Assembly (NCBI GenBank): GCA_030656615.1
Contig: JAUSOY010000063.1
Location: 62,001-126,000, forward strand
Length of the DNA: 64,000 nucleotides
Direction of reading: 5' to 3'
From: Bacteroidales bacterium
GTDB lineage: Bacteria; Bacteroidota; Bacteroidia; Bacteroidales; TTA-H9
Positions 1-64,000 of this stretch are shown here, one piece after another; the stretch's first letter is position 1; each line of letters opens with the position of its first letter. A program made the position numbers and the translations under genes. The notes under the pieces were generated by a model. The model did not search any database, was not told the origin of the DNA, and saw nothing but the letters and a program-made list of their open reading frames with translations.

Positions 1-1413
1 AAGGTATTAGGGATAAAAAGAACAACAAAGCATATAATCATTGATAAAATCGCACTGACATCACTTTGGTTTATATTTCCACTTCGGTTACTGGCTGAAG
101 GTTTTTCAGCGGCACTGTACAAAACAGGAAACTTTTTAACCAGTTTTATGGGCGATGAAATATTATCCGGAATTGCTTCCCCAACTTTATACCTGCAAGC
201 CTGGTGGGCTTATTCTATAGCTCTTGGAATCTTTTTTATTACGCTTCCATTTTCACGGTATATGCATATCCCCACGGAAATTCTATTGATTTTTCTTCGC
301 AGATATGGAGTTAAAGAAAAAGAACAACATAGTTCGTTTACAAAAATCGAAATCAACGCGTGTTCACGTTGTGGCATTTGCATCGATGCTTGTCCAATAA
401 CGGCTCTCCCTGAATCATCTGAGACTCAGTCTGCTTATTTTCTGCGGGAAATGCGTTATGATAAGCCCACAAATAATCAGAATGAAAGTTGTTTGTTGTG
501 TATGCGTTGCGAGGAAGCTTGTCCGGTAGGCATTGAAATAACACGCATTCGGGAAAATGAACGCAAAGAATATCAACTATTTGCCAGCGAAAGCTATAAT
601 TATCTGACTTCACCCAAAAATGCTGCAAAAGGAAAGGTGGCCTTCTTTGCCGGGTGCATGGGGCACTTAACTCCGGGGGTAATTAAAGCAACTTTGGCAC
701 TATTTAAGGCCGCAAATGTTAATTATACTTTTATTGATGAGGAAGGTAGTATTTGTTGTGGCCGACCTCTAATGCAAAACGGACAAACAGATGCTGGAAT
801 TAGCCTAAGACAAATAAATAAAGATTTAATTCTAAACAGTGGAGCAGAAATATTGGTTAGCTCCTGCCCTATTTGTACTCGTGAATTTATCGAACACTAC
901 GTTTTGGGTATTCCGGTGTTCCATCACTCCCAGTACATTCTTGAATTAGCGATGTCAAAAAAGCTGTCATTCAGGAATAATTCAACAAAAATAGTTTACC
1001 ACGATCCATGCGAACTTAGCCGGGGACTGAATATAATTGAAGAGCCCCGACAATTATTGCGCCTTGCCGGAGAGTTAATTCACTCTCCGGAAAACTCAGG
1101 TAAACAACAATCATTATGTTGCGGGGGTAGTCTTGGAAATACAAATCTGAGTGCCAATCAACGAAAATCAATTGCCGAAAATACGCTGAGTGGAATTCTT
1201 TCGGATAAAGCCGACATTGTGGCAACTGCCTGCCCGCTTTGTAAAAAAAGCCTCGCATGCTCCAATAAGAACATAGAAATACTCGACATCGCCCAAATCA
1301 TGCTTGAAGCACTAATTGCACCCAAGTTCATTCCGGAAAATACTGTAGAATCAACAAAAATGGAAAGTAATCTGACTTATTCACCCGAAATAAACTCCAT
1401 CATTTCTGAGTAA
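1..1413 (+). CDS. HdrD-like heterodisulfide reductase-related iron-sulfur protein with N-terminal membrane part (5' truncated)
   Basis: The reading frame is open from base 1, so the start lies outside the window; about 470 residues are visible. The first ~85 residues hold at least two hydrophobic segments, resembling the end of a NarI/HdrE-type membrane domain. Two 4Fe-4S motifs follow (CSRCGICIDACP and CLLCMRCEEACP). Two CCG domains come next, each with a Cys, a CC pair (SICCG, LCCGG) and a final CPxC (SCPIC, ACPLC), as in HdrD and related subunits. Such proteins move electrons between a quinone or thiol/disulfide couple and soluble carriers at the inner membrane. The membrane-plus-HdrD fusion is established in bacteria, but its partner here is unknown. 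An ATG at 148 is internal and is probably not the start. Confidence 0.85.
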   Translation, partial: KVLGIKRTTKHIIIDKIALTSLWFIFPLRLLAEGFSAALYKTGNFLTSFMGDEILSGIASPTLYLQAWWAYSIALGIFFITLPFSRYMHIPTEILLIFLRRYGVKEKEQHSSFTKIEINACSRCGICIDACPITALPESSETQSAYFLREMRYDKPTNNQNESCLLCMRCEEACPVGIEITRIRENERKEYQLFASESYNYLTSPKNAAKGKVAFFAGCMGHLTPGVIKATLALFKAANVNYTFIDEEGSICCGRPLMQNGQTDAGISLRQINKDLILNSGAEILVSSCPICTREFIEHYVLGIPVFHHSQYILELAMSKKLSFRNNSTKIVYHDPCELSRGLNIIEEPRQLLRLAGELIHSPENSGKQQSLCCGGSLGNTNLSANQRKSIAENTLSGILSDKADIVATACPLCKKSLACSNKNIEILDIAQIMLEALIAPKFIPENTVESTKMESNLTYSPEINSIISE

Positions 1414-1503
1414 AACGTTTGAATTACAAACCTAGCTCACATATAGCGTAAAGCCGGAATTTAAAACTAATTAGCGTGGGTGAAATTTGCAGAAATTAAC
1501 GAA

Positions 1504-1797
1504 TCAGGTCATATCAACCCAAGTAGTCTTTAGATTGATCTCATGCCCATCAGAAATACAATGAGGACAATTGGCATGGTTTTCGGTGAAGTAATAATTG
1601 CATCGCGAACATTTATATCGTTTCTCACGATATACCCTGACCGGATTTGAATTTGAATAAATAATTGCTGAAACAAATGGAGTAAATAAAACTCCAAATA
1701 TCAACAACTTAAACCAATTCAAACCTTTTTTAAAGGAGAGCCAAGCGATGAAAATCGCTACCCCAATATAAGCGACAATTAATAAATAAATATCCAT
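1504..1797 (-). CDS. Small membrane protein with C-terminal zinc ribbon
   Basis: The product has 97 residues. Two hydrophobic helices lie at about residues 3-20 and 29-47. A cytosolic tail follows with C63-x2-C66 and C77-x2-C80, a zinc-ribbon or rubredoxin-like knuckle. I do not recognise a named family. It is convergent with the HdrD-like gene and stands alone. The coding signal is moderate: the frame is clean, the layout is plausible and the stop is close to the neighbouring gene. It could be a small redox or zinc-sensing membrane protein, but no function can be assigned. Confidence 0.6.
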   Translation of the reverse strand: MDIYLLIVAYIGVAIFIAWLSFKKGLNWFKLLIFGVLFTPFVSAIIYSNSNPVRVYREKRYKCSRCNYYFTENHANCPHCISDGHEINLKTTWVDMT

Positions 1798-1893
1798 ACC
1801 TCAATAAAAAAACAAAATTAGGACAAATTTCCATTTTTGAAAACAAAATTTCAATAATAAACCACCGGGTATAAAGATATAAAATTAATAAAA

Positions 1894-1925
1894 TAAAAAA
1901 GCCATCCCGAAAGATGGCTTTTTTT
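1894..1925. terminator. Bidirectional rho-independent terminator
   Basis: The stem GCCATC/GATGGC (1901-1906 with 1913-1918) is flanked by an A-tract on the left and a T-tract on the right, so it can work in both directions. It lies 15 bases beyond the stop of the minus-strand T9SS cargo gene. Confidence 0.85.
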
Positions 1926-1940
1926 ATGTGTGCCTCTAGA

Positions 1941-3542
1941 TTATTTTACAATAACTTTCTGAGGAGCAGATGTTTCGTTGTTACTGCTAACGACAAACAA
2001 GTACATACCAGGTTTATAGATATCAATATTAATCTGGTTCAAACCATTGTGTATGCTGTATTCAGCAACTAAAGCACCTAAAAGCGAATAAACTCTTAGT
2101 GTTTCAGCATTTTTTGATGCCTGAATTTTTACATATCCCTGAGCGGGATTTGGATAAAGATTGAAGGTCATTACAGGGCTGTTTTCAATACCAGTTCCCA
2201 TTTCGCCATACACTTCGATGTTATCAACTTCCCAGGTAGCGGCTGCTGTGCTGTTGGAAGTGTATTTAAAAGCAACGCGAACATTACTTCCATTATAATC
2301 ATTGATGTCAATGGTTCCCGAAGGAGTCCACACCCATCCACCTGCAGATAGATTCACCTGAAGCATATCCCAGCTAGCAGCATTTGGATTACCAGTACCA
2401 CTATAATCTTCAGAAATCATCACCTGAAGAGGATCGCCAGTATAGTTTTTGGCGGTCTGGAACATCAGTTTTTCATTATGATAATTATTAAAATTAAGTG
2501 CTGGTGAAATCAGCCAATCTTCATTCTGAGCAGCGGCAGTTGAATAACCACTCATGCGTGCGCAAGCAGAACTTCCAACACCATAAAGCGTATCGATTGT
2601 CCATAATTGATCGCCGATAACACTAAAGGTTGTCCATGTACCAAACGTCTTATTATTGAAATTCTGACCATGAATCAGTGTAAGATTGGGAGTGGTAGCA
2701 TTAGCAGAGGGTGTGGTACCATCCGTTTTGAAATTAACGTTTGAACCAGTGTTGGTATAAGGATAGATTTTGAAATAATACGTTTTATTTCCATCTAAAC
2801 CGGAAAAAGTGTACGACTGAACACCTTGAGCTACGTTTTTCGCTCCATTACCATTTGAAAAATCGAGATCGTCGGCAACAGGAGTTCCATCAACAGGGGC
2901 TGTGATATTATTCTGGGTTGACGCTTTAATCAGATAATACTGAGGAAGCTGAGCTCCGGTAGCATCGGCCCAGTTAAGGCTTACAGAAAATGCGTTGGAA
3001 GTAGCAGCAAAAGCTGTCGGATAATTGGTAGGCTCTGGCAATGGGCCAGCACCATATGCAGTCCAGGTAATGTTGTCGATGGTTACCTGTCCCGAAGAAG
3101 TGTTTTTCTGAGTAAATTTAACTTTAAATGTTCCGGAAGAGTTCACCTGTATTGCGCCGCTATTTTTGATGATATTCACTTCGGCATTAGAAGTAACATT
3201 ACCAACAAGAATATCGTTAACATAAACATCCAGATTTACATTGGTAGAAAATGCCTGCATATAATCAAAGCTTAATGTACCGCAACCGCCATTGATATTT
3301 CCAGATTCAACAGTCGAAACCGGGGTACGGGCTTTTCCAAGGGTTGGTGAAGGGGCTGCGATGATAATATCACCGCGGCACTGCCAGAATGACCATACCG
3401 ATCCATCCTGACCGGTAAAGCTACCATCAACGTATGAATTGCTGGTAGGCGTAAAGTTGGCGAAATTTTCAAGTCCCTGGCCAATAAGATTGGTGGCACC
3501 AAGGACAAGCATCGCAAAAAAGAGTAAAAAAGTTTTCTTCAT
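1941..3542 (-). CDS. Secreted T9SS cargo protein with FN3-like and choice-of-anchor J domains
   Basis: The start at 3542 gives 533 residues and puts the signal peptide (MKKTFLLFFAMLVLGATNLIG) at the N terminus; an upstream in-frame ATG at 3620 would add 26 residues of non-signal sequence. An N-terminal beta-sandwich-like region spans about 25-160. An FN3-like domain beginning LPEPTNYPT covers about 165-285. A choice-of-anchor J (cleaved-adhesin-like) domain follows at about 286-445, with the typical DWLISPALN motif. A T9SS type A sorting domain (458-533; FNLYPNPA, then a MYLFVV strand) ends the protein. Export by Sec and then T9SS to the cell surface is expected. No catalytic motif is visible, so it is probably an adhesin or binding protein. 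It lies downstream of a longer paralogue. Confidence 0.85.
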   Translation of the reverse strand: MKKTFLLFFAMLVLGATNLIGQGLENFANFTPTSNSYVDGSFTGQDGSVWSFWQCRGDIIIAAPSPTLGKARTPVSTVESGNINGGCGTLSFDYMQAFSTNVNLDVYVNDILVGNVTSNAEVNIIKNSGAIQVNSSGTFKVKFTQKNTSSGQVTIDNITWTAYGAGPLPEPTNYPTAFAATSNAFSVSLNWADATGAQLPQYYLIKASTQNNITAPVDGTPVADDLDFSNGNGAKNVAQGVQSYTFSGLDGNKTYYFKIYPYTNTGSNVNFKTDGTTPSANATTPNLTLIHGQNFNNKTFGTWTTFSVIGDQLWTIDTLYGVGSSACARMSGYSTAAAQNEDWLISPALNFNNYHNEKLMFQTAKNYTGDPLQVMISEDYSGTGNPNAASWDMLQVNLSAGGWVWTPSGTIDINDYNGSNVRVAFKYTSNSTAAATWEVDNIEVYGEMGTGIENSPVMTFNLYPNPAQGYVKIQASKNAETLRVYSLLGALVAEYSIHNGLNQINIDIYKPGMYLFVVSSNNETSAPQKVIVK

Positions 3543-3587
3543 CGTGGTAATTTTAAATGATTTTAATTGAGTGCTATCAGAAAATAT

Positions 3588-3622
3588 GAGTGTGGTGCCC
3601 TTTTTATTAAGGCACCACACTC
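3588..3622 (-). terminator. Perfect 12-bp hairpin between two T9SS cargo genes
   Basis: GAGTGTGGTGCC (3588-3599) and GGCACCACACTC (3611-3622) form a perfect 12-bp stem with an 11-base loop. It starts 8 bases past the stop of the upstream gene on the minus strand. A strong U-tract is missing on the 3' side, so it could be a terminator, an attenuator or an mRNA-stabilising stem. Confidence 0.6.
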
Positions 3623-3630
3623 ACAAGGTA

Positions 3631-6579
3631 TTACTGTACAATAAGTTTTCGGGTTAATTCTTCTCCTTGATCAGAAACAAGTTTCACAAGGTACACACCT
3701 TGGGGAAGGTGAGAAATAGAAACTCTGCTTCTTTTCGACGTCGTACTATATTGTGCCACTTTTTTACCAAGCAGACTAAAAATTGTAATATCAGCACGGT
3801 TAAAAGCATGATCTAAATTGATGAATTCCCTGGCAGGGTTAGGACTTAGCGTGAATGAATTAGACAAATTGCCAATAATACCAGGATTTATTCCAACGGT
3901 GATATAATCCGTTTTTGTGAGAGAATCAGAACCTCCGGCATTTGTAACGACCAGTTTAACATCCCATACACCAACAGTTGAATATAACACCAATGGATTC
4001 TGCACGGTACTTGTTGCAGGGGTTCCACCTTCGAAACTCCATTTATAAGTCAACGGACCCACGCCCGCGGTCTGATCAGTAAACTGAACAGAATTATTTA
4101 CAACAATCGTTTGGTTATTAGCGATAAAACCAACTACTGGTAGAGCAGGAGGACATCCGGCACCCGGAGTAGCCCAGATTGTATCACCAGCAGCATTGAT
4201 GGCGGCAAAAGTGGTACAATGCGTCCAATTTGCACCCAAAGAGTTATTCAAATTAGGGTCGCAAAGAACAAGTGAAGGACCAAAACCATCAGCTAATGAA
4301 TCCCAAGGAGCAACATCATCATAAAAAACAGAGTCAACTGTTACACCTGCAGCATCTTTAATACGGATAAGCTCTCCGGAATTAGAAAGAGCACCACTGG
4401 TCCACTGTAATGCTGTTTTACCGAAAGTGCCCTGTATGGCTGATGCTTTATATGCAATAAGCAGATAATTCTGAGGAGCGATGGTAACATCTGGGAAAGT
4501 AAAAACAACACCTTCAGAAAATGTATAACCCAGCATGTTTACTGGATCAACTCCATTGTTATACAACTCAATAAATTCAAGGCTGTCTGTTCCGGACTCA
4601 GGAGAATTGTACATTATCTCAGTAATAACAATTTTCCTTTCAAGTGAAGGAGCTACATTTATATAAGCATCTTTACATTTGGTATGATTGCCAAAAGCAT
4701 TAGTAACCGTCAAGCACACATTATACTGACCAACAAAATTATACTGGATTCCAGTAGGATTTTGAACACTGGCAGTAGGAGGATTTCCGCCCACAAATGA
4801 CCATGCCCATGCAGTGGGAGCATTCGTTGATTGATCCGTAAAACTGGTGGTACTTCCAACAGCGACATTGATATTTGTGGCAACAAAATCAGCAACAGGA
4901 GCAAGACCAGCAACAACCGTAAATGCATTATCACTTTGGTCAAAAACTGTAGGTGCTGAAACAGAAGAAATCTTTACCTTATAATCACTGGCTGGCGTCT
5001 GTGAAACAGGAATAGTCCATGCGTAGGTTCCTGTATTTGGCGCAGAAGCAGCGATAACAGAAGGATTTGCACCCACTAGTTCGATTTTTACGTTACCGGT
5101 AATATTAGCATAATTCCATGTAATATTATGCGCTGTTCCCTGCATCCACTGTTCACCACCATTCGGTGAAACAACAGCAATACTTGGAGCTGGAGCAACA
5201 TTATCACCAACAATTTCAAACTGATCGACATACCAACGACGGGGAGTTCCGTTACTAAGGTATTGAACGGCTATACGAACCGAGGTTCCGGAAATGGAAG
5301 AAAGGTTCACGTAACCTGATGAATCCCATACATCAGCGGCTGCTGGTTTCGTAAATGGAAGTTCAGTCCAGGTAGCGGTAGCAGGGCTACCTGTTGTGTA
5401 ATTCGTCGAATATTTCAGTTTAAGTTCAGTATCATCAATGCCATATTTCCATTGACTGAAGAACATCAGTTTTTCGTTGTAATACGTATTCATATTGAGG
5501 GCAGGGGAAATCAGCCAGTCATCACTGGGTACATTTTCCTGATAACCATTTATTTGCGCGAAATAAGAAGTTGCCTGAGCTCCTCCTCCAACAAACAAAC
5601 CCCAGTCTTTATCCGAGGCCACACTGAAGGTAGTCCACGGAGTAAAAGCATTATGTTCGAAAGTTTGTGAATTTACAAGAAACAAATTGGTAGTACCTGA
5701 TGTAGCCGTCGGTACTGTACCATCCGTTTTGTAATTAATATTTGAACCTGTATTTGTATATGGATACACTTTCGTATAGTAAGTTGTATTTCCACTAAGG
5801 CCGCTAAAAGTGTAAGTTTGCTGACCTGGAGTAACATTTTTGTATCCCGTACCATCACTCATATCAAGATCATCGATGATGGGCACACCATCCACAGGTG
5901 CAGCAAGACTGGCATTGTTACTAACACGAACCAAATACCCGGTCGGGGGTTGAGTTCCGGTGGCATCGGTCCATCGAGGATAAATATGAAGCATATTTAC
6001 AGCTGAACGTACAGCGGTTGGATAATTTGTAGGTTCGGGAAGTGAAGTTGAACCAGTTCCAAAATAGAAATTATCATAATAATTGAACCCTCCTGCAGCA
6101 ACATCTGCATAAACACGAACTTCAAAGCGGAATCCAGTTGCACCTACCGGGGCAGGAAGAGTAACAGAATACTGCTGCCAGGCTGGGTTATCGGATGAAT
6201 AGGTTCCGGGTCTGAGTTCTGTAGCATTATCCGCCATTGTTGCAGTACCATTTAACCAATAGGCCCAGATTCTTGTTTTAGCATTAACATCATTGTCGAG
6301 ATACCAATAACTGATTGTGTAATTTGTTCCGGGAACAACTCCATTAACCACTTGCTGAAGTCTTTTTGAAGATGACTGAGCAGTGTGCTTGGCTGAATTT
6401 GAACCATTTTGAACAAAAACAGTGTTTTGATCAATAAATTCAGAAACATCCCATTGTGCAGGCTGGGTAGCCGTTGTCCAGGTTTCTAAGCTGGGATTGT
6501 TCATCATATTCTGAGCGGTAGAATATCCGGCCAGAAAGAGTAGAACGAAAGAGATAAAAACATGTAAAGTTTTCTTCAT
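3631..6579 (-). CDS. Large multidomain secreted T9SS cargo protein (FN3, anchor J, PKD, lamin-tail)
   Basis: The product has 982 residues and a signal peptide (1-22). Visible modules in order are: a carbohydrate-binding-like sandwich (about 24-176); an FN3-like domain beginning LPEPTNYPT (about 180-300); choice-of-anchor J with DWLISPALN (about 300-462); a KNH/Ser-Thr-rich-type sandwich starting SPNGGEQW (about 468-560); a first PKD domain (about 563-650); a lamin-tail domain (VITEIMYNSP, about 655-780); a second PKD (about 790-893); and a T9SS type A sorting domain (905-982, FTLSPNPA to the end). The FN3 and anchor-J block is closely related to that of the neighbouring gene, which implies a tandem duplication. 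No protease or glycosidase motif is visible. It is likely an extracellular adhesion or matrix protein. Confidence 0.88.
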   Translation of the reverse strand: MKKTLHVFISFVLLFLAGYSTAQNMMNNPSLETWTTATQPAQWDVSEFIDQNTVFVQNGSNSAKHTAQSSSKRLQQVVNGVVPGTNYTISYWYLDNDVNAKTRIWAYWLNGTATMADNATELRPGTYSSDNPAWQQYSVTLPAPVGATGFRFEVRVYADVAAGGFNYYDNFYFGTGSTSLPEPTNYPTAVRSAVNMLHIYPRWTDATGTQPPTGYLVRVSNNASLAAPVDGVPIIDDLDMSDGTGYKNVTPGQQTYTFSGLSGNTTYYTKVYPYTNTGSNINYKTDGTVPTATSGTTNLFLVNSQTFEHNAFTPWTTFSVASDKDWGLFVGGGAQATSYFAQINGYQENVPSDDWLISPALNMNTYYNEKLMFFSQWKYGIDDTELKLKYSTNYTTGSPATATWTELPFTKPAAADVWDSSGYVNLSSISGTSVRIAVQYLSNGTPRRWYVDQFEIVGDNVAPAPSIAVVSPNGGEQWMQGTAHNITWNYANITGNVKIELVGANPSVIAASAPNTGTYAWTIPVSQTPASDYKVKISSVSAPTVFDQSDNAFTVVAGLAPVADFVATNINVAVGSTTSFTDQSTNAPTAWAWSFVGGNPPTASVQNPTGIQYNFVGQYNVCLTVTNAFGNHTKCKDAYINVAPSLERKIVITEIMYNSPESGTDSLEFIELYNNGVDPVNMLGYTFSEGVVFTFPDVTIAPQNYLLIAYKASAIQGTFGKTALQWTSGALSNSGELIRIKDAAGVTVDSVFYDDVAPWDSLADGFGPSLVLCDPNLNNSLGANWTHCTTFAAINAAGDTIWATPGAGCPPALPVVGFIANNQTIVVNNSVQFTDQTAGVGPLTYKWSFEGGTPATSTVQNPLVLYSTVGVWDVKLVVTNAGGSDSLTKTDYITVGINPGIIGNLSNSFTLSPNPAREFINLDHAFNRADITIFSLLGKKVAQYSTTSKRSRVSISHLPQGVYLVKLVSDQGEELTRKLIVQ

Positions 6580-6639
6580 AATTGCTGTTGTTTATTTGGC
6601 TAATATCAAAAAGTGCCTTTTACTAAAGAAAAAAGTAGG

Positions 6640-6647
6640 CAAAGTTA
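6640..6647 (-). promoter_or_regulatory. Candidate Bacteroidota -7 box for the T9SS cargo genes
   Basis: On the minus strand this reads TAACTTTG, a full match to TAnnTTTG, about 60 bases upstream of the 6579 start. No clear TTG/TTTG -33 element is seen at the usual spacing. Confidence 0.4.
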
Positions 6648-6916
6648 AGAATATTTTATTGATCTAATAAGCCGCTCAGCCTGTTAGATGCTTTTTAATT
6701 GTTTTTAACAAATGAATGAAACAGTGATGATTGACAGATTAATTACGTGTTAAATAAATGTCAAATCACATCAACAAAAAACGCTGAAAAAGTCAAACCT
6801 TCATTTTCAAATGGACAGTAAAATGAACTGTTTTACTCTAAAATTTGCACTAACAACCATGTTATTTAATCCTTTTAAAACTCCGGGAGGCTCTAATATT
6901 GTTATAAAACACTAAA

Positions 6917-6945
6917 AAAACCGGCTTCGTTATAAAGCCGGTTTT
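6917..6945 (-). terminator. Terminator downstream of sucB
   Basis: AAAACCGGCTT (6917-6927) pairs with AAGCCGGTTTT (6935-6945) around a 7-base loop. The A/T flanks allow use in either direction. It follows the sucB stop on the minus strand by about 10 bases. Confidence 0.88.
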
Positions 6946-6954
6946 AAGACAAAC

Positions 6955-8214
6955 TTAAATTTGTAATAATGCAGAAGCAGGTGGTTTGCCACCAAACAGC
7001 ATTTTCTCCGGATTTTCGAGCATCTCTTTTACTTTAACTAAAAAAGTAACAGATTCCTTTCCGTCTACTATCCGATGATCATATGACATCGCGATATACA
7101 TCATAGGCCGCACGTGAACTTCTCCATTAATAGCCACGGGTCTTTCCTGTATATTATGCATTCCAAGAATACCACTCTGAGGAGGATTAATAATGGGTGT
7201 GGATAAAAGACTGCCAAAAACGCCACCATTGGTTATTGTGAAAGTGCCACCACTCATTTCGTCAAGAGACAGTCTTCGATTGCGGGCTCTCGAAGCTAAA
7301 TCGCTGATTTGACGTTCGATATCAGCAAGCGATAAATCTTCTGCATTTCGCAGTACAGGTACCATCAATCCTTTTGGTGTACTAACTGCAATACCAATAT
7401 CTGCATAATTGAAACGAACGATCTCATCACCATCAATCATGGCATTTAAACTGGGGATTTCTTTTAGGGCTATCGCTACGGCTTTTACAAAGAATGACAT
7501 AAAACCCAACGATACTCCGTGCTTTTCTTTGAATTCCTCTTTGTACAACTTTCGTAAACGAATTATCTCACTCATATCCGCTTCATTGAAGGTTGTAAGC
7601 ATTGCGGTTTCATTCTTTACTGAAACAAGACGTTGAGCCAATTTTACTCGTAAAGGACTCATTTTTTCCCGTTCTTCGTCGCGGGTAATTGGTACAGCAG
7701 GTCTTTCTGCGTCCCTGTTTTTAAGAAAAAACTCAACATCTTCCTTCTTAAGTCGATAATGTTTGTAAAATTCCAATAATTCTGACTCGCTTACTTCATG
7801 AATATCCATTAAGCGTTGTGCTAAAGGAGACAATTGCAACTCAATACTTTTTTCTTTTTCTGCAGTAGTCAATGGAGCTTTTGGTTCAGGCAGTCCTGGA
7901 GGCATATTATCAATAGACCCCTTTGCTTCCTGATGTTCTACTTTATCAACGGACTTGGATCCTGCATCTTTAGGCCCTGATTTTGATGGTGTTACGTGGG
8001 CAATTACCGATCCAACATCAACGGTATCGCCCGCCTGAGCCGAAATTTCAATAATTCCAGAAACCGGGGCTGAAATAGCCAGAGTAGCCTTATCACTATC
8101 GATCTCCACAATTTCCTGATCCTTTGCAACGTAATCACCTGATTGAACAAGCCATTGGGCCACAATAACCTGGCTGATTGATTCTCCCGGACTGGGTACT
8201 ACTATATCTGTCAT
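6955..8214 (-). CDS. sucB: 2-oxoglutarate dehydrogenase E2, dihydrolipoyl succinyltransferase
   Basis: The product has 419 residues. The lipoyl domain (1-76) carries the lipoylated lysine in the IDSDKA motif. A linker and a divergent E3-binding region follow (about 127-165; [12 protein letters not shown], then [10 protein letters not shown], without the usual GxGxxGR). The catalytic acyltransferase domain runs from about 180 to 415, with the active-site motif DHRIVDG. It transfers the succinyl group from E1 to CoA in the NAD-linked TCA-cycle complex. It lies 20 bases downstream of sucA on the same strand, a two-gene operon. No E3 (lpd) gene is in the window. Confidence 0.95.
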
Positions 8215-8234
8215 ATCTTTTGAGTGATAATGGG

Positions 8235-11033
8235 TTATTTAATTTGTTGAGCGATTTCCTTGGCAAACGTCTGCCACTGATTTCCAATGCATACCATTCT
8301 GCATTCGATATCAAGTCGGGGACATTGGCATTGATGAAAAGCTTTATCTACAATTTTTTTCTGCTGGATAAAATGAAATTTAGAGGACCCAGTCGCCGGA
8401 CTCCCCGATGCAGGTCTGGAAACTAATTTAAAATCGATTGCATCAAAATACAATTTCAAAAAAGACCAAACGCCCATATTTGCCGGCTCTTCTTGTACCC
8501 ATAGCCAACGGTTGGCCAAATGGTATTTTTCTTTAAGGGCTATCAACTGCTTCTCCGGTAAAGGATATATTTGCTCAAGCCGAATGATAGCTACATTATC
8601 CTTTCCTTTTAACTCTTTCTCTTCAAGCAAATCATAATAAACTTTTCCAGTGCACATAAGAACCCGCTCAATCTTTTCTGGATCAGCCTGATAATCATCA
8701 ATGAGCTCCATAAATCCTGTTTCTGAAAATGCTTCAAGTTCTGAAACGCAACGAGGATGTCTCAACAAACTTTTAGGAGTAAATACCACCAAAGGCACTC
8801 GGATATCGCGCTTCATCTGCCTTCTGATAAGATGGAAAAAATTTGCCGGGGTGGTACAATTTGTAATCTGAAAATTATTTTCTGCACAGAGACTCAAATA
8901 TCGCTCCACACGGGCAGAACTATGCTCGGGGCCTTGGCCTTCATATCCATGAGGCAAGAATATAACCAATCCATTCTGAACATTCCATTTGTCTTCCGCA
9001 CTGCTTAAAAACTGATCGAAAATAATTTGCGCCCCATTACTAAAATCACCAAACTGCGCCTCCCAAATATTGAGGGTATTTGGTGCTGTTAAAGCGTAAC
9101 CGTATTCAAATCCAAGAACTCCGTATTCCGACAAGGGCGAATTAAAAATTTCGAACCGGCCTTTCGATTGAAGATGATGAAGTGGAACATATTTGTTCTC
9201 ACTATCTTCAAGCGTTAATACCGCGTGGCGATGTGAAAAGGTACCTCTTTCGACATCCTGACCAGAAATCCGAATGTTATAACCATCTTCCAGCAAACTG
9301 GCATATGCCAGTTGTTCTGCCAGAGCCCAGTCAATACTACCAATTCCATCTATCATTTTCCGGCGTTCATCAAAAAGCCTTAATATTTTTCTAAAGAATT
9401 TTTTATCGTTCGGCAAGGTTGAAATTTGAATTGCCAGTTTTTTAATACTATCAACGTCTATACCTGCAGGTGGTGATTTGATAAAATCTTCATTTTCTGC
9501 ACGTCTTATTTCCTGCCATTCTTCAGAAAGAAAACTGGTGATATGAGCTTTTTCAACCGTTTTACTATGGCTAAACGCTTCCTCCAGAATTTTATCAATT
9601 TCAGCTTCCAAAACCAAAGAATCTTCAGCGCTTATAAGTCCGTTTTTTAATAGCTCCTCTGCATATATTGCTCTTGGATCAGGATGTTTTTCGATAATTT
9701 TATACAATAAAGGCTGAGTAAAACGTGGTTCATCACTTTCGTTATGTCCATATTTCCGGTAACCTAGAAGATCAACAAAAACATCCCTGTTAAAACGCTC
9801 GCGAAATTCAATCGCCATTTGAATTGTATAAACAACAGCCTCAACGTCATCCGCATTTACATGAAAAACAGGCGATTGAACAGATTTCGCAATATCAGTA
9901 CAGTATGTACTTGTACGACCATCGATGTAGTTTGTGGTAAAACCAATCTGATTATTCACCACAAGATGAATCGTTCCACCTGTTTTATAACCAGGTAATC
10001 CTGACATCTGAACCACTTCATATACAACCCCCTGACCGCTAATGGCTGCATCACCATGGATAACAATGGGAATAATTTTATCGTGATCACCGGCATAAAC
10101 ATTATCGATACGGGAGCGCACAATGCCTTCCACCACCGGATCTACGGCTTCCAGATGCGATGGATTTGGGCTTAGGCTCAGTTTAATTTTTTTCCCGGAA
10201 GCAGTTTCGCGCTGGGAGGTATAACCCAGATGATACTTTACATCGCCTAAAGTCAATTCGTCCTCATATTCAAGACCCTGAAATTCAGTAAAAATATCCG
10301 ATATTGATTTATGAAGAACATTTACGAGGACGTTTAATCGTCCACGATGAGGCATCCCGATAATGAATTCTTCGATACCAAAAACGGCACCATTCTCAAT
10401 AACAGCATCCAGGGCTGGAATAAGCGCTTCATTACCTTCTAATGAAAACCGCTTTTGTCCCGGGAAACGCTTATGAATAAACTTTTCGAACAAAACCGCT
10501 TCACTCAATTTTCTAAAAATCCTTTTTTTATCCGCCAAAGTATAGGAAGGAGTATTGCAAACACTTTCCATTCTCCGCCGTAACCATTCCTGAATCTCCG
10601 GCGTTCGAACGTAGGTAAACTCCACACCAATTGATCGGCAATAGGTTTTCTTCAGGTGATCAATGATAGCCGTTAAATTAGCCGGGCCAATGCCTATTTC
10701 GTTTCCGGCCAGAAAAGTTCTGTCTAAATCAGACTGTGAAAGACCAAAATTTTCAATATCAAGATTGGGCGCATACGCCCTGCGAACCCTTACCGGATTT
10801 GTTTGAGTAAATAAATGTCCTCTCTGGCGGTAACCATTGATCAGGTTAATTACTTTAAATTCATCGGGATACAACACTTCTGTTGAATTTCCGTATCGGC
10901 TTCCGGCAAATTCAAAGCCTTCGAAAAATTTACGCCATTGAATATCAACATTTTCGGGATTAATCCGATACGTCTGATACATATCTTCAATGGTTTCGGG
11001 ATCAGAAGTATTGAGATAATTATAAGAATCCAT
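8235..11033 (-). CDS. sucA: 2-oxoglutarate dehydrogenase E1 component
   Basis: The product has 932 residues, the usual length of an E1o subunit. It opens with an E1o N-terminal segment ([19 protein letters not shown]). The substrate-binding loop [11 protein letters not shown] is present. The thiamine diphosphate-binding core reads [13 protein letters not shown] and ends NNQIGFTT. The C-terminal transketolase-like part contains [16 protein letters not shown]. It decarboxylates 2-oxoglutarate and succinylates the E2 lipoyl arm. It is the first gene of the sucA-sucB pair and is divergent from the glycosyltransferase gene at 11181. The enzyme is NAD-linked, unlike the ferredoxin-linked korAB further along. 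Confidence 0.96.
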
Positions 11034-11128
11034 CGTTTTTCAGGTTATTCAAACAAACATAAATATGACCCTCTTAGCGACTTTAAGGGCATCACTACTA
11101 ACAAAGTCAAATATACGATTGTTCAGGA

Positions 11129-11159
11129 TTGTATAGACGAAGTTCTCTTCCTATCTTTG
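11129..11159 (+). promoter_or_regulatory. Bacteroidota-type promoter for the glycosyltransferase gene
   Basis: TTG (11129-11131), a 20-base spacer and TATCTTTG (11152-11159) fit the Bacteroidota -33/-7 consensus. Transcription would begin around 11166, about 15 bases before the ATG at 11181. This also argues against any longer start upstream. Confidence 0.6.
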
Positions 11160-11180
11160 ATATTCCTTATAATTATTTCG

Positions 11181-12746
11181 ATGCAAGCATTCACCAATCA
11201 AGAAATCAGCCTGTTGTTCGCTTCATTAAGTCTATTGGGTGCCGGACTGATTTTCTCTTTTTATGGTAAATCAAAACTTAGTGCACTTTTTATCGTGATC
11301 GGTAGCCTTGGAATGGCATTTTTTGCTGCTATTCTATCGCCCTGGCTACAGATGTGGGATGAGCAATTTCACGCTTTGGTAGCAAGAAATATGATTTCGG
11401 ATCCTTTTACGCCCCGTTTATTTCCGCATGAACCAATCTACAGCAACCATAACGACTGGGCTTATACATACATATGGCTACATAAGCAACCATTTTTTTT
11501 ATGGATTATGGGGCTTTCTGTATGGGCATTTGGAACAAATTATTTGGCAGTACGTTTACCTTCCATCCTGTTACACGCATTGCTTAGTTTAATTACTATG
11601 CGAACCGGTAAACTCCTTTTTGATCAAAAAACGGGAGCGTTGGCCGCTGTATTTATTAGTGTCGCACAATTTCCACTGGAACTATTATCGGGGACATACG
11701 CCACCGATCATAATGATTTTTTCTTTCTTTTTTTAATTTCTGCCTCCATTTGGGCCTTTGTTGAGTACCGATTCTATAATAAAACCCGCTTCATCCTTCT
11801 AAGTGGGATGTTCATTGGTTTTGCTGTGTTAACAAAATGGCTAACAGGGCTTTTGCTTTTCTCGGGATGGGGATTAATGCTACTGATTTTCCATGATGAG
11901 CGACGATCGCTTGAAAAGTGGAAGGATATCGTAATTGCAGCACTTATCGCAACCGTGATTTTTTTACCCTGGCAATTATATACATTACTTGCTTTCCCTA
12001 TCGAAAGCAATTATGAATTCGCATACAATACAAGGCACTTTTTTGAGGTTATCGAAAAACATGGCGGGGATCTTTGGTATCATTATAATGCCATTTTTAT
12101 GCTATATGGGAAACCTGACCTCATCCCTGTTTTTGCAATAGCGTCCATGATTCTTATGCTTTTTACGAGCAAGGATCGCAAAGTTTCGATGGTCTTGTTT
12201 GTAATGGTTTTTGTGATTTATCTCTTTTATACTATAGCAAAAACCAAGATGTTGGCATTTTGCTTACCAGTAGCCATGATAGTTTTTATAAGTTTTGCAA
12301 ACTCGATGCTATTCGTTTTTCACTTAATTCAGAGAAAAATTAAATTCGGGAAATATCCGGCCTTCCTTTTATTGTTGATCGCTGTCGTTGGCTTATCATA
12401 TATTTTCCTAAATATAAATCTGATCATCGATAATAACCGTGATGACAATCCTGATGAAGTATTGTGGCGAAAAACTAAGCAGGCGAAACAACAATATATC
12501 ATCGACAATCTGGATGTATTATCGGAAGAGAAGTCATTAATATTCTGCGACTGGCCATGGGGCCATATCGCACTAATGTTTTATACGGGAAACGAAGCAC
12601 ACACCTTTATTCCGCAAGAATGGGAATTGATGAATATGGGCCGGTCGGGTCAAAAAGTAATTGTGATTTCCAGAAATAAAAGGCCTGACAATGCTAAACC
12701 CATACCAAATATCACCTTTATTCAATACGATTATTATAAGCAATAA
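11181..12746 (+). CDS. GT39/ArnT-like membrane glycosyltransferase
   Basis: The start at 11181 (MQAFTNQEIS) gives 521 residues; a longer frame from 10938 would run into sucA on the other strand and lies upstream of the promoter. About ten hydrophobic segments fill residues 10-430. An early periplasmic loop carries WDEQFHALVARNM, matching the acidic-residue motif of the PMT/ArnT (GT39, GT83) superfamily near the first transmembrane helix. A soluble tail ends the protein. Such enzymes move a sugar from a polyprenyl-phosphate donor to lipid A or a protein at the periplasmic face. The substrate cannot be read from the sequence. Confidence 0.78.
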   Translation: MQAFTNQEISLLFASLSLLGAGLIFSFYGKSKLSALFIVIGSLGMAFFAAILSPWLQMWDEQFHALVARNMISDPFTPRLFPHEPIYSNHNDWAYTYIWLHKQPFFLWIMGLSVWAFGTNYLAVRLPSILLHALLSLITMRTGKLLFDQKTGALAAVFISVAQFPLELLSGTYATDHNDFFFLFLISASIWAFVEYRFYNKTRFILLSGMFIGFAVLTKWLTGLLLFSGWGLMLLIFHDERRSLEKWKDIVIAALIATVIFLPWQLYTLLAFPIESNYEFAYNTRHFFEVIEKHGGDLWYHYNAIFMLYGKPDLIPVFAIASMILMLFTSKDRKVSMVLFVMVFVIYLFYTIAKTKMLAFCLPVAMIVFISFANSMLFVFHLIQRKIKFGKYPAFLLLLIAVVGLSYIFLNINLIIDNNRDDNPDEVLWRKTKQAKQQYIIDNLDVLSEEKSLIFCDWPWGHIALMFYTGNEAHTFIPQEWELMNMGRSGQKVIVISRNKRPDNAKPIPNITFIQYDYYKQ

Positions 12747-12748
12747 AA

Positions 12749-12779
12749 TTGCATAACTCCCGGGAATATTCTATTTTGG
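12749..12779 (+). promoter_or_regulatory. Possible promoter overlapping the kinase start
   Basis: TTG (12749-12751), 20 bases, then TATTTTGG (12772-12779) match the -33/-7 pattern with one mismatch in the -7 box. If it is used, the transcript would begin a few bases inside the TTG-initiated frame at 12780, which would favour the TTG at 12798 as start codon. Confidence 0.3.
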
Positions 12780-15700
12780 TTGACGCAATCAAAACACTTG
12801 GTAACAAAAAAAAATATCGTTGCCTGGCTATTTTTATTTCTGTTATATGCCGGTGTAACTGCCCAGAATCAACATCAAACTGAGGTTAGACAGAATCCCT
12901 TTGCTCGTTTCAAAAATCCTTTTCCACTTAAAAATCCGGAATTAGGACAGGTTCTCGATATCTGTCAGGATAATAAAGGATTTATATGGATAGCAGGCAC
13001 TGAAGGCTTATTGCGTTTTGACGGAACACGCCAGAGATTATACCAGCATGGCACAAGTATGCAGCAATCGCTTCCTTCCAGTGAGGTTACATGCATAACG
13101 ATCGACTATTTATCACGCTTATGGATTGGAACAAGTAAAGGATTAAGCATATATGACTATTCAAATGATGGATTTATTACGATGCTTAACGGACACGATT
13201 TCGCTGTTCCGGAGGATAGTCTATCGGTGCGGGCAATTCTGGCAGAAGGAGATAGTCTTCTTTGGGTTGATATGCTCAACGGCTATCTTTGGAAAATTGA
13301 CATTAATTCATTTAAAATCCTGGAAAGATATTATCATACGCCAACCATTCAACCATACTACTATTATAGTAGTATATGGCGAAGCCCGGCAGGGAAATTA
13401 TGGGTAGGAGGACGAGGTTTTGGACCATATTATCTGAATAAAAGCAATCAGCTGATACCATTATCAACCGGTGATACGCTAAAGCATCAAAAACGCGAAA
13501 GCGACGTTGCTGTTTTCTATACTGATGCAAAGGGTGTTTGTTGGGTTGGAGGACTGGACGGGCTATACCGATTCGATGAAAATTCATCAGAATTTACTAA
13601 AATGCTTGCTATAAGCACTTTTACGATTTGCGAAGGACCAAAAGGTGGCCTTTGGATCGGTACCGGAAGCGGGATTTTTCGTTTCGACTCTCATACCAAT
13701 ATTTTTGAATGGTATTTACACAATGAAGATGACCCACACAGCTTACCGGATAACTATGTTAATACCATGATGACCGACCGCACCGGAAGAATATGGGCAG
13801 GATGCAAAAACAAAATTGGCGTTCACGATTACACAAACTCGAATATTCGTTACTTTTTTCATATTCCCGGTCAGGACAACTCACCTGTTTCATCCTCAAT
13901 AAGCGATTTAGAATTGGCCGATGATAAAACCATTTGGATTGGAACTGCTGATAGGGGACTTGATAAATTTGAACCTGAAAACCAAACGTTTACACATTAC
14001 AATCCATCAAATGTCAGCGGCATGCCTTCATCAAATATTCGCTGTATTCTTAAAGCGGATGAAGGAAATGTTTATTGCGGATTTTGGTCAGGAAAAGGAT
14101 TTGGTTTGTTGAATCCTGAAAAACGACAGTTTAAAAATTACAGTTTTGACCCAAAATCCCAAAAATGTGATTGGTACAATGATTTGGCGTTTGATAAAAA
14201 TGGTCATCTTTTTCTGGGTTTTTGGGGTGCTCAGGGTTTACTAAAATTTAATACCAAAACAAATCAATTCGGTATTAGCCTAAAAGACAAGTTTGAAGAT
14301 AGTTATTTCACGCGACTGATAACACGCTTATACCGCGACGGGGCGAATAATTTGTGGGTAGGAACAACCCAAACGGGTATCCATTGCTATTTCCCCGAAC
14401 AAGACACCAGCTATTGTTATTATACAAAATTCAACCCATCCGGAGGATTCGGCAGCCCTATCGTACACGATATTATTCAAAGACCCGATGGGCAGATTAT
14501 CGCCTCGGGAAAAGGCATATACTACCTCGACATTTGGTCCAACCAATTCAGACCCTTTGCTTTACCAGTAGCATACAAGAATGTTGAAGTGTTTTCCATG
14601 CTTTGCAGTAGCGAAGATTATCTTTGGCTGATGTCTGAAAAAGGATTATTGCTGTTTAATACACATGATTCAACTCTGACAGATTATTCACAACTTATTA
14701 ATCTTGAATTCGGAGAAAAAAACAGCTCAGGAATTCAACTTCCGAACAAACAATTACTGTTGGGAGGCATTAATGGAATGGCAATGTTTCACTCGGATAG
14801 TATTTTCTTAAAAAGTAATTATCCGGGGATTTATCCAGTAAAGTTTAGCGTATTTGACAAGGCATTATTGCTGAGCTTTTCCAATAATCAACAGATTGAG
14901 CTGATGCATAATGAAAATTTTATCTCGTTGCAATTTGGTTCTGATTACTGGTATCCCGACGACCCTTTTGTTTATGAGGCCATTCTTCAAAATTTCGATC
15001 GCGAATGGAATATAATTTCTTCAGCTGATAAAAGTGTTAGCTATACCAATGTTCCTTCCGGAAAATACTATTTACGCATTCGGGCAAGTGATCATTATGG
15101 CAGGCCAGGCCCCGCTCAAATTATTCTGGAAATCACTATCAAACAACCCTATTGGAATACCTGGTGGTTTATCACCGCAATTGTAATTTGTGTTTTTCTG
15201 ATTTTAGGGACTGTTTGGAGACTAAGAATTAAGCAGATTCAACAAAAGCTGACTTATCTGGAGAATGATCAGAAACTTATGAGGGTTCAAATGAATCCAC
15301 ATTTCATTTTCAATTCATTAACCGCTATTCAGAATTACATTTATACACAAAAAACACATGAAGCTGGTCAATATTTATCGGATTTTGCAAAACTCATAAG
15401 GCATATTCTTGATAATAGCCGGTATGAATACATCAGCTTGGAAAAGGAACTCGAAACCATTCAAATTTATCTACAACTTCAGCAACATCGATTTCAAAAT
15501 CCATTCCAATTTAAAATTCAACTCATTCCGGACCTAGATCCTTCAGAATTTTATGTCCCTCCGATGATGGCTCAGCCTTTTCTGGAAAATGCTATCGAAC
15601 ACGGCATTAAACAAATGAACGAGAAAGGAGAAATCAGCATTACATACAAACTCAGTGGAAAGCTTATCCGTATGGAAATCACCGATAATGGAATGGGATT

Positions 15701-15917
15701 AACGGCTTCTGTTGCACAAAAATCACAATCCGGTATTCCAGAACACGAATCTGTAGCAATTGCCTTGTTTAAAAAACGACACAAAATTCTGCAGAAAAAA
15801 CACAGACTCGCTATGTATTTCTCAGTCAAAGAAATATATGATGATAATGAAACTGTAATTGGCACCCAGGTAATAATAGATATACCCTACACATTTCAGC
15901 AACCCAAAATTCAATAA
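12780..15917 (+). CDS. Two-component regulator propeller histidine kinase (LytS-type)
   Basis: The product has 1045 residues if started at the TTG at 12780; another TTG at 12798 is possible and neither has a clear ribosome-binding site. A signal/anchor helix lies at about 11-29. Two-component propeller repeats fill about 50-680 (for example GFIWIAGTEGLLRFD, NLWVGTTQTGIHCY). A Y_Y_Y domain covers about 715-785, and a transmembrane helix about 793-815. A His_kinase (PF06580-type) domain follows with MNPHFIFNSL, where H840 is the probable phosphorylated residue. An HATPase domain with ITDNGMGL closes the protein. The periplasmic propeller senses an unknown ligand. The response regulator starts 2 bases after its stop. 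Confidence 0.9.
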   Translation: MTQSKHLVTKKNIVAWLFLFLLYAGVTAQNQHQTEVRQNPFARFKNPFPLKNPELGQVLDICQDNKGFIWIAGTEGLLRFDGTRQRLYQHGTSMQQSLPSSEVTCITIDYLSRLWIGTSKGLSIYDYSNDGFITMLNGHDFAVPEDSLSVRAILAEGDSLLWVDMLNGYLWKIDINSFKILERYYHTPTIQPYYYYSSIWRSPAGKLWVGGRGFGPYYLNKSNQLIPLSTGDTLKHQKRESDVAVFYTDAKGVCWVGGLDGLYRFDENSSEFTKMLAISTFTICEGPKGGLWIGTGSGIFRFDSHTNIFEWYLHNEDDPHSLPDNYVNTMMTDRTGRIWAGCKNKIGVHDYTNSNIRYFFHIPGQDNSPVSSSISDLELADDKTIWIGTADRGLDKFEPENQTFTHYNPSNVSGMPSSNIRCILKADEGNVYCGFWSGKGFGLLNPEKRQFKNYSFDPKSQKCDWYNDLAFDKNGHLFLGFWGAQGLLKFNTKTNQFGISLKDKFEDSYFTRLITRLYRDGANNLWVGTTQTGIHCYFPEQDTSYCYYTKFNPSGGFGSPIVHDIIQRPDGQIIASGKGIYYLDIWSNQFRPFALPVAYKNVEVFSMLCSSEDYLWLMSEKGLLLFNTHDSTLTDYSQLINLEFGEKNSSGIQLPNKQLLLGGINGMAMFHSDSIFLKSNYPGIYPVKFSVFDKALLLSFSNNQQIELMHNENFISLQFGSDYWYPDDPFVYEAILQNFDREWNIISSADKSVSYTNVPSGKYYLRIRASDHYGRPGPAQIILEITIKQPYWNTWWFITAIVICVFLILGTVWRLRIKQIQQKLTYLENDQKLMRVQMNPHFIFNSLTAIQNYIYTQKTHEAGQYLSDFAKLIRHILDNSRYEYISLEKELETIQIYLQLQQHRFQNPFQFKIQLIPDLDPSEFYVPPMMAQPFLENAIEHGIKQMNEKGEISITYKLSGKLIRMEITDNGMGLTASVAQKSQSGIPEHESVAIALFKKRHKILQKKHRLAMYFSVKEIYDDNETVIGTQVIIDIPYTFQQPKIQ

Positions 15918-15919
15918 AA

Positions 15920-16672
15920 ATGATAATCAGATCCCTGGTAATTGATGATGAACCCAATGCAAGAAAGGCACTTGTAAACATGATTGGTTTCTACTGTCCC
16001 GATCTAGAAGTTTGTGGTGAAGCCCAAAATGTAGCTGAAGGATATGATTTAATTCGAAAAATTCAGCCCGATTTGGTGTTTCTTGATATACGTATGCCCG
16101 ATGGTACCGGATTTGAATTACTCCGAAAATTTAAGAAAATCACATTCCGTTTAATCGTTGTAACCGCGTACAATGAATATGCTTTAAAAGCAATAAAATT
16201 CAGTGCACTGGATTATTTACAAAAACCAGTAGACCCTTCTGAATTAATAAAATCAGTGGGACGGGCTAGATCTGCGATGGAAACAGAGGAAATGTTGGAT
16301 CTTAAAATCAAAACATATCTCGAAAATATAAACACCATTCCACAGTCAAGAAAAATAATTCTTAATACTACTACAAATATTCATGTTATTGAAGTGGGTG
16401 ATATTGTCCGATGCGAAGCGGATGAGAATTACACGATTATTTATCTGGAAAGCAGGGAGAAAATTATTGTTGCAAAAACCCTGAAGGAATTTGAAGAAAT
16501 GCTGTCTGGTTATGGATTTTATCGCATTCATCAATCACACTTGATTAATATGCAGACCATAAGCTCTTATGAAAAAGGCAGGGGCGGAATTGTAGTTTTA
16601 AAAGACAATTCTAAACTTCCGGTTTCCGCGAGGCGGAAGGATGGATTTATTAGATGTCTTGAAAGTATTTAA
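15920..16672 (+). CDS. LytTR-type response regulator
   Basis: The product has 250 residues. The receiver domain (1-120) has acidic residues D9, D10 and E11 and the phospho-acceptor D56 in VFLDIRMPDG; K82-type residues follow in YLQKPVDP. The C-terminal LytTR DNA-binding domain (about 145-248) contains VRCEADENYT and the FYRIHQSHLINM motif. It is translationally close to the propeller kinase (2-base gap), so the two form one signalling pair. Targets are unknown; the two small lipoprotein genes just downstream are plausible local candidates. Confidence 0.93.
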   Translation: MIIRSLVIDDEPNARKALVNMIGFYCPDLEVCGEAQNVAEGYDLIRKIQPDLVFLDIRMPDGTGFELLRKFKKITFRLIVVTAYNEYALKAIKFSALDYLQKPVDPSELIKSVGRARSAMETEEMLDLKIKTYLENINTIPQSRKIILNTTTNIHVIEVGDIVRCEADENYTIIYLESREKIIVAKTLKEFEEMLSGYGFYRIHQSHLINMQTISSYEKGRGGIVVLKDNSKLPVSARRKDGFIRCLESI

Positions 16673-16936
16673 TCACAAATAGTATCTGAAACATTTGGCC
16701 CAGTAATATTGTCCATATAAACTATTTTACCTCGAATCGCACCACACAATATACACCCCACATTTTATGTGTTTTGTGATTTCATCATATTTTATAGATC
16801 GAAATCATGCACGTTTAATAAACCAGTGTGCATACTTCCTAAATAACCTAACACGTATATCCAGAAAATTTCAATATAGATCCCATAACTTCATATCTTG
16901 GCTTATACTTAATTACTAATTCAAAAAGTTAAAGCC

Positions 16937-17350
16937 ATGCAAAAAAAATTAATGTTCTTCGTCGGATTGTTATTATGTGGGGCAATCCTGACAATGTCTT
17001 CTTGTAAGAAGGATGATCCTGTAATACCCAATGCTTATGTCCCACAATTTTCAGCTTCAGCGATGCCAACAACGGTTGGAGGTGTTGAACTTCTCGACTT
17101 TTTTATCGTGTGTACCAGCGACGATTATGAATTAATAACCGTCAAAGTAAAATATCCTGGTGGTGCCGGTGATGATACATTTACAGGAAGTGGTATGATA
17201 CTCGCTGTAGATGAACCCATTAGTTTTCCACAATACTTTACAAAATTACTGGGTACATGGACATTTACTATTAAGGGTAATATAAAAACCGGTTCCCATG
17301 CCGGCACATCATTCGCTGCCACGACTTCTGTTATGGTAGCTGGAAAGTAA
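16937..17350 (+). CDS. Small lipoprotein of unknown function
   Basis: The product has 137 residues. A type II signal peptide ends in a lipobox (LTMSSC, Cys at 22), followed by KKDD, the usual Bacteroidota lipoprotein start. The mature part is a short beta-rich domain with no recognised family. It lies about 265 bases after the LytTR regulator and 15 bases before a second lipoprotein gene, so the two are probably co-transcribed. The function is not known. Confidence 0.72.
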   Translation: MQKKLMFFVGLLLCGAILTMSSCKKDDPVIPNAYVPQFSASAMPTTVGGVELLDFFIVCTSDDYELITVKVKYPGGAGDDTFTGSGMILAVDEPISFPQYFTKLLGTWTFTIKGNIKTGSHAGTSFAATTSVMVAGK

Positions 17351-17365
17351 CCACTGCGTGGCGTC

Positions 17366-17857
17366 ATGATTCGAAAGTCCCGACCTGAGCTATTTCAAAA
17401 AAGACTGTTTTTCGGGATATTAATCCTGTTAATACTGGTTTTGGTTAGTTGTTTTCAAAAGCACAAGGAACAAAACAATTGTAAAGAAAAACTCAGGATC
17501 GGGCTTTCGGGTCATTTGAACTACACGTATTGCGGCAGTAAAAACCTTTTTTTTTCCAATACTGAAAAAACCATTAAATTCTCTGCCAGAATTCAGAATT
17601 CGGGTTCAGATAATATGTATTTCGAACTCATTATTAACAATTATAATGGCAAAGGAATTTATCAATTTGGACAAGGTAAGCCTGCATACTGTCAGTTAAC
17701 AGGTCTGGGGGGCGATGTTGATTGTTACGAATCAACCGAAGGTCAGATAATTATAATGAATGCAAACAATGAACACATGATAGCGGATATTTTGGTTAGT
17801 TTATCCGGTTTCAACAATAAAAGAATAGTACAACTTGAGTCTGCTATTGATTATTGA
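17366..17857 (+). CDS. Small lipoprotein of unknown function
   Basis: The product has 163 residues. A basic N-region and hydrophobic segment (about 14-27) end in LVLVSC, a lipobox-like site. Five further Cys residues are present in the mature part (NNCKEK, YTYCGSK, AYCQLT, VDCYES), which may form disulfides in the periplasm. No family is recognised. It sits 15 bases downstream of another small lipoprotein. The ATG at 17366 lacks an obvious ribosome-binding site, as is common in this phylum. Confidence 0.65.
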   Translation: MIRKSRPELFQKRLFFGILILLILVLVSCFQKHKEQNNCKEKLRIGLSGHLNYTYCGSKNLFFSNTEKTIKFSARIQNSGSDNMYFELIINNYNGKGIYQFGQGKPAYCQLTGLGGDVDCYESTEGQIIIMNANNEHMIADILVSLSGFNNKRIVQLESAIDY

Positions 17858-17906
17858 CAATGGTTGAGGAGTCTACTTAAGACTTCATCCGGATTCATAA
17901 AACAAA

Positions 17907-17932
17907 ACAGGCCATGCAATTTGCAAGCCTGT
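17907..17932 (+). terminator. Possible weak terminator hairpin
   Basis: ACAGGC (17907-17912) pairs with GCCTGT (17927-17932), with an inner TGCAA/TTGCA pairing. It is 50 bases after the second lipoprotein gene. There is no T-tract, so the call is weak. Confidence 0.3.
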
Positions 17933-18010
17933 AAGTCCTGAGATCAACAAAGCCCAGTGCGGCGTTTATTTGACTTCACGAAGGATGATCGACCGCACAT
18001 TAACCCAAAA

Positions 18011-18037
18011 GGCTCTGTTTCTAATAGAAACAGAGCC
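18011..18037. terminator. Strong hairpin terminator beside the ferredoxin gene
   Basis: GGCTCTGTTTCT (18011-18022) and AGAAACAGAGCC (18026-18037) make a perfect 12-bp stem with a 3-base loop, with TTTT on the plus-strand side and AAAA on the other. It lies 25 bases past the ferredoxin stop and can also stop plus-strand transcripts from the lipoprotein genes. Confidence 0.85.
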
Positions 18038-18061
18038 TTTTCAATTTTCAAGCCTATAGAA

Positions 18062-18232
18062 TTATTCAGCTGGATGAATTGCGTCGGTGGGACAAACGGT
18101 AACACATGAGCCACAATCGGTGCAAGCATCTGGATCAATCTTGTAGATATCACCTTCGCTAATAGCTTCTACTGGACATTCGTCGATGCATGTTCCGCAA
18201 GCGACGCAATCTTCATTAATTACGTATGCCAT
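18062..18232 (-). CDS. 2[4Fe-4S] ferredoxin
   Basis: This is a 56-residue clostridial-type ferredoxin, easily missed because of its size. The start at 18232 gives MAYVINEDCVACGTC. Two CxxCxxCxxxCP clusters are complete: CVACGTCIDECP and CTDCGSCVTVCP. It carries low-potential electrons between soluble enzymes in the cytosol. It is divergent from korAB, about 300 bases away, and is a natural electron acceptor for that enzyme and for the PFOR at 58145. A terminator follows its stop. The pairing with korAB is inferred from position only. Confidence 0.95.
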   Translation of the reverse strand: MAYVINEDCVACGTCIDECPVEAISEGDIYKIDPDACTDCGSCVTVCPTDAIHPAE

Positions 18233-18494
18233 AACTAAACTTGTTTTTTACTAAATGATTTGCAATTGCTATTCATCGGCAAAAATATACAAATCATAAA
18301 CAAATGAGCATTTTCGGAGTAAAAAAATAGATGAAAATTCGAATTTGAATTCATTCTAAATATCAAACCCCTAATAGAGCAAGATTCAAGAGATAATAAA
18401 AACTTTCGAAGGGGCACTTTTGGGTTTAAAAAATCATTGACCTATGATTTATCCAAAAATTGATGGATAAAGCTAAGACTTTTAAAATTAAGCA

Positions 18495-18502
18495 TAACTT
18501 TG
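18495..18502 (+). promoter_or_regulatory. Candidate -7 box for korAB
   Basis: TAACTTTG is a full match to TAnnTTTG, 25 bases upstream of the ATG at 18527. No good -33 TTG is seen 19-20 bases upstream. Confidence 0.45.
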
Positions 18503-18526
18503 CAAGAACTTTCTAAACCAATAATC

Positions 18527-20371
18527 ATGGCTGAAAACACCACAAAAGTCATTGAATTAGATGATGTTGTAATCAGATTTTCCGGTGATTCAGGCGATGG
18601 AATGCAGCTGACAGGAACACTGTTTTCTGATACTGCCGCCATTACAGGTAACGATATTGCAACATTCCCAGACTTTCCTGCCGAAATCAGAGCCCCTCAG
18701 AATACCATTGCTGGTGTTTCAGGGTTTCAGGTGCATTTTGGCAAAATTAAAATCCACAATTCAGGAGATTTGTGTGATGTTCTGGTAGCAATGAATCCAG
18801 CATCCCTTAAAACCAATTTGAAATGGGTTAAAACAGGAGGAAGTATCATTGTTGATGAAGATAGCTTTGAAGAAAAAATATTCACCAAAGCAGGCTTTGC
18901 TAACAATCCTCTTGAAGATGAAAGCCTTTTACAATATAATGTAATTAAGGTACCCATGAAACGGCTTACACGTGAAGCCGTTATAGAATTAGGCGTCGAC
19001 AATAAAACTGCCGACCGCAGTAAAAATATGTTTGCTTTAGGAATGTTGTATTACATGTACAGCAAAACCCATGAGCATACTTTCAAATTTTTCGAAAAGA
19101 AATTTGCAAAGAAACCCATCGTAATTGAAGCCAATAAAAAGGTACTGATGGCGGGCTACAGCTATGCTGAATCGGTAGAGGCTCAGATTCCTGCTGTTTC
19201 AGTTCCAAAAGCCACGATGCCTAAAGGACGCTATCGTAATATTACTGGAAATGTTGCCACAGCTTGGGGTTTGATGGCTGCCGGAGAAAAATCTGGCCGA
19301 CCCATTTTTCTGGGTTCTTACCCCATCACTCCTGCAACAGAAATCCTCATTGAACTTTCCAATCATAGAAGTTTGGGTGTAAAAACATTTCAAGCCGAAG
19401 ATGAAATTGCTGGCATCACCTCTGCCATTGGCGCCAGTTTTTCAGGTTCCCTTGGAATTACCACTACCTCAGGGCCTGGTCTTTCTTTGAAAAGTGAAGC
19501 AATGGGTCTGGCAGTTATCACTGAATTGCCCCTGGTTGTCGTAAATGTTCAGCGAGCCGGGCCTTCCACCGGTTTACCGACCAAATCAGAGCAAGGCGAC
19601 CTCTTACAAGCACTTTGGGGACGTAATGGAGAATCACCTATGATTATCCTTGCAGCTGCCTCATCAGTGGATTGTTTTTATGCAGCTTTTGAAACTGCTC
19701 AATTATCACTCGAACACATGACCCCTGCTATTTTACTAACGGATGGTTATATTGGATTTGGATCAGAACTATTCCGCATCCCATCCATGAGTGATCTGCC
19801 TGAAATACACCCTCCAATCGCCGCTCCAAATTCAGATTTCCAACCATATAAGCGTAATCCGGAAACACTGGTCCGCGAATGGGCACTTCCAGGAACCGAG
19901 GGATTAAGACATCGCATCGGTGGCCTCGAAAAAACAGACGGTGCCGGACTGGTTTCCACAGATCCTCATAACCATGAAAAAATGGTTAAAATTCGTGCCG
20001 AAAAAATTAAACTAATTGAAAACCGCATCCCTCTTCAAGATGTTTATGGAGATGATGAAGGCGATTTGCTTGTCATTTCCTGGGGTGGAACCAAGGGTGC
20101 TGTTCGCAATGCGGTCGAAAACCTTCACAATAAAGGCGTAAAAGTCAGTCATGCACATTTTCGCTATATTAATCCTTTGCCTCGCAATACCCGTGAAATT
20201 CTTGGAAAATTCAAGAAAGTTCTTGTTTGCGAACTTAATAACGGCCAGTTCGTTCAGTACCTTCGTACAAACTTCCCGGAAATTCCATATATCCAATTCA
20301 ATAAAGTACAAGGTTTACCCTTTACTATTACTGAACTCTGCGATAAAATCACTCAAACAATGGAGGGCTAA
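18527..20371 (+). CDS. korA: 2-oxoacid:ferredoxin oxidoreductase, fused gamma-alpha subunit
   Basis: The start at 18527 (MAENTTKVIELDD) gives 614 residues. An earlier frame start at 18500 lies within or beside the -7 box and is rejected. The N-terminal gamma-type domain (about 10-190) has RFSGDSGDGMQLTG. The alpha domain (about 235-600) has GSYPITPATEI and AEDEIAGI, then TTTSGPGLSLKSEA. With korB it forms 2-oxoglutarate (or similar 2-oxoacid):ferredoxin oxidoreductase, making acyl-CoA and reduced ferredoxin. The substrate is inferred from overall resemblance to the KorAB type and is not proven. Confidence 0.93.
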   Translation: MAENTTKVIELDDVVIRFSGDSGDGMQLTGTLFSDTAAITGNDIATFPDFPAEIRAPQNTIAGVSGFQVHFGKIKIHNSGDLCDVLVAMNPASLKTNLKWVKTGGSIIVDEDSFEEKIFTKAGFANNPLEDESLLQYNVIKVPMKRLTREAVIELGVDNKTADRSKNMFALGMLYYMYSKTHEHTFKFFEKKFAKKPIVIEANKKVLMAGYSYAESVEAQIPAVSVPKATMPKGRYRNITGNVATAWGLMAAGEKSGRPIFLGSYPITPATEILIELSNHRSLGVKTFQAEDEIAGITSAIGASFSGSLGITTTSGPGLSLKSEAMGLAVITELPLVVVNVQRAGPSTGLPTKSEQGDLLQALWGRNGESPMIILAAASSVDCFYAAFETAQLSLEHMTPAILLTDGYIGFGSELFRIPSMSDLPEIHPPIAAPNSDFQPYKRNPETLVREWALPGTEGLRHRIGGLEKTDGAGLVSTDPHNHEKMVKIRAEKIKLIENRIPLQDVYGDDEGDLLVISWGGTKGAVRNAVENLHNKGVKVSHAHFRYINPLPRNTREILGKFKKVLVCELNNGQFVQYLRTNFPEIPYIQFNKVQGLPFTITELCDKITQTMEG

Positions 20372-20374
20372 ATC

Positions 20375-21415
20375 ATGACTACCCGTATCAACAATACCAT
20401 AGAAAAATCAAGTGTTCCTTTAACCAAGGATGACTTTGTAAGCGATCAGATGGTAAAATGGTGCCCGGGCTGCGGAAACCATGCCATCCTAAATGCTGTC
20501 GCTAAAGTATTCCCTGAAATCGGATACAAAAAAGAGAATTATGTTTTCGTATCCGGAATTGGCTGTTCCTCACGCTTTCCATATTATGTCAATACATACG
20601 GATTTCATGGCATCCATGGACGTGCCATGGCAATAGCTTCCGGTGTTAAAATTGCCAATCCGGGATTAAGTGTTTGGATTGTTACCGGTGATGGCGATTC
20701 GATGGCCATTGGTGGTAATCATTTCATTCACCTCATCAGACGCAATATAGACGTTAACCTCCTTCTCTTCAATAACCAGATTTACGGTCTTACAAAAGGT
20801 CAATACTCTCCAACTTCCTGCCTTGGAGCTGTTACTAAAACATCACCCTTCGGCACCATTGAACATCCGTTTAATCCGGGTGAATTAGTTCTGGGTGCAC
20901 AGGGAACATTCTTTGCCAGAGGTATTGATGTTAATCCTAAAATGCTAACCGGAATTATGTTTGAAGCCGCAAAACATGACGGAACATCGATAGTGGAAGT
21001 CCTTCAGAATTGCGTTATATATAATGATGACGTGTTTGAACCTATTCTCAACCGCGAATTTCGTGATGATCGTACTATTCTTCTGGAAGCCGGAAAACCA
21101 ATGATTTTCGGTAAAAACAGAGATAAGGGTCTGCGCATGAATGGTTATTCACTCGAAGTTGTGACTTTGGGAGAAAACGGAATGAGTGAATCCGATTTAT
21201 TGATACACAACCCACATCAGAACGATCCGGGCATTCATCTGATGCTTGCAAAAATGTCTCAGCCTGCATTCCCTGTAGCGCTGGGTGTTATTCGTGCAGC
21301 AAAATACCCCACCTACGACGATTTGATGGAAGATCAAATCACTACAGTTAAAGCCAAGAGTAAAATTAAAAACATGGATGACCTGCTAAATAGCGGCGAA
21401 ATCTGGGAAGTATAA
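20375..21415 (+). CDS. korB: 2-oxoacid:ferredoxin oxidoreductase, beta (TPP) subunit
   Basis: The product has 346 residues and starts 3 bases after korA. The iron-sulfur ligand pair C30-x2-C33 is in WCPGCGNH, and a further Cys lies at about residue 212 (LQNCVIYN). The thiamine diphosphate motif reads GDGDSMAIGGNH and ends NNQIYGLTKGQYSP. It has no separate ferredoxin domain, so electrons leave to a free ferredoxin, perhaps the small one encoded divergently at 18062-18232. A strong terminator follows. Confidence 0.94.
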   Translation: MTTRINNTIEKSSVPLTKDDFVSDQMVKWCPGCGNHAILNAVAKVFPEIGYKKENYVFVSGIGCSSRFPYYVNTYGFHGIHGRAMAIASGVKIANPGLSVWIVTGDGDSMAIGGNHFIHLIRRNIDVNLLLFNNQIYGLTKGQYSPTSCLGAVTKTSPFGTIEHPFNPGELVLGAQGTFFARGIDVNPKMLTGIMFEAAKHDGTSIVEVLQNCVIYNDDVFEPILNREFRDDRTILLEAGKPMIFGKNRDKGLRMNGYSLEVVTLGENGMSESDLLIHNPHQNDPGIHLMLAKMSQPAFPVALGVIRAAKYPTYDDLMEDQITTVKAKSKIKNMDDLLNSGEIWEV

Positions 21416-21435
21416 CTTCATCTTTTATAAGCACT

Positions 21436-21468
21436 AAAAACCCCCACCTGATAAAGATGGGGGTTTTT
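21436..21468. terminator. Bidirectional terminator between korB and the split-barrel gene
   Basis: AAAAACCCCCA (21436-21446) pairs with TGGGGGTTTTT (21458-21468), with A and T flanks. It separates convergent genes and can serve both. Confidence 0.92.
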
Positions 21469-21474
21469 GTTTTT

Positions 21475-21942
21475 TTACATCATATGACCATAAACACGCC
21501 CTTCCATTCGCTCAATAATAACTCTGAAAGGAAGTACTTCTTTTATTGCTGGAGCATTATATGAAAAAACGCGTTTGGCGTACTTTAACATTATGACATT
21601 CATAGCGCGGATACGTTCATCATAGTCATCAATAAACTCCACTTTGCCATAGACCAGAACCGAGCGGTATTTCATACTCCACGAACAAGCTACGGGCTCA
21701 TTGATGTATTGCAATTCATGATCGGTACTGAAAGCGATACATACTTCCGGATTGTTTCGCAGAATATCAATTTTATGACCATTCGCTGCCGAATGTAAGT
21801 ATATTACTTTGTCTTCAAATCCGAAATTCATCGGTACAACATAGGGTTTACCATCTGGATCTACCATGGCCATATAGCCTGCGTCGCATTTATTGATAAT
21901 ATCAATCATGACATCTTCACGTGTTACAACCTTGTTTTTCAT
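21475..21942 (-). CDS. Pyridoxamine 5'-phosphate oxidase-like / NimA-like flavin protein
   Basis: Starting at the ATG at 21942 (MKNKVVTREDV) gives 155 residues and avoids overlap with the upstream gene; an earlier ATG at 21996 would overlap it by 40 bases. The pattern AMVDPDGKPYVVPMNFG and then LHSAANGHKIDIL is typical of the FMN-binding split-barrel family (PF12900-like), which includes nitroimidazole-resistance proteins. The substrate is unknown, and a drug-resistance role should not be assumed. It follows the protease-barrel fusion gene by 14 bases. Confidence 0.82.
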   Translation of the reverse strand: MKNKVVTREDVMIDIINKCDAGYMAMVDPDGKPYVVPMNFGFEDKVIYLHSAANGHKIDILRNNPEVCIAFSTDHELQYINEPVACSWSMKYRSVLVYGKVEFIDDYDERIRAMNVIMLKYAKRVFSYNAPAIKEVLPFRVIIERMEGRVYGHMM

Positions 21943-21956
21943 ATAGATAATTTTTA

Positions 21957-24764
21957 TTAAAGTCTGTCGAATCGGATATTGAATAAAACATCCCAAGCAA
22001 AAGTATTACTTTCTGGAATGTATGAAGAACGAAAGCCGGCTTCTACCGGCGCTGCAAAACCAAAAATATGCATATCACCCAGGCACTCCACTCCGACTGA
22101 GTGATGCGGAATCTGTTTTACCCAAATAAAATCTGCAAATAGACTTGCCCGGATACGTTTAAGGTACATCGTCCATGGAATACTCATGTCAGGGTATCCA
22201 ATCGGAAAAGTGTAATTTACTCCGGCTGCAATAGCTTCGCCATCAGGTAAAAGTCCCTGACCTCTGGGTTCTTCCACAACACGCCCAAAATATCTTGTAT
22301 CGGCCTTTTGAGAAAACCATTCATAAGCACCATACAGCCGCAGTCCATGATGTTTATACAATCCGGGTAAATATTGGTACATTTCTGCAATGTATTGATC
22401 TCCAAAGGATGAAGCCTTCAATGGTGTAGACCTCATCCGTATATCTAAAACCTGACCGAAACGAGGCATAATATCCTGCCTTGCAGAGCGAATACTTTGT
22501 GCAAAAAACAAACGGTACTCTACACTCATATATCGATCATACTTCAGTTTCCCCACTTCCGGATTTAGCTGATCAATAAATGTCATTCCGGCCTTTATCC
22601 GTGGTGAAAATGTCCGTAACCATCTGCCACGGGAAAGATTTACAGGAAGCGCTATTTCGCCATCGACATGGGTTTCGTTTAATTTCAGTAAAACCTGTTG
22701 GTTCTGACGAGTTGCCATTGCTTCCCGATAATAATACTCCATTAGTAAAGAGAAAGTCGGGTACCAACCAGTATATGAAATATCAGAATATAAACGCCAT
22801 GGAATATTTCCCCGGCTATATTCATAACCGGCCTGAATGATTGTTGTGCCCAAAAGATTTTGAGACAGCACAGAAAATCCGGGCTTGATATTATCATCAC
22901 TGGCATATGTGTTAACGGGTCCCCAGCTATGGATACCAAAAATATGCGCAAGTTTTTTATAGGAACTAACACTGGTTAAGGTATCATCCTGGAGGAAATC
23001 AACCTTTGTATTCTCTTCAGCGGCCCCTTTATCAGCCAAATGTGAAATCGGGGGGGAATTCATGAGGATTTCTGATTCCGACAAATTATTCAACAAAAAA
23101 ACAGCATTTCCGCTTTTGCTGAATTCAGAAACCATAATGCTTCCTTTTCCATTCATCACAGGCCAACTTAAGCCAGATGCTGCGGTTCTTATAATTCGTG
23201 GAACGTCATCTTCAGGATATAAAGCAAGGATAAATGACTGATTTTCTGACTCGCTTACAAAAAACAAACTATCCTTTTGGGCTGTCAGATGAAAAATATC
23301 GAGACCAAACATGAAAAAACGTGTTTGCACTTTACTTCCATCAAGCGGTATATAGACAATTTTTTTTCCTGAGTCACTCAAAATAACGGCTGCTATCGTA
23401 TCAATATTTAAAAATACCGGCGATAAAATAACCGAATTTTCAAGACATAAAATCTCATTTGGCAATTCATGCGAATTAAGCATCACCTTTAACAAACGGC
23501 TCCCTCCCCTGCTGTTTTGTTCTACCAGAATCAGATGACTTGCATCATCGGAAAGACAAACGGCCGAAAAATCACCGGAATTAGAAACAATTTGGGATTG
23601 TCTTGTTTTCAGATTCAACATTCTGGCACGCGTTTTACCAGCATGAGTCCATCTCCAGTGAGGCACTGCTTCAAGCCAAATGGCGAATGAATCACGAATT
23701 CTTAAACTCTCTGATAAGTAGGATGCCGGCGTATAAATTATCTCTTCTCCATTACTTGTCTTTCTCACCAGCCGATCGACGTCATTCCACGCAGAACGCA
23801 AAGCCACATACTCTGAACCGGATGCTGGAAAAGCATGGGAATAATTTGTAAAAACGCTCGTTTTTGGAGACAAAGTCAGGCCAGGTGTATAAGGAAGATT
23901 GGCAGGCTTAACAAGAATACCTGACTTAATAAAATCGTCATAAAGCCCGTATTTTGATAATCCGGTCTGCTTTTTAATTCCCGTAGAAAAAGCAATGGGG
24001 TTCCACGGATTACGCGCCACATAATGCAAAACGCCATCCCAAAGGTCGCGGCCATATCTTGAACGAGACCAGGAAGTCATTGAATATCCAAAACTATATG
24101 CATCAGGCGTATAATCCTTGTATGAGCCAAACATCATTTTATCATATGATACTTGTTTTGTTTGATTTATCATGCTGACTGCTTCCAAAAATCGCAGACT
24201 CCGGCCCCTGCCTGAATTTGAAAATACAGTTTCGGCATAAACGGCATCCCCCTCCAAAAACCATGAAGGCAAGAACGCTCCGGCAATTCCACCGGTAATT
24301 TGCTCGCCAAAAATATAATACAAAATTCCTGTCATCCCGATTCGCATACGATCCAATTGCACCATATGTCGGCCTTCATGAATTGCCAATTGTTCGAGCC
24401 AGGGTTGATTGTAAATATCTTCGGGAACTCTGGTCATTAATTCCATACGAGCCGGAGCCCATGAAACCAAGCCATTGGAACGCATGGTTCGTGTATGCAT
24501 TAAAATCTGCCAGTCATTCCCTGTACTCTTAATACTCTGATGTAAAGGCCGGTAATATTTTGACAAATACCGGCTAAAACGGATGGCCGTAATTGTATCT
24601 TCCCTGGGGACAATTACCTTGAAATTTGTTGACTTTACCTGCATCCATCGAATGGAAGACGGATCTTCACCGGTCAGGTAAAATTGAGAATGAGCCTGTA
24701 AGGATGCTGCAAGCAATCCGATCAAAACTAAACAGTAAGTAATCGGGCGGAAAGCGTTTGACAT
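21957..24764 (-). CDS. Predicted gluzincin metalloprotease fused to a beta-propeller and outer-membrane beta-barrel
   Basis: The product has 935 residues and a signal peptide (about 1-26). A zinc site is visible: H129-E130-x2-H133 in AIHEGRHMVQLD, with a third ligand candidate E171 in SWFLEGDAVYAE, as in gluzincins of the Peptidase_MA type. Residues about 290-610 show WD40/TolB-like propeller repeats. The last ~300 residues alternate like beta-strands (for example GTTIIQAGYEYSRG, WRLYSDISYTGWYP) and look like a translocated outer-membrane barrel. The layout suggests a surface- or periplasm-facing peptidase anchored by its own barrel. The architecture is read by eye; the barrel assignment is the least certain part. 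Confidence 0.75.
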   Translation of the reverse strand: MSNAFRPITYCLVLIGLLAASLQAHSQFYLTGEDPSSIRWMQVKSTNFKVIVPREDTITAIRFSRYLSKYYRPLHQSIKSTGNDWQILMHTRTMRSNGLVSWAPARMELMTRVPEDIYNQPWLEQLAIHEGRHMVQLDRMRIGMTGILYYIFGEQITGGIAGAFLPSWFLEGDAVYAETVFSNSGRGRSLRFLEAVSMINQTKQVSYDKMMFGSYKDYTPDAYSFGYSMTSWSRSRYGRDLWDGVLHYVARNPWNPIAFSTGIKKQTGLSKYGLYDDFIKSGILVKPANLPYTPGLTLSPKTSVFTNYSHAFPASGSEYVALRSAWNDVDRLVRKTSNGEEIIYTPASYLSESLRIRDSFAIWLEAVPHWRWTHAGKTRARMLNLKTRQSQIVSNSGDFSAVCLSDDASHLILVEQNSRGGSRLLKVMLNSHELPNEILCLENSVILSPVFLNIDTIAAVILSDSGKKIVYIPLDGSKVQTRFFMFGLDIFHLTAQKDSLFFVSESENQSFILALYPEDDVPRIIRTAASGLSWPVMNGKGSIMVSEFSKSGNAVFLLNNLSESEILMNSPPISHLADKGAAEENTKVDFLQDDTLTSVSSYKKLAHIFGIHSWGPVNTYASDDNIKPGFSVLSQNLLGTTIIQAGYEYSRGNIPWRLYSDISYTGWYPTFSLLMEYYYREAMATRQNQQVLLKLNETHVDGEIALPVNLSRGRWLRTFSPRIKAGMTFIDQLNPEVGKLKYDRYMSVEYRLFFAQSIRSARQDIMPRFGQVLDIRMRSTPLKASSFGDQYIAEMYQYLPGLYKHHGLRLYGAYEWFSQKADTRYFGRVVEEPRGQGLLPDGEAIAAGVNYTFPIGYPDMSIPWTMYLKRIRASLFADFIWVKQIPHHSVGVECLGDMHIFGFAAPVEAGFRSSYIPESNTFAWDVLFNIRFDRL

Positions 24765-24773
24765 CCTGTTAAA

Positions 24774-25484
24774 TTAAATGGTTATTTTATTGAAATGATC
24801 CCAAAGAGGATCGGTAGGACAAGCGGCTGTGATAGTAATCAATTCCTTGCTTACCGGATGCTGGAATTCGATATCGCGTGCATGAAGGTGAATAAAACCT
24901 CCCGGATTGGAACGGGCAAAACCATATTTTAAATCACCACGAATGGGGCAACCAATATGTGCCAATTGAGCTCTGATTTGGTGATGACGTCCAGTTTGCA
25001 GATTAATCTCTAGCAAGAAATGATTATCTGATTCGGCAATTAATTTATAATCCAAAACGGCCAACTGACTGTCTTTTACTTCCTTATCATAAATATACGC
25101 CTTATTTTGCTTCGTATTCCGTCGGATATAATGCCTGAGTTCCTGCTCAATAAAGGGAGGCCGTTCACGAACCACAGCCCAATATGCTTTTTTAATGCGC
25201 CTTTCCTGAAGCATTTTATTCAAACGCTGCAAAGCCTTCGTGGTTTTTGCAAAAATCAGTGCACCGCTAACAGGCCGATCCAAACGATGTACGACTCCTA
25301 AAAAAGCATCTCCGGGTTTTTTATATTTTGTTCGGATATATTCTTTTACATTATCAAAAAGCGAAGTATCACCGGTTTTATCATCCTGAACAATTTCTGT
25401 AGCAAGCTTATTTACTACCAAAAGGTGATTATCTTCAAAAAGCACCCGTGATTCTATGTTTTGAATAATATCCACAACAGGCAT
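24774..25484 (-). CDS. RluA-family RNA pseudouridine synthase
   Basis: The product has 236 residues. The catalytic motif HRLDRPVSGALIF has the active-site Asp at residue 69. The usual LQTGRHHQIRAQLAHIGCPI block follows at about 165-185. There is no N-terminal S4 domain, so it resembles short RluA/RluC-type enzymes; which uridine it modifies in rRNA or tRNA is not readable. Its start codon overlaps the stop of panB, so translation is probably coupled. Confidence 0.92.
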   Translation of the reverse strand: MPVVDIIQNIESRVLFEDNHLLVVNKLATEIVQDDKTGDTSLFDNVKEYIRTKYKKPGDAFLGVVHRLDRPVSGALIFAKTTKALQRLNKMLQERRIKKAYWAVVRERPPFIEQELRHYIRRNTKQNKAYIYDKEVKDSQLAVLDYKLIAESDNHFLLEINLQTGRHHQIRAQLAHIGCPIRGDLKYGFARSNPGGFIHLHARDIEFQHPVSKELITITAACPTDPLWDHFNKITI

Positions 25485-26308
25485 TAATATTGTTCGCGGT
25501 CGTTCGGAAAATCAAATGACTTCACATCGGCGATATAATTGGTGACTGAACCTTTAATTTCTTCGTACAAATTATGGTAACGACGCAGGAAACGGGGGGA
25601 GAATTTGTGTGTAATTCCAAGCATGTCGTGCAAAACAAGAACCTGTCCATCAACACCACCTCCGGCACCAATTCCAATGGTCGGACACCTCACCATTTGT
25701 GTGACTTCTGTTCCAAGTGAAGATGGAATTTTCTCCAGAACGATGGCAAAACAACCAGCCTGGTCGAGCTTTTGAGCATCTTCAACCAACTTATGAGCCT
25801 CAGCGTCATCTGTAGCTCTCACAACATAAGTACCGAATTTATGGATCGACTGAGGAGTTAATCCAAGATGCCCCATCACGGGTATTCCGGCTGACAGAAT
25901 CCGATCAACGGATTCGATAATTTCTGCACCACCTTCTATTTTTATAGCATTGGCGCCACTTTCTTTCATTATACGAATAGCTGATGCCAGCGCTTCCTTT
26001 GAGTTACCCTGATATGTACCAAAAGGCAGATCCACAACAACCAATGAGCGATGAACTGCCCTCACAACGGAGGCCGCATGATAAATCATTTCATTGAGTG
26101 TAATGGGCAATGTAGTGGAATGACCTGCCATAACATTAGACGCACTGTCACCCACCAGGATAATATCAATACCTGCCGCTTCCAGAATTCCTGCCATTGA
26201 AAAATCATAGGCCGTCAACATAGCGATCTTTTCGCCACGTAGCTTCATCTCCTGAAGAACATGGGTAGTGATTTTTGTATACCTCTGAGAACCATATTTC
26301 TGATCCAT
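25484..26308 (-). CDS. panB: 3-methyl-2-oxobutanoate hydroxymethyltransferase
   Basis: The product has 274 residues, the normal family length. The N-terminal [17 protein letters not shown] and the metal-binding [17 protein letters not shown] are conserved, as is [10 protein letters not shown]. It adds a hydroxymethyl group from 5,10-methylene-THF to 2-oxoisovalerate, the first step toward pantothenate and CoA. panC, panD and panE are not in the window. It overlaps the pseudouridine synthase gene (TAATG). Confidence 0.97.
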
Positions 26309-26352
26309 ATATTCAATTTAATGCCTGGTAATAAACCTGGTAATTTGATTTG

Positions 26353-26360
26353 CAAAGCTA
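26353..26360 (-). promoter_or_regulatory. Candidate -7 box for panB
   Basis: On the minus strand this reads TAGCTTTG, a full TAnnTTTG match about 45 bases before the panB ATG. The -33 element is not clear. Confidence 0.4.
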
Positions 26361-26474
26361 TAAAGAAAATCTTGCGGATATTAAAAATTAAAGAAATGCA
26401 AGCTTTTATTGCTCTTCCAGATGAATAATAGCCACAAAAAAAGAAGAAACTACACTCACACTGATAAAAAAAAG

Positions 26475-26482
26475 TAATTTTG
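26475..26482 (+). promoter_or_regulatory. Candidate -7 box for the DUF4249-like gene
   Basis: TAATTTTG, a full TAnnTTTG match, lies 53 bases before the ATG at 26536. No good -33 TTG is visible. Confidence 0.4.
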
Positions 26483-26535
26483 CAATATAGCCTTACACAG
26501 CCAGGTTCGGCATTGCAATTTTTAAACCACAAACA

Positions 26536-27594
26536 ATGACCAAAAGATTTTTTCTTGCCATCAGTCTTTTTTCTATACTATTATCAGCTTGTGAAACGAA
26601 TTTTGATGTAAACGCCGACTGGAAAGACACTCCGGTTGTATACAGCATCATTTCCCAAAGCGAACGTTCACAGGTTTTCAGGATTAACCGCGCGTATCTT
26701 GGTTCAGGCGATGCTCTGATGTTTGCTCAAATTGCCGATTCCATAAATTATGATACTACCTTAATTAGAGCACATATTGAAGACTGGAGAAACGGATATT
26801 ATTTCAAATCCATTAAACTTGTCCCTGAATGGATTCACCGCGACTCGATATACAGCAGCGTATTCTATAATCCTGATTTCCCATACGTACTTATATACAA
26901 AACCGAACCTTATCCATTTTTTAAGGTTAATTCACCCGGCGACACTTTATGGCTCAATCCGGATGCTGAATACAAACTGATTATTAATAACCTTAAAAAC
27001 GGAAAAGAAATCACCAGCAGTACGCCACTAGTAAAAGACTTCACCATCTCCAAACCATTATATAATCCGTACAATCCTCAAATAACCATTCGAAATAATG
27101 AATATTCGAATAGTATTAAATGGAGAGCTGCTGAAAACGGAAAACGCTACGAATGTATGTTCCGATTCTATTATAAGGAATGGGATACTCCTGGTGACTC
27201 TACACTTCATGTGATAAACTGGAGTTTGGGTTCTTATAAATCAAAGGATGCCATTGGCGGTTATGAAATGGAAACGGTTTATTCCGGCCGCGATTTCTAT
27301 ACTTTCCTTAAAAACAACATTCCCGCCAATTCAAATGTTAAACGGGGTGCTCACCGACTCGAACTGGTATTCACTGTGGTTGCTGACGAATTCAATACAT
27401 ATATTGAAGTAAATGAACCATCTTCCAGCATCATTCAGGAAAGACCAGAATATACCAATATCAACAATGGTCTGGGATTATTCTCCAGCCGTCTCACGAA
27501 AAAACGCATGTACCGCATTGGTTCCGATATGGAAGCAGATATTATAAGCTATTTCGGATCCATCGACAATAGCTTTAAAAAAATATCGCCCTAA
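26536..27594 (+). CDS. DUF4249-like lipoprotein
   Basis: The product has 352 residues. A lipoprotein signal ends at LLSAC (Cys 19), followed by ETNFDVNADWKDTPVVYSII, the typical start of the DUF4249 family of Bacteroidota outer-membrane-associated lipoproteins. The rest is beta-rich with the expected IVNxAYL-like region (FRINRAYLGSGDA). In other genomes DUF4249 genes often sit beside TonB-dependent receptors, but none is present here. The function is unknown. A terminator lies about 140 bases downstream. Confidence 0.75.
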   Translation: MTKRFFLAISLFSILLSACETNFDVNADWKDTPVVYSIISQSERSQVFRINRAYLGSGDALMFAQIADSINYDTTLIRAHIEDWRNGYYFKSIKLVPEWIHRDSIYSSVFYNPDFPYVLIYKTEPYPFFKVNSPGDTLWLNPDAEYKLIINNLKNGKEITSSTPLVKDFTISKPLYNPYNPQITIRNNEYSNSIKWRAAENGKRYECMFRFYYKEWDTPGDSTLHVINWSLGSYKSKDAIGGYEMETVYSGRDFYTFLKNNIPANSNVKRGAHRLELVFTVVADEFNTYIEVNEPSSSIIQERPEYTNINNGLGLFSSRLTKKRMYRIGSDMEADIISYFGSIDNSFKKISP

Positions 27595-27734
27595 ATGTCA
27601 ATTATTGACAGAATCACAAATTCTTTAAACGATAATAATCTGCCTTTTTGTCAGAAATGCATAAAATACCCAAAAAGAGATTAATTGATTGTTAATCAAG
27701 TCAATAAAATGGTTGGCATGAATTACCCCATTTT

Positions 27735-27759
27735 AAAAGGAGCCCTTTGAGCTCCTTTT
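27735..27759 (+). terminator. Terminator upstream of dnaK
   Basis: AAAAGGAGC (27735-27743) pairs with GCTCCTTTT (27751-27759) and is followed by a T-tract. It ends the transcript of the DUF4249-like gene and isolates dnaK. Confidence 0.85.
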
Positions 27760-27838
27760 TTTATTTTTCAGTGTTTTGGCACAGTGATTGCGCAGGACTC
27801 AACGAAACAATAAGAAAATCATTAAAATTAATTATACA

Positions 27839-29737
27839 ATGGGAAAAATCATTGGAATAGATTTAGGAACCACCAACTCATGTGTATCCGTAATGGAAGG
27901 CAACGAACCCGTAGTAATTCCTAATAGCGAAGGAAGACGTACCACACCATCCATCGTGGCTTTTACTGACAACGGAGAACGTAAAGTGGGCGATCCTGCG
28001 AAACGTCAAGCAATTACCAACCCTACAAAAACAGTTTCCTCCATCAAGCGTTTCATGGGCGAAACATTTGATCGCGTTACCAAAGAAATTGGTCGTGTAC
28101 CATATAAAGTGGTAAAAGGCGATAATAATACACCCCGTGTCCTCATCGACGACCGTAAATATACCCCTCAGGAAATCTCGGCTATGATTCTTCAGAAAAT
28201 GAAGAAAACAGCAGAAGATTATCTTGGACAAGAAGTTACCGAGGCCGTTATAACCGTCCCGGCGTATTTTAGCGATTCGCAGCGTCAGGCAACAAAAGAA
28301 GCCGGAGAAATTGCTGGTCTTAAAGTAAAACGTATCATCAATGAACCTACTGCCGCAGCGCTCGCTTATGGCCTTGATAAGAAAAATAAAGACATAAAAA
28401 TTGCCGTTTTCGATTTGGGAGGTGGAACTTTTGATATTTCAATCCTCGAACTTGGCGAAGGCGTTTTTGAAGTTAAATCGACCAACGGCGATACGCATTT
28501 GGGTGGTGATGATTTCGATCATGAAATTATTGACTGGCTGGCCGATGAATTTAAAAAGGATGAGGGAATCGATCTTCACAAAGATCCAATGGCTATGCAG
28601 CGTTTGAAAGAAGCTGCCGAAAAAGCAAAAATTGAACTTTCTTCATCTACCGAAACAGAAATCAATTTGCCATACATAATGCCAGTAGATGGTATTCCAA
28701 AACATTTGGTTCGCAAACTTACCCGTGCTAAGTTTGAGCAACTTACCGATAACCTCATAAAACGCACCATTGAGCCCTGTCGTTTGGCTCTTAAAGATGC
28801 CGGTTTAACAGCAGCACAGGTTGATGAAGTAATTCTTGTGGGCGGTTCTACCCGTATTCCAAGAGTTCAGCAGATTGTAGAGGAATTTTTTGGAAAAGCA
28901 CCTTCCAAGGGTGTAAATCCCGACGAAGTAGTTGCAGTAGGTGCTGCCATTCAGGGTGGTGTTCTTACCGGCGAAATTAAAGATGTTCTTTTGCTAGATG
29001 TTACGCCTCTTTCACTCGGTATTGAAACACTGGGTGGCGTCATGACCCGTCTCATCGAATCAAATACAACCATTCCTACCCGGAAATCGGAAACTTTCAG
29101 CACAGCTTCTGAAAATCAACCTTCGGTAGAAATTCACATATTGCAGGGCGAGCGGCCCATGGCCAATCAAAATAAATCGCTCGGACGATTCCATCTCGAT
29201 GGCATCCCTCCTGCTCCACGAGGTATTCCTCAAATCGAAGTTACATTCGATATTGATGCCAATGGTATTCTTCATGTATCGGCAAAAGACAAAGGAACCG
29301 GCAAATCGCAGCAGATTCGTATTGAAGCATCTACCGGACTTTCGGATGATGAAATCAAACGCATGAAAAACGAGGCAGAAGTCAATGCTGAATCTGACCG
29401 CGTTGCCCGCGAAGAAGTCGACAAAGTTAACCAGGCCGACTCACTCATCTTCCAGACTGAAAAACAGTTAAAAGAATATGGCGATAAAGTTCCCGAGGAT
29501 AAAAAAGCACCCATAATGCAGGCGCTCGAAGAGCTGAAAGAAGCACACAAACAGCGCGATATCAGTCGCATTGATGCAGCTACAGCTACTCTGAATACCG
29601 CATGGCAGGCTGGTAGCGAAGAAATCTACAAAGCAACCCAAGACGGTGGTGCTCAGGCAGGTGGAGAACAGCAACCGCAGGGAGGCGATAACAAAGAAGG
29701 TCAGGTAGAAGATGCCGACTTCGAAGAAGTAAAATAA
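27839..29737 (+). CDS. dnaK: Chaperone DnaK (Hsp70)
   Basis: The start at 27839 ([16 protein letters not shown]) gives 632 residues; an upstream TTG at 27788 would add an unlikely 17-residue leader. The ATPase domain has the phosphate-1 motif [12 protein letters not shown], the phosphate-2 segment [11 protein letters not shown] and the adenosine motif [12 protein letters not shown]. The [13 protein letters not shown] and [14 protein letters not shown] substrate-domain motifs are normal. The C-terminal tail is Gly/Gln-rich and ends in acidic residues. grpE and dnaJ are not next to it, and no CIRCE-type operator was seen. Confidence 0.98.
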
Positions 29738-29754
29738 TTCACCGATATAATTTC

Positions 29755-29786
29755 AAAGGCCGCTTTCCTGTATGGAGGCGGCCTTT
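29755..29786 (+). terminator. dnaK terminator
   Basis: AAAGGCCGC (29755-29763) pairs with GCGGCCTTT (29778-29786), followed by T6. It lies 18 bases beyond the dnaK stop. Confidence 0.9.
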
Positions 29787-29866
29787 TTTATTATTTATAA
29801 ATTTAACGAAGCATCGCTAGTATTGACATTGAGTCATTGCGTATCACAAAGTGAGTCCAATGAGTA

Positions 29867-29998
29867 ATGTTTCAAATGTTAAAAAAGCGTTTTGACGACA
29901 GGCAATTTGCAACACCCATTTTCACGGAAGCCATTCAACTTATCATTAAGATTAGCAAGGACTTGAGAGGTAAAAAAAAACAAGAAGTCAAAAGTTGA
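29867..29998 (+). pseudogene. Decayed C-terminal fragment of a serine recombinase (copy A)
   Basis: A short frame encodes [18 protein letters not shown] and then a Lys-rich end. This closely matches a second fragment at 31419-31638, including 28 identical bases (29933-29960 with 31555-31582). The sequence resembles the last part of Bacteroidota serine recombinases. Copy A appears to have lost one base near 29910 relative to an intact TPIF frame. No catalytic N-terminal domain remains. The family assignment is from memory of the motif style and needs a search. The rest of the 29787-30144 gap shows no gene. Confidence 0.5.
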
Positions 29999-30144
29999 TT
30001 GCAGTTAATAGAGTCTTTAATATAAAACTTGCTTCTTCTTAACTCAAATAATTAGAATACACTGAAAAGCGATAAAATATTCGGATGGAGTGCATGTTCT
30101 CGAGTTTCATCCGAATATCATGTTATTGAATTAACTGTTTTGCC

Positions 30145-30911
30145 TTAATCTTTTACACAGCGAACCGAAAGTCCGCTTGACATTTCATAGGCAGGTTTTT
30201 CGAGAGGCGATTTATGCGTATACATAACAATGCCAAAAGCTTTTTTTACACCAACTGGAAATGATGTCCACCATGCACCCATGGTATTGACAGATGTGAA
30301 ATTTCCAGTATTATACCTGAGCCCTCCGGGAAGAGCCGGAAATCCGGTTTCATTGGTAGCGTTGGTGCTGGTTTTCCAATGAGTAGTGCCAGCTTCTTTA
30401 AGTTTTATTCCTGAATTCATTCCCAACTCATTTCCCAGAGTTTTCCAATCATCATCAGAAGAAACGTGCCAGCCCGACGGGCAAAGCTTATCTGTATTTA
30501 CAGTGTAATAATTATACAGTGCACCAAAAACGGCTTCGTAATTTGTGCTATTATTATACCAACAATATTTCCCGATTTCTGAATTTCCCCAAGCATCTTT
30601 ATCCTTAACATTAGGAATTGGTGTGCCATCATTATATTTCGTAGTTCTCAAGTTCTCTGCCATCCGACCTGATACCCTATTTTAACCGTTTTGTATACAT
30701 TCCCATCAACATCTGTAACTGTATTACCTGTTGTAGGCAATGAGGATGCCTCAAATGTAATGTTTACAATCTCAGAAGTCGGAATTGTAAGAACTGTATT
30801 ATCCTTTTTCTGAATTTTCATAACCTCCTGTGATAGAACCAAAGAAGTATTACAAACGATAAAAATAACGCCCAAAAACAAAATGGCGAGCGATTTTTGT
30901 TTACTTTTCAT
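30145..30911 (-). pseudogene. Frameshifted FISUMP-domain secreted protein
   Basis: Two overlapping frames make up one broken gene. The 5' part (30911 down to 30648) has a signal peptide (MKSKQKSLAILFLG to VLSQ), a KxDNTVLTIPTSEI segment and the start of a FISUMP domain (VTDVDGNVYKTVKIG). The 3' part (30663 down to 30145) continues as WMAENLRTTKYNDGTPI, ending in SVRCVKD. One base (T on the coding strand) is missing at 30665/30666, where QVWM is expected but QVGW is read. A GGAGG sequence 5 bases before the ATG at 30911 selects that start over an upstream ATG. Whether this is a true pseudogene, phase variation or a sequencing error is open. Confidence 0.8.
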
Positions 30912-31418
30912 ATTAACCTCCATTTTAAGTAATAATTAATAATTATGGTTTTTGTATATGTCCAAAACATTATTTTACTTAAATTATGCCTAAAGTCTAT
31001 GTAAACACATTTGTGTTTATTTCTACTATAGGGCAAACTTGTTGTTATTAATTAATTTGCTGTATATCAACAATAAAAACAATTATTAATGTTTATAACT
31101 GAAAGTAAATTTTTCTATTAGCATTTTCAAAAAACGATATGAAACGTATTTCTATGTTTAAATATAGTTTTTATTTCCAATAAAAGGCATTAAAACAAAT
31201 GTTAACCCCTTGTGCATTTAGGCAATGTTATTTGTGAAATTGAATGAATTTCTTCCAAAAAAATTATTATAAATGAATCATTGTCACGGAAGTGGTTTTA
31301 GATTCTCAAATCTATTGAGATATGAAGGGTAGAGTTGAGAAAGAACTTGTTCTTTTAAACAAAATACTCAACGAGCACAACAAGTTGTATCTCCATTCAA
31401 AATTTACATTGAGAATGA
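30912..31418. other. AT-rich non-coding stretch of the eroded island
   Basis: No credible gene is seen on either strand. The sequence is more AT-rich than the neighbours and lies between the FISUMP gene start and the recombinase fragment beside tRNA-Leu. It probably holds the FISUMP promoter and debris of a mobile element. Confidence 0.5.
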
Positions 31419-31638
31419 ACTTATTATGCTGAAAACCTATTAGAATATTACAGGAACCCGGATGGAGCTACCAAAAAGAAGATACTTGCTTGCCTTTTTG
31501 CTGAAAAACTCGTTTTTGTGAAAGGAAATTTGCAAACCCATCTTTAGGGAACCGATTCAACTTATCATTAAGATTAGCAAGGGTTTAGGAGGGTCAAAAA
31601 AAAACAAGAGATCGCAAATAATCTCTTGTTTAGTTGAG
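31419..31638 (+). pseudogene. Decayed C-terminal fragment of a serine recombinase (copy B), abutting tRNA-Leu
   Basis: After an in-frame stop the sequence reads LLEYYRNPDGATKKKILACL and FAEKLVFVKGNLQT, in the style of the C-terminal region of Bacteroidota serine recombinases (ETKxKIL...FPEKLVF). A two-base loss at about 31538 shifts the frame; the continuation ([18 protein letters not shown]) is in another frame and matches copy A. The reading frame then runs antisense into tRNA-Leu, which commonly happens when an integrase gene abuts a tRNA attachment site. Only the tail remains, with no resolvase catalytic domain. Confidence 0.55.
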
Positions 31639-31722
31639 TACCCGGGGCGGGACTTGAACCCGCACGGCCTTGCGGCCAAAGGATTTTAAGTCCTTCGTGT
31701 CTACCAATTCCACCACCTGGGC
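31639..31722 (-). tRNA. tRNA-Leu (anticodon TAA)
   Basis: The 84-base gene folds as a class II tRNA. The 5' end is GCCCAGG and the 3' side CCCGGGT plus discriminator A. The anticodon loop is CTTAAAA with TAA. The long variable arm has a GGCC/GGCC stem with a GCAA loop, and the T arm is GCGGGTTCAAGTCCCGC. The fifth acceptor pair is A-C, a mismatch. No CCA is encoded. It is followed 56 bases downstream-left by mobile-element debris and is preceded by tRNA-Gly. Confidence 0.95.
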
Positions 31723-31739
31723 ATATCCTCAAAGAAAAA

Positions 31740-31776
31740 AATCCCGTCTTACCCTATGTGGATGTGATTCGGGATT
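31740..31776. other. Hairpin between the two tRNA genes
   Basis: AATCCCG (31740-31746) and CGGGATT (31770-31776) could pair around a 23-base loop. It may help processing of a tRNA-Gly/tRNA-Leu precursor; there is no T-tract. Confidence 0.3.
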
Positions 31777-31778
31777 AG

Positions 31779-31851
<73 letters not shown>

Positions 31852-31903
31852 TTGAATAACGGTGCAAAGATAAAACAAAAATAAATTTCCCTGCAAGCCT
31901 TTT

Positions 31904-34528
31904 CTATTTTTTCGTTAAAAGAATTTTAATCGCGTTGAGTTTCATCAAGGCTTCAACAGGTGTCAAGGTATTGATGTCTGTATTAATTATCTCATCCTTA
32001 ATTTGTAAAAGCAAAGGATCGTCCAGCTGAATAAAACTCAGCTGATATGAATTATCGCCGGATTTCACCATGGGTTTTACTTTGCGCCCCGCGAGGGCTT
32101 CACTATTATGCGATTCTTCAAGTCTGATCAACAATTCATTGGCTCTGGTTAATACCGTTTGTGGCATTCCGGCCATACGGGCCACATGAATTCCAAAACT
32201 ATGCTCACTACCGCCTGCAACCAATTTCCGTAAAAAAATAATTTTATTTTGAATTTCTTTCACGGCAATATGGAAATTACGGATACGGTTAAAAAGCTCG
32301 GCCATCTCATTCAATTCATGATAATGCGTGGCAAAAAGAACTTTGGGCTTAAAAAGTGGATGATTATGGATATATTCAACGATACTCCATGCAATGCTAA
32401 TTCCGTCATATGTACTTGTACCTCTTCCAATTTCATCGAGGATAATGAGACTCCGATCGCTCACATTATTCAATATACTTGCCGTTTCGTTCATCTCCAC
32501 CATAAAAGTGGATTCGCCGGATGAGATATTATCAGAAGCTCCCACTCTCGTAAATATTTTATCAACCATCCCGATACTGGCTGATTCTGCAGGCACAAAA
32601 CTACCAATCTGCGCCATCAGCACAATTAATGCCGTTTGCCGAAGCAGTGCCGACTTACCCGACATATTTGGCCCTGTTAGAATGATAATTTGCTGATTAT
32701 CGTTATTCAGAAGCACATCATTCGCCACATAGGTTTCACCGGGCAACATTCTTTTTTCGATGACCGGATGCCGGCCTTGCCGAATATCAATATTTGTCCC
32801 ATCATTCATCGAAGGTCGAACATAGGAAGATGCCGTGGCTTCTGAAGCAAAAGACAACAAAACGTCAAGCCTTGCCAACTGCGATGCATTAATCTGAATT
32901 GGTTCGATATACTCTGAGACTTCAAGTATTAAAGCATTAAACAATGTAGTTTCCAGACTAATGATTTTCTCTTCTGCTCCTAAGATTTTCGATTCGTATT
33001 CCTTCAGTTCTTCCGTGATATATCGCTCGGCATTTACCAGGGTTTGCTTGCGATGCCATGAAGGAGGCACTTTGTCTTTGTGCGCATTGGTGACTTCAAG
33101 ATAGTAACCAAAAACATTGTTATAACTTATTTTAAGTGAGGTAATACCTGTAGCAGCAGCCTCTCTTTGCTGTATTCCTTGTAAATAATCTTTCCCGGAA
33201 TAAAATATACTTCGTAAATCATCCAAATCGGCATTAATACCATCTGCGATAACCCCTCCTTTATTAATAGCAGCCGGTGGATCGTCCTTCAGACTTTGAG
33301 CTATTTTCTCCCTAATTAAGATACATGGGTTCAAACGATCACCAATAGACTGAATAGATGGCGATGAAATACCCGAGCATAACTGCTTAATTGCCTCCGT
33401 TGAATGCAGCGATTTTTGAATGTGCTGCATCTCTCTGGGGCTGATTCGGCCGGTTGCTACCTTTGAAATCATGCGTTCGATATCGCCGGTATTGCGGAGC
33501 TGATGTGCCATCTTCTCCGAAATATCGGGATGATTCATAAAATACTCTACAATATTATGCCTTTCTTCCAGAGGGCTTCGGTCTTTTAAGGGCATGGTTA
33601 TCCAACGTCTCAGCAAACGGGCGCCCATAGGCGTTATAGCATGATCCAAAACCTGAATCAGGGTTGAGGAATTTTCTACCACACCCTGTAAAAGTTCCAA
33701 GTTCCGAATTGTATACCGATCGAGCCAAACGTAGTGATCCTCTTCTATCCTTCGAATAGACGTCAGATGTGAAATACGATCGTGCTGGGTTTCTGACAGA
33801 TAATGAAAAGCTGCCCCGGCTGCGATAACTGCCTTTTCGAGATCTTCAATACCAAAACCTTTAAAGGATTTAGTCTGAAAATGCTTCAGAAGAATATCAG
33901 ACGCAAAATCAGGAGTAAACACCCAATCTTCAAAGGTGTTCAGGTAATATTTATCACCGAATAATTCAATAAAATTACGCAGTTTATTTTTTTGAAGTAT
34001 TATTTCAGAGGGCCTGAAATTCTGAAGCAATTTATCAATATATTCATTACTTCCCTGGGCTACAAAAAATTCGCCTGTTGAAATATCGAGAAACGAAATA
34101 CCGGTGATTTTCTGGTCGAGGTGTAAACCGGCTAAAAAGTTATTCTCTTTTTGTTCCAGCGTTTTATCATTATACGAAACACCAGGAGTTACCAATTCCG
34201 TCACTCCACGCTTAACTATTGTTTTAGTGGTTTTAGGATCTTCGAGCTGATCGCAAATAGCGACACGTAATCCTGCTCTAACAAGTTTTGGAAGATAGGT
34301 ATCGAGCGAATGATGGGGAAAACCTGCCAGTTCAACCGAAGAAGCAGCGCCATTTGACCTTTTGGTAAGAACAATTCCAAGAATACGGGAGGCTCGTATG
34401 GCGTCTTCGCCAAACGTTTCATAAAAATCGCCTACCCTGAAAAGCAGCAGTGCATCCGGATATTTTGCCTTGATACGATTGTATTGTTGCATCAATGGCG
34501 TTTCTGAAGGTATCTTCGTATTTGCCAA
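31904..34528 (-). CDS. mutS: DNA mismatch repair protein MutS
   Basis: The product has 874 residues, the normal MutS1 length. The mismatch-wedge motif is F35-Y-E37 in [11 protein letters not shown]. The ATPase has Walker A GPNMSGKS at about 615-622 and Walker B with [12 protein letters not shown]. The FATHYHEL motif is present. It recognises base mismatches and small loops and recruits MutL, which is not in the window. It is divergent from the SpoU methyltransferase gene across a 127-base gap. Confidence 0.98.
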
Positions 34529-34547
34529 TATATTTCGATTTTCTGAA

Positions 34548-34555
34548 CAAAAATA
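34548..34555 (-). promoter_or_regulatory. Candidate -7 box for mutS
   Basis: It reads TATTTTTG on the minus strand, a full TAnnTTTG match 20 bases before the mutS ATG. No clear -33 element is seen. Confidence 0.4.
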
Positions 34556-34617
34556 CTGGAATTCTCCGGAATTTCATTTCAATAGGCTTTCTATATAGCG
34601 CTTTTACCGCTATTGCT

Positions 34618-34625
34618 TACCTTTG
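34618..34625 (+). promoter_or_regulatory. Candidate -7 box for the SpoU methyltransferase gene
   Basis: TACCTTTG, a full TAnnTTTG match, lies 30 bases before the ATG at 34656. The -33 element is not clear. Confidence 0.4.
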
Positions 34626-34655
34626 CTGGCGTTTAAAAAAACGTCTATATAATTA

Positions 34656-35186
34656 ATGAATAAAAAACTAAGCATGGCAGAGTTGAATCGGCTAAGCGTG
34701 AATGAATTTCACAAGGCCGAAAAGCAGGAGTTGGTTATCGTCCTGGACAACATCCGTAGCCAGAGCAATACCGGTTCTGTTTTCAGAACCTCTGATGCCT
34801 ATCGAATCCAAAAGCTTTTTCTGTGTGGAATCACCGCTGTTCCTCCGCATCGCGAAATTCAAAAAACGGCACTGGGAGCTACAGAATCTGTTGCCTGGGA
34901 ATACTTCGAAAATACCGTGGATTGCATCCATCAACTTAAAGCTGATGGGTATTACATCATAAGTATTGAACAAACCCAACAAAGTATCCCTTTAAATACA
35001 TTTTCACCCAATCCAAATCAAAAACTAGCGATAGTTTTAGGAAATGAAATAAATGGGATTTCTGAAGAAGTATTAAGTGCTTCAGATATTTGCATTGAAT
35101 TGCCCCAATTCGGTACTAAACACTCCCTTAACATATCGGTTTGTGCAGGTATTGTAATATGGGAACTCAGTAAAGCCTTTTTTTGA
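34656..35186 (+). CDS. SpoU/TrmH-family RNA methyltransferase
   Basis: The product has 176 residues. All three SPOUT motifs are visible: VVLDNIRSQSNTGSVFRTSD-type motif 1 (here IVLDNIRSQSNTG), motif 2 LAIVLGNEINGIS and motif 3 IELPQFGTKHSLNISVCAG. These form the trefoil knot that binds AdoMet. The protein lacks an N-terminal RNA-binding domain, as in short SpoU enzymes that 2'-O-methylate tRNA or rRNA. The exact target cannot be read. Confidence 0.92.
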   Translation: MNKKLSMAELNRLSVNEFHKAEKQELVIVLDNIRSQSNTGSVFRTSDAYRIQKLFLCGITAVPPHREIQKTALGATESVAWEYFENTVDCIHQLKADGYYIISIEQTQQSIPLNTFSPNPNQKLAIVLGNEINGISEEVLSASDICIELPQFGTKHSLNISVCAGIVIWELSKAFF

Positions 35187-35346
35187 TGACAGATTGTAAA
35201 TCCTGAATAAAAATATACCTGTAAACCTGAAACCTTTTCAATAAAAATGAAGTTTAACTGTATGAATTACGCATACATTGATGTATATTTGTAAACAAAA
35301 TTAATATTCATCATAATACTGTGTGAACATTTTTTATAAATCACAG

Positions 35347-35376
35347 TTGTTTTGTATGTTAAATAGCTTAATTTTG
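35347..35376 (+). promoter_or_regulatory. Bacteroidota-type promoter for the OmpA-like/TPR gene
   Basis: TTG (35347-35349), a 19-base spacer and TAATTTTG (35369-35376) match both promoter elements. The ATG is at 35421, giving a leader of about 40 bases. Confidence 0.6.
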
Positions 35377-35420
35377 TACTAAAATCCGTTATAAAGACAG
35401 AATCTATAAAACCGTTCCTT

Positions 35421-37901
35421 ATGAAAAAAGTCTATCAATTAACAGCACGTGTTTTAATTCTGGCACTAGTGGGATTAATTCCTCTCACTATGATGGGCCA
35501 GAAAGAAACAACCAAACAAGCAAAACCATCCTTTGATCCTCATTGGTACGTGGGTGCCAATTTTGGCCTCAGCCAGTTCCATGGCGATATCACAAAATAT
35601 CGTTGGGTACCAGACAAGGATAATTGGAATTTCGGTGGTGGACTGAATTTCGGCCGCCAGATGACTTCCATTTTTGGCCTGAGAGGTAATGTTTCTATGG
35701 GTAACTATTCCGGCAGTGAAGATCGCGTAGCTCTTAACTATCAGGGATATTTCGACAAAAAAATTGAAGGTAGCTACATCGATTATTCGCTATTGATGAC
35801 CTTCGACCTGGATAACCTGATCCTGGGTTACAATCCTGACCGTTGGATGGGCGTTTATGCTTTACTCGGTGTTGGTAACAGCCAATATAGGGTTAAACAG
35901 TACGAACTTTCAACGAATACTTTACTAGGCAGCCGTGGCTACGACACCGAACAAGGTGGTGGTGATGGCAAAGGCTTTGGTGGCCGCGACCTTATTGGGA
36001 CTATCCCAGTTGGTTTTGGTTTCAATTTCAGCGTTTCAGAAAAAGTAGACATTACCCTAGAAAGCCTTTTCCGCATCGGCGATACCGAAGGTATGGATAT
36101 GTATACTGGTGGTGCTGTTCAAATCAAAAATGACTTTTACAGTTTAAATACCATTGGTTTGGTATATAAATTTGGCGCAGGTGGAAATCTCAACAACATG
36201 AAGCGGGATTTCAACAAAGTTAAATTTGATGTTATTCCTCAGGTTCTTGAAACCAAAGGAGATGAAATCGATGTTACCGTTCGTGGCACTTTCCCCCCAA
36301 ATTATTTCGTAAAAAATGCAGCCGTGTGCTTCCAGCCCGTTCTGCGTTATGGTAACGACAGCACCGTTCTCGCACCTATCGTTCTCCGTGGAGAAAATGT
36401 TAAAGGCGAAGGCGATGTTATTAGTTACAAAAATGGTGGCACTTTCACGTACAAATACACCATCCCTTACAAACCAGAGATGAATATTGCTGAACTGCAC
36501 GTTACTCCTGTAGCGTACCTTCCTAAGGGCCCCGTTTCTAAACCTACCTCCTGCAGCAACCTGCAAGATTACAAAGCACTCGCTCTTGGAGACAGAAAAC
36601 TTGCTGACGGTGTAATTTATACCTGCAAACGTATTGACCCCAATGCCGATAAAGTTATCGCGGCTCACGGCTACGAAAAAGAAACGCTGCTTCAGAAATC
36701 AGCCAACATCTATTTCCCCAAAAACAAATACGATGTTAACTTCAAATTCGGTCTCAACAAAACCGATATGGCCCAGGCTGCTTACATAGCATTATATGAC
36801 CAGGTAAAACAGGGTTATAAAATTAAAGACATCACCATTAATGGTTGGGCTTCACCGGAAGGCGAAGAAACTTTCAACGATAACCTTTCAGGAAATCGTG
36901 GTGGTGCTGCCAAAAAAGCAGTTACTGCCGATATGGATAAAATGAAAAAGGACAAAAAAGCTCCTGTCAAAATCCAACCCGATATTACCTTCAATGTTAC
37001 CGGTAATGGTCCAGATTGGAACGGTTTCATGAACCTGGTTCAGACTTCCGAACTGAAAGACAAAAACACCATCCTTAACGTTGTTAACTCCGCTGATCCT
37101 AAGAAAAAAGAAGAAGAAATCAGGAATATGATTTTAATCTATCCTGAAATCGAAACACAGCTTCTTCCTCCACTGAGAAGGGCAGAAATCGTAATCACTG
37201 TTTTCGAACCTAAGAAATCAGATGAGAAAATCGCCAAACTGGCTGTTACTTATCCTGATTCGTTGAACGAAAAAGAGATTATGTATGCTGCTACACTCAC
37301 TGAAGACCTGAAGATCAAACAGAAAATTTACAAATCGGCTACCCAGATTTACAGTAACAACTGGAAAGCATTCAACAACCTCGGTGTAGTTGAACTCATG
37401 CTTGGCAACATCAATGAAGCTTCTGCTAATCTCGAAAAAGCTAATACCCTTTCACCTGATAATGCCGAAGTAATTAACAATCTTGGTGCTGTTGCCATGA
37501 TGAAAAAAGACTACGACAAAGCTGCTCAGCTATTCGAAAAAGCCAAAAAACTTGGAATGAACGAATCATACAATCTTGGTGTTCTGATGGTTCCAAAAGG
37601 CAAATACGACGAAGCTGTAGTTGCAATGAAAGGCAAAAAGTGTGACTATAACCTTGCTCTCGCTCTTATGCTCTCAGGCAACACAGGTGATGCTGCTAAA
37701 GTTTTAGATTGCGCAGAAAAGAATGCTCAGACTTATTATCTGAAAGCTGTTCTTGGTGCAAGAACCAACAACGCTACCATGTTATTCGAAAACCTTGAAC
37801 AGGCTGTTAAAGCAGATGCTTCTTTGAAAGCCACCGCAAAAGCTGACAGAGAGTTTATCAAATTCATGGATACTGCTGAATTCCGCAAGATTGCTGAATA
37901 A
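35421..37901 (+). CDS. Outer-membrane protein with N-terminal barrel, OmpA-like region and C-terminal TPR repeats
   Basis: The product has 826 residues and a signal peptide (about 1-26, ending MMGQ). Residues about 35-255 look like an outer-membrane beta-barrel (WYVGANFGLSQFHGD, then repeated aromatic strands). Residues about 430-605 hold a divergent OmpA-like region (ITINGWASPEGEE and NRGGAAKKAV) that may bind peptidoglycan. Residues about 610-770 contain TPR repeats (WKAFNNLGVVELMLGNINEA, AEVINNLGAVAMMKKDYDKA). It probably anchors the outer membrane and scaffolds other proteins. It has its own promoter and a strong terminator, and its codon use suggests high expression. Confidence 0.82.
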   Translation: MKKVYQLTARVLILALVGLIPLTMMGQKETTKQAKPSFDPHWYVGANFGLSQFHGDITKYRWVPDKDNWNFGGGLNFGRQMTSIFGLRGNVSMGNYSGSEDRVALNYQGYFDKKIEGSYIDYSLLMTFDLDNLILGYNPDRWMGVYALLGVGNSQYRVKQYELSTNTLLGSRGYDTEQGGGDGKGFGGRDLIGTIPVGFGFNFSVSEKVDITLESLFRIGDTEGMDMYTGGAVQIKNDFYSLNTIGLVYKFGAGGNLNNMKRDFNKVKFDVIPQVLETKGDEIDVTVRGTFPPNYFVKNAAVCFQPVLRYGNDSTVLAPIVLRGENVKGEGDVISYKNGGTFTYKYTIPYKPEMNIAELHVTPVAYLPKGPVSKPTSCSNLQDYKALALGDRKLADGVIYTCKRIDPNADKVIAAHGYEKETLLQKSANIYFPKNKYDVNFKFGLNKTDMAQAAYIALYDQVKQGYKIKDITINGWASPEGEETFNDNLSGNRGGAAKKAVTADMDKMKKDKKAPVKIQPDITFNVTGNGPDWNGFMNLVQTSELKDKNTILNVVNSADPKKKEEEIRNMILIYPEIETQLLPPLRRAEIVITVFEPKKSDEKIAKLAVTYPDSLNEKEIMYAATLTEDLKIKQKIYKSATQIYSNNWKAFNNLGVVELMLGNINEASANLEKANTLSPDNAEVINNLGAVAMMKKDYDKAAQLFEKAKKLGMNESYNLGVLMVPKGKYDEAVVAMKGKKCDYNLALALMLSGNTGDAAKVLDCAEKNAQTYYLKAVLGARTNNATMLFENLEQAVKADASLKATAKADREFIKFMDTAEFRKIAE

Positions 37902-37918
37902 TTTATAAGAATACTTAC

Positions 37919-37952
37919 AAAGAGAGCTGCTCCATTCGGAGCAGCTCTCTTT
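37919..37952 (+). terminator. Strong terminator after the OmpA-like/TPR gene
   Basis: AAAGAGAGCTGCTCC (37919-37933) pairs perfectly over 15 bp with GGAGCAGCTCTCTTT (37938-37952) around a 4-base loop, followed by a T-rich run. Confidence 0.95.
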
Positions 37953-38077
37953 GTTTTTATAAAAACGTAAAAGATAAAATAGTGCTTTAAACGTGAATCA
38001 TCAATGATTCAAGAAATTGACATACCAATAACATAGCACCTTTTTGATACTAATCGAATTCAAAAAATACTGATTTG

Positions 38078-38713
38078 TTATACTTTTACCCGATGAACTC
38101 CCACTTCCCAGGGATGCGTAATAATGTCTAGCAGACGTTCGTAATCGGACTGATTCGAGACAAAATCCACATTATTGGTATCGAGAAGTAATATACGCAT
38201 TCCCTGTTGCTGGCGTAAATATTCAAGATATCCACTCTGAATACCTTCCAGATAACTGGCAGGTATTTCCTGTTCATAGCTACGACCCCTGTGTTTAATA
38301 TTCGATAAAAGCCGCTCCACATCAACATACAGATAAACAAGTAATTCTGGAGGAGGCAGCTGCGTGATGATAATATTAAACAGTTTTGCGAAAAGTGTAT
38401 ACTCATCCGAAGCCAGCGTATTCCGTGCAAATATTAAGGACTTCTGAATAAAATAATCAGAGATGGTGAGTTGGTGAAATAAATCGATGCGGGTAACGTC
38501 CTGTTTTAACTGCTGAAACCGTTCGGCTAGAAAGGACAATTCCAATGGAAAAGCATACTTTTCGGGATCCTTATAAAATTTTGGCAAAAATGAATTCTCT
38601 TCAAATTGTTCAAGAATCAGACGGGCATTGAATTGTTCGCTCATCATCCTTGAGAGGGAGGTCTTTCCGGCACCTATCGTGCCTTCTATCACTATATAAT
38701 TATAATTCATCAT
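38078..38713 (-). CDS. Deoxynucleoside kinase
   Basis: The product has 211 residues. Walker A is EGTIGAGKTSLSRMM at residues 9-17. The family-typical lid/arginine region RGRSYEQEIPASYL and the ELSFLAERFQQ motif are present, as in deoxyadenosine/deoxyguanosine kinases. It phosphorylates salvaged deoxynucleosides. Its first 14 bases overlap the end of folK, implying translational coupling. The base specificity is not readable. Confidence 0.92.
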   Translation of the reverse strand: MMNYNYIVIEGTIGAGKTSLSRMMSEQFNARLILEQFEENSFLPKFYKDPEKYAFPLELSFLAERFQQLKQDVTRIDLFHQLTISDYFIQKSLIFARNTLASDEYTLFAKLFNIIITQLPPPELLVYLYVDVERLLSNIKHRGRSYEQEIPASYLEGIQSGYLEYLRQQQGMRILLLDTNNVDFVSNQSDYERLLDIITHPWEVGVHRVKV

Positions 38714-39263
38714 TCACGGTTTCAATATCACCGATAAGCATTTCGAAAGTATCACTACTGCAAAAATAAGAAGGCTTACTGGTATCCTTACACTCTTTAA
38801 TAAATTCAGATACAACGCGCTCAAAAACAGGAAGATTTGCTAAACCACAGACATCTGAAAGAGGTTGTAAAACAAACATCCGCTCTGTAAGTCGTGGGTG
38901 GGGAATCACTATATCGGGTGTTTCCATTTCAACATCATCATAAAACAAAATATCCATATCGATGGTACGCGATTGATATTCTTTTACCATTTTATCGCGA
39001 TAACGGCCAAGGTGTTTTTCGATTTGTTGGATTAATTCGAGGAGTTCTGATTCTGTTTTAAAGGTACTTACAATAACAACTGCATTCAGGAAACGAATCG
39101 GGCTTTCGAATCCCCAGGAATCAGTCTCATAAATATTTGAAAACTTCAAAATCTGAAGACCTTTATCGCGCAATAACCCAACTGCCTGACTTAGATATAG
39201 CAAGCGGTCGCCAATATTGCTTCCCAAAGAGATATAAACCTTTGATGGAGGTCGTTTTTTCAT
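38700..39263 (-). CDS. folK: 6-hydroxymethyl-7,8-dihydropterin pyrophosphokinase
   Basis: The product has 187 residues. It carries YISLGSNIGDR at the N terminus, the RTIDMDILFYDD signature and IPHPRLTERMFVLQPL. It transfers pyrophosphate from ATP to hydroxymethyl-dihydropterin in folate synthesis. It overlaps the downstream deoxynucleoside kinase and is divergent from sppA. Confidence 0.96.
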   Translation of the reverse strand: MKKRPPSKVYISLGSNIGDRLLYLSQAVGLLRDKGLQILKFSNIYETDSWGFESPIRFLNAVVIVSTFKTESELLELIQQIEKHLGRYRDKMVKEYQSRTIDMDILFYDDVEMETPDIVIPHPRLTERMFVLQPLSDVCGLANLPVFERVVSEFIKECKDTSKPSYFCSSDTFEMLIGDIETVNDEL

Positions 39264-39337
39264 GCAAGCAAGTTATGATTTTTTAAGATGAAGTGCGAGA
39301 TATTTTGTAATCTTGCATTACAACAATTCAGAAAGCA

Positions 39338-41110
39338 ATGAAACAATTTTTCAAATTTTTATTAGCATCGGTACTGGGTACCTTTATAACTTTATTTGTC
39401 GGGATTATAATCATTCTCAGTATTATTGTATCGGCCGTTTCTTTTAGCAAGGAAGAAGGAGCTGAATTAACTGAAAACACAATCCTACATCTAACCCTGG
39501 ACGGTAATATTCTCGACCGTGAACCTTCATCTCCCTTGGCCGGTTTTGATTGGGCGGCAATGGAACCTAGCAATTCAATTGGCCTGACTGAAGTACTTAA
39601 CACGCTTAAAAAAGCCGCTGAAGATCCTAAAATCATGGGTATACTGCTCGATTTAAACGATGTAGATGCAGGATTGGCAAGTATATCAGAAATTAGAAAA
39701 GGAATTCTGGATTTTAAGGAATCCGGCAAATTTGTCATTTGCTACAGTGAGTACATGAGCCAAAAGGCCTATTTTCTGGCCTCTGCCGCAGATAAAGTTT
39801 ACCTGCAACCCGAAGGTAGCATAGATTTCAAAGGAATTATGTTTGAGCTGATGTTTTTTAAAAACACGCTTGAAAAACTTGACGTAGAAGCACAAATTAT
39901 CAGGCATGGGAAATTTAAAAGCGCCATAGAACCATTCATTTATGATCGTATGAGTCCTGAAAATCGTGAACAAATGGAACGCTTGGCCTCATCCATGTGG
40001 GCCGTAATGCTGGATGGCATATCCACCTCACGCAAAATCGATATCCCACGGCTAAACCAGATTGCAGATAGTTTGCTTCCATCGGTGGCTGAAAAAGCAA
40101 AATCATGCGGTATTGTCGATAATTTGCTTTACCGTGACGAGCTTATCACTGAACTTAAAAACCTAACAGCAACCGACTCGGCCACCACTTTAAAAACAAT
40201 TAGTTTTTCAAAATACATGCAGACGCCAAACAGTTCCAACACAAAAGTTGACCGTAGCAAACGTATTGCTGTAATTTATGCTCAGGGAGAAATCGAATCC
40301 GGAAAAGGAAACGAAAACAGCATTGGATCTTTAACCCTTTCAAATGCAATCCGCAAAGCTCGCCTCGATAAAAAAATCAAGGCAATTGTACTCAGAGTTA
40401 ATTCTCCGGGAGGAAGTTCATTGGCCTCGGATGTAATCTGGCGTGAAATTGAACTCGCAAAAAAAGAAAAACCCGTTGTTGCTTCTTTTGGCGATTTAGC
40501 GGCTTCGGGCGGTTACTACATTGCCTGTGGTGCTGATAAAATATTTGCTTCTCCTGGCACCATTACTGGTTCCATTGGAGTATTTGCCATGATTCCAAAC
40601 GCTCAAAAGTTTCTGAACAATAGACTTGGGATAACTTTTGATGAAGTAAAAACCAATCAAAACTCTGATTTTGTTGGCCTCACTAAACCTATGAGTACAT
40701 ATCAGAAGGAACTGATGCTTCGGTCAGTCGAGGATGTTTATGACGTTTTTATAAGCCATGTTGCTGAAGGCCGAAAAATAAGTAAATCATATGTTGATAG
40801 TATCGGGCAAGGCAGAGTATGGACTGGCATTGATGCCAAAACAATCGGTTTGATTGATGAGTTTGGTGGATTGGAAGATGCCATAGCAGAAGCTGCAAAA
40901 ATGGCTGGAATAGAAAACCCAAAAATCATCAATCTGCCTGAACCCAAAGATCCTTTTACCGAGATTATTGAAAGCATCACCAACAAACCAACCGAGGCAG
41001 CAATTAAAAAAGAACTTGGTTCGGTATATACTCAATATGAAGGACTAAAAAAAATCATCTCACAGCAAGGGATTCAAGCACGTATTCCCTTTGAAATCAT
41101 TATTAAATAA
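39338..41110 (+). CDS. sppA: Signal peptide peptidase SppA, 67-kDa type
   Basis: The product has 590 residues with an N-terminal membrane helix (about 5-32). It is the long form with two tandem S49 domains. The catalytic lysine candidate is in RHGKFKSAIEPF (about residue 190-201), and the serine nucleophile is in DLAASGGYYIACGADKI (about residue 388-404). The RVNSPGGSSLASD motif precedes it. It degrades cleaved signal peptides in the inner membrane. A terminator follows the stop. Confidence 0.95.
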   Translation: MKQFFKFLLASVLGTFITLFVGIIIILSIIVSAVSFSKEEGAELTENTILHLTLDGNILDREPSSPLAGFDWAAMEPSNSIGLTEVLNTLKKAAEDPKIMGILLDLNDVDAGLASISEIRKGILDFKESGKFVICYSEYMSQKAYFLASAADKVYLQPEGSIDFKGIMFELMFFKNTLEKLDVEAQIIRHGKFKSAIEPFIYDRMSPENREQMERLASSMWAVMLDGISTSRKIDIPRLNQIADSLLPSVAEKAKSCGIVDNLLYRDELITELKNLTATDSATTLKTISFSKYMQTPNSSNTKVDRSKRIAVIYAQGEIESGKGNENSIGSLTLSNAIRKARLDKKIKAIVLRVNSPGGSSLASDVIWREIELAKKEKPVVASFGDLAASGGYYIACGADKIFASPGTITGSIGVFAMIPNAQKFLNNRLGITFDEVKTNQNSDFVGLTKPMSTYQKELMLRSVEDVYDVFISHVAEGRKISKSYVDSIGQGRVWTGIDAKTIGLIDEFGGLEDAIAEAAKMAGIENPKIINLPEPKDPFTEIIESITNKPTEAAIKKELGSVYTQYEGLKKIISQQGIQARIPFEIIIK

Positions 41111-41124
41111 GCAAACGTATATGC

Positions 41125-41151
41125 GGGAGGCCTAACAGCCTCCCTTTTTTT
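41125..41151 (+). terminator. sppA terminator
   Basis: GGGAGGC (41125-41131) pairs with GCCTCCC (41138-41144), followed by seven T. It ends only 6 bases before the next start codon at 41158. Confidence 0.88.
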
Positions 41152-41157
41152 ATACTC

Positions 41158-41703
41158 ATGGAAGCCATCGACATCCAAAAAAAGAAAATACGTAAATTCA
41201 TACGGGAAGAAAAACTAAAACTTCCGGAGGATGAACGTTTTAAACGCTCGGTTGACATTTTACAACAACTCGAAAATCATCCACGATTCCAACAATCGGA
41301 ACTGATTTTAATTTTTTGGTCCATGAAAGATGAAGTACATACACATTCCTTTCTCGAAAAATGGCATCGCAAGAAAAAACTACTTCTCCCCTGTGTCGAA
41401 GGCCAGCATTTAAAGTTGCGTTTATATCAAGGATTAGAAAGCATGAAAGCCGGCGATTTCTTTGGAATCCCAGAACCAACGGGGCCCGAATTTCTGAATT
41501 ATCATGAAATTGAACTGGGCATTATTCCAGGAGTTGCTTTTGATAAACAGCAGAATCGAATGGGAAGAGGAAAAGCATATTACGACCAATTACTTCCCGG
41601 ATTAAGTGCTTATCTGATTGGAATTTGCTTTTCATTTCAATATCTCGATAAAGTCCCGACCGATATTCATGATGTAAAAATGCATGAAATCGTATGTGGT
41701 TAA
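41158..41703 (+). CDS. 5-formyltetrahydrofolate cyclo-ligase
   Basis: The product has 181 residues. The C-terminal MGRGKAYYDQLLPGL motif and the preceding GIIPGVAFDKQQNR are family hallmarks. It converts 5-formyl-THF to 5,10-methenyl-THF using ATP. The start lies directly behind the sppA terminator, leaving almost no space for its own promoter. The folate link to folK nearby may be chance. Confidence 0.93.
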   Translation: MEAIDIQKKKIRKFIREEKLKLPEDERFKRSVDILQQLENHPRFQQSELILIFWSMKDEVHTHSFLEKWHRKKKLLLPCVEGQHLKLRLYQGLESMKAGDFFGIPEPTGPEFLNYHEIELGIIPGVAFDKQQNRMGRGKAYYDQLLPGLSAYLIGICFSFQYLDKVPTDIHDVKMHEIVCG

Positions 41704-41757
41704 CGAACCAATAACTGGCAGGATTGTTGTCAATGGCAGAGAACTTAAACTATAATC

Positions 41758-42852
41758 ATGATAAATATAGATAATGTACGGGATGCCTTACGTCATGTAG
41801 ACGATCCCGATCTGAAAAAAGATTTGGTTAGTCTGGGAATGATAGAAGAGATAACTGTCGAGGGAAACACCGTCCGGTTTAATATCGTTCTTACAACTCC
41901 GGCCTGTCCGCTGAAGGACATGATTAAAAACGACTGTATTGCAGCCATTCATCAATATGTTTCGCCCGATCTTGAAGTAATTCCCAATATGACATCGCGG
42001 GTACGGGTAGCTCAACGAAATGTTGATATGCTAAGAAATGTAAAAAACATCATTGCTGTTTCATCCGGTAAAGGAGGTGTTGGAAAAAGCACCATAGCTG
42101 CCAATCTGGCAGTAGCTTTGGCCAAAACCGGAGCCAAAACAGGATTGCTTGATGCAGATATTTATGGACCTTCGGTTCCACTGATGTTCGGATTAAGTAA
42201 TGCCCATCCACAGATGATTACCCGTGAAGGGAAAAATCTTGTTGTACCCGTTGAAAAATTTGATGTGAAAATACTCTCCATCGGCTTTTTTGTGGAACCT
42301 GAAAAAGCACTGGTATGGAGAGGTCCTATGGCATCGGGTGCACTAACCCAACTTTTTTCTGAAACCGACTGGGGCGATTTAGATTATTTAGTCATTGATA
42401 TGCCACCAGGCACCGGTGATATTCATCTTACGCTTGTTCAACAACTCCCTGTAACCGGTGTTGTGGTAGTAACAACCCCTCAGGAGGTTGCTCTGGCTGA
42501 TGCCCGCAAGGCACTTGATTTTTACAATCAGGAAAAAATAAATGTACCCGTACTAGGACTGGTAGAAAACATGTCCTGGTTTACACCAGCAGAATTACCC
42601 AATAACAAGTATTATATTTTTGGGAAGGAAGGAGGAGTTAAATTTGCTGAATCGACCGGCGTTCCTCTTCTTGGTCAGATTCCTCTGGTTGAAAGCATAT
42701 GCGAATCAGGAGATCAGGGAAACCCTGTTGCCAATGATGAAAAAACTCCAACAGGAAAGGCATTTACTTCGCTCGCAGCCGCAGTAGCCCAACAGGTTGC
42801 CATTCGCAATGCACAATTGCCGCCGACCGAAGTTGTTAAGATGCAAGAATAG
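41758..42852 (+). CDS. apbC: Mrp/ApbC-type iron-sulfur cluster carrier ATPase
   Basis: The product has 364 residues. An N-terminal MIP18/DUF59 domain covers about 1-85. The deviant Walker A SSGKGGVGKS is at 103-112, and the LLDADIYGPSVP motif follows. It matches the Mrp/NBP35 P-loop carriers that move Fe-S clusters to apoproteins. The CxxC pair that bridges the cluster in many homologues is absent: the region reads ENMSWFTPAELPNNKYYIFG. This may be a lineage feature. A terminator follows its stop. Confidence 0.93.
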   Translation: MINIDNVRDALRHVDDPDLKKDLVSLGMIEEITVEGNTVRFNIVLTTPACPLKDMIKNDCIAAIHQYVSPDLEVIPNMTSRVRVAQRNVDMLRNVKNIIAVSSGKGGVGKSTIAANLAVALAKTGAKTGLLDADIYGPSVPLMFGLSNAHPQMITREGKNLVVPVEKFDVKILSIGFFVEPEKALVWRGPMASGALTQLFSETDWGDLDYLVIDMPPGTGDIHLTLVQQLPVTGVVVVTTPQEVALADARKALDFYNQEKINVPVLGLVENMSWFTPAELPNNKYYIFGKEGGVKFAESTGVPLLGQIPLVESICESGDQGNPVANDEKTPTGKAFTSLAAAVAQQVAIRNAQLPPTEVVKMQE

Positions 42853-42906
42853 ACATAATGTGGGCTTAAAGTTTCAGCCGCTGATAAGCTCAATCACGCG
42901 CTATAC

Positions 42907-42945
42907 AAAAAGGATGAACGTTGATAACCAACATTCATCCTTTTT
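42907..42945 (+). terminator. apbC terminator
   Basis: A long stem with one mismatch (42907-42923 with 42929-42945) is followed by a T-run. It lies 55 bases after the apbC stop and directly before the MITE-like element. Confidence 0.85.
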
Positions 42946-42956
42946 TATATTACATA

Positions 42957-43268
42957 GGGTCTGCTGTGAAACATGTTAACTATTGATAATAAATAATATA
43001 ACAGACAATTTGCATTAATGATGTGCAAGCATTTTAAAAGGAATACTGAGAAAAGCTTGCACCTGAATTTATAGTTAGCTCAAAAAAATATCCCAGAGGG
43101 ATAAAATGTTTATAGAAAATGGATAGCACGAATGAATATTCAACCCCAGCCGGGGTTGTACAAATTCTCATCATCACTTTCTATCCGCCAGCTGGCGGAT
43201 GACCCCTGCCTACCGGCAGGCAGGTCGCTGAGGTCGTTTGTGCCTTCTCTGAATTTTTCAGCAGACCC
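42957..43268. mobile_element. MITE-like element with 10-bp terminal inverted repeats and 6-bp target duplication
   Basis: The ends are GGGTCTGCTG (42957-42966) and its exact complement CAGCAGACCC (43259-43268). The flanks are TACATA (42951-42956) and TACATA (43269-43274), a 6-bp direct repeat as expected of a target-site duplication. The 312-bp interior has no gene. It contains several palindromes, including a perfect 18-bp one at 43183-43200 and an arm pair at 43141-43147/43152-43158. It lies between convergent genes (apbC and the acid phosphatase). It most resembles a non-autonomous transposon; the parent transposase is not in the window. Confidence 0.72.
43183..43200. repeat. Perfect 18-bp palindrome inside the MITE-like element
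   Basis: ATCCGCCAGCTGGCGGAT is self-complementary. An adjacent arm pair CTGCC/GGCAG (43206-43219) and CAACCCC/GGGGTTG (43141-43158) are also palindromic. Such GC-rich palindromes stand out from the AT-rich surroundings. Confidence 0.85.
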
Positions 43269-43289
43269 TACATAGCTTCTTTCCAAGTG

Positions 43290-44090
43290 TTAAAAAGGCC
43301 TCAGAGCTGCTTTTCGGATTGAGTCTTTTTGAGCTGCGGTAAAATTATATTGATACTTCAATAATGCAGACTCCCAGTCACCATACATGGGATTAGGAAG
43401 AACAATGAAGCGCCTGCCGAATTCAGATTTCAGGCTATCGGTAAGTTGATCACGATTTTCTGGATTCGCTTTTTCAAATACATCACTTAAATCATTCAGA
43501 TTATCACCCATCAACAAAATAATTTCGTAATGCTGAGAAACAGTTTGACGTCTGGCTTCTTTATTTGATTCAGCTACCCGTAGTAGAAGGTGAGCTTCAT
43601 CGGCACAAGGGAAGCCTTTTTCGATTAGGTTTTTTAGGGTTCCTTCTTTCTCGTCTGTTTTACGGTTTGTTATATAAAACACTTCAACGCCCTTTGATGT
43701 GGCAAAATTCAAAAAATCGACGGCACCAGCAGTCGGATCGGCTACACCCATATTCGTCCATTCCTGCCACTTATCGGGATAAGAAAATCCCTCGAGAATT
43801 GATTTTGCTTCCCATGGACTATTATCTAAAACCGTTTCATCAATATCGACCACTACTGCCAGTTTTTTTGTTCCATTCCATGAAGTGGTGGCAGTAATAA
43901 TACGTTCTCTGGCGATATTAAACGCCTGATAATACAGTGCCCTGTTTTCGGCCGCCCGCTGAAAGTAAAGCGTGGCCATAAGTAATTCCTGATTTTTAAC
44001 ACTATCCGAAGTCTGACATTGTCTGGGACAGTGGCATGCAGCGATAAACATAAACCCTGTCATCATTAAAAAAACGAATCTTTTTTTCAT
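43290..44090 (-). CDS. Class C acid phosphatase, lipoprotein e(P4) family
   Basis: The product has 266 residues. A lipobox MFIAAC places the lipid-attached Cys at about residue 19. The HAD motif I DIDETVLDNSPW (about 81-92), motif II in YITNRKTDEKEGT and motif III LLMGDNLNDLSDVF fit the P4 family. It hydrolyses nucleoside monophosphates, and in Haemophilus it serves NMN/NADP salvage. It is anchored in the outer or inner membrane. It lies 11 bases downstream of mtgA. Confidence 0.9.
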   Translation of the reverse strand: MKKRFVFLMMTGFMFIAACHCPRQCQTSDSVKNQELLMATLYFQRAAENRALYYQAFNIARERIITATTSWNGTKKLAVVVDIDETVLDNSPWEAKSILEGFSYPDKWQEWTNMGVADPTAGAVDFLNFATSKGVEVFYITNRKTDEKEGTLKNLIEKGFPCADEAHLLLRVAESNKEARRQTVSQHYEIILLMGDNLNDLSDVFEKANPENRDQLTDSLKSEFGRRFIVLPNPMYGDWESALLKYQYNFTAAQKDSIRKAALRPF

Positions 44091-44101
44091 CCGATTTAAT
44101 T

Positions 44102-44794
44102 TTATTCAAAGTCAATTTTACCAATATTATTCATATTCCATAGGATCCATTGCTGACGCGAACGCAAATATGCCGATGGCCGGGCCGGATTTCTATTCAA
44201 AGGAGCTGGCAAAGTAGCGACTATTAAAGCACATTCTCCACGACTGAGTTTACTCGCTGGTTTATTGAAATAGTATTTAGCGGCTGCTTCCGAACCGTAT
44301 ATCCCCTGCCCTGTTTCTATCACATTAAGATAAACTTCCATAATACGTTCCTTGCCCCAAACAAGCTCAATCATGAATGTAAAATACACTTCCAGCCCTT
44401 TTCGCAACCAGGAACGCTGAGGCCAAAGAAAAACATTTTTTGCAGTTTGTTGTGAAATGGTGGATGCTCCACGTTTGCGCTTCGATTTTTTATTATGTTC
44501 CTGGGCTTTCTTTATCGCTTTGACATCAAAACCATGATGACTTAAAAAATTATTATCCTCTGAGGCAACAACCGCCAGAACCATCGCAGGTGAAATCTTA
44601 TCCAGATTTTTCCAACTTTTCATGATTCGGGCATCCTCCGGAGAAAACAAATTCCCGGTATAACGGATAATCATCAGCGGCGTAACAGGTGGATTAACAA
44701 AACAGTATAAAATTACAACCCATATGGAACTGATTAGAAAAGCAAGGAAGATACGCCGTATCCATCGGAAAATAAATGCAAAAAACCTTTTCAT
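44102..44794 (-). CDS. mtgA: Monofunctional biosynthetic peptidoglycan transglycosylase
   Basis: The product has 230 residues. A membrane helix lies at about 15-33. The GT51 motifs are present: [12 protein letters not shown] (catalytic Glu), [42 protein letters not shown] and [14 protein letters not shown]. It polymerises lipid II into glycan strands and lacks a transpeptidase domain. The P4-type phosphatase is immediately downstream and may be in the same operon. Confidence 0.95.
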
Positions 44795-44946
44795 TTTTGA
44801 AACAGTAACATCAGAGATTGTAACTATATTTGCATACTATCATCCTTTTAGGATGATTGATAACGACTTCAAAGGTACTTAAAATTCATTTGTTTCTTTG
44901 GGGACTGTAACGATTGTAATACATCAATAGTCTAATTCAACAATCC

Positions 44947-46101
44947 ATGAAGAACTTTATATTTCATAATCCGGTCAAAATTATTTTCGGAAAAGATCAA
45001 ATCTCAAAAATTGCCCAGGAAATTCCGGCCAATGCACGAGTTCTGATGACGTATGGCAAAGGCAGTATTTTTAAAAATGGCGTTTATGATCAGGTGAAAC
45101 AGGCTTTAGCAGGCATTGAACTTCATGAATTTGGTGGTATTGAACCCAATCCGAGATATGAAACATTGATGAAGGCTGTTGAAATTATCCATCAGAACAA
45201 ACTCACCTTCATTCTGGCTGTAGGAGGTGGTTCTGTTATTGATGGTTCCAAGTTTATCGCTGCCGCTGCCTTATATAACGGAGATCCCTGGGACTTTTTA
45301 TCCAAAGATATTAAAGTAAAGGCTGCTTTGCCCTTGGGCAGTATTCTTACCCTCCCGGCTACCGGAAGTGAAATGAATGGAAATTCTGTTGTAACGCGCG
45401 AATCGAGCCGTCAGAAAATGGCATTTTCGAGTCCGCTGGTATATCCACAATTTTCTGTTATGGACCCACAAACCACCCTGAGTCTTCCATGGGTTCAAAC
45501 GGCCAATGGTATAGCTGATACATGGATTCATGTTACCGAACAATACCTTACATACCCTCAAAATGCTCCTTTGAATGATCGATTAGCCGAAGGAATTCTC
45601 AAAACCTTGATTGAGGAAGCCCAAAAAGTTTTGGAAGATCCAAATAATTATGAAACTCGTGCCAATTTAATGTGGTGTTCCACAATGGCACTCAATGGAT
45701 TACTAAGTACCGGCGTGTACACCGATTGGGCCACGCATCAGATTGGGCATGAATTAACGGCACTTCATGGCTTGGATCATGCACTGACACTCACAATCAT
45801 TTTCCCTGGTCTTATGCGGATGATGAAAATTGAAAAAAGAGAGAAACTGTTGCAATATGCTGAAAGAGTGTGGAATATTACTCAGGGCAGCGATGATGAA
45901 AAAATTGAAGCAGGAATTGAAATGACTGATCAACTTTTCAGAAACCTTGGACTTAAAACTCGACTAAGCGAACATCAAATTACAAAAGAAGACATACAGT
46001 ATATTACCGATCGATTTAACAAGAATGGCCCCAATAAACTTGGTGAAAAAGGCCTGATTACACCTCACACCATTAATAGCATTCTGTTATCAAGATTATA
46101 A
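44947..46101 (+). CDS. Iron-containing alcohol/aldehyde dehydrogenase (YqhD/BDH type)
   Basis: The product has 384 residues. The N-terminal FHNPVKIIFGKDQI and VLMTYGKGSI, the nucleotide-binding AVGGGSVIDGSKFIA and the metal site built from ADTWIHVTEQYL and GHELTALHGLDHA are all typical of the YqhD/butanol dehydrogenase group. It reduces aldehydes with NADPH using a divalent metal. It is the first gene of a run of secreted peptidase genes, 9 bases from the M28 gene, though the functions seem unrelated. Confidence 0.92.
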   Translation: MKNFIFHNPVKIIFGKDQISKIAQEIPANARVLMTYGKGSIFKNGVYDQVKQALAGIELHEFGGIEPNPRYETLMKAVEIIHQNKLTFILAVGGGSVIDGSKFIAAAALYNGDPWDFLSKDIKVKAALPLGSILTLPATGSEMNGNSVVTRESSRQKMAFSSPLVYPQFSVMDPQTTLSLPWVQTANGIADTWIHVTEQYLTYPQNAPLNDRLAEGILKTLIEEAQKVLEDPNNYETRANLMWCSTMALNGLLSTGVYTDWATHQIGHELTALHGLDHALTLTIIFPGLMRMMKIEKREKLLQYAERVWNITQGSDDEKIEAGIEMTDQLFRNLGLKTRLSEHQITKEDIQYITDRFNKNGPNKLGEKGLITPHTINSILLSRL

Positions 46102-46110
46102 TCAAGCATT

Positions 46111-47646
46111 ATGAAACGGCTTACAATTATTTTTTCGGTTATCGTTCTCACTTTTTTCAGTCTGAATATTTTTGGACAAGCAAGCATCAGCCAAATAGAT
46201 TCAAGCATCATCCGAAAGGGAATTAAGTATCTGGCCTCCGATGAACTGGAAGGAAGAAATACGCCAAGTAAAGGATTAGAAAAAGCAGCAACATATATTA
46301 TTTCCAGCTTCGAAAAATTGGGATTACAAAAACCAGGAAAATCGTACCGTCAAGGTCTGGGTCTCGAAAGAAAAAATTTGGGCAAGGATAACCGTTATTG
46401 CCTGATAAATGGACAAAATCGGATCGAATTAGAAATTAAAAAAGATTATGTTCCATTTCAAATGACGGGCGACACGCAGGTAATTGCGCCCTTGGTTTTC
46501 GCGGGCTATGGCATTTCTGCCCCAGCATTATCTTATGATGACTACGAAAACCTGGATGTTCATAATAAAATCGTTGTAATACTCACTGGCTTTCCTTCTG
46601 AAAAAGATTCAGCCACTTTGGGTGATTTGAAGAATAAAAAATACTCTTCTATTAAAGCAAAAGTAAAAACAGCGATAGAGAAAGGTGCTGCTGGGATTAT
46701 CGTATTAACCAATCCCGTAAATAACTTATTACTCCGCCCCCGGGGTTATCCCTGGCCATCCTTGTCTAAGCTTATTCCCAATAGTTTCATTCAAATGAGT
46801 ATGTCTGATACGTCCATTAATACGATACCTGTAATTCACGGAGGGCCGGAAACGATGAAGGCTTTATTTGGAAGCGTAGACGCACTCAAAGAAATTCAAC
46901 TAAAAATCGATCAAAACAGTAAGCCTAATTCCTATTTTTTGGAACCGTGGCAAGCTGAATTAAAAACCAGTATAGATACTGAAAGGTGTAAAGCTGATAA
47001 CATTATCGCCTACATCGAGGGCAACGATTCAATTTTGAAAAATGAATACATCATTTTAGGCGCTCATTACGATCATGTTGGAATGAAGACCGATAAAGAC
47101 ACGCTTGCAGACCATATTTTTAATGGTGCTGACGATAATGCGTCCGGAACTGCAGCAGTTTTAGCAATTGCAGAAGCATACAAACGATACGGCATTAAAC
47201 CTGCACGAACCGTTATCTTCATGCTGTTTGCCGGAGAAGAGTTAGGACTCATCGGTTCAACGGCCTATGTAGCACATCCCCTATTCCCTTTAAAACAGAC
47301 CCGTTTAATGTTAAATCTTGATATGATTAGTCTTGGGACAAATGATAGTTTGTATGTTAATGGAGCCTATGATTATCCATGGCTCAAAAAAAACCTCGAC
47401 GAAAACAATAAAAAGATTAATTTGGTATTAATTACTGACAACAAGAAACTCATAGGCGGTAGCGACCACATGAGTTTTTCAGGTAAGGAAATCCCCGCTG
47501 TCCATTTTTTTACCGGTCTTCACAAACATTACCATCAGGTGAGCGACGAGGCTGATCTTACCGATACATATAAGGCTTCCCGCGTTGCTGAACTGGTTTT
47601 CCTGACCTCTATCCATTTTGCAAATCTTAAAACTTTCGACAATTAA
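46111..47646 (+). CDS. Secreted M28-family peptidase with PA-like insert
   Basis: The product has 511 residues and a signal peptide (1-22, ends IFGQA). The zinc motifs are LGAHYDHVG (about 318-326), GADDNASGTAAV, FAGEELGLIGS and LNLDMISLG; the last ligand is in HFFTGLHKHYHQ. A PA-like insert (about 115-250) lies before the catalytic core. It is an exported aminopeptidase that trims peptides in the periplasm. It is followed 25 bases later by a Met-rich secreted protein and then an M24 peptidase, suggesting a peptide-processing operon. Confidence 0.9.
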   Translation: MKRLTIIFSVIVLTFFSLNIFGQASISQIDSSIIRKGIKYLASDELEGRNTPSKGLEKAATYIISSFEKLGLQKPGKSYRQGLGLERKNLGKDNRYCLINGQNRIELEIKKDYVPFQMTGDTQVIAPLVFAGYGISAPALSYDDYENLDVHNKIVVILTGFPSEKDSATLGDLKNKKYSSIKAKVKTAIEKGAAGIIVLTNPVNNLLLRPRGYPWPSLSKLIPNSFIQMSMSDTSINTIPVIHGGPETMKALFGSVDALKEIQLKIDQNSKPNSYFLEPWQAELKTSIDTERCKADNIIAYIEGNDSILKNEYIILGAHYDHVGMKTDKDTLADHIFNGADDNASGTAAVLAIAEAYKRYGIKPARTVIFMLFAGEELGLIGSTAYVAHPLFPLKQTRLMLNLDMISLGTNDSLYVNGAYDYPWLKKNLDENNKKINLVLITDNKKLIGGSDHMSFSGKEIPAVHFFTGLHKHYHQVSDEADLTDTYKASRVAELVFLTSIHFANLKTFDN

Positions 47647-47671
47647 TAATCATCCCTAAATCGAAAAACCC

Positions 47672-48505
47672 ATGACAAAAATGAAATCAATCGTCCTGAT
47701 AATTGCCTTCTTAGTATCCTCTATGGGTATTATGGCACAGAAATCCTGGAATCCGGGACTGAAACTAAAAAAAGGTGAGGTATACAAATACCAAACGACC
47801 TATGTAGGCACTATCGTCCAATCGATGGGCGGAATGGACATGACTATGGAAATGGAAGGCAATTCAGATATGGAAATCACCGTTGCCTCCAAAGAAAAAG
47901 ACCTTTATGGTATTAGCATGAAGATTACCCTGTTAAACATGAGCATGAAAATGCCCCCGATGATGGATACAACCATGATGATAACCGATATGCCAATATC
48001 GACCTTTACAACTGATAAATACGGCAAAGCATCGAAACTGGTGGTACAGGGCGAAGAAAAACAGAATGATTTTGGTATGAATATGGGAAGTATCGGAGGA
48101 AATAAAACCTTTCAGGAACTTCCGCAAAACGCCATTAAAACTGGAGACAAATGGACATCAAGCCACATCGACACGACCGACTTTATGGGTGGCTCCCTTG
48201 TAAACATCAGTAATATAGAATACGTATGCGGAGAAGAAAGTAAAATCAATGATTACAAATGTCTTAGCATCAATTATATTTCAAATATTGAAAACGCCGG
48301 CTCTACCCAAATGCAAGGAATGGATTTTTACATCGAAGGAACCGGAGTTCAAAAAGGAATTGTTTATATTGATATTAAAACCGGTTTGGTAATCAAAGAA
48401 GAGATTACAACTGAAAATGCAATGATCATGGCATTAAGCGGTCAGCAAAACATGACTATTCCCATCACTCAAAAATTTACTGTTAACCGAAATCTAACGA
48501 AATAA
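47672..48505 (+). CDS. Secreted Met-rich protein (DUF6263-like)
   Basis: The product has 277 residues and a signal peptide (ends GIMAQ). The mature part opens KSWNPGLKLKKGEVYKY and is beta-rich, resembling DUF6263-type proteins. The first 110 residues are very rich in Met: MGGMDMTMEME and MSMKMPPMMD both occur. No catalytic motif is visible. It lies between an M28 and an M24 peptidase gene with gaps of 25 and 7 bases, so it is probably co-expressed with them. The start could be 47672 or the ATG 9 bases later. The function is unknown. Confidence 0.72.
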   Translation: MTKMKSIVLIIAFLVSSMGIMAQKSWNPGLKLKKGEVYKYQTTYVGTIVQSMGGMDMTMEMEGNSDMEITVASKEKDLYGISMKITLLNMSMKMPPMMDTTMMITDMPISTFTTDKYGKASKLVVQGEEKQNDFGMNMGSIGGNKTFQELPQNAIKTGDKWTSSHIDTTDFMGGSLVNISNIEYVCGEESKINDYKCLSINYISNIENAGSTQMQGMDFYIEGTGVQKGIVYIDIKTGLVIKEEITTENAMIMALSGQQNMTIPITQKFTVNRNLTK

Positions 48506-48512
48506 TCCAGCC

Positions 48513-49799
48513 ATGAGATATATCATCCTCTCATGCATTACCCTGATCTGCCTACATACGGCAGCTCAGGGTTTTTTATTTCCCGAATTCACACAGCGCC
48601 ATGAAAAGGCTGTTGCTGCCATGGAATCCAATTCTGTACTTATCATGAGGTCAGCAGACGCGCCAATTCATGATGCTATTCCAACGATTGAGGATGCCAA
48701 CTTTCTCTATATGACTGGTAAGGAAGGTGCACTTCAATACTTTTTGCTAAGTGTAGAGCCCATTATAATTTCTCAAAAAAAATATCATAGCATCTTTTTC
48801 ACGCAGCCTGATGCGATAATAAACAATGGTACTTTTGACACCATCCTATCGATATCAGAATTTAACAACTTACTGGAGCGAGTTTTAAAAAACAGTAAAT
48901 GCATCTATTTATCAGCACCCGACCTGTATTTCCGGCCCGATTGGATTAATAAACGCATGTTTTATCCGTGGAAGGAAGTGATAAAAAAACTTAAAGTCCG
49001 ATTTCCCGAATCAGAATTCAAGGAAAGTGATGCATTGATTGCTGGCTTAAGAGAAATAAAATCAGATGCAGAAATTCGGATGATTGAAAAAGCCATTCAG
49101 ATTACCGCAGAAGGTTTATCCAATGCTTCCGCTATATGTAAATCAGGGAATACGGAGTATCAACTTCAGGCAGAAATTGAGTATGTGATGTTGAAAAATC
49201 ATCAAAACATACCCGCCTTCCGATCCATTGTAGGTAGTGGTATTAATGCACTTGAGCCTCATTATCAATTAAACAAGGATACACTAAAAAAAGGAGAATT
49301 AGTTGTGATAGATGTTGGGGCACGATGGAACGGATACTGTGCCGACATAACACGCACCTTGCCCGTTGACGGAATATTCTCGAAAAAACAAGCAGAACTC
49401 TACGATAGCATTCTGGCTATTCAGGAACGTTTAATAAAAATGCTTCGTCCCGGAATGGAAATCAGCGCTATTGATATCAGTGCCCGGGCGATGATGAATG
49501 AAAAAGGATGGGGGAAATACCTTATTCATGGCGTAACCCATAGTCTGGGCCTTGATGTACATGATAAAATGAAGTCGATGATTTTAAAAGAAGGCATGGT
49601 AATTACCATTGAACCCGGAATATATATTCCAATTGATGACGAAGCCTGGCCGGAAGAACTCCGTGGAACAGGAATCCGCATAGAAGATGATGTATTGATA
49701 ACCGCGGATTCTTATCGCATTCTTTCATTACCTGTTCCCAAATCAATTAAGGACATTGAACATCAAATGAAAATCTCTAACATATTAAAAATTCACTAA
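48513..49799 (+). CDS. Secreted M24-family aminopeptidase P (Xaa-Pro)
   Basis: The product has 428 residues with a signal peptide (about 1-19). The dinuclear metal ligands are all present: D267 (VVIDVG), D278 (CADITRT), H343 (HGVTHSLG), E367 (TIEPGIY) and E391 (RIEDDV). It removes N-terminal residues next to proline. The N-terminal creatinase-like domain (about 25-170) is typical. Unlike many cytosolic homologues it has an export signal, fitting a periplasmic peptide-trimming role with the M28 enzyme upstream. Confidence 0.93.
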   Translation: MRYIILSCITLICLHTAAQGFLFPEFTQRHEKAVAAMESNSVLIMRSADAPIHDAIPTIEDANFLYMTGKEGALQYFLLSVEPIIISQKKYHSIFFTQPDAIINNGTFDTILSISEFNNLLERVLKNSKCIYLSAPDLYFRPDWINKRMFYPWKEVIKKLKVRFPESEFKESDALIAGLREIKSDAEIRMIEKAIQITAEGLSNASAICKSGNTEYQLQAEIEYVMLKNHQNIPAFRSIVGSGINALEPHYQLNKDTLKKGELVVIDVGARWNGYCADITRTLPVDGIFSKKQAELYDSILAIQERLIKMLRPGMEISAIDISARAMMNEKGWGKYLIHGVTHSLGLDVHDKMKSMILKEGMVITIEPGIYIPIDDEAWPEELRGTGIRIEDDVLITADSYRILSLPVPKSIKDIEHQMKISNILKIH

Positions 49800-49860
49800 T
49801 TTTTTCTCATAATTTTACAAATCTGTATCTTTACCGGATTGTTGATTTAATATCAATGTC

Positions 49861-50787
49861 ATGAAGCGCAAAGATTTTTTAAAATCACTCGGTATGGGAG
49901 TTATTGCCGGTGGTTTAGTTAGCCTTAAAGGCGGCGAAGCATTAATGGCCGCAACGGCTAATTCTCCCGCTGTTTCTCCCGGTTCATTTGACTTAGTAGC
50001 AGTTAAAGGTGGAGAACCCGGAATAATGTTCGACAAAGGCATTGCCGCTATGGGCGGAATGAAACGCTTTGTTAGTAAAGGCCAAAAGGTTGTTGTAAAA
50101 CCTAATATTGGCTGGGATGTAGGTCCCGAAAGAGCGGCCAATACCAATCCCGATTTAGTAGCCCGTATTGTTAAACATTGTCTTGAAGCCGGTGCCAAAG
50201 AAGTGGTTGTCTTCGATAATACCTGCGATAACTGGATCAAAGCATACGCTAACAGCGGAATTGAAAAAGCGGTGAAAGACGCTGGTGGCAAAATGGCCCC
50301 CGGTAACACCGAATCATATTACAAACCGGTTACCGTTCCCGGCCGGGTTTTAAAATCCACAACAGTTCATGAATTGATTCTTAACGCGGATGTGTTTATC
50401 AATGTTCCGGTCTTAAAACATCACAGCTCAGCGGATATGTCGATAGCCATGAAAAATCTGATGGGTATCGTTTGGGACAGGCGCTGGTGGCATCGTAACA
50501 ACCTTCAACAATGCATTGCCGATTTTGCCGCATTTCGCAAACCCGACCTCAATGTAATTGATGCGTACCGAGTAATGATGAAAAATGGTCCCCGGGGTGT
50601 TTCTGAGGCAGATGTTAACATTATGAAATCCTTGATAATTTCTACCGATATCGTTGCTGCTGATACTGCCGCATGTAAGTTATTCGGTAACGAACCGGAT
50701 GATATTGCTCATATCCGCATTGCCGATGAAATGAAAATTGGCACGAAAGACCTCTCAAAAATCAACATTCACAGGATTACTGTCTAA
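49861..50787 (+). CDS. DUF362-domain exported protein
   Basis: The product has 308 residues and a signal-like N terminus, MKRKDFLKSLGMGVIAGG, similar to Tat signals but with KRK instead of a twin arginine. Conserved DUF362 features are VVVKPNIGWD, VFDNTC and the INVPVLKHHSSADMSIAMKNLMG block. DUF362 proteins often pair with ferredoxin domains and have been linked to redox chemistry, but the reaction is unknown. It lies 3 bases before a membrane polyferredoxin gene, so the two form a unit. Confidence 0.88.
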   Translation: MKRKDFLKSLGMGVIAGGLVSLKGGEALMAATANSPAVSPGSFDLVAVKGGEPGIMFDKGIAAMGGMKRFVSKGQKVVVKPNIGWDVGPERAANTNPDLVARIVKHCLEAGAKEVVVFDNTCDNWIKAYANSGIEKAVKDAGGKMAPGNTESYYKPVTVPGRVLKSTTVHELILNADVFINVPVLKHHSSADMSIAMKNLMGIVWDRRWWHRNNLQQCIADFAAFRKPDLNVIDAYRVMMKNGPRGVSEADVNIMKSLIISTDIVAADTAACKLFGNEPDDIAHIRIADEMKIGTKDLSKINIHRITV

Positions 50788-50790
50788 AAC

Positions 50791-52347
50791 ATGCCGAACC
50801 ATTTACTCAGGCGTCTTCGGTTTTGGTTTTCACTACTGATAGTCGTTCTGCTGACCTTACCTTTCATCGATTTTACTGGCATTATTCCTCCGGAATATAT
50901 ACGTGCAATAAACTGGACTCAATTTATTCCTTCAATATTAAAATTTTTTGAGATCCCCAATCTTTTAGGAACCGGCTTTCTACTGGTAATTATTTTGTCA
51001 CTCCTTTTTGGAAGAGTGTATTGCTCCTGGCTATGCCCTTTTGGTTGGCTACAGGATTTATTTTCAGGAATTGGTCGTTTGACCTCTAAAAAAAGACGCT
51101 TTTATAAATATCTGCCACCGCTTAATTATCTTCGGTATGGTTTACTAATACTTGTAGGCGCACTTGCTTTTTTCAGGATAAATACCGGCCTTATTTTTAC
51201 AGATCCTTTCTCTATTTATGGCAGAATAGCGAACCACCTCTTAATGCCTTTGGTTTTAGGAATTAATAATCTGGTGAGTAATCTCCTGGGAAATTCCGGC
51301 TTTTACGGACTTAAACCTTATCCATATCAGGGATTTGACATATTTGCCGTTGCAATCGGTGTATTTTACCTCATAATTATAGCATATATTTCATTTACGA
51401 AAGGCCGATTATATTGCACCGCTTGGTGTCCGGTAGGGACATTACTTGGGCTTTTCAGCCGTTTCAGCCTTTTTAAAATCTATCTTGATGAAAGCCGCTG
51501 TAACCAATGCGGCTTATGTGCCACTTCATGCAAAGCAGGCTGCATCGACAGTAAAAATACTAATGTAGAATTCGATCGTTGTGTCGGCTGTTTTAACTGC
51601 CTAACTGTATGCCGCGATAATGGCGTAAAATATGGCATACCTCCCAAAAAAACCAAATCGAATCCTTCAAGCATCCCCGATACCCGCAGAAGAGAAATAC
51701 TTCTAAGCATATTAGCCATCGGTATTGTTCAGAAGGTCTTTGGAAAAGATCCCATAAAGGTGCAAAAAGCATTTATAGAAGCAGTTTCTGAAAGTGCCGT
51801 TAGTCCACCCGGGGCTATTAACAATGAGCGCTTCACTTCTGTTTGTACCGCATGCCACGCCTGCCTCAGTGCTTGTCCAACAAGAGTATTACAGCCCGCT
51901 TTCCTGCAACATGGAATAAAAGGGATGCTACAACCATTTATGGACTACCACAATAACTTCTGTAATTATGAATGTACAAAGTGTATGGAAGTATGTCCAA
52001 CAGGAGCGCTTATCTTTTTAACGCCTGAGAATAAAAAAAGGACTCAGCTGGGTAAAGCTAAATTCATCGAAAAAAACTGTGTGGTATACACCGATGAAAC
52101 AGCCTGTGGAGCCTGTTCTGAGCACTGCCCAAGCAAAGCCGTTGACATGGTTTTTTACAAACCCGGACTTACAATTCCGGAAGTTACCGAAGATATTTGT
52201 GTTGGATGTGGTGCCTGCGAGTACGCCTGTCCTACCCTGCCATACAAAGCCATTTATGTAGAGGCCAACGCCATACATCAAGTAGCAAAAGAACCAAAAG
52301 GATCAGATAAAAGCAAAGAAGAAGTTCCGGAAGAATTTCCTTTTTAA
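50791..52347 (+). CDS. Membrane polyferredoxin of the NapH/CcoG type
   Basis: The product has 518 residues. Four or more hydrophobic helices lie at about 11-27, 55-75, 108-125 and 185-203. NapH hallmarks CSWLCPFGW (about 75) and CTAWCPVG (about 210) occur at the membrane edge. Six further cysteine clusters follow: CNQCGLCATSC, CVGCFNCLTVC, CTACHACLSACP, CTKCMEVCP, CGACSEHCP and CVGCGACEYACP. It probably carries electrons from a quinol or other membrane donor across the inner membrane to a periplasmic partner, likely the DUF362 protein encoded just upstream. Confidence 0.9.
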   Translation: MPNHLLRRLRFWFSLLIVVLLTLPFIDFTGIIPPEYIRAINWTQFIPSILKFFEIPNLLGTGFLLVIILSLLFGRVYCSWLCPFGWLQDLFSGIGRLTSKKRRFYKYLPPLNYLRYGLLILVGALAFFRINTGLIFTDPFSIYGRIANHLLMPLVLGINNLVSNLLGNSGFYGLKPYPYQGFDIFAVAIGVFYLIIIAYISFTKGRLYCTAWCPVGTLLGLFSRFSLFKIYLDESRCNQCGLCATSCKAGCIDSKNTNVEFDRCVGCFNCLTVCRDNGVKYGIPPKKTKSNPSSIPDTRRREILLSILAIGIVQKVFGKDPIKVQKAFIEAVSESAVSPPGAINNERFTSVCTACHACLSACPTRVLQPAFLQHGIKGMLQPFMDYHNNFCNYECTKCMEVCPTGALIFLTPENKKRTQLGKAKFIEKNCVVYTDETACGACSEHCPSKAVDMVFYKPGLTIPEVTEDICVGCGACEYACPTLPYKAIYVEANAIHQVAKEPKGSDKSKEEVPEEFPF

Positions 52348-52515
52348 ACATCACACACTGTTAACGGATGGTAACTATGGGTATGGGTAAGGAGAAGGGA
52401 TGGGGCGATTTCCCATTTAAATTCAAAACCAGACCGTACGATACTTGCAAAAAACAAAAAAAGGCTGAATATTTGTTCCTTCAAACAAAAACGCACAAGC
52501 ATTAATCAGAAATTT

Positions 52516-53349
52516 ATGAAATTAAAAGTAAACTACATTCTGGCACTAATCGTCATAGCGACGGCTTGTACCAGCAAAAAACCGGCCGATTATTCTGCCT
52601 ATATTACTGAAATGTCGGCTGTTAGCCAAGATTATACATGCATTAATCAGGCAAAGGATATTTTTATTAAATATGCCGCAGAGCAGGATAGCACATTTGT
52701 TGATTCTGCTTTCGCTATCTTCTATAATACGATGATTACAAGTGAATTAAATCTTGGAAACCTTACTGAAAACGAAGAAGGCTTGCCCGATTATATGGCT
52801 GCCGTGGCAGGAGCTCCTATAGAAAGTTATAGTAATGAAAAAGCCATGACTGTGAAAGAAAAACTTCACGCTGGCAATATCATTTCAAAATCAGAGGAAG
52901 GAGACATTTATTTTTCCTATGATCTCATGGTATCAGCCGAACAAATTAAACCATTACTTTCAAAATCGATGCAAGAGTTTTTTGATCTGATTATTACAGA
53001 ACGTCAGTCACCTCCCGTTCAGGATGGTGCGATAATCATTCCCATGCTCGATTTTGCTGACTACGTAATTTCATGGGATGCTCAGAAAACAGCTCCTTTG
53101 CGTTTAGTAAAAAAAGAATACGCCACTCAATACCTCCATATCCTGATGACCGGTGTAGATAACACGCCCTTTATCAACGAAGAAGGCATGGTTAATCAAC
53201 CATATCTTGAAGCGTATCAATACCTGATGGATCGTTATAAAAGCTCGTACGTTGGAAGTATTGCACGTACGTATATCAGCATTCTGGCAAAAAACGAATT
53301 CGTTCCAAATGAAGAATCGGAAGAATTTGTCAGAGCCACATTTAAATAG
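52516..53349 (+). CDS. Lipoprotein of unknown function
   Basis: The product has 277 residues. A lipobox IATAC (Cys 18) is followed by TSKKPADYSAY. The rest is helical with no recognised family. It stands alone, 168 bases after the polyferredoxin gene and before a terminator at 53372. It is not clearly part of the DUF362 unit. The function cannot be assigned. Confidence 0.75.
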   Translation: MKLKVNYILALIVIATACTSKKPADYSAYITEMSAVSQDYTCINQAKDIFIKYAAEQDSTFVDSAFAIFYNTMITSELNLGNLTENEEGLPDYMAAVAGAPIESYSNEKAMTVKEKLHAGNIISKSEEGDIYFSYDLMVSAEQIKPLLSKSMQEFFDLIITERQSPPVQDGAIIIPMLDFADYVISWDAQKTAPLRLVKKEYATQYLHILMTGVDNTPFINEEGMVNQPYLEAYQYLMDRYKSSYVGSIARTYISILAKNEFVPNEESEEFVRATFK

Positions 53350-53371
53350 AAGGAATTATCCCGTTTGAATT

Positions 53372-53396
53372 ACCCGGCTTTTGTCGGGTTTTTTTA
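53372..53396 (+). terminator. Terminator after the lipoprotein gene
   Basis: ACCCGG and TCGGGT (53372-53377, 53384-53389) form a short stem followed by seven T. Confidence 0.75.
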
Positions 53397-53414
53397 TTTT
53401 TGGAGATTAAAACG

Positions 53415-54161
53415 ATGAAATACCTCACCTTAACGCAGGATAATCTAATATCAGAACACATCTGTTGTGCATTTTCTGATAAAAAATGCCATGAAGGCTA
53501 TTTACTGAAGAAAAAATGGCTGAGTGAACGTATTCATGAAGGCTATACATTCCTTAAAGCAGACGTAAGGGCTAAAGTTTTTATCGAATTTGGTGATGCC
53601 GAAAAAGCCTGGGCACCAATTAATGCGCCCGGCTACACCTTTATCGGATGTTTTTGGGTATCGGGGCAGTACAAGGGACATGGATATGCAAAAGCTTTGC
53701 TCCAGCAATGCATAAACGACTCTAAAGGAAAAAACGGTATCGTTGTTATTACTGGAAATAAAAAACTGCCATTTTTATCCGATGCGGCCTTTTTCCAGAA
53801 ACATGGATTTATTAAAGCCGATATTGCTCCCCCCTATTTCGAGTTATGGTATCTGCCGCTGAAATCAGATTGTCAAACTCCGGAATTTTCTGAATCGTGT
53901 AAAACCCCTGCCATTAAAAACAGTAAAGGCATTGAAGTTTTTTATACTTCACAATGTCCGTTCACCGATTATTATACAAACGAAGTTCTTTCCAAAGCAG
54001 CAAAAAATGCCGGATACAATTTTACGGCACATCATATAAAAAGCGCTGATGACGCCCGTGCTCATATCACTGCATTTCCGCTATACAGTGTTTTTATGGA
54101 TGGTGTTTTCCTAACACACGAAATACTATCTAAAAAGAGATTTGAGAAACTATTGGGTTAA
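53415..54161 (+). CDS. GNAT acetyltransferase with C-terminal YoaP-like thioredoxin-fold domain
   Basis: The start at 53415 (MKYLTLTQDN) gives 248 residues; a TTG at 53400 lies next to the terminator T-tract and is unlikely. The GNAT domain (about 1-155) has the acetyl-CoA loop SGQYKGHGYAKALLQQ. The C-terminal part (about 175-248; IEVFYTSQCPFTDYY, then LYSVFMDGVFLTHEI) matches the YoaP-type domain. The substrate is unknown. Its last 4 bases overlap the convergent rlmD gene. Confidence 0.82.
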   Translation: MKYLTLTQDNLISEHICCAFSDKKCHEGYLLKKKWLSERIHEGYTFLKADVRAKVFIEFGDAEKAWAPINAPGYTFIGCFWVSGQYKGHGYAKALLQQCINDSKGKNGIVVITGNKKLPFLSDAAFFQKHGFIKADIAPPYFELWYLPLKSDCQTPEFSESCKTPAIKNSKGIEVFYTSQCPFTDYYTNEVLSKAAKNAGYNFTAHHIKSADDARAHITAFPLYSVFMDGVFLTHEILSKKRFEKLLG

Positions 54162-55579
54162 TCTACTGATTTTCGGGTAAGAAGAACCACTGTTTCGATA
54201 TGACTGGTGTGTGGAAACATGTCAAAAGCTTTTATGTCTGTAATTTCAAAAGCGGTGGTGAGCAATTTCAAATCCCGTCCCAAGGATACCGGATTACAAC
54301 TTACATATACAACTCTGGATGCACCGGAATGAATGATGTTCTTATTAATTTCTATCAACGTACCCGAGCGAGGTGGATCAAGAACAATCACGTCAGGATT
54401 ACCCATCTTCTCAATAAAATCAGGACGAAATGTTTCGAGTACATCTCCCCTCACGTTTTGCAAATTGGTAATTCCATTCATATTTGCGTTGAAATCGGCA
54501 TCCAAAACAGCCTTATGATTTCCTTCAATCCCAATAACTTTTCCGGCCTTTTCCGCAAGATAAATACTTAAGGTTCCTATACCAGAATATAAATCATAAA
54601 CGATCTCACCTGGCTGAATATCAGCTACAGATGCAACGTACTCAAAAAGTTGATTGGCCTGCCAGGGATTCGGTTGATAGAAACTATCGATGCTATATCG
54701 AAACCGAAAACGTCCGGAAATCTCATATAAATACCCATCACCACGGACAAAATGCCATTCTTCTCCCGATAATCCTTTGGCAGCATTTGCTAAAACATTC
54801 ACCGCCAATTGACAATTTTCCGGCAGTTTATCAGCAAGGGGCATTAATACCGCCAATCCTTGCTGCGCACATTCCGGTGCAACGCCCAGAATGGCAATAG
54901 AGTCACCCAGAGTGTTTATCCGAATTTCCAAATTCCTGAATACACCCATTCCTGTTTTGAAATTCCACAAATCGTTAGCGGAAGGTTTCAAAACTTCAAA
55001 AACACTTTCACAAATGAGTCGCGAGGGCTCTTCCTGCAAGTAGCACTCTTCTATATGAATAATTCGTCCCGAAATTCCTTCAGGATGGAATCCCATTCCC
55101 ATCCGATCCTCCGCAGCTGTCACTTCGCCTTCTTCCTCATAAAACCAACGGGTATCGGTTAATGCATACTCCATTCGGTTTCTGAATAATTGTTCCTTAG
55201 GTGATGCTATTACATCCATTTGAAGTTCGCAAGCAATTCCCGAACGTTTTAGTGAATCCAAAAGAATTCGCTTTTTAAGTTCGAGCTGATGTATGTATTC
55301 GATATGCTGCCATGAACATCCACCGCAAAGATTGGCATGACGGCAAAAAGGTTCTCGCCGATAAATTGATGATTCATGAAATTTTTCGATATCACCACTA
55401 AGGTAATCACCGGAGGCCGTATATACTACATCACAAACCTCATCCGGAATGGATGCAGGAACATACACACGCCTTCCCATTGAACCCTGACTGCTTGTAA
55501 CCCAGCCACGTCCTTCGGGATGCATCCCTTGAATTTTTACCTGAGAAAGGCGTTTTCGTTTGAGTGGTCGTCGGCCCAT
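54158..55579 (-). CDS. rlmD: 23S rRNA (uracil-C5)-methyltransferase, RlmD/TrmA family
   Basis: The product has 473 residues. An N-terminal TRAM-like domain (about 10-70) is followed by the Fe-S cysteine set CRHANLCGGCSWQH. The Rossmann domain has VYDLYSGIGTLSIYLAEKAG and DPPRSG; the catalytic Cys is in VYVSCNPVSLGRDL. It methylates C5 of a 23S rRNA uridine. The exact site (1939 or 747) is not decided by the sequence alone; RlmD is the more likely. It is downstream of the antiporter gene on the same strand. Confidence 0.9.
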   Translation of the reverse strand: MGRRPLKRKRLSQVKIQGMHPEGRGWVTSSQGSMGRRVYVPASIPDEVCDVVYTASGDYLSGDIEKFHESSIYRREPFCRHANLCGGCSWQHIEYIHQLELKKRILLDSLKRSGIACELQMDVIASPKEQLFRNRMEYALTDTRWFYEEEGEVTAAEDRMGMGFHPEGISGRIIHIEECYLQEEPSRLICESVFEVLKPSANDLWNFKTGMGVFRNLEIRINTLGDSIAILGVAPECAQQGLAVLMPLADKLPENCQLAVNVLANAAKGLSGEEWHFVRGDGYLYEISGRFRFRYSIDSFYQPNPWQANQLFEYVASVADIQPGEIVYDLYSGIGTLSIYLAEKAGKVIGIEGNHKAVLDADFNANMNGITNLQNVRGDVLETFRPDFIEKMGNPDVIVLDPPRSGTLIEINKNIIHSGASRVVYVSCNPVSLGRDLKLLTTAFEITDIKAFDMFPHTSHIETVVLLTRKSVD

Positions 55580-55620
55580 AATAATTATGCAAATCTAAAT
55601 AAAAGCATTCATGATTTGCA

Positions 55621-56817
55621 TTACTCATCAATCACTTCCTCTAAAGCCTCCGTATGACTTGTAAAAACAAGCCCAAGGGTCATAACAACGCTGGTTGCCA
55701 ACACAATAAAAAACAGTAAGGCGGTTGATACTCCCGGAATTTTAAGATTTGCCGGGATGCTAAAAAAGAGCAGAATACTGATCAATCCGCGGGGAGTGAG
55801 AAAAAGCTCCGGTATTAATTCCAGTCTTATTACAAATTTGAGATAAAGCCCCCGAATTACATATATCACTCCCAGTATTATACTTCCATATATTAACATA
55901 TCAATCGAACCGAGCTCCTCCAATTGAATCCCGAATCCGAAAATCAGAAAGAAAAAAGTTTTGAGAAGAAAGGCACTTTCGCGTGATAATTGAAACAGCT
56001 GTATAAAATCCTCCTTGAATTTGGGGTAAATAAATTTCCTTTGAAAGAGTCCGAAGGGTATACTTCCGGCATTTGCCAAAAACAAACCAAAAACAAGCAC
56101 CAATATCAATGGTGATAAATGAAGCAAATGACTACTGGCATATACTAATATCAATATTGCAATGATGAGGAAGAACTTGATGTGATGCTTCAGTCTGCCC
56201 ATTATGTATAGAAGGAGAAGACTGAAAAGCACAGAAATCAACAAAACTGTAATAATTTCAGAGCCAAGAACCACGAAAGACGAAAATGCGAGTTTGGAAT
56301 TGGCTACAGCAAAATCGAACATTATAATACCCAAAATATCGGAAAATGAAGACTCGTAAACTACAAATTCCTTTTTATCCTTATGAATGTTACCTGCTGA
56401 TGGAATTGCAATGGCAGAACTTATTATGCTAAACGGAATGGCATTTACAACACATGCCTGAAAATCAGCCCCCGTCAGATACTGCATAATGAGGGCAACC
56501 GTCAAGGCTGTCAATAATAAGATAAACAAAGCAGAAAGGAAGGCTTTACGAATTAAAACATTCTTTTTCCGGCTATACTTCAATTCAAGAGAGCCTTCAA
56601 AAACGATAAGAATAAGTCCCACTGTGCCGAGTGCCGGGAGAATCTGAAAAAAATTCAACTCCGCAAGACCGAAATAGCTTGCCAGCTGTGCCAGACCTAT
56701 TCCCGAGAATAACAGTAATATTACCGAAGGCACCCTTATCCTTTTCGAAAGTAAATCAAAAAGGTAGGAGAATATTACCAGGCTGCTAAGAGCTATAAGT
56801 GCTGTATATGTTGACAT
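55621..56817 (-). CDS. Cation:proton antiporter
   Basis: The product has 398 residues with about 12 hydrophobic helices. The ESSFSDILGIIMFDFAV segment holds the acidic ion-binding residue typical of CPA1/CPA2 antiporters. LTPRGLISILLFF is a common loop motif in the family. There is no RCK or CNB regulatory tail. It exchanges Na+ or K+ for H+ across the inner membrane. It lies 41 bases upstream of rlmD and 94 bases after the DHOD-like gene. Confidence 0.9.
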   Translation of the reverse strand: MSTYTALIALSSLVIFSYLFDLLSKRIRVPSVILLLFSGIGLAQLASYFGLAELNFFQILPALGTVGLILIVFEGSLELKYSRKKNVLIRKAFLSALFILLLTALTVALIMQYLTGADFQACVVNAIPFSIISSAIAIPSAGNIHKDKKEFVVYESSFSDILGIIMFDFAVANSKLAFSSFVVLGSEIITVLLISVLFSLLLLYIMGRLKHHIKFFLIIAILILVYASSHLLHLSPLILVLVFGLFLANAGSIPFGLFQRKFIYPKFKEDFIQLFQLSRESAFLLKTFFFLIFGFGIQLEELGSIDMLIYGSIILGVIYVIRGLYLKFVIRLELIPELFLTPRGLISILLFFSIPANLKIPGVSTALLFFIVLATSVVMTLGLVFTSHTEALEEVIDE

Positions 56818-56911
56818 AAAAAATACTAGGAAGATCTTGTGTTTTCAAATATCTTCTCAGCTCTAAAATATGAACTTTTACAGACTTCTCCAAAAAACAA
56901 GAAGAGAATCC

Positions 56912-57925
56912 CTAGACTTGTGGCCTATTGATTAGAATATCACCCGATTTCATTAAAATATCGACGTACTGAGCCCTTTTGTATGAAAATGGATCCTTCA
57001 GTGTCTTCTGTGATAATTTACCTTTAAAATCAGAAATATGATGATATGATTTGGTATCCATCCAAGTTTCAACTTCAGCAATCATTTCTCCGAGATGATC
57101 AATACCGTTTTTGTATAGTGTGGAAACTACCTGAACAGTATCAGCACCTGCCAGAAGCATTTTTACGACGTCTTTACCTGAATAAATTCCTGAAGAAGCA
57201 CAAACAGAAGCATCAATTCTATCGTAGAGAAGTCCGGCAAACCGAAGAGGCAAGCGATTATCATCATTTCCTGATAAATTATACGGATACTCATGTTCTT
57301 CAGAATCGATACATATATCGGGATGGAAAAGACGATTAAAAAGTACAAGTCCTGATGCACCGCTTTCGGAAAGGCGTTTCATAAATCCCAAAGGGTTTGT
57401 ATAATAAGAAGATAATTTAACCGCTACAGGAATTTTGACTTGTTTTATCACCGATTCCAATGCTGCAATTTGCTGATCAATAATTTGCCTTGTTGATGTT
57501 TCAAAATCACCAGGGATGGAATAAAAATTCAATTCCAGGCCAGCAATTCCGGTTTTCTCCATTTTAACGGCCCATTCTGCCCAGGTGGCATCATAAACAG
57601 CATTGAGACTTCCAATTACCGGTATATTAATCGATTTTACGGCCTGTTCCAGATTAATTAAAAACTCTTTCGGTCCAGCATGTTCAATATTTGGGAAAAT
57701 CCGGCTGGCTTCAACGAAGCGGTCGTTATATGCCTCCATGCCATCTTCCATCTGCAGATTTTCTATATGAATCTGTTCTTCGAAAAGTGATTTATAAACA
57801 ACGGCCGCAGCACCCGCTTCTTCCATACGCTTGAGATTTAATGAATCGGTACTCAAATTGCATGCTCCGACTATGATTGGATTCTTGAGGGCAATGCCCA
57901 TATAGGACGTTTGAAGTTTACTCAT
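56912..57925 (-). CDS. Dihydroorotate dehydrogenase-like flavoprotein
   Basis: The product has 337 residues in a TIM-barrel fold with FMN-binding motifs: ALKNPIIVGACNLSTD at the start, VYKSLFEEQI, PVAVKLSSYYTNP and VCASSGIYSGKDVVKMLLAGA. It resembles class 1 PyrD but has no clear pyrimidine-synthesis partner. In the genome it is divergent from nifJ by 219 bases. A role in ferredoxin- or thiol-dependent redox metabolism is a guess from that position; the true substrate is unknown. Confidence 0.85.
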   Translation of the reverse strand: MSKLQTSYMGIALKNPIIVGACNLSTDSLNLKRMEEAGAAAVVYKSLFEEQIHIENLQMEDGMEAYNDRFVEASRIFPNIEHAGPKEFLINLEQAVKSINIPVIGSLNAVYDATWAEWAVKMEKTGIAGLELNFYSIPGDFETSTRQIIDQQIAALESVIKQVKIPVAVKLSSYYTNPLGFMKRLSESGASGLVLFNRLFHPDICIDSEEHEYPYNLSGNDDNRLPLRFAGLLYDRIDASVCASSGIYSGKDVVKMLLAGADTVQVVSTLYKNGIDHLGEMIAEVETWMDTKSYHHISDFKGKLSQKTLKDPFSYKRAQYVDILMKSGDILINRPQV

Positions 57926-58144
57926 GGTTGATTGTTTTTTGATGTTATAAGTAACAATACGTATAAAACGTCTGAAGATTCAAAAAGTTTAAAGAATATC
58001 CGGGAGTTTCTTATTTTAAATCATTGTAAACAAGGCTTGGCAACGTTATTTTGATGACAGATTAGGATTATAATTTGTAACTTCGCAGCGATTTTGAAAA
58101 AAAGGTGAATACCTCTGACAATATGTCCATTTAATTGATTTACC

Positions 58145-61100
58145 ATGACAAAAAAGAAAAATTTCGTTGTTCTTGACGGAAATATGGCTGCGTCTCACAT
58201 CGCTTATATGTTTAGCGAAGTAGCTGCCATTTATCCCATTACTCCTTCCTCCAATATGGCCGAATATGTCGACGAGTGGGCAGCTGTCGGCAGAAAAAAT
58301 ATTTTCGGCGAAACAGTGAAGGTTGTCGAAATGCAATCAGAAGCCGGTGCAGCAGGTGCTGTTCATGGCTCACTTCAATCAGGTGCCCTCACTACCACAT
58401 TTACAGCATCTCAGGGTCTTCTTCTGATGATCCCCAATATGTATAAAATTGCTGGCGAATTACTTCCCGGTGTTTTCCATGTAAGCGCACGTACCCTGGC
58501 TTCTCAGGCTCTTTCAATTTTTGGTGATCATTCTGATGTTATGGCAACCCGCCAGACAGGCTTCGTAATGCTAGCTTCAGGAAGTGTTCAGGAAATTATG
58601 GACATCGCTCCTATCGCTCATCTCACAGCTATTAAATCGCGTTTACCGTTCTTACATTTCTTCGATGGATTCCGTTCATCGCACGAAATTCAGAAAATTG
58701 AAGCCATCGCCCAGGAAGATATTGCCGGACTTATCGATCAAAAGTCACTGCAAGCTTTCCGTGATGCAGCTCTTAATCCGGAACATCCTGTAACCCGTGG
58801 CACTGCACAAAATCCGGACATTTTCTTCCAGGCCCGCGAAGCGTGTAACCCATTTTACGATGCTATTCCCGATCTCGTAGAACATTATATGCAGGAAGTG
58901 GCAAAGATAACCGGCCGCGAATATCATCCGTTCGATTATTACGGACATCCTGAAGCTGAAAATATTATCATCGCCATGGGTTCGGTAACCGAAACCATAA
59001 AGGAAGTGATTGATTTTAAAATGTCAGAAGGCGAAAAAGTCGGCCTTATCAGTGTTCATCTCTATCGTCCGTTCTCTGCCAAATATTTCTTCAAGGTATT
59101 CCCAAAATCCGTTAAACGCATTACGGTTCTTGATCGTACCAAGGAACCCGGAGCCGAAGGCGAGCCCCTCTATCTCGACATCCGCAATATGTTTTTTGAA
59201 GATAAAAAGGCTCCTCTCATCATTGGAGGCCGTTATGGTTTGAGTTCGAAAGACACAACTCCATCACAAATTCTTGCAGTTTATGACAATATGGCTATGA
59301 ACGAGCCTAAAAACGGATTTACTGTTGGTATCATTGATGACGTCACATTCAAATCACTTCCATTACAACCTGAAATCAGCCTGGCACCAAAAGGTACCTA
59401 TGCTGCAAAATTTTACGGACTGGGCTCGGATGGCACTGTTGGCGCCAACAAAAACTCCATTAAAATCATTGGTGAAGAAACTGATTTATATTGTCAGGCA
59501 TATTTTGCTTATGATTCTAAAAAATCCGGAGGATTTACTACCTCTCACCTTCGTTTTGGCGAAAAACCCATACGCTCGACATATCTGGTTACCACCCCAA
59601 ATTTTGTAGCTTGTCATGTTCCCGCATATCTCGACAAATACGACATGCTTAAAGGCCTGAAAAAAGGAGGTACCTTTTTGCTCAATTCCATTTGGGATAT
59701 CGAAGAAACCAAAGACCGTCTGCCTGATCACGTTAAAAAATATCTGGCAAAAAATGAGATTAACTTCTATACCATCAATGCGACACAAATCGCAGAAGAA
59801 ATAGGCCTTGGCAATCGTACCAACTCAATCATGCAGGCAGCATTTTTTAAAGTTTCGGAAGTTATTCCGTACGAACTTGCTCTTGACAAAATGAAAGAGA
59901 TGATCAAAAAGTCTTATGGTCATAAAGGCGAAGAAATCATTCGGATGAATTACGCCTCCGTAGAACGTGGCAGTGATGTAATTAAGATTGAAGTTCCTTC
60001 CGAATGGGCAAACATCACAGTTAAACCCAACGTTGGAGATGAAAATCTTCCTGAATTCATCAGTAATGTTGTTAATGTTATTAATAACCAAAATGGTGAT
60101 GACCTTCCTGTTTCAGCATTTCTTGGCCGCGAAGACGGAACCTTCCCCGCAGGTACTACTCAATATGAAAAACGTGGTATAGCGGTAAATGTTCCCGAAT
60201 GGCAACACGAAAATTGTATTCAGTGTAACCAGTGTGCCTATGTTTGCCCCCACGCAGCTATCCGTCCATTCCTAATGAGTGAAGAAGACGTGAAAAATGC
60301 TCCCGAAGGTACCAACGCTATTAAAGCGGTAGGTAAAGGAATGGAAGGCATTCAGTTCCGCATTCAGGTGAGTGTTCTTGATTGTACCGGTTGTGGTAAT
60401 TGTGCTGAAGTTTGTCCTGCCAAAACCAAAGCATTGGAAATGAAACCTCTTGGTACACAAGAAGCAGAAATTTCCCGCTATCTGTATATGGATTCAAAAG
60501 TCGGTTACAAAGAACAGTATTACGACAAAACCAAAAACGTTAAGAATTCACAGTTTGCCCAGCCTCTATTCGAGTTCTCAGGTGCTTGCGCAGGTTGTGG
60601 AGAAACCCCATATATCAAAACAATTTCCCAGCTGTTTGGCGAAAGAATGCTTGTAGCCAATGCTACAGGTTGTTCGTCAATTTACGGTGGATCAGCTCCT
60701 TCAACCCCATATCGTGCTCATGCTGTTTCAGGTCATGGTATCGCCTGGGCAAATTCACTTTTTGAAGATAACGCGGAATATGGTTTTGGTATCGCTACCG
60801 GTATCGAGAAATTGCGCGAACGTATCAGTCTGCGCATGACTGCCTCTATGGATAAAGTAAATCCTGAACTTAAAGCAGCGTATACCGAATGGCTCGAAGG
60901 CAAAAACAACTCTGACCTTTCCAAAGCCGCTACTGAAAAGCTACTGCCTTTACTTGAGAAATCGGAAGACACTACAGCCAAAGAAATCCTGGCCCTCAAA
61001 CAATACCTTATCAAAAAATCCATCTGGATTATTGGTGGTGATGGTTGGGCTTATGATATTGGTTATGGTGGTTTGGATCATGTTATTGCTCAAGGCGAAG

Positions 61101-61678
61101 ATGTAAACATCCTCGTTGTAGATACAGAAGTTTATTCAAACACGGGTGGACAGGCGTCCAAATCGACACCAACCGCCGCTGTTGCTAAATTTGCTTCTGC
61201 CGGAAAACGTGTTCGCAAGAAAGACTTAGGCGCTATGGCTATGAGTTATGGTTATGTGTACGTGGCACAGGTTGCTATGGGATCCAATCAGTCGCAGTAT
61301 TTCAAAGCACTGCGCGAAGCGGAAGCATATCCAGGCCCATCCATCATCATTGCGTATTCCCCTTGTATTAACCACGGCTTGAAAGCTGGTATGGGAAAAA
61401 CACAGGAACAGGAAAAGAACGCAGTGGACGCTGGCTACTGGTCACTCTATCGTTATAATCCGCTACTCGAAGCAGAAGGTAAAAATCCTTTCCAACTCGA
61501 TTCAAAAGAACCCGACTGGAGCAAATTCCAGAACTTCCTGAAAAGTGAAGTACGCTTTACCTCCCTTAAAAAAGCATTCCCTGCTATCGCTGATGAACTG
61601 TTCTTAGCGTCAGAAGATAATGCCAAGTGGAGACACAAATCATACAAACGCCTTTCAGAAATGGATTTCTCCGAATAA
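58145..61678 (+). CDS. nifJ: Pyruvate:ferredoxin (flavodoxin) oxidoreductase
   Basis: The product has 1177 residues, the full single-chain PFOR length. The N-terminal domain has YPITPSSNMAEYVDEW. The 2[4Fe-4S] domain has CIQCNQCAYVCP (about residue 690) and CTGCGNCAEVCP (about 746). A further cluster ligand pair is in CAGCGETPY (about 815), and the TPP-binding core is GDGWAYDIGYGGLDH (about 965) with NTGGQASKSTPT. It converts pyruvate and CoA to acetyl-CoA, CO2 and reduced ferredoxin. A terminator follows. It is oxygen-sensitive in most anaerobes. Confidence 0.98.
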   Translation: MTKKKNFVVLDGNMAASHIAYMFSEVAAIYPITPSSNMAEYVDEWAAVGRKNIFGETVKVVEMQSEAGAAGAVHGSLQSGALTTTFTASQGLLLMIPNMYKIAGELLPGVFHVSARTLASQALSIFGDHSDVMATRQTGFVMLASGSVQEIMDIAPIAHLTAIKSRLPFLHFFDGFRSSHEIQKIEAIAQEDIAGLIDQKSLQAFRDAALNPEHPVTRGTAQNPDIFFQAREACNPFYDAIPDLVEHYMQEVAKITGREYHPFDYYGHPEAENIIIAMGSVTETIKEVIDFKMSEGEKVGLISVHLYRPFSAKYFFKVFPKSVKRITVLDRTKEPGAEGEPLYLDIRNMFFEDKKAPLIIGGRYGLSSKDTTPSQILAVYDNMAMNEPKNGFTVGIIDDVTFKSLPLQPEISLAPKGTYAAKFYGLGSDGTVGANKNSIKIIGEETDLYCQAYFAYDSKKSGGFTTSHLRFGEKPIRSTYLVTTPNFVACHVPAYLDKYDMLKGLKKGGTFLLNSIWDIEETKDRLPDHVKKYLAKNEINFYTINATQIAEEIGLGNRTNSIMQAAFFKVSEVIPYELALDKMKEMIKKSYGHKGEEIIRMNYASVERGSDVIKIEVPSEWANITVKPNVGDENLPEFISNVVNVINNQNGDDLPVSAFLGREDGTFPAGTTQYEKRGIAVNVPEWQHENCIQCNQCAYVCPHAAIRPFLMSEEDVKNAPEGTNAIKAVGKGMEGIQFRIQVSVLDCTGCGNCAEVCPAKTKALEMKPLGTQEAEISRYLYMDSKVGYKEQYYDKTKNVKNSQFAQPLFEFSGACAGCGETPYIKTISQLFGERMLVANATGCSSIYGGSAPSTPYRAHAVSGHGIAWANSLFEDNAEYGFGIATGIEKLRERISLRMTASMDKVNPELKAAYTEWLEGKNNSDLSKAATEKLLPLLEKSEDTTAKEILALKQYLIKKSIWIIGGDGWAYDIGYGGLDHVIAQGEDVNILVVDTEVYSNTGGQASKSTPTAAVAKFASAGKRVRKKDLGAMAMSYGYVYVAQVAMGSNQSQYFKALREAEAYPGPSIIIAYSPCINHGLKAGMGKTQEQEKNAVDAGYWSLYRYNPLLEAEGKNPFQLDSKEPDWSKFQNFLKSEVRFTSLKKAFPAIADELFLASEDNAKWRHKSYKRLSEMDFSE

Positions 61679-61699
61679 ATCCGGAATCAATCTCATTAT

Positions 61700-61730
61700 A
61701 AAGCCTTGTTCTGACGAACAGGGCTTTTTT
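61700..61730 (+). terminator. nifJ terminator
   Basis: AAAGCCTTGTTC (61700-61711) pairs with GAACAGGGCTTT (61716-61727) with one G-T pair, followed by T. It lies 22 bases after the nifJ stop. Confidence 0.88.
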
Positions 61731-61928
61731 ATTTCCACACAATTGATTTTTCAATAAACAAACAATCAAAGGAATTCACATTTTCATCAGACTCCAGATC
61801 AACAAAATCGGAATTGTAAAAAATCGGTTCGGATATTCTAAAAACAATGAACATCAAAAAAAAACAAAGATTGATAAACAAAGCAATTTTTCAGGTGTTA
61901 TTTAGAAAAGGTCTAATTTATATTTATC

Positions 61929-62564
61929 ATGCTTAATAAAAAACTTAACGAACTTATATTTCCACAACTCAATTATGAATACAGTGCATTGGAGCCTTAT
62001 ATTGATGCACAAACAATGGAATTGCATTATTCGAAACATCATCAGGGATACTTTACCAATCTGTTGAATGCCGTTAAAGATACTGAACTTGAAAATAAAA
62101 GTCTCCTAGAAATCTTTGAGAATATCAGTAATTTACCGGTAGCAATAAGAAATAATGGCGGTGGGCATTTTAACCATAGCCTGTTTTGGAATATTATGTC
62201 ACCGGACGGAAAGCGAGCTCCCTCGGGAGAACTCTTAAAAGCCATTGAAAAAGATTTTGGTTCATTCGACCAATTCAAATCGAAGTTTGAAGATGCCGCA
62301 AAAACGCGCTTTGGTAGTGGCTGGGCGTGGCTAAGTGTTAAAAAGGATAAAAGTCTTTGTGTTTGTAGTTCTGCCAATCAGGATAACCCGCTGATGGATG
62401 TGTCCGAATGCAAAGCAATGCCTATTCTGGGTTTGGATGTATGGGAACATGCATACTACCTGAAATACCAAAACCGTCGTCCTGACTATGTTAATAATTT
62501 TTGGAACGTAGCCGACTGGGATGTGATTGAAAACAATTACAAACTGGCTCTTAATTCCATCTGA
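61929..62564 (+). CDS. Superoxide dismutase, Fe/Mn family (Mn-type signature)
   Basis: The product has 211 residues. The four metal ligands are present: H37 (SKHHQGY), the His of FNHSLFW, and the Asp and His of DVWEHAYY. The NGGGHFNHSLFW and SSANQDNPLMD motifs are closer to Mn-type than Fe-type enzymes, but metal use cannot be decided by sequence alone. It has no signal peptide. It removes superoxide, protecting oxygen-sensitive enzymes such as the PFOR upstream. Confidence 0.92.
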   Translation: MLNKKLNELIFPQLNYEYSALEPYIDAQTMELHYSKHHQGYFTNLLNAVKDTELENKSLLEIFENISNLPVAIRNNGGGHFNHSLFWNIMSPDGKRAPSGELLKAIEKDFGSFDQFKSKFEDAAKTRFGSGWAWLSVKKDKSLCVCSSANQDNPLMDVSECKAMPILGLDVWEHAYYLKYQNRRPDYVNNFWNVADWDVIENNYKLALNSI

Positions 62565-62608
62565 TTTGTTTTTTGGTTGTTTTTTTTGATTTTGGTGATT
62601 GATTCTGG

Positions 62609-62643
62609 AAGGGGGACCGTCGGGAGATGGTCTCCCTTTTCTT
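62609..62643 (+). terminator. Superoxide dismutase gene terminator
   Basis: AAGGGGGACC (62609-62618) pairs with GGTCTCCCTT (62629-62638) with one G-T pair, followed by TTCTTT. Confidence 0.72.
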
Positions 62644-62652
62644 TAACAAAAA

Positions 62653-62676
62653 GGGCTGCTCTGAATAGAGCAGCCC
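62653..62676 (-). terminator. lpxD terminator
   Basis: GGGCTGCTCT (62653-62662) pairs with AGAGCAGCCC (62667-62676) around a GAAT loop. On the minus strand a T-run follows, about 20 bases after the lpxD stop. Confidence 0.88.
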
Positions 62677-62697
62677 GTACTAAATAAAAAACTTGGC

Positions 62698-63624
62698 TTA
62701 AAACTTCTTCATGAATTGGGGCAACTGACGCAGTGCAGCCAGTTCGCGCCATTTTTTTCTGGCTTCAATAGCAGGAGTACCAAAATAGGTTTTTCCGCCT
62801 GCAATTGACTTATCTACACCACTGGTTGCTAAAATTATAGCACCTTTACCAATGACCAGATCTTTATTAACAGATACGCGTCCCCAAAGAATTACATCGT
62901 CTTCGATACGAGTTACCCCGGCAATCGCACTATGGGCTCCAATCAGACAATGTTTACCGATATATGTATCGTGACCCACCTGTACGTGATTATCAAACTT
63001 GGTTCCTTCATCAATAATGGTATCACCCGAAACGCCTTTATCGATGGAACAAAGTGCACCGATTTCAACTTTATCCTTTAAAATAACCCGTCCACATGAT
63101 TCCATTTTTCGATATCCTGTCGGCTTTTTTTGAAAATAATAGGCATCCGCGCCAATGACCGAATTGGAATGAATGATTACATCATCGCCGATTATCGAAT
63201 GATCATAAATGCTCACATTGGAATGGATAAGACAATTACGTCCAATCTGTACATGATTACCAATAAAAGCACCGGGCTGAATGACTGTTCCTTCACCAAT
63301 TACCGCTGTTGGACTAATTTGCGCTGAGGAAGCCTCGAAACTCCGGAATTTTTTTACCAAAGCAATATATGCTGCGAATGGATCGTCATTCAAAAGCAAA
63401 GCTTTTCCCTCGGGGCAATCGACCCGCTTATTGATGATGACCGTGGTAGCTTTAGAATTCAAAGCTTTGGAGTAATACTTGGGATGATCCACAAAAGTAA
63501 CATCACCAGGTTCTACCATATGAATCTCATTAATCCCGGTAATTACAAAACCAGAATTGCCAATAGCTTCCGAGGCCGTTATACTGGCCGCTTCAACAAG
63601 GGTAATGGGTGCAATAAATTTCAC
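62698..63624 (-). CDS. lpxD: UDP-3-O-acylglucosamine N-acyltransferase-like protein (LpxD family)
   Basis: The product has 308 residues, shorter than typical LpxD (about 340). The N-terminal uridine-binding-type domain (about 1-95) includes VTFVDHPKYYSKAL. Left-handed parallel beta-helix hexapeptide repeats run from about 105 to 270 (for example IGEGTVIQPGAFIGNHVQIG). The catalytic-His region DNHVQVGHDTYIG is present. It would N-acylate UDP-3-O-acyl-glucosamine in lipid A synthesis. Some Bacteroidota carry two lpxD-like genes and this may be the second. It is downstream of efp. Confidence 0.85.
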   Translation of the reverse strand: MKFIAPITLVEAASITASEAIGNSGFVITGINEIHMVEPGDVTFVDHPKYYSKALNSKATTVIINKRVDCPEGKALLLNDDPFAAYIALVKKFRSFEASSAQISPTAVIGEGTVIQPGAFIGNHVQIGRNCLIHSNVSIYDHSIIGDDVIIHSNSVIGADAYYFQKKPTGYRKMESCGRVILKDKVEIGALCSIDKGVSGDTIIDEGTKFDNHVQVGHDTYIGKHCLIGAHSAIAGVTRIEDDVILWGRVSVNKDLVIGKGAIILATSGVDKSIAGGKTYFGTPAIEARKKWRELAALRQLPQFMKKF

Positions 63625-63657
63625 AGTGTAAGGCTTAGAATATTAAACCGATAAATA

Positions 63658-64000
63658 TTAATTTCTGACTCTTTCAGAATAATCACCGGTTCTGGTGTCC
63701 ACACGGATGGTTTCACCTTCATTAACAAACATCGGCACCCGAACAATGGCACCTGTTTCAACGGTAGCAGGCTTGAGCGCATTGGTGGCTGTATTTCCTT
63801 TTTCGCCTGGTTCGCAATAGGTGATTAATAAATCAACAAATGCTGGGAGTTCGCAACTCAGAGGCTGCTCATTTTCGGCAAGAAAAACGATATCAACAGA
63901 AATTCCTTCTTTGAGCAAATCTCTACCTTCGACCATTTCGGCCGGTAAAAATGTTTGTTCAAACGTTTCATTATTCATGAAATGCATATCATCACCTTCG
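63658..64000 (-). CDS. efp: Elongation factor P (5' truncated)
   Basis: About 114 residues are visible, and the frame stays open to the window edge. The segment DMHFMNNETFEQ and the C-terminal VNEGETIRVDTRTGDYSERV are characteristic of EF-P domains II and III. The N-terminal KOW domain with the modified Lys/Arg tip lies outside the window. EF-P relieves ribosome stalling at polyproline. It is 33 bases upstream of lpxD in the same direction. Confidence 0.95.
   Translation of the reverse strand, partial: EGDDMHFMNNETFEQTFLPAEMVEGRDLLKEGISVDIVFLAENEQPLSCELPAFVDLLITYCEPGEKGNTATNALKPATVETGAIVRVPMFVNEGETIRVDTRTGDYSERVRN

Follow-up and report, generated by a model that had tools for sequence, protein, structure and literature searches.

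A gluzincin-type metallopeptidase domain, a TolB-like propeller and an Omp85-type barrel predicted in one Bacteroidales protein, a candidate periplasmic peptidase tethered to the outer membrane

The window analyzed here is a stretch of 64,000 nucleotides from a Bacteroidales bacterium (assembly GCA_030656615.1, contig JAUSOY010000063.1, positions 62,001 to 126,000), and it encodes a 935-aa protein that we consider, with a probability of roughly 0.6, to be a zinc peptidase tethered to the outer membrane on its periplasmic side and devoted to the processing or quality control of envelope proteins. The chain runs from a signal peptide through a peptidase domain and a propeller to a C-terminal barrel (Table 1), and the AlphaFold2 model of the whole chain is confident (pLDDT 86.3, pTM 0.87). 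The reading frame, on the minus strand, has the position given in an initial annotation made from the sequence alone. Neither Pfam nor NCBIfam returned any match for the protein, even at E 1. The putative signal peptide, recognized by its hydrophobic core, is followed in the model by a low-confidence linker at residues 19-31, and the aligned homologues have a similar N-terminal segment ending in (A/S)-Q; at the opposite end, the last residues form a barrel-type strand.

Table 1. Features of the peptidase-propeller-barrel gene and of its neighbors, in coordinates of the window.
Feature	Coordinates	Strand	Basis or remark
Whole gene, peptidase-propeller-barrel protein, 935 aa	21957..24764	(-)	ATG 24764, stop 21957; model; homologues
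Probable Sec signal peptide, residues 1-27	24684..24764	(-)	Hydrophobic core, read from sequence
Predicted gluzincin metallopeptidase domain, residues 28-292	23889..24683	(-)	Folded alone; fold matches M30, M1, M9
HEGRH, predicted zinc-binding/catalytic motif (H129, E130, H133)	24366..24380	(-)	Invariant in homologues; helix 122-140
WFLEGDA, residues 168-174; E171 probable third zinc ligand	24243..24263	(-)	Invariant in 27 homologues; helix 167-181
Y223, candidate catalytic tyrosine in Y..GY motif	24096..24098	(-)	47/47 sequences; role suggested by gluzincin mechanism
Predicted six-bladed TolB-like beta-propeller, about residues 300-564	23073..23867	(-)	Structure superposition and family profile
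Predicted 16-stranded Omp85/BamA-type outer-membrane barrel, residues 611-931	21972..22934	(-)	Model strands, BamA superposition, sister-family sequence chain
PRG, residues 833-835, positioned like the Omp85 L6 motif (V/L)RG(F/Y)	22260..22268	(-)	Loop between strands 11 and 12
Pseudouridine synthase (PF00849), upstream	24774..25484	(-)	9-base gap; probable same operon
panB, ketopantoate hydroxymethyltransferase (PF02548), upstream	25484..26308	(-)	Probable same operon
Pyridoxamine 5'-phosphate oxidase-like gene, downstream	21475..21996	(-)	Its longest ORF runs into the 3' end of the peptidase gene

The peptidase domain

Folded alone, the N-terminal domain reached a pLDDT of 85.7 and superposed on M30, M1 and M9 enzymes with Z of 12-14 over 216-236 of its 265 residues (M30 lugdulysin 14.0, M1 aminopeptidases about 13, M9 collagenases 12.9). 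All 50 structural matches listed for the domain were gluzincin-fold entries, a fold that includes leukotriene A4 hydrolase, while Foldseek ranked an M9 collagenase best (E 3e-5), its first matches being the peptidase domains of clostridial collagenases, along with an M61 enzyme. The initial annotation had read HEGRH and WFLEGDA as the two halves of a gluzincin site lying about 38 residues apart and had named a predicted structure as the check: in the model HExxH and E171, which follows H133 by exactly 38 residues, sit on an earlier and a later helix in the usual gluzincin arrangement, and the absence of a zinc-compatible site, the result that could have overturned this reading, did not occur.

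The same motifs stand out in comparison with relatives. In 27 homologues aligned from the whole-protein search, a set assembled with no selection on motifs and only 23-30% identical to the window protein, H129, E130, R132, H133, W168, E171, G172, D173 and A174 are all invariant, and because they are so at such low identity, the conservation of HE.RH and W..EGDA is above chance. H129, E130, H133, E171 and Y223 are likewise invariant in 47 homologues, and the catalytic site is among the best-conserved portions of the protein. A profile search of the PDB with the peptidase domain alone gave no sequence matches. The Pfam search for Peptidase_MA_2 (PF13485) that the annotation had called for had a divided outcome, as there was no match in the window protein, nor is the family listed for the 47-member set, but three proteins of the sister families described below (L113, L116 and L117) exceed its cut-off. 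An M1-type aminopeptidase was considered and rejected, the family consensus having no GxMEN before HExxH (WAPARMEL occupies this place in the window protein). As modeled, the N-terminal domain is thus of the gluzincin fold, with a complete predicted HExxH...E zinc site, and from fold and site conservation we infer zinc binding and protein cleavage.

The propeller and the barrel

The TolB/WD-like repeats noticed at first proved to be a propeller close to that of TolB, on which the model superposes with Z 20.6 (rmsd 3.0 Å, 238 residues); in a search with the family profile, solved structures of TolB scored E 4.7e-14 with other propellers well behind, and Pfam found PD40 in eight members of the 47-member set. 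The likeness to TolB is one of fold and profile in the propeller, whereas TolB is soluble, its N-terminal domain is Rossmann-like and it lacks both a peptidase site and a barrel; the possibility that the window protein is itself a TolB was discarded on its gluzincin N-terminal domain and its C-terminal barrel.

Residues 611-931 superpose on the BamA of Flavobacterium johnsoniae (9n2e_A) with Z 17.8 and an rmsd of 4.0 Å over 279 residues. The 50 structural matches listed for the model include no outer-membrane barrels other than BamA, although a fold similarity to BamA is by itself no proof of common descent. The C-terminal region had been described as strand-rich and barrel-like: with 16 predicted strands it does appear to be a membrane barrel and not a soluble domain, but the description was too loose, the type most likely being that of Omp85/BamA. 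The longest loop of the modeled barrel (26 residues) carries PRG, with P conserved in 44, R in 43 and G in 46 of 47 sequences. The first position of this L6-like motif is P, as against V, I or L in the Omp85 (V/I/L)RG(F/Y), and residue 836, immediately after it, is Q in the window protein and mostly Y, I or F in the family; the BamA proteins of the same genomes carry LRGY at L6.

PF01103 did not match the window barrel even at E 10, and its direct profile comparison with BamA was not significant (probability <5%). In place of this direct comparison, a chain was drawn through two sister families (L111-L124), taken from elsewhere in the phylum, whose members have about the same length and domain order as the window protein and keep HExxH and EG.A without exception (14/14). 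Profile alignments of the window family with the two sister families over the full length gave E 8e-67 and 2e-52 (1.7e-52 for sister B, with which the barrels alone align at a probability of 19%). One sister barrel (G063:C12, gene of L114) reaches the PF01103 cut-off, and the sister-B barrel aligned with BamA in hhalign at a probability of 96% (E 3e-9), a FadL-type negative control scoring 0.2% in the same comparison. The matches to Peptidase_MA_2 and to Omp85 thus fall in one and the same sister family. On predicted structure and on this chain of sister families, the barrel is probably of the Omp85/BamA type.

Two side observations concern Omp85 proteins more generally. PF01103 is blind to the window barrel (21972-22934, (-)), and Omp85 surveys based on this model may therefore undercount the members in Bacteroidota. 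The genome studied also has a 443-residue Omp85 protein with LRGI (L127, G000:C83:59042-59692), in length like the 'noNterm' subfamily.

Distribution and gene neighborhood

The whole-protein search found relatives in 37 of 60 genomes, the genome studied included, and most of them are full length, with an identity of about 23-38%; considering the good genomes of the order, they occur in 34 of 51 and none was found in the other 17. A scan of the genome contigs with the window protein as a single sequence retrieved no relatives, while a scan with the alignment did. Over 84,980 species, the alignment scan gave at least 580 encoding loci, mostly of Bacteroidales, and the best 80 of these belong almost entirely to Bacteroidales and their relatives, with Mangrovibacterium, Draconibacterium, Carboxylicivirga and Labilibacter among the genera and also Parabacteroides faecis. 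The scan was filtered on P.W[FL].EGDAV, and the invariance of the second motif in it simply follows from this selection; HE.RH was not part of the filter and is present in all 80 loci fetched. The family is common and conserved, has no Pfam or NCBIfam name, and is one whose representative in the window is not reached by the library models.

The genes flanking the family are of the housekeeping kind: the pseudouridine synthase stands at position -1 in 15 of the 68 loci with enough flank, panB at position -2 in 15 of 65, and several loci have a gene like the pyridoxamine 5'-phosphate oxidase-like one at +1 or +2. This order suggests co-transcription with housekeeping genes, and the neighbors seen at the family loci, housekeeping genes only, give no pointer to a function in the envelope. 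In one relative (L008:1-3426, (-)), a complete RluA-type pseudouridine synthase continues in frame, with no intervening stop, into the peptidase-propeller-barrel protein, whose signal-peptide-like segment thereby becomes internal; the cause is an error of assembly or else a genuine fusion that also has a start inside it. Elsewhere in the window, two adjoining genes (1941-6579, (-)) encode proteins with the C-terminal sorting domain of type IX secretion, and in one of them lamin-tail and PKD domains are present as well. A probable lipoprotein without Pfam match is encoded at 26536-27594 (+), and about 12 other loci have, in the corresponding position by the peptidase gene, a divergently oriented gene of similar appearance.

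Topology and possible function

In Omp85 barrels the number of strands is even and both termini are periplasmic, and the catalytic part of a protein ending in such a barrel is therefore most likely periplasmic. By analogy, in PlpD, an Omp85-enzyme fusion once thought to be secreted, the enzyme was shown to stay in the periplasm (PMC11116518), and together with the periplasmic termini of Omp85 barrels this implies that the peptidase and the propeller should face the same compartment. Of the two locations left open by the initial annotation, which spoke of a surface or periplasmic protease, the barrel type favors the second and makes the first less likely, proteolysis itself being deduced from the domain. 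Its remark that the construction departs from that of classical autotransporters agrees with the barrel type, 16-stranded and Omp85-like in the model as against the 12-stranded barrel of type Va; an autotransporter of that type, with its surface passenger, is rejected on the same feature.

The chain would then be exported by Sec, and its C-terminal barrel would insert into the outer membrane, leaving gluzincin domain and propeller in the periplasm at the inner face of this membrane. H129, H133 and E171 would hold the zinc ion and E130 would activate a water molecule, with Y223 probably stabilizing the transition state, while the probable role of the propeller is in presenting or gating substrates, whether proteins or peptides, or else in docking partners. 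The most likely substrates are envelope proteins near the outer membrane, which the enzyme would process or clear in a manner comparable to BepA, though with a different construction. BepA, the M48 metalloprotease at BAM, is a TPR-linked enzyme with neither barrel nor propeller; the likeness is limited to the proposed role, and no family relation is claimed. It serves here as a functional analogy, being a zinc protease with substrates among the envelope proteins close to the outer membrane (PMC13067283).

An outer-membrane assembly factor, in which barrel and propeller would act together as BamA and BamB do and the peptidase would be minor or regulatory, seems to us unlikely: the barrel is Omp85-type and a role in assembly was suggested for WD40-Omp85 proteins in the main text of Heinz and Lithgow (PMC4104836), but the model shows no POTRA domain, the failure to find relatives in 17 of the 51 good genomes of the order does not befit essential core machinery, and the catalytic site is among the best-conserved portions. 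We rate lower still a surface-displayed peptidase, moved with its propeller to the cell surface by the barrel, as was once proposed for type Vd secretion. Bacteroidota do display many surface proteins, and the succession of enzyme and barrel resembles that of PlpD and FplA; against this, a folded peptidase with a six-bladed propeller would presumably not fit an Omp85 pore, and the window protein has no type IX secretion tail by Pfam and no lipobox in its sequence. The enzyme of PlpD, moreover, is itself periplasmic (PMC11116518).

Most gluzincins are peptidases, and Pfam found no cell-wall-binding domain in the window protein or the family, so that a non-proteolytic zinc hydrolase or zinc-binding protein, directed beside a TolB-like scaffold to another substrate such as cell-wall crosslinks or lipids, is the least probable of these proposals, even though leukotriene A4 hydrolase shares the fold and the main text on OMP-TolB-like proteins links them, as a suggestion, to septal cell-wall remodeling (PMC12204202).

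Relation to known proteins and implications

The periplasmic peptidase proposed here has relatives in construction among proteins already described. Compared with BamA and other Omp85 proteins, it shares the 16-strand barrel fold as modeled, with an RG at the place of L6, but has propeller and peptidase in place of the POTRA domains. PlpD, a patatin-Omp85 protein, similarly places an enzyme N-terminal to an Omp85 barrel in one chain; that enzyme is a lipase and not a metallopeptidase, a POTRA domain stands where the propeller would be, and a homodimer was shown. Within the BAM complex of Bacteroidota, BamM is a lipoprotein of prolyl-isomerase fold, and BamI, also a lipoprotein, has its propeller on the outer face; a link of the window protein to BamM, BamP or BamI is rejected, no such peptidase having been found in either description.

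The WD40-Omp85 subfamily was defined in 2014 by Heinz and Lithgow, whose main text describes a propeller most like TolB (PMC4104836). Compared by class description, the window protein has the features of this subfamily, namely a TolB-like propeller followed by an Omp85 barrel and no POTRA; it differs in its N-terminal gluzincin, which the main text does not have, and in a barrel too divergent for PF01103. The 'Metallo' subfamily of the same main text is defined by PF00149, a domain different from the gluzincin (PMC4104836). OMP-TolB-like or FhaC-TolB-like proteins, presented in 2025 and proposed as relatives of the ancestor of TolB, have in the main text a barrel together with a propeller and an 'adjacent Rossmann-fold' (PMC12204202). 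By description, these share with the window protein the outer-membrane barrel, the periplasmic six-bladed TolB-like propeller and one more folded domain adjoining it; the paper describes this domain as a Rossmann fold, but in the window protein it is a predicted gluzincin with an intact HExxH...E. The main texts of both papers report no gluzincin or peptidase domain (PMC4104836; PMC12204202). As far as these descriptions and the model go, the window protein fits the propeller-plus-Omp85 class already described, and the intact predicted metallopeptidase site is the addition.

Little is known of the enzymes by which Bacteroidota clear or process their outer-membrane proteins, and this family is a conserved candidate. 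If the propeller-plus-barrel class carries an intact metallopeptidase, its function becomes directly testable, and the origin proposed for TolB, from outer-membrane proteins of this kind, would have an actual enzyme to begin from. We advance only as a doubtful conjecture that OMP-TolB-like proteins across Bacteroidota and beyond are membrane-tethered gluzincin peptidases, unrecognized machines of outer-membrane protein processing in which peptidase, propeller and Omp85 barrel act jointly, and the source of TolB.
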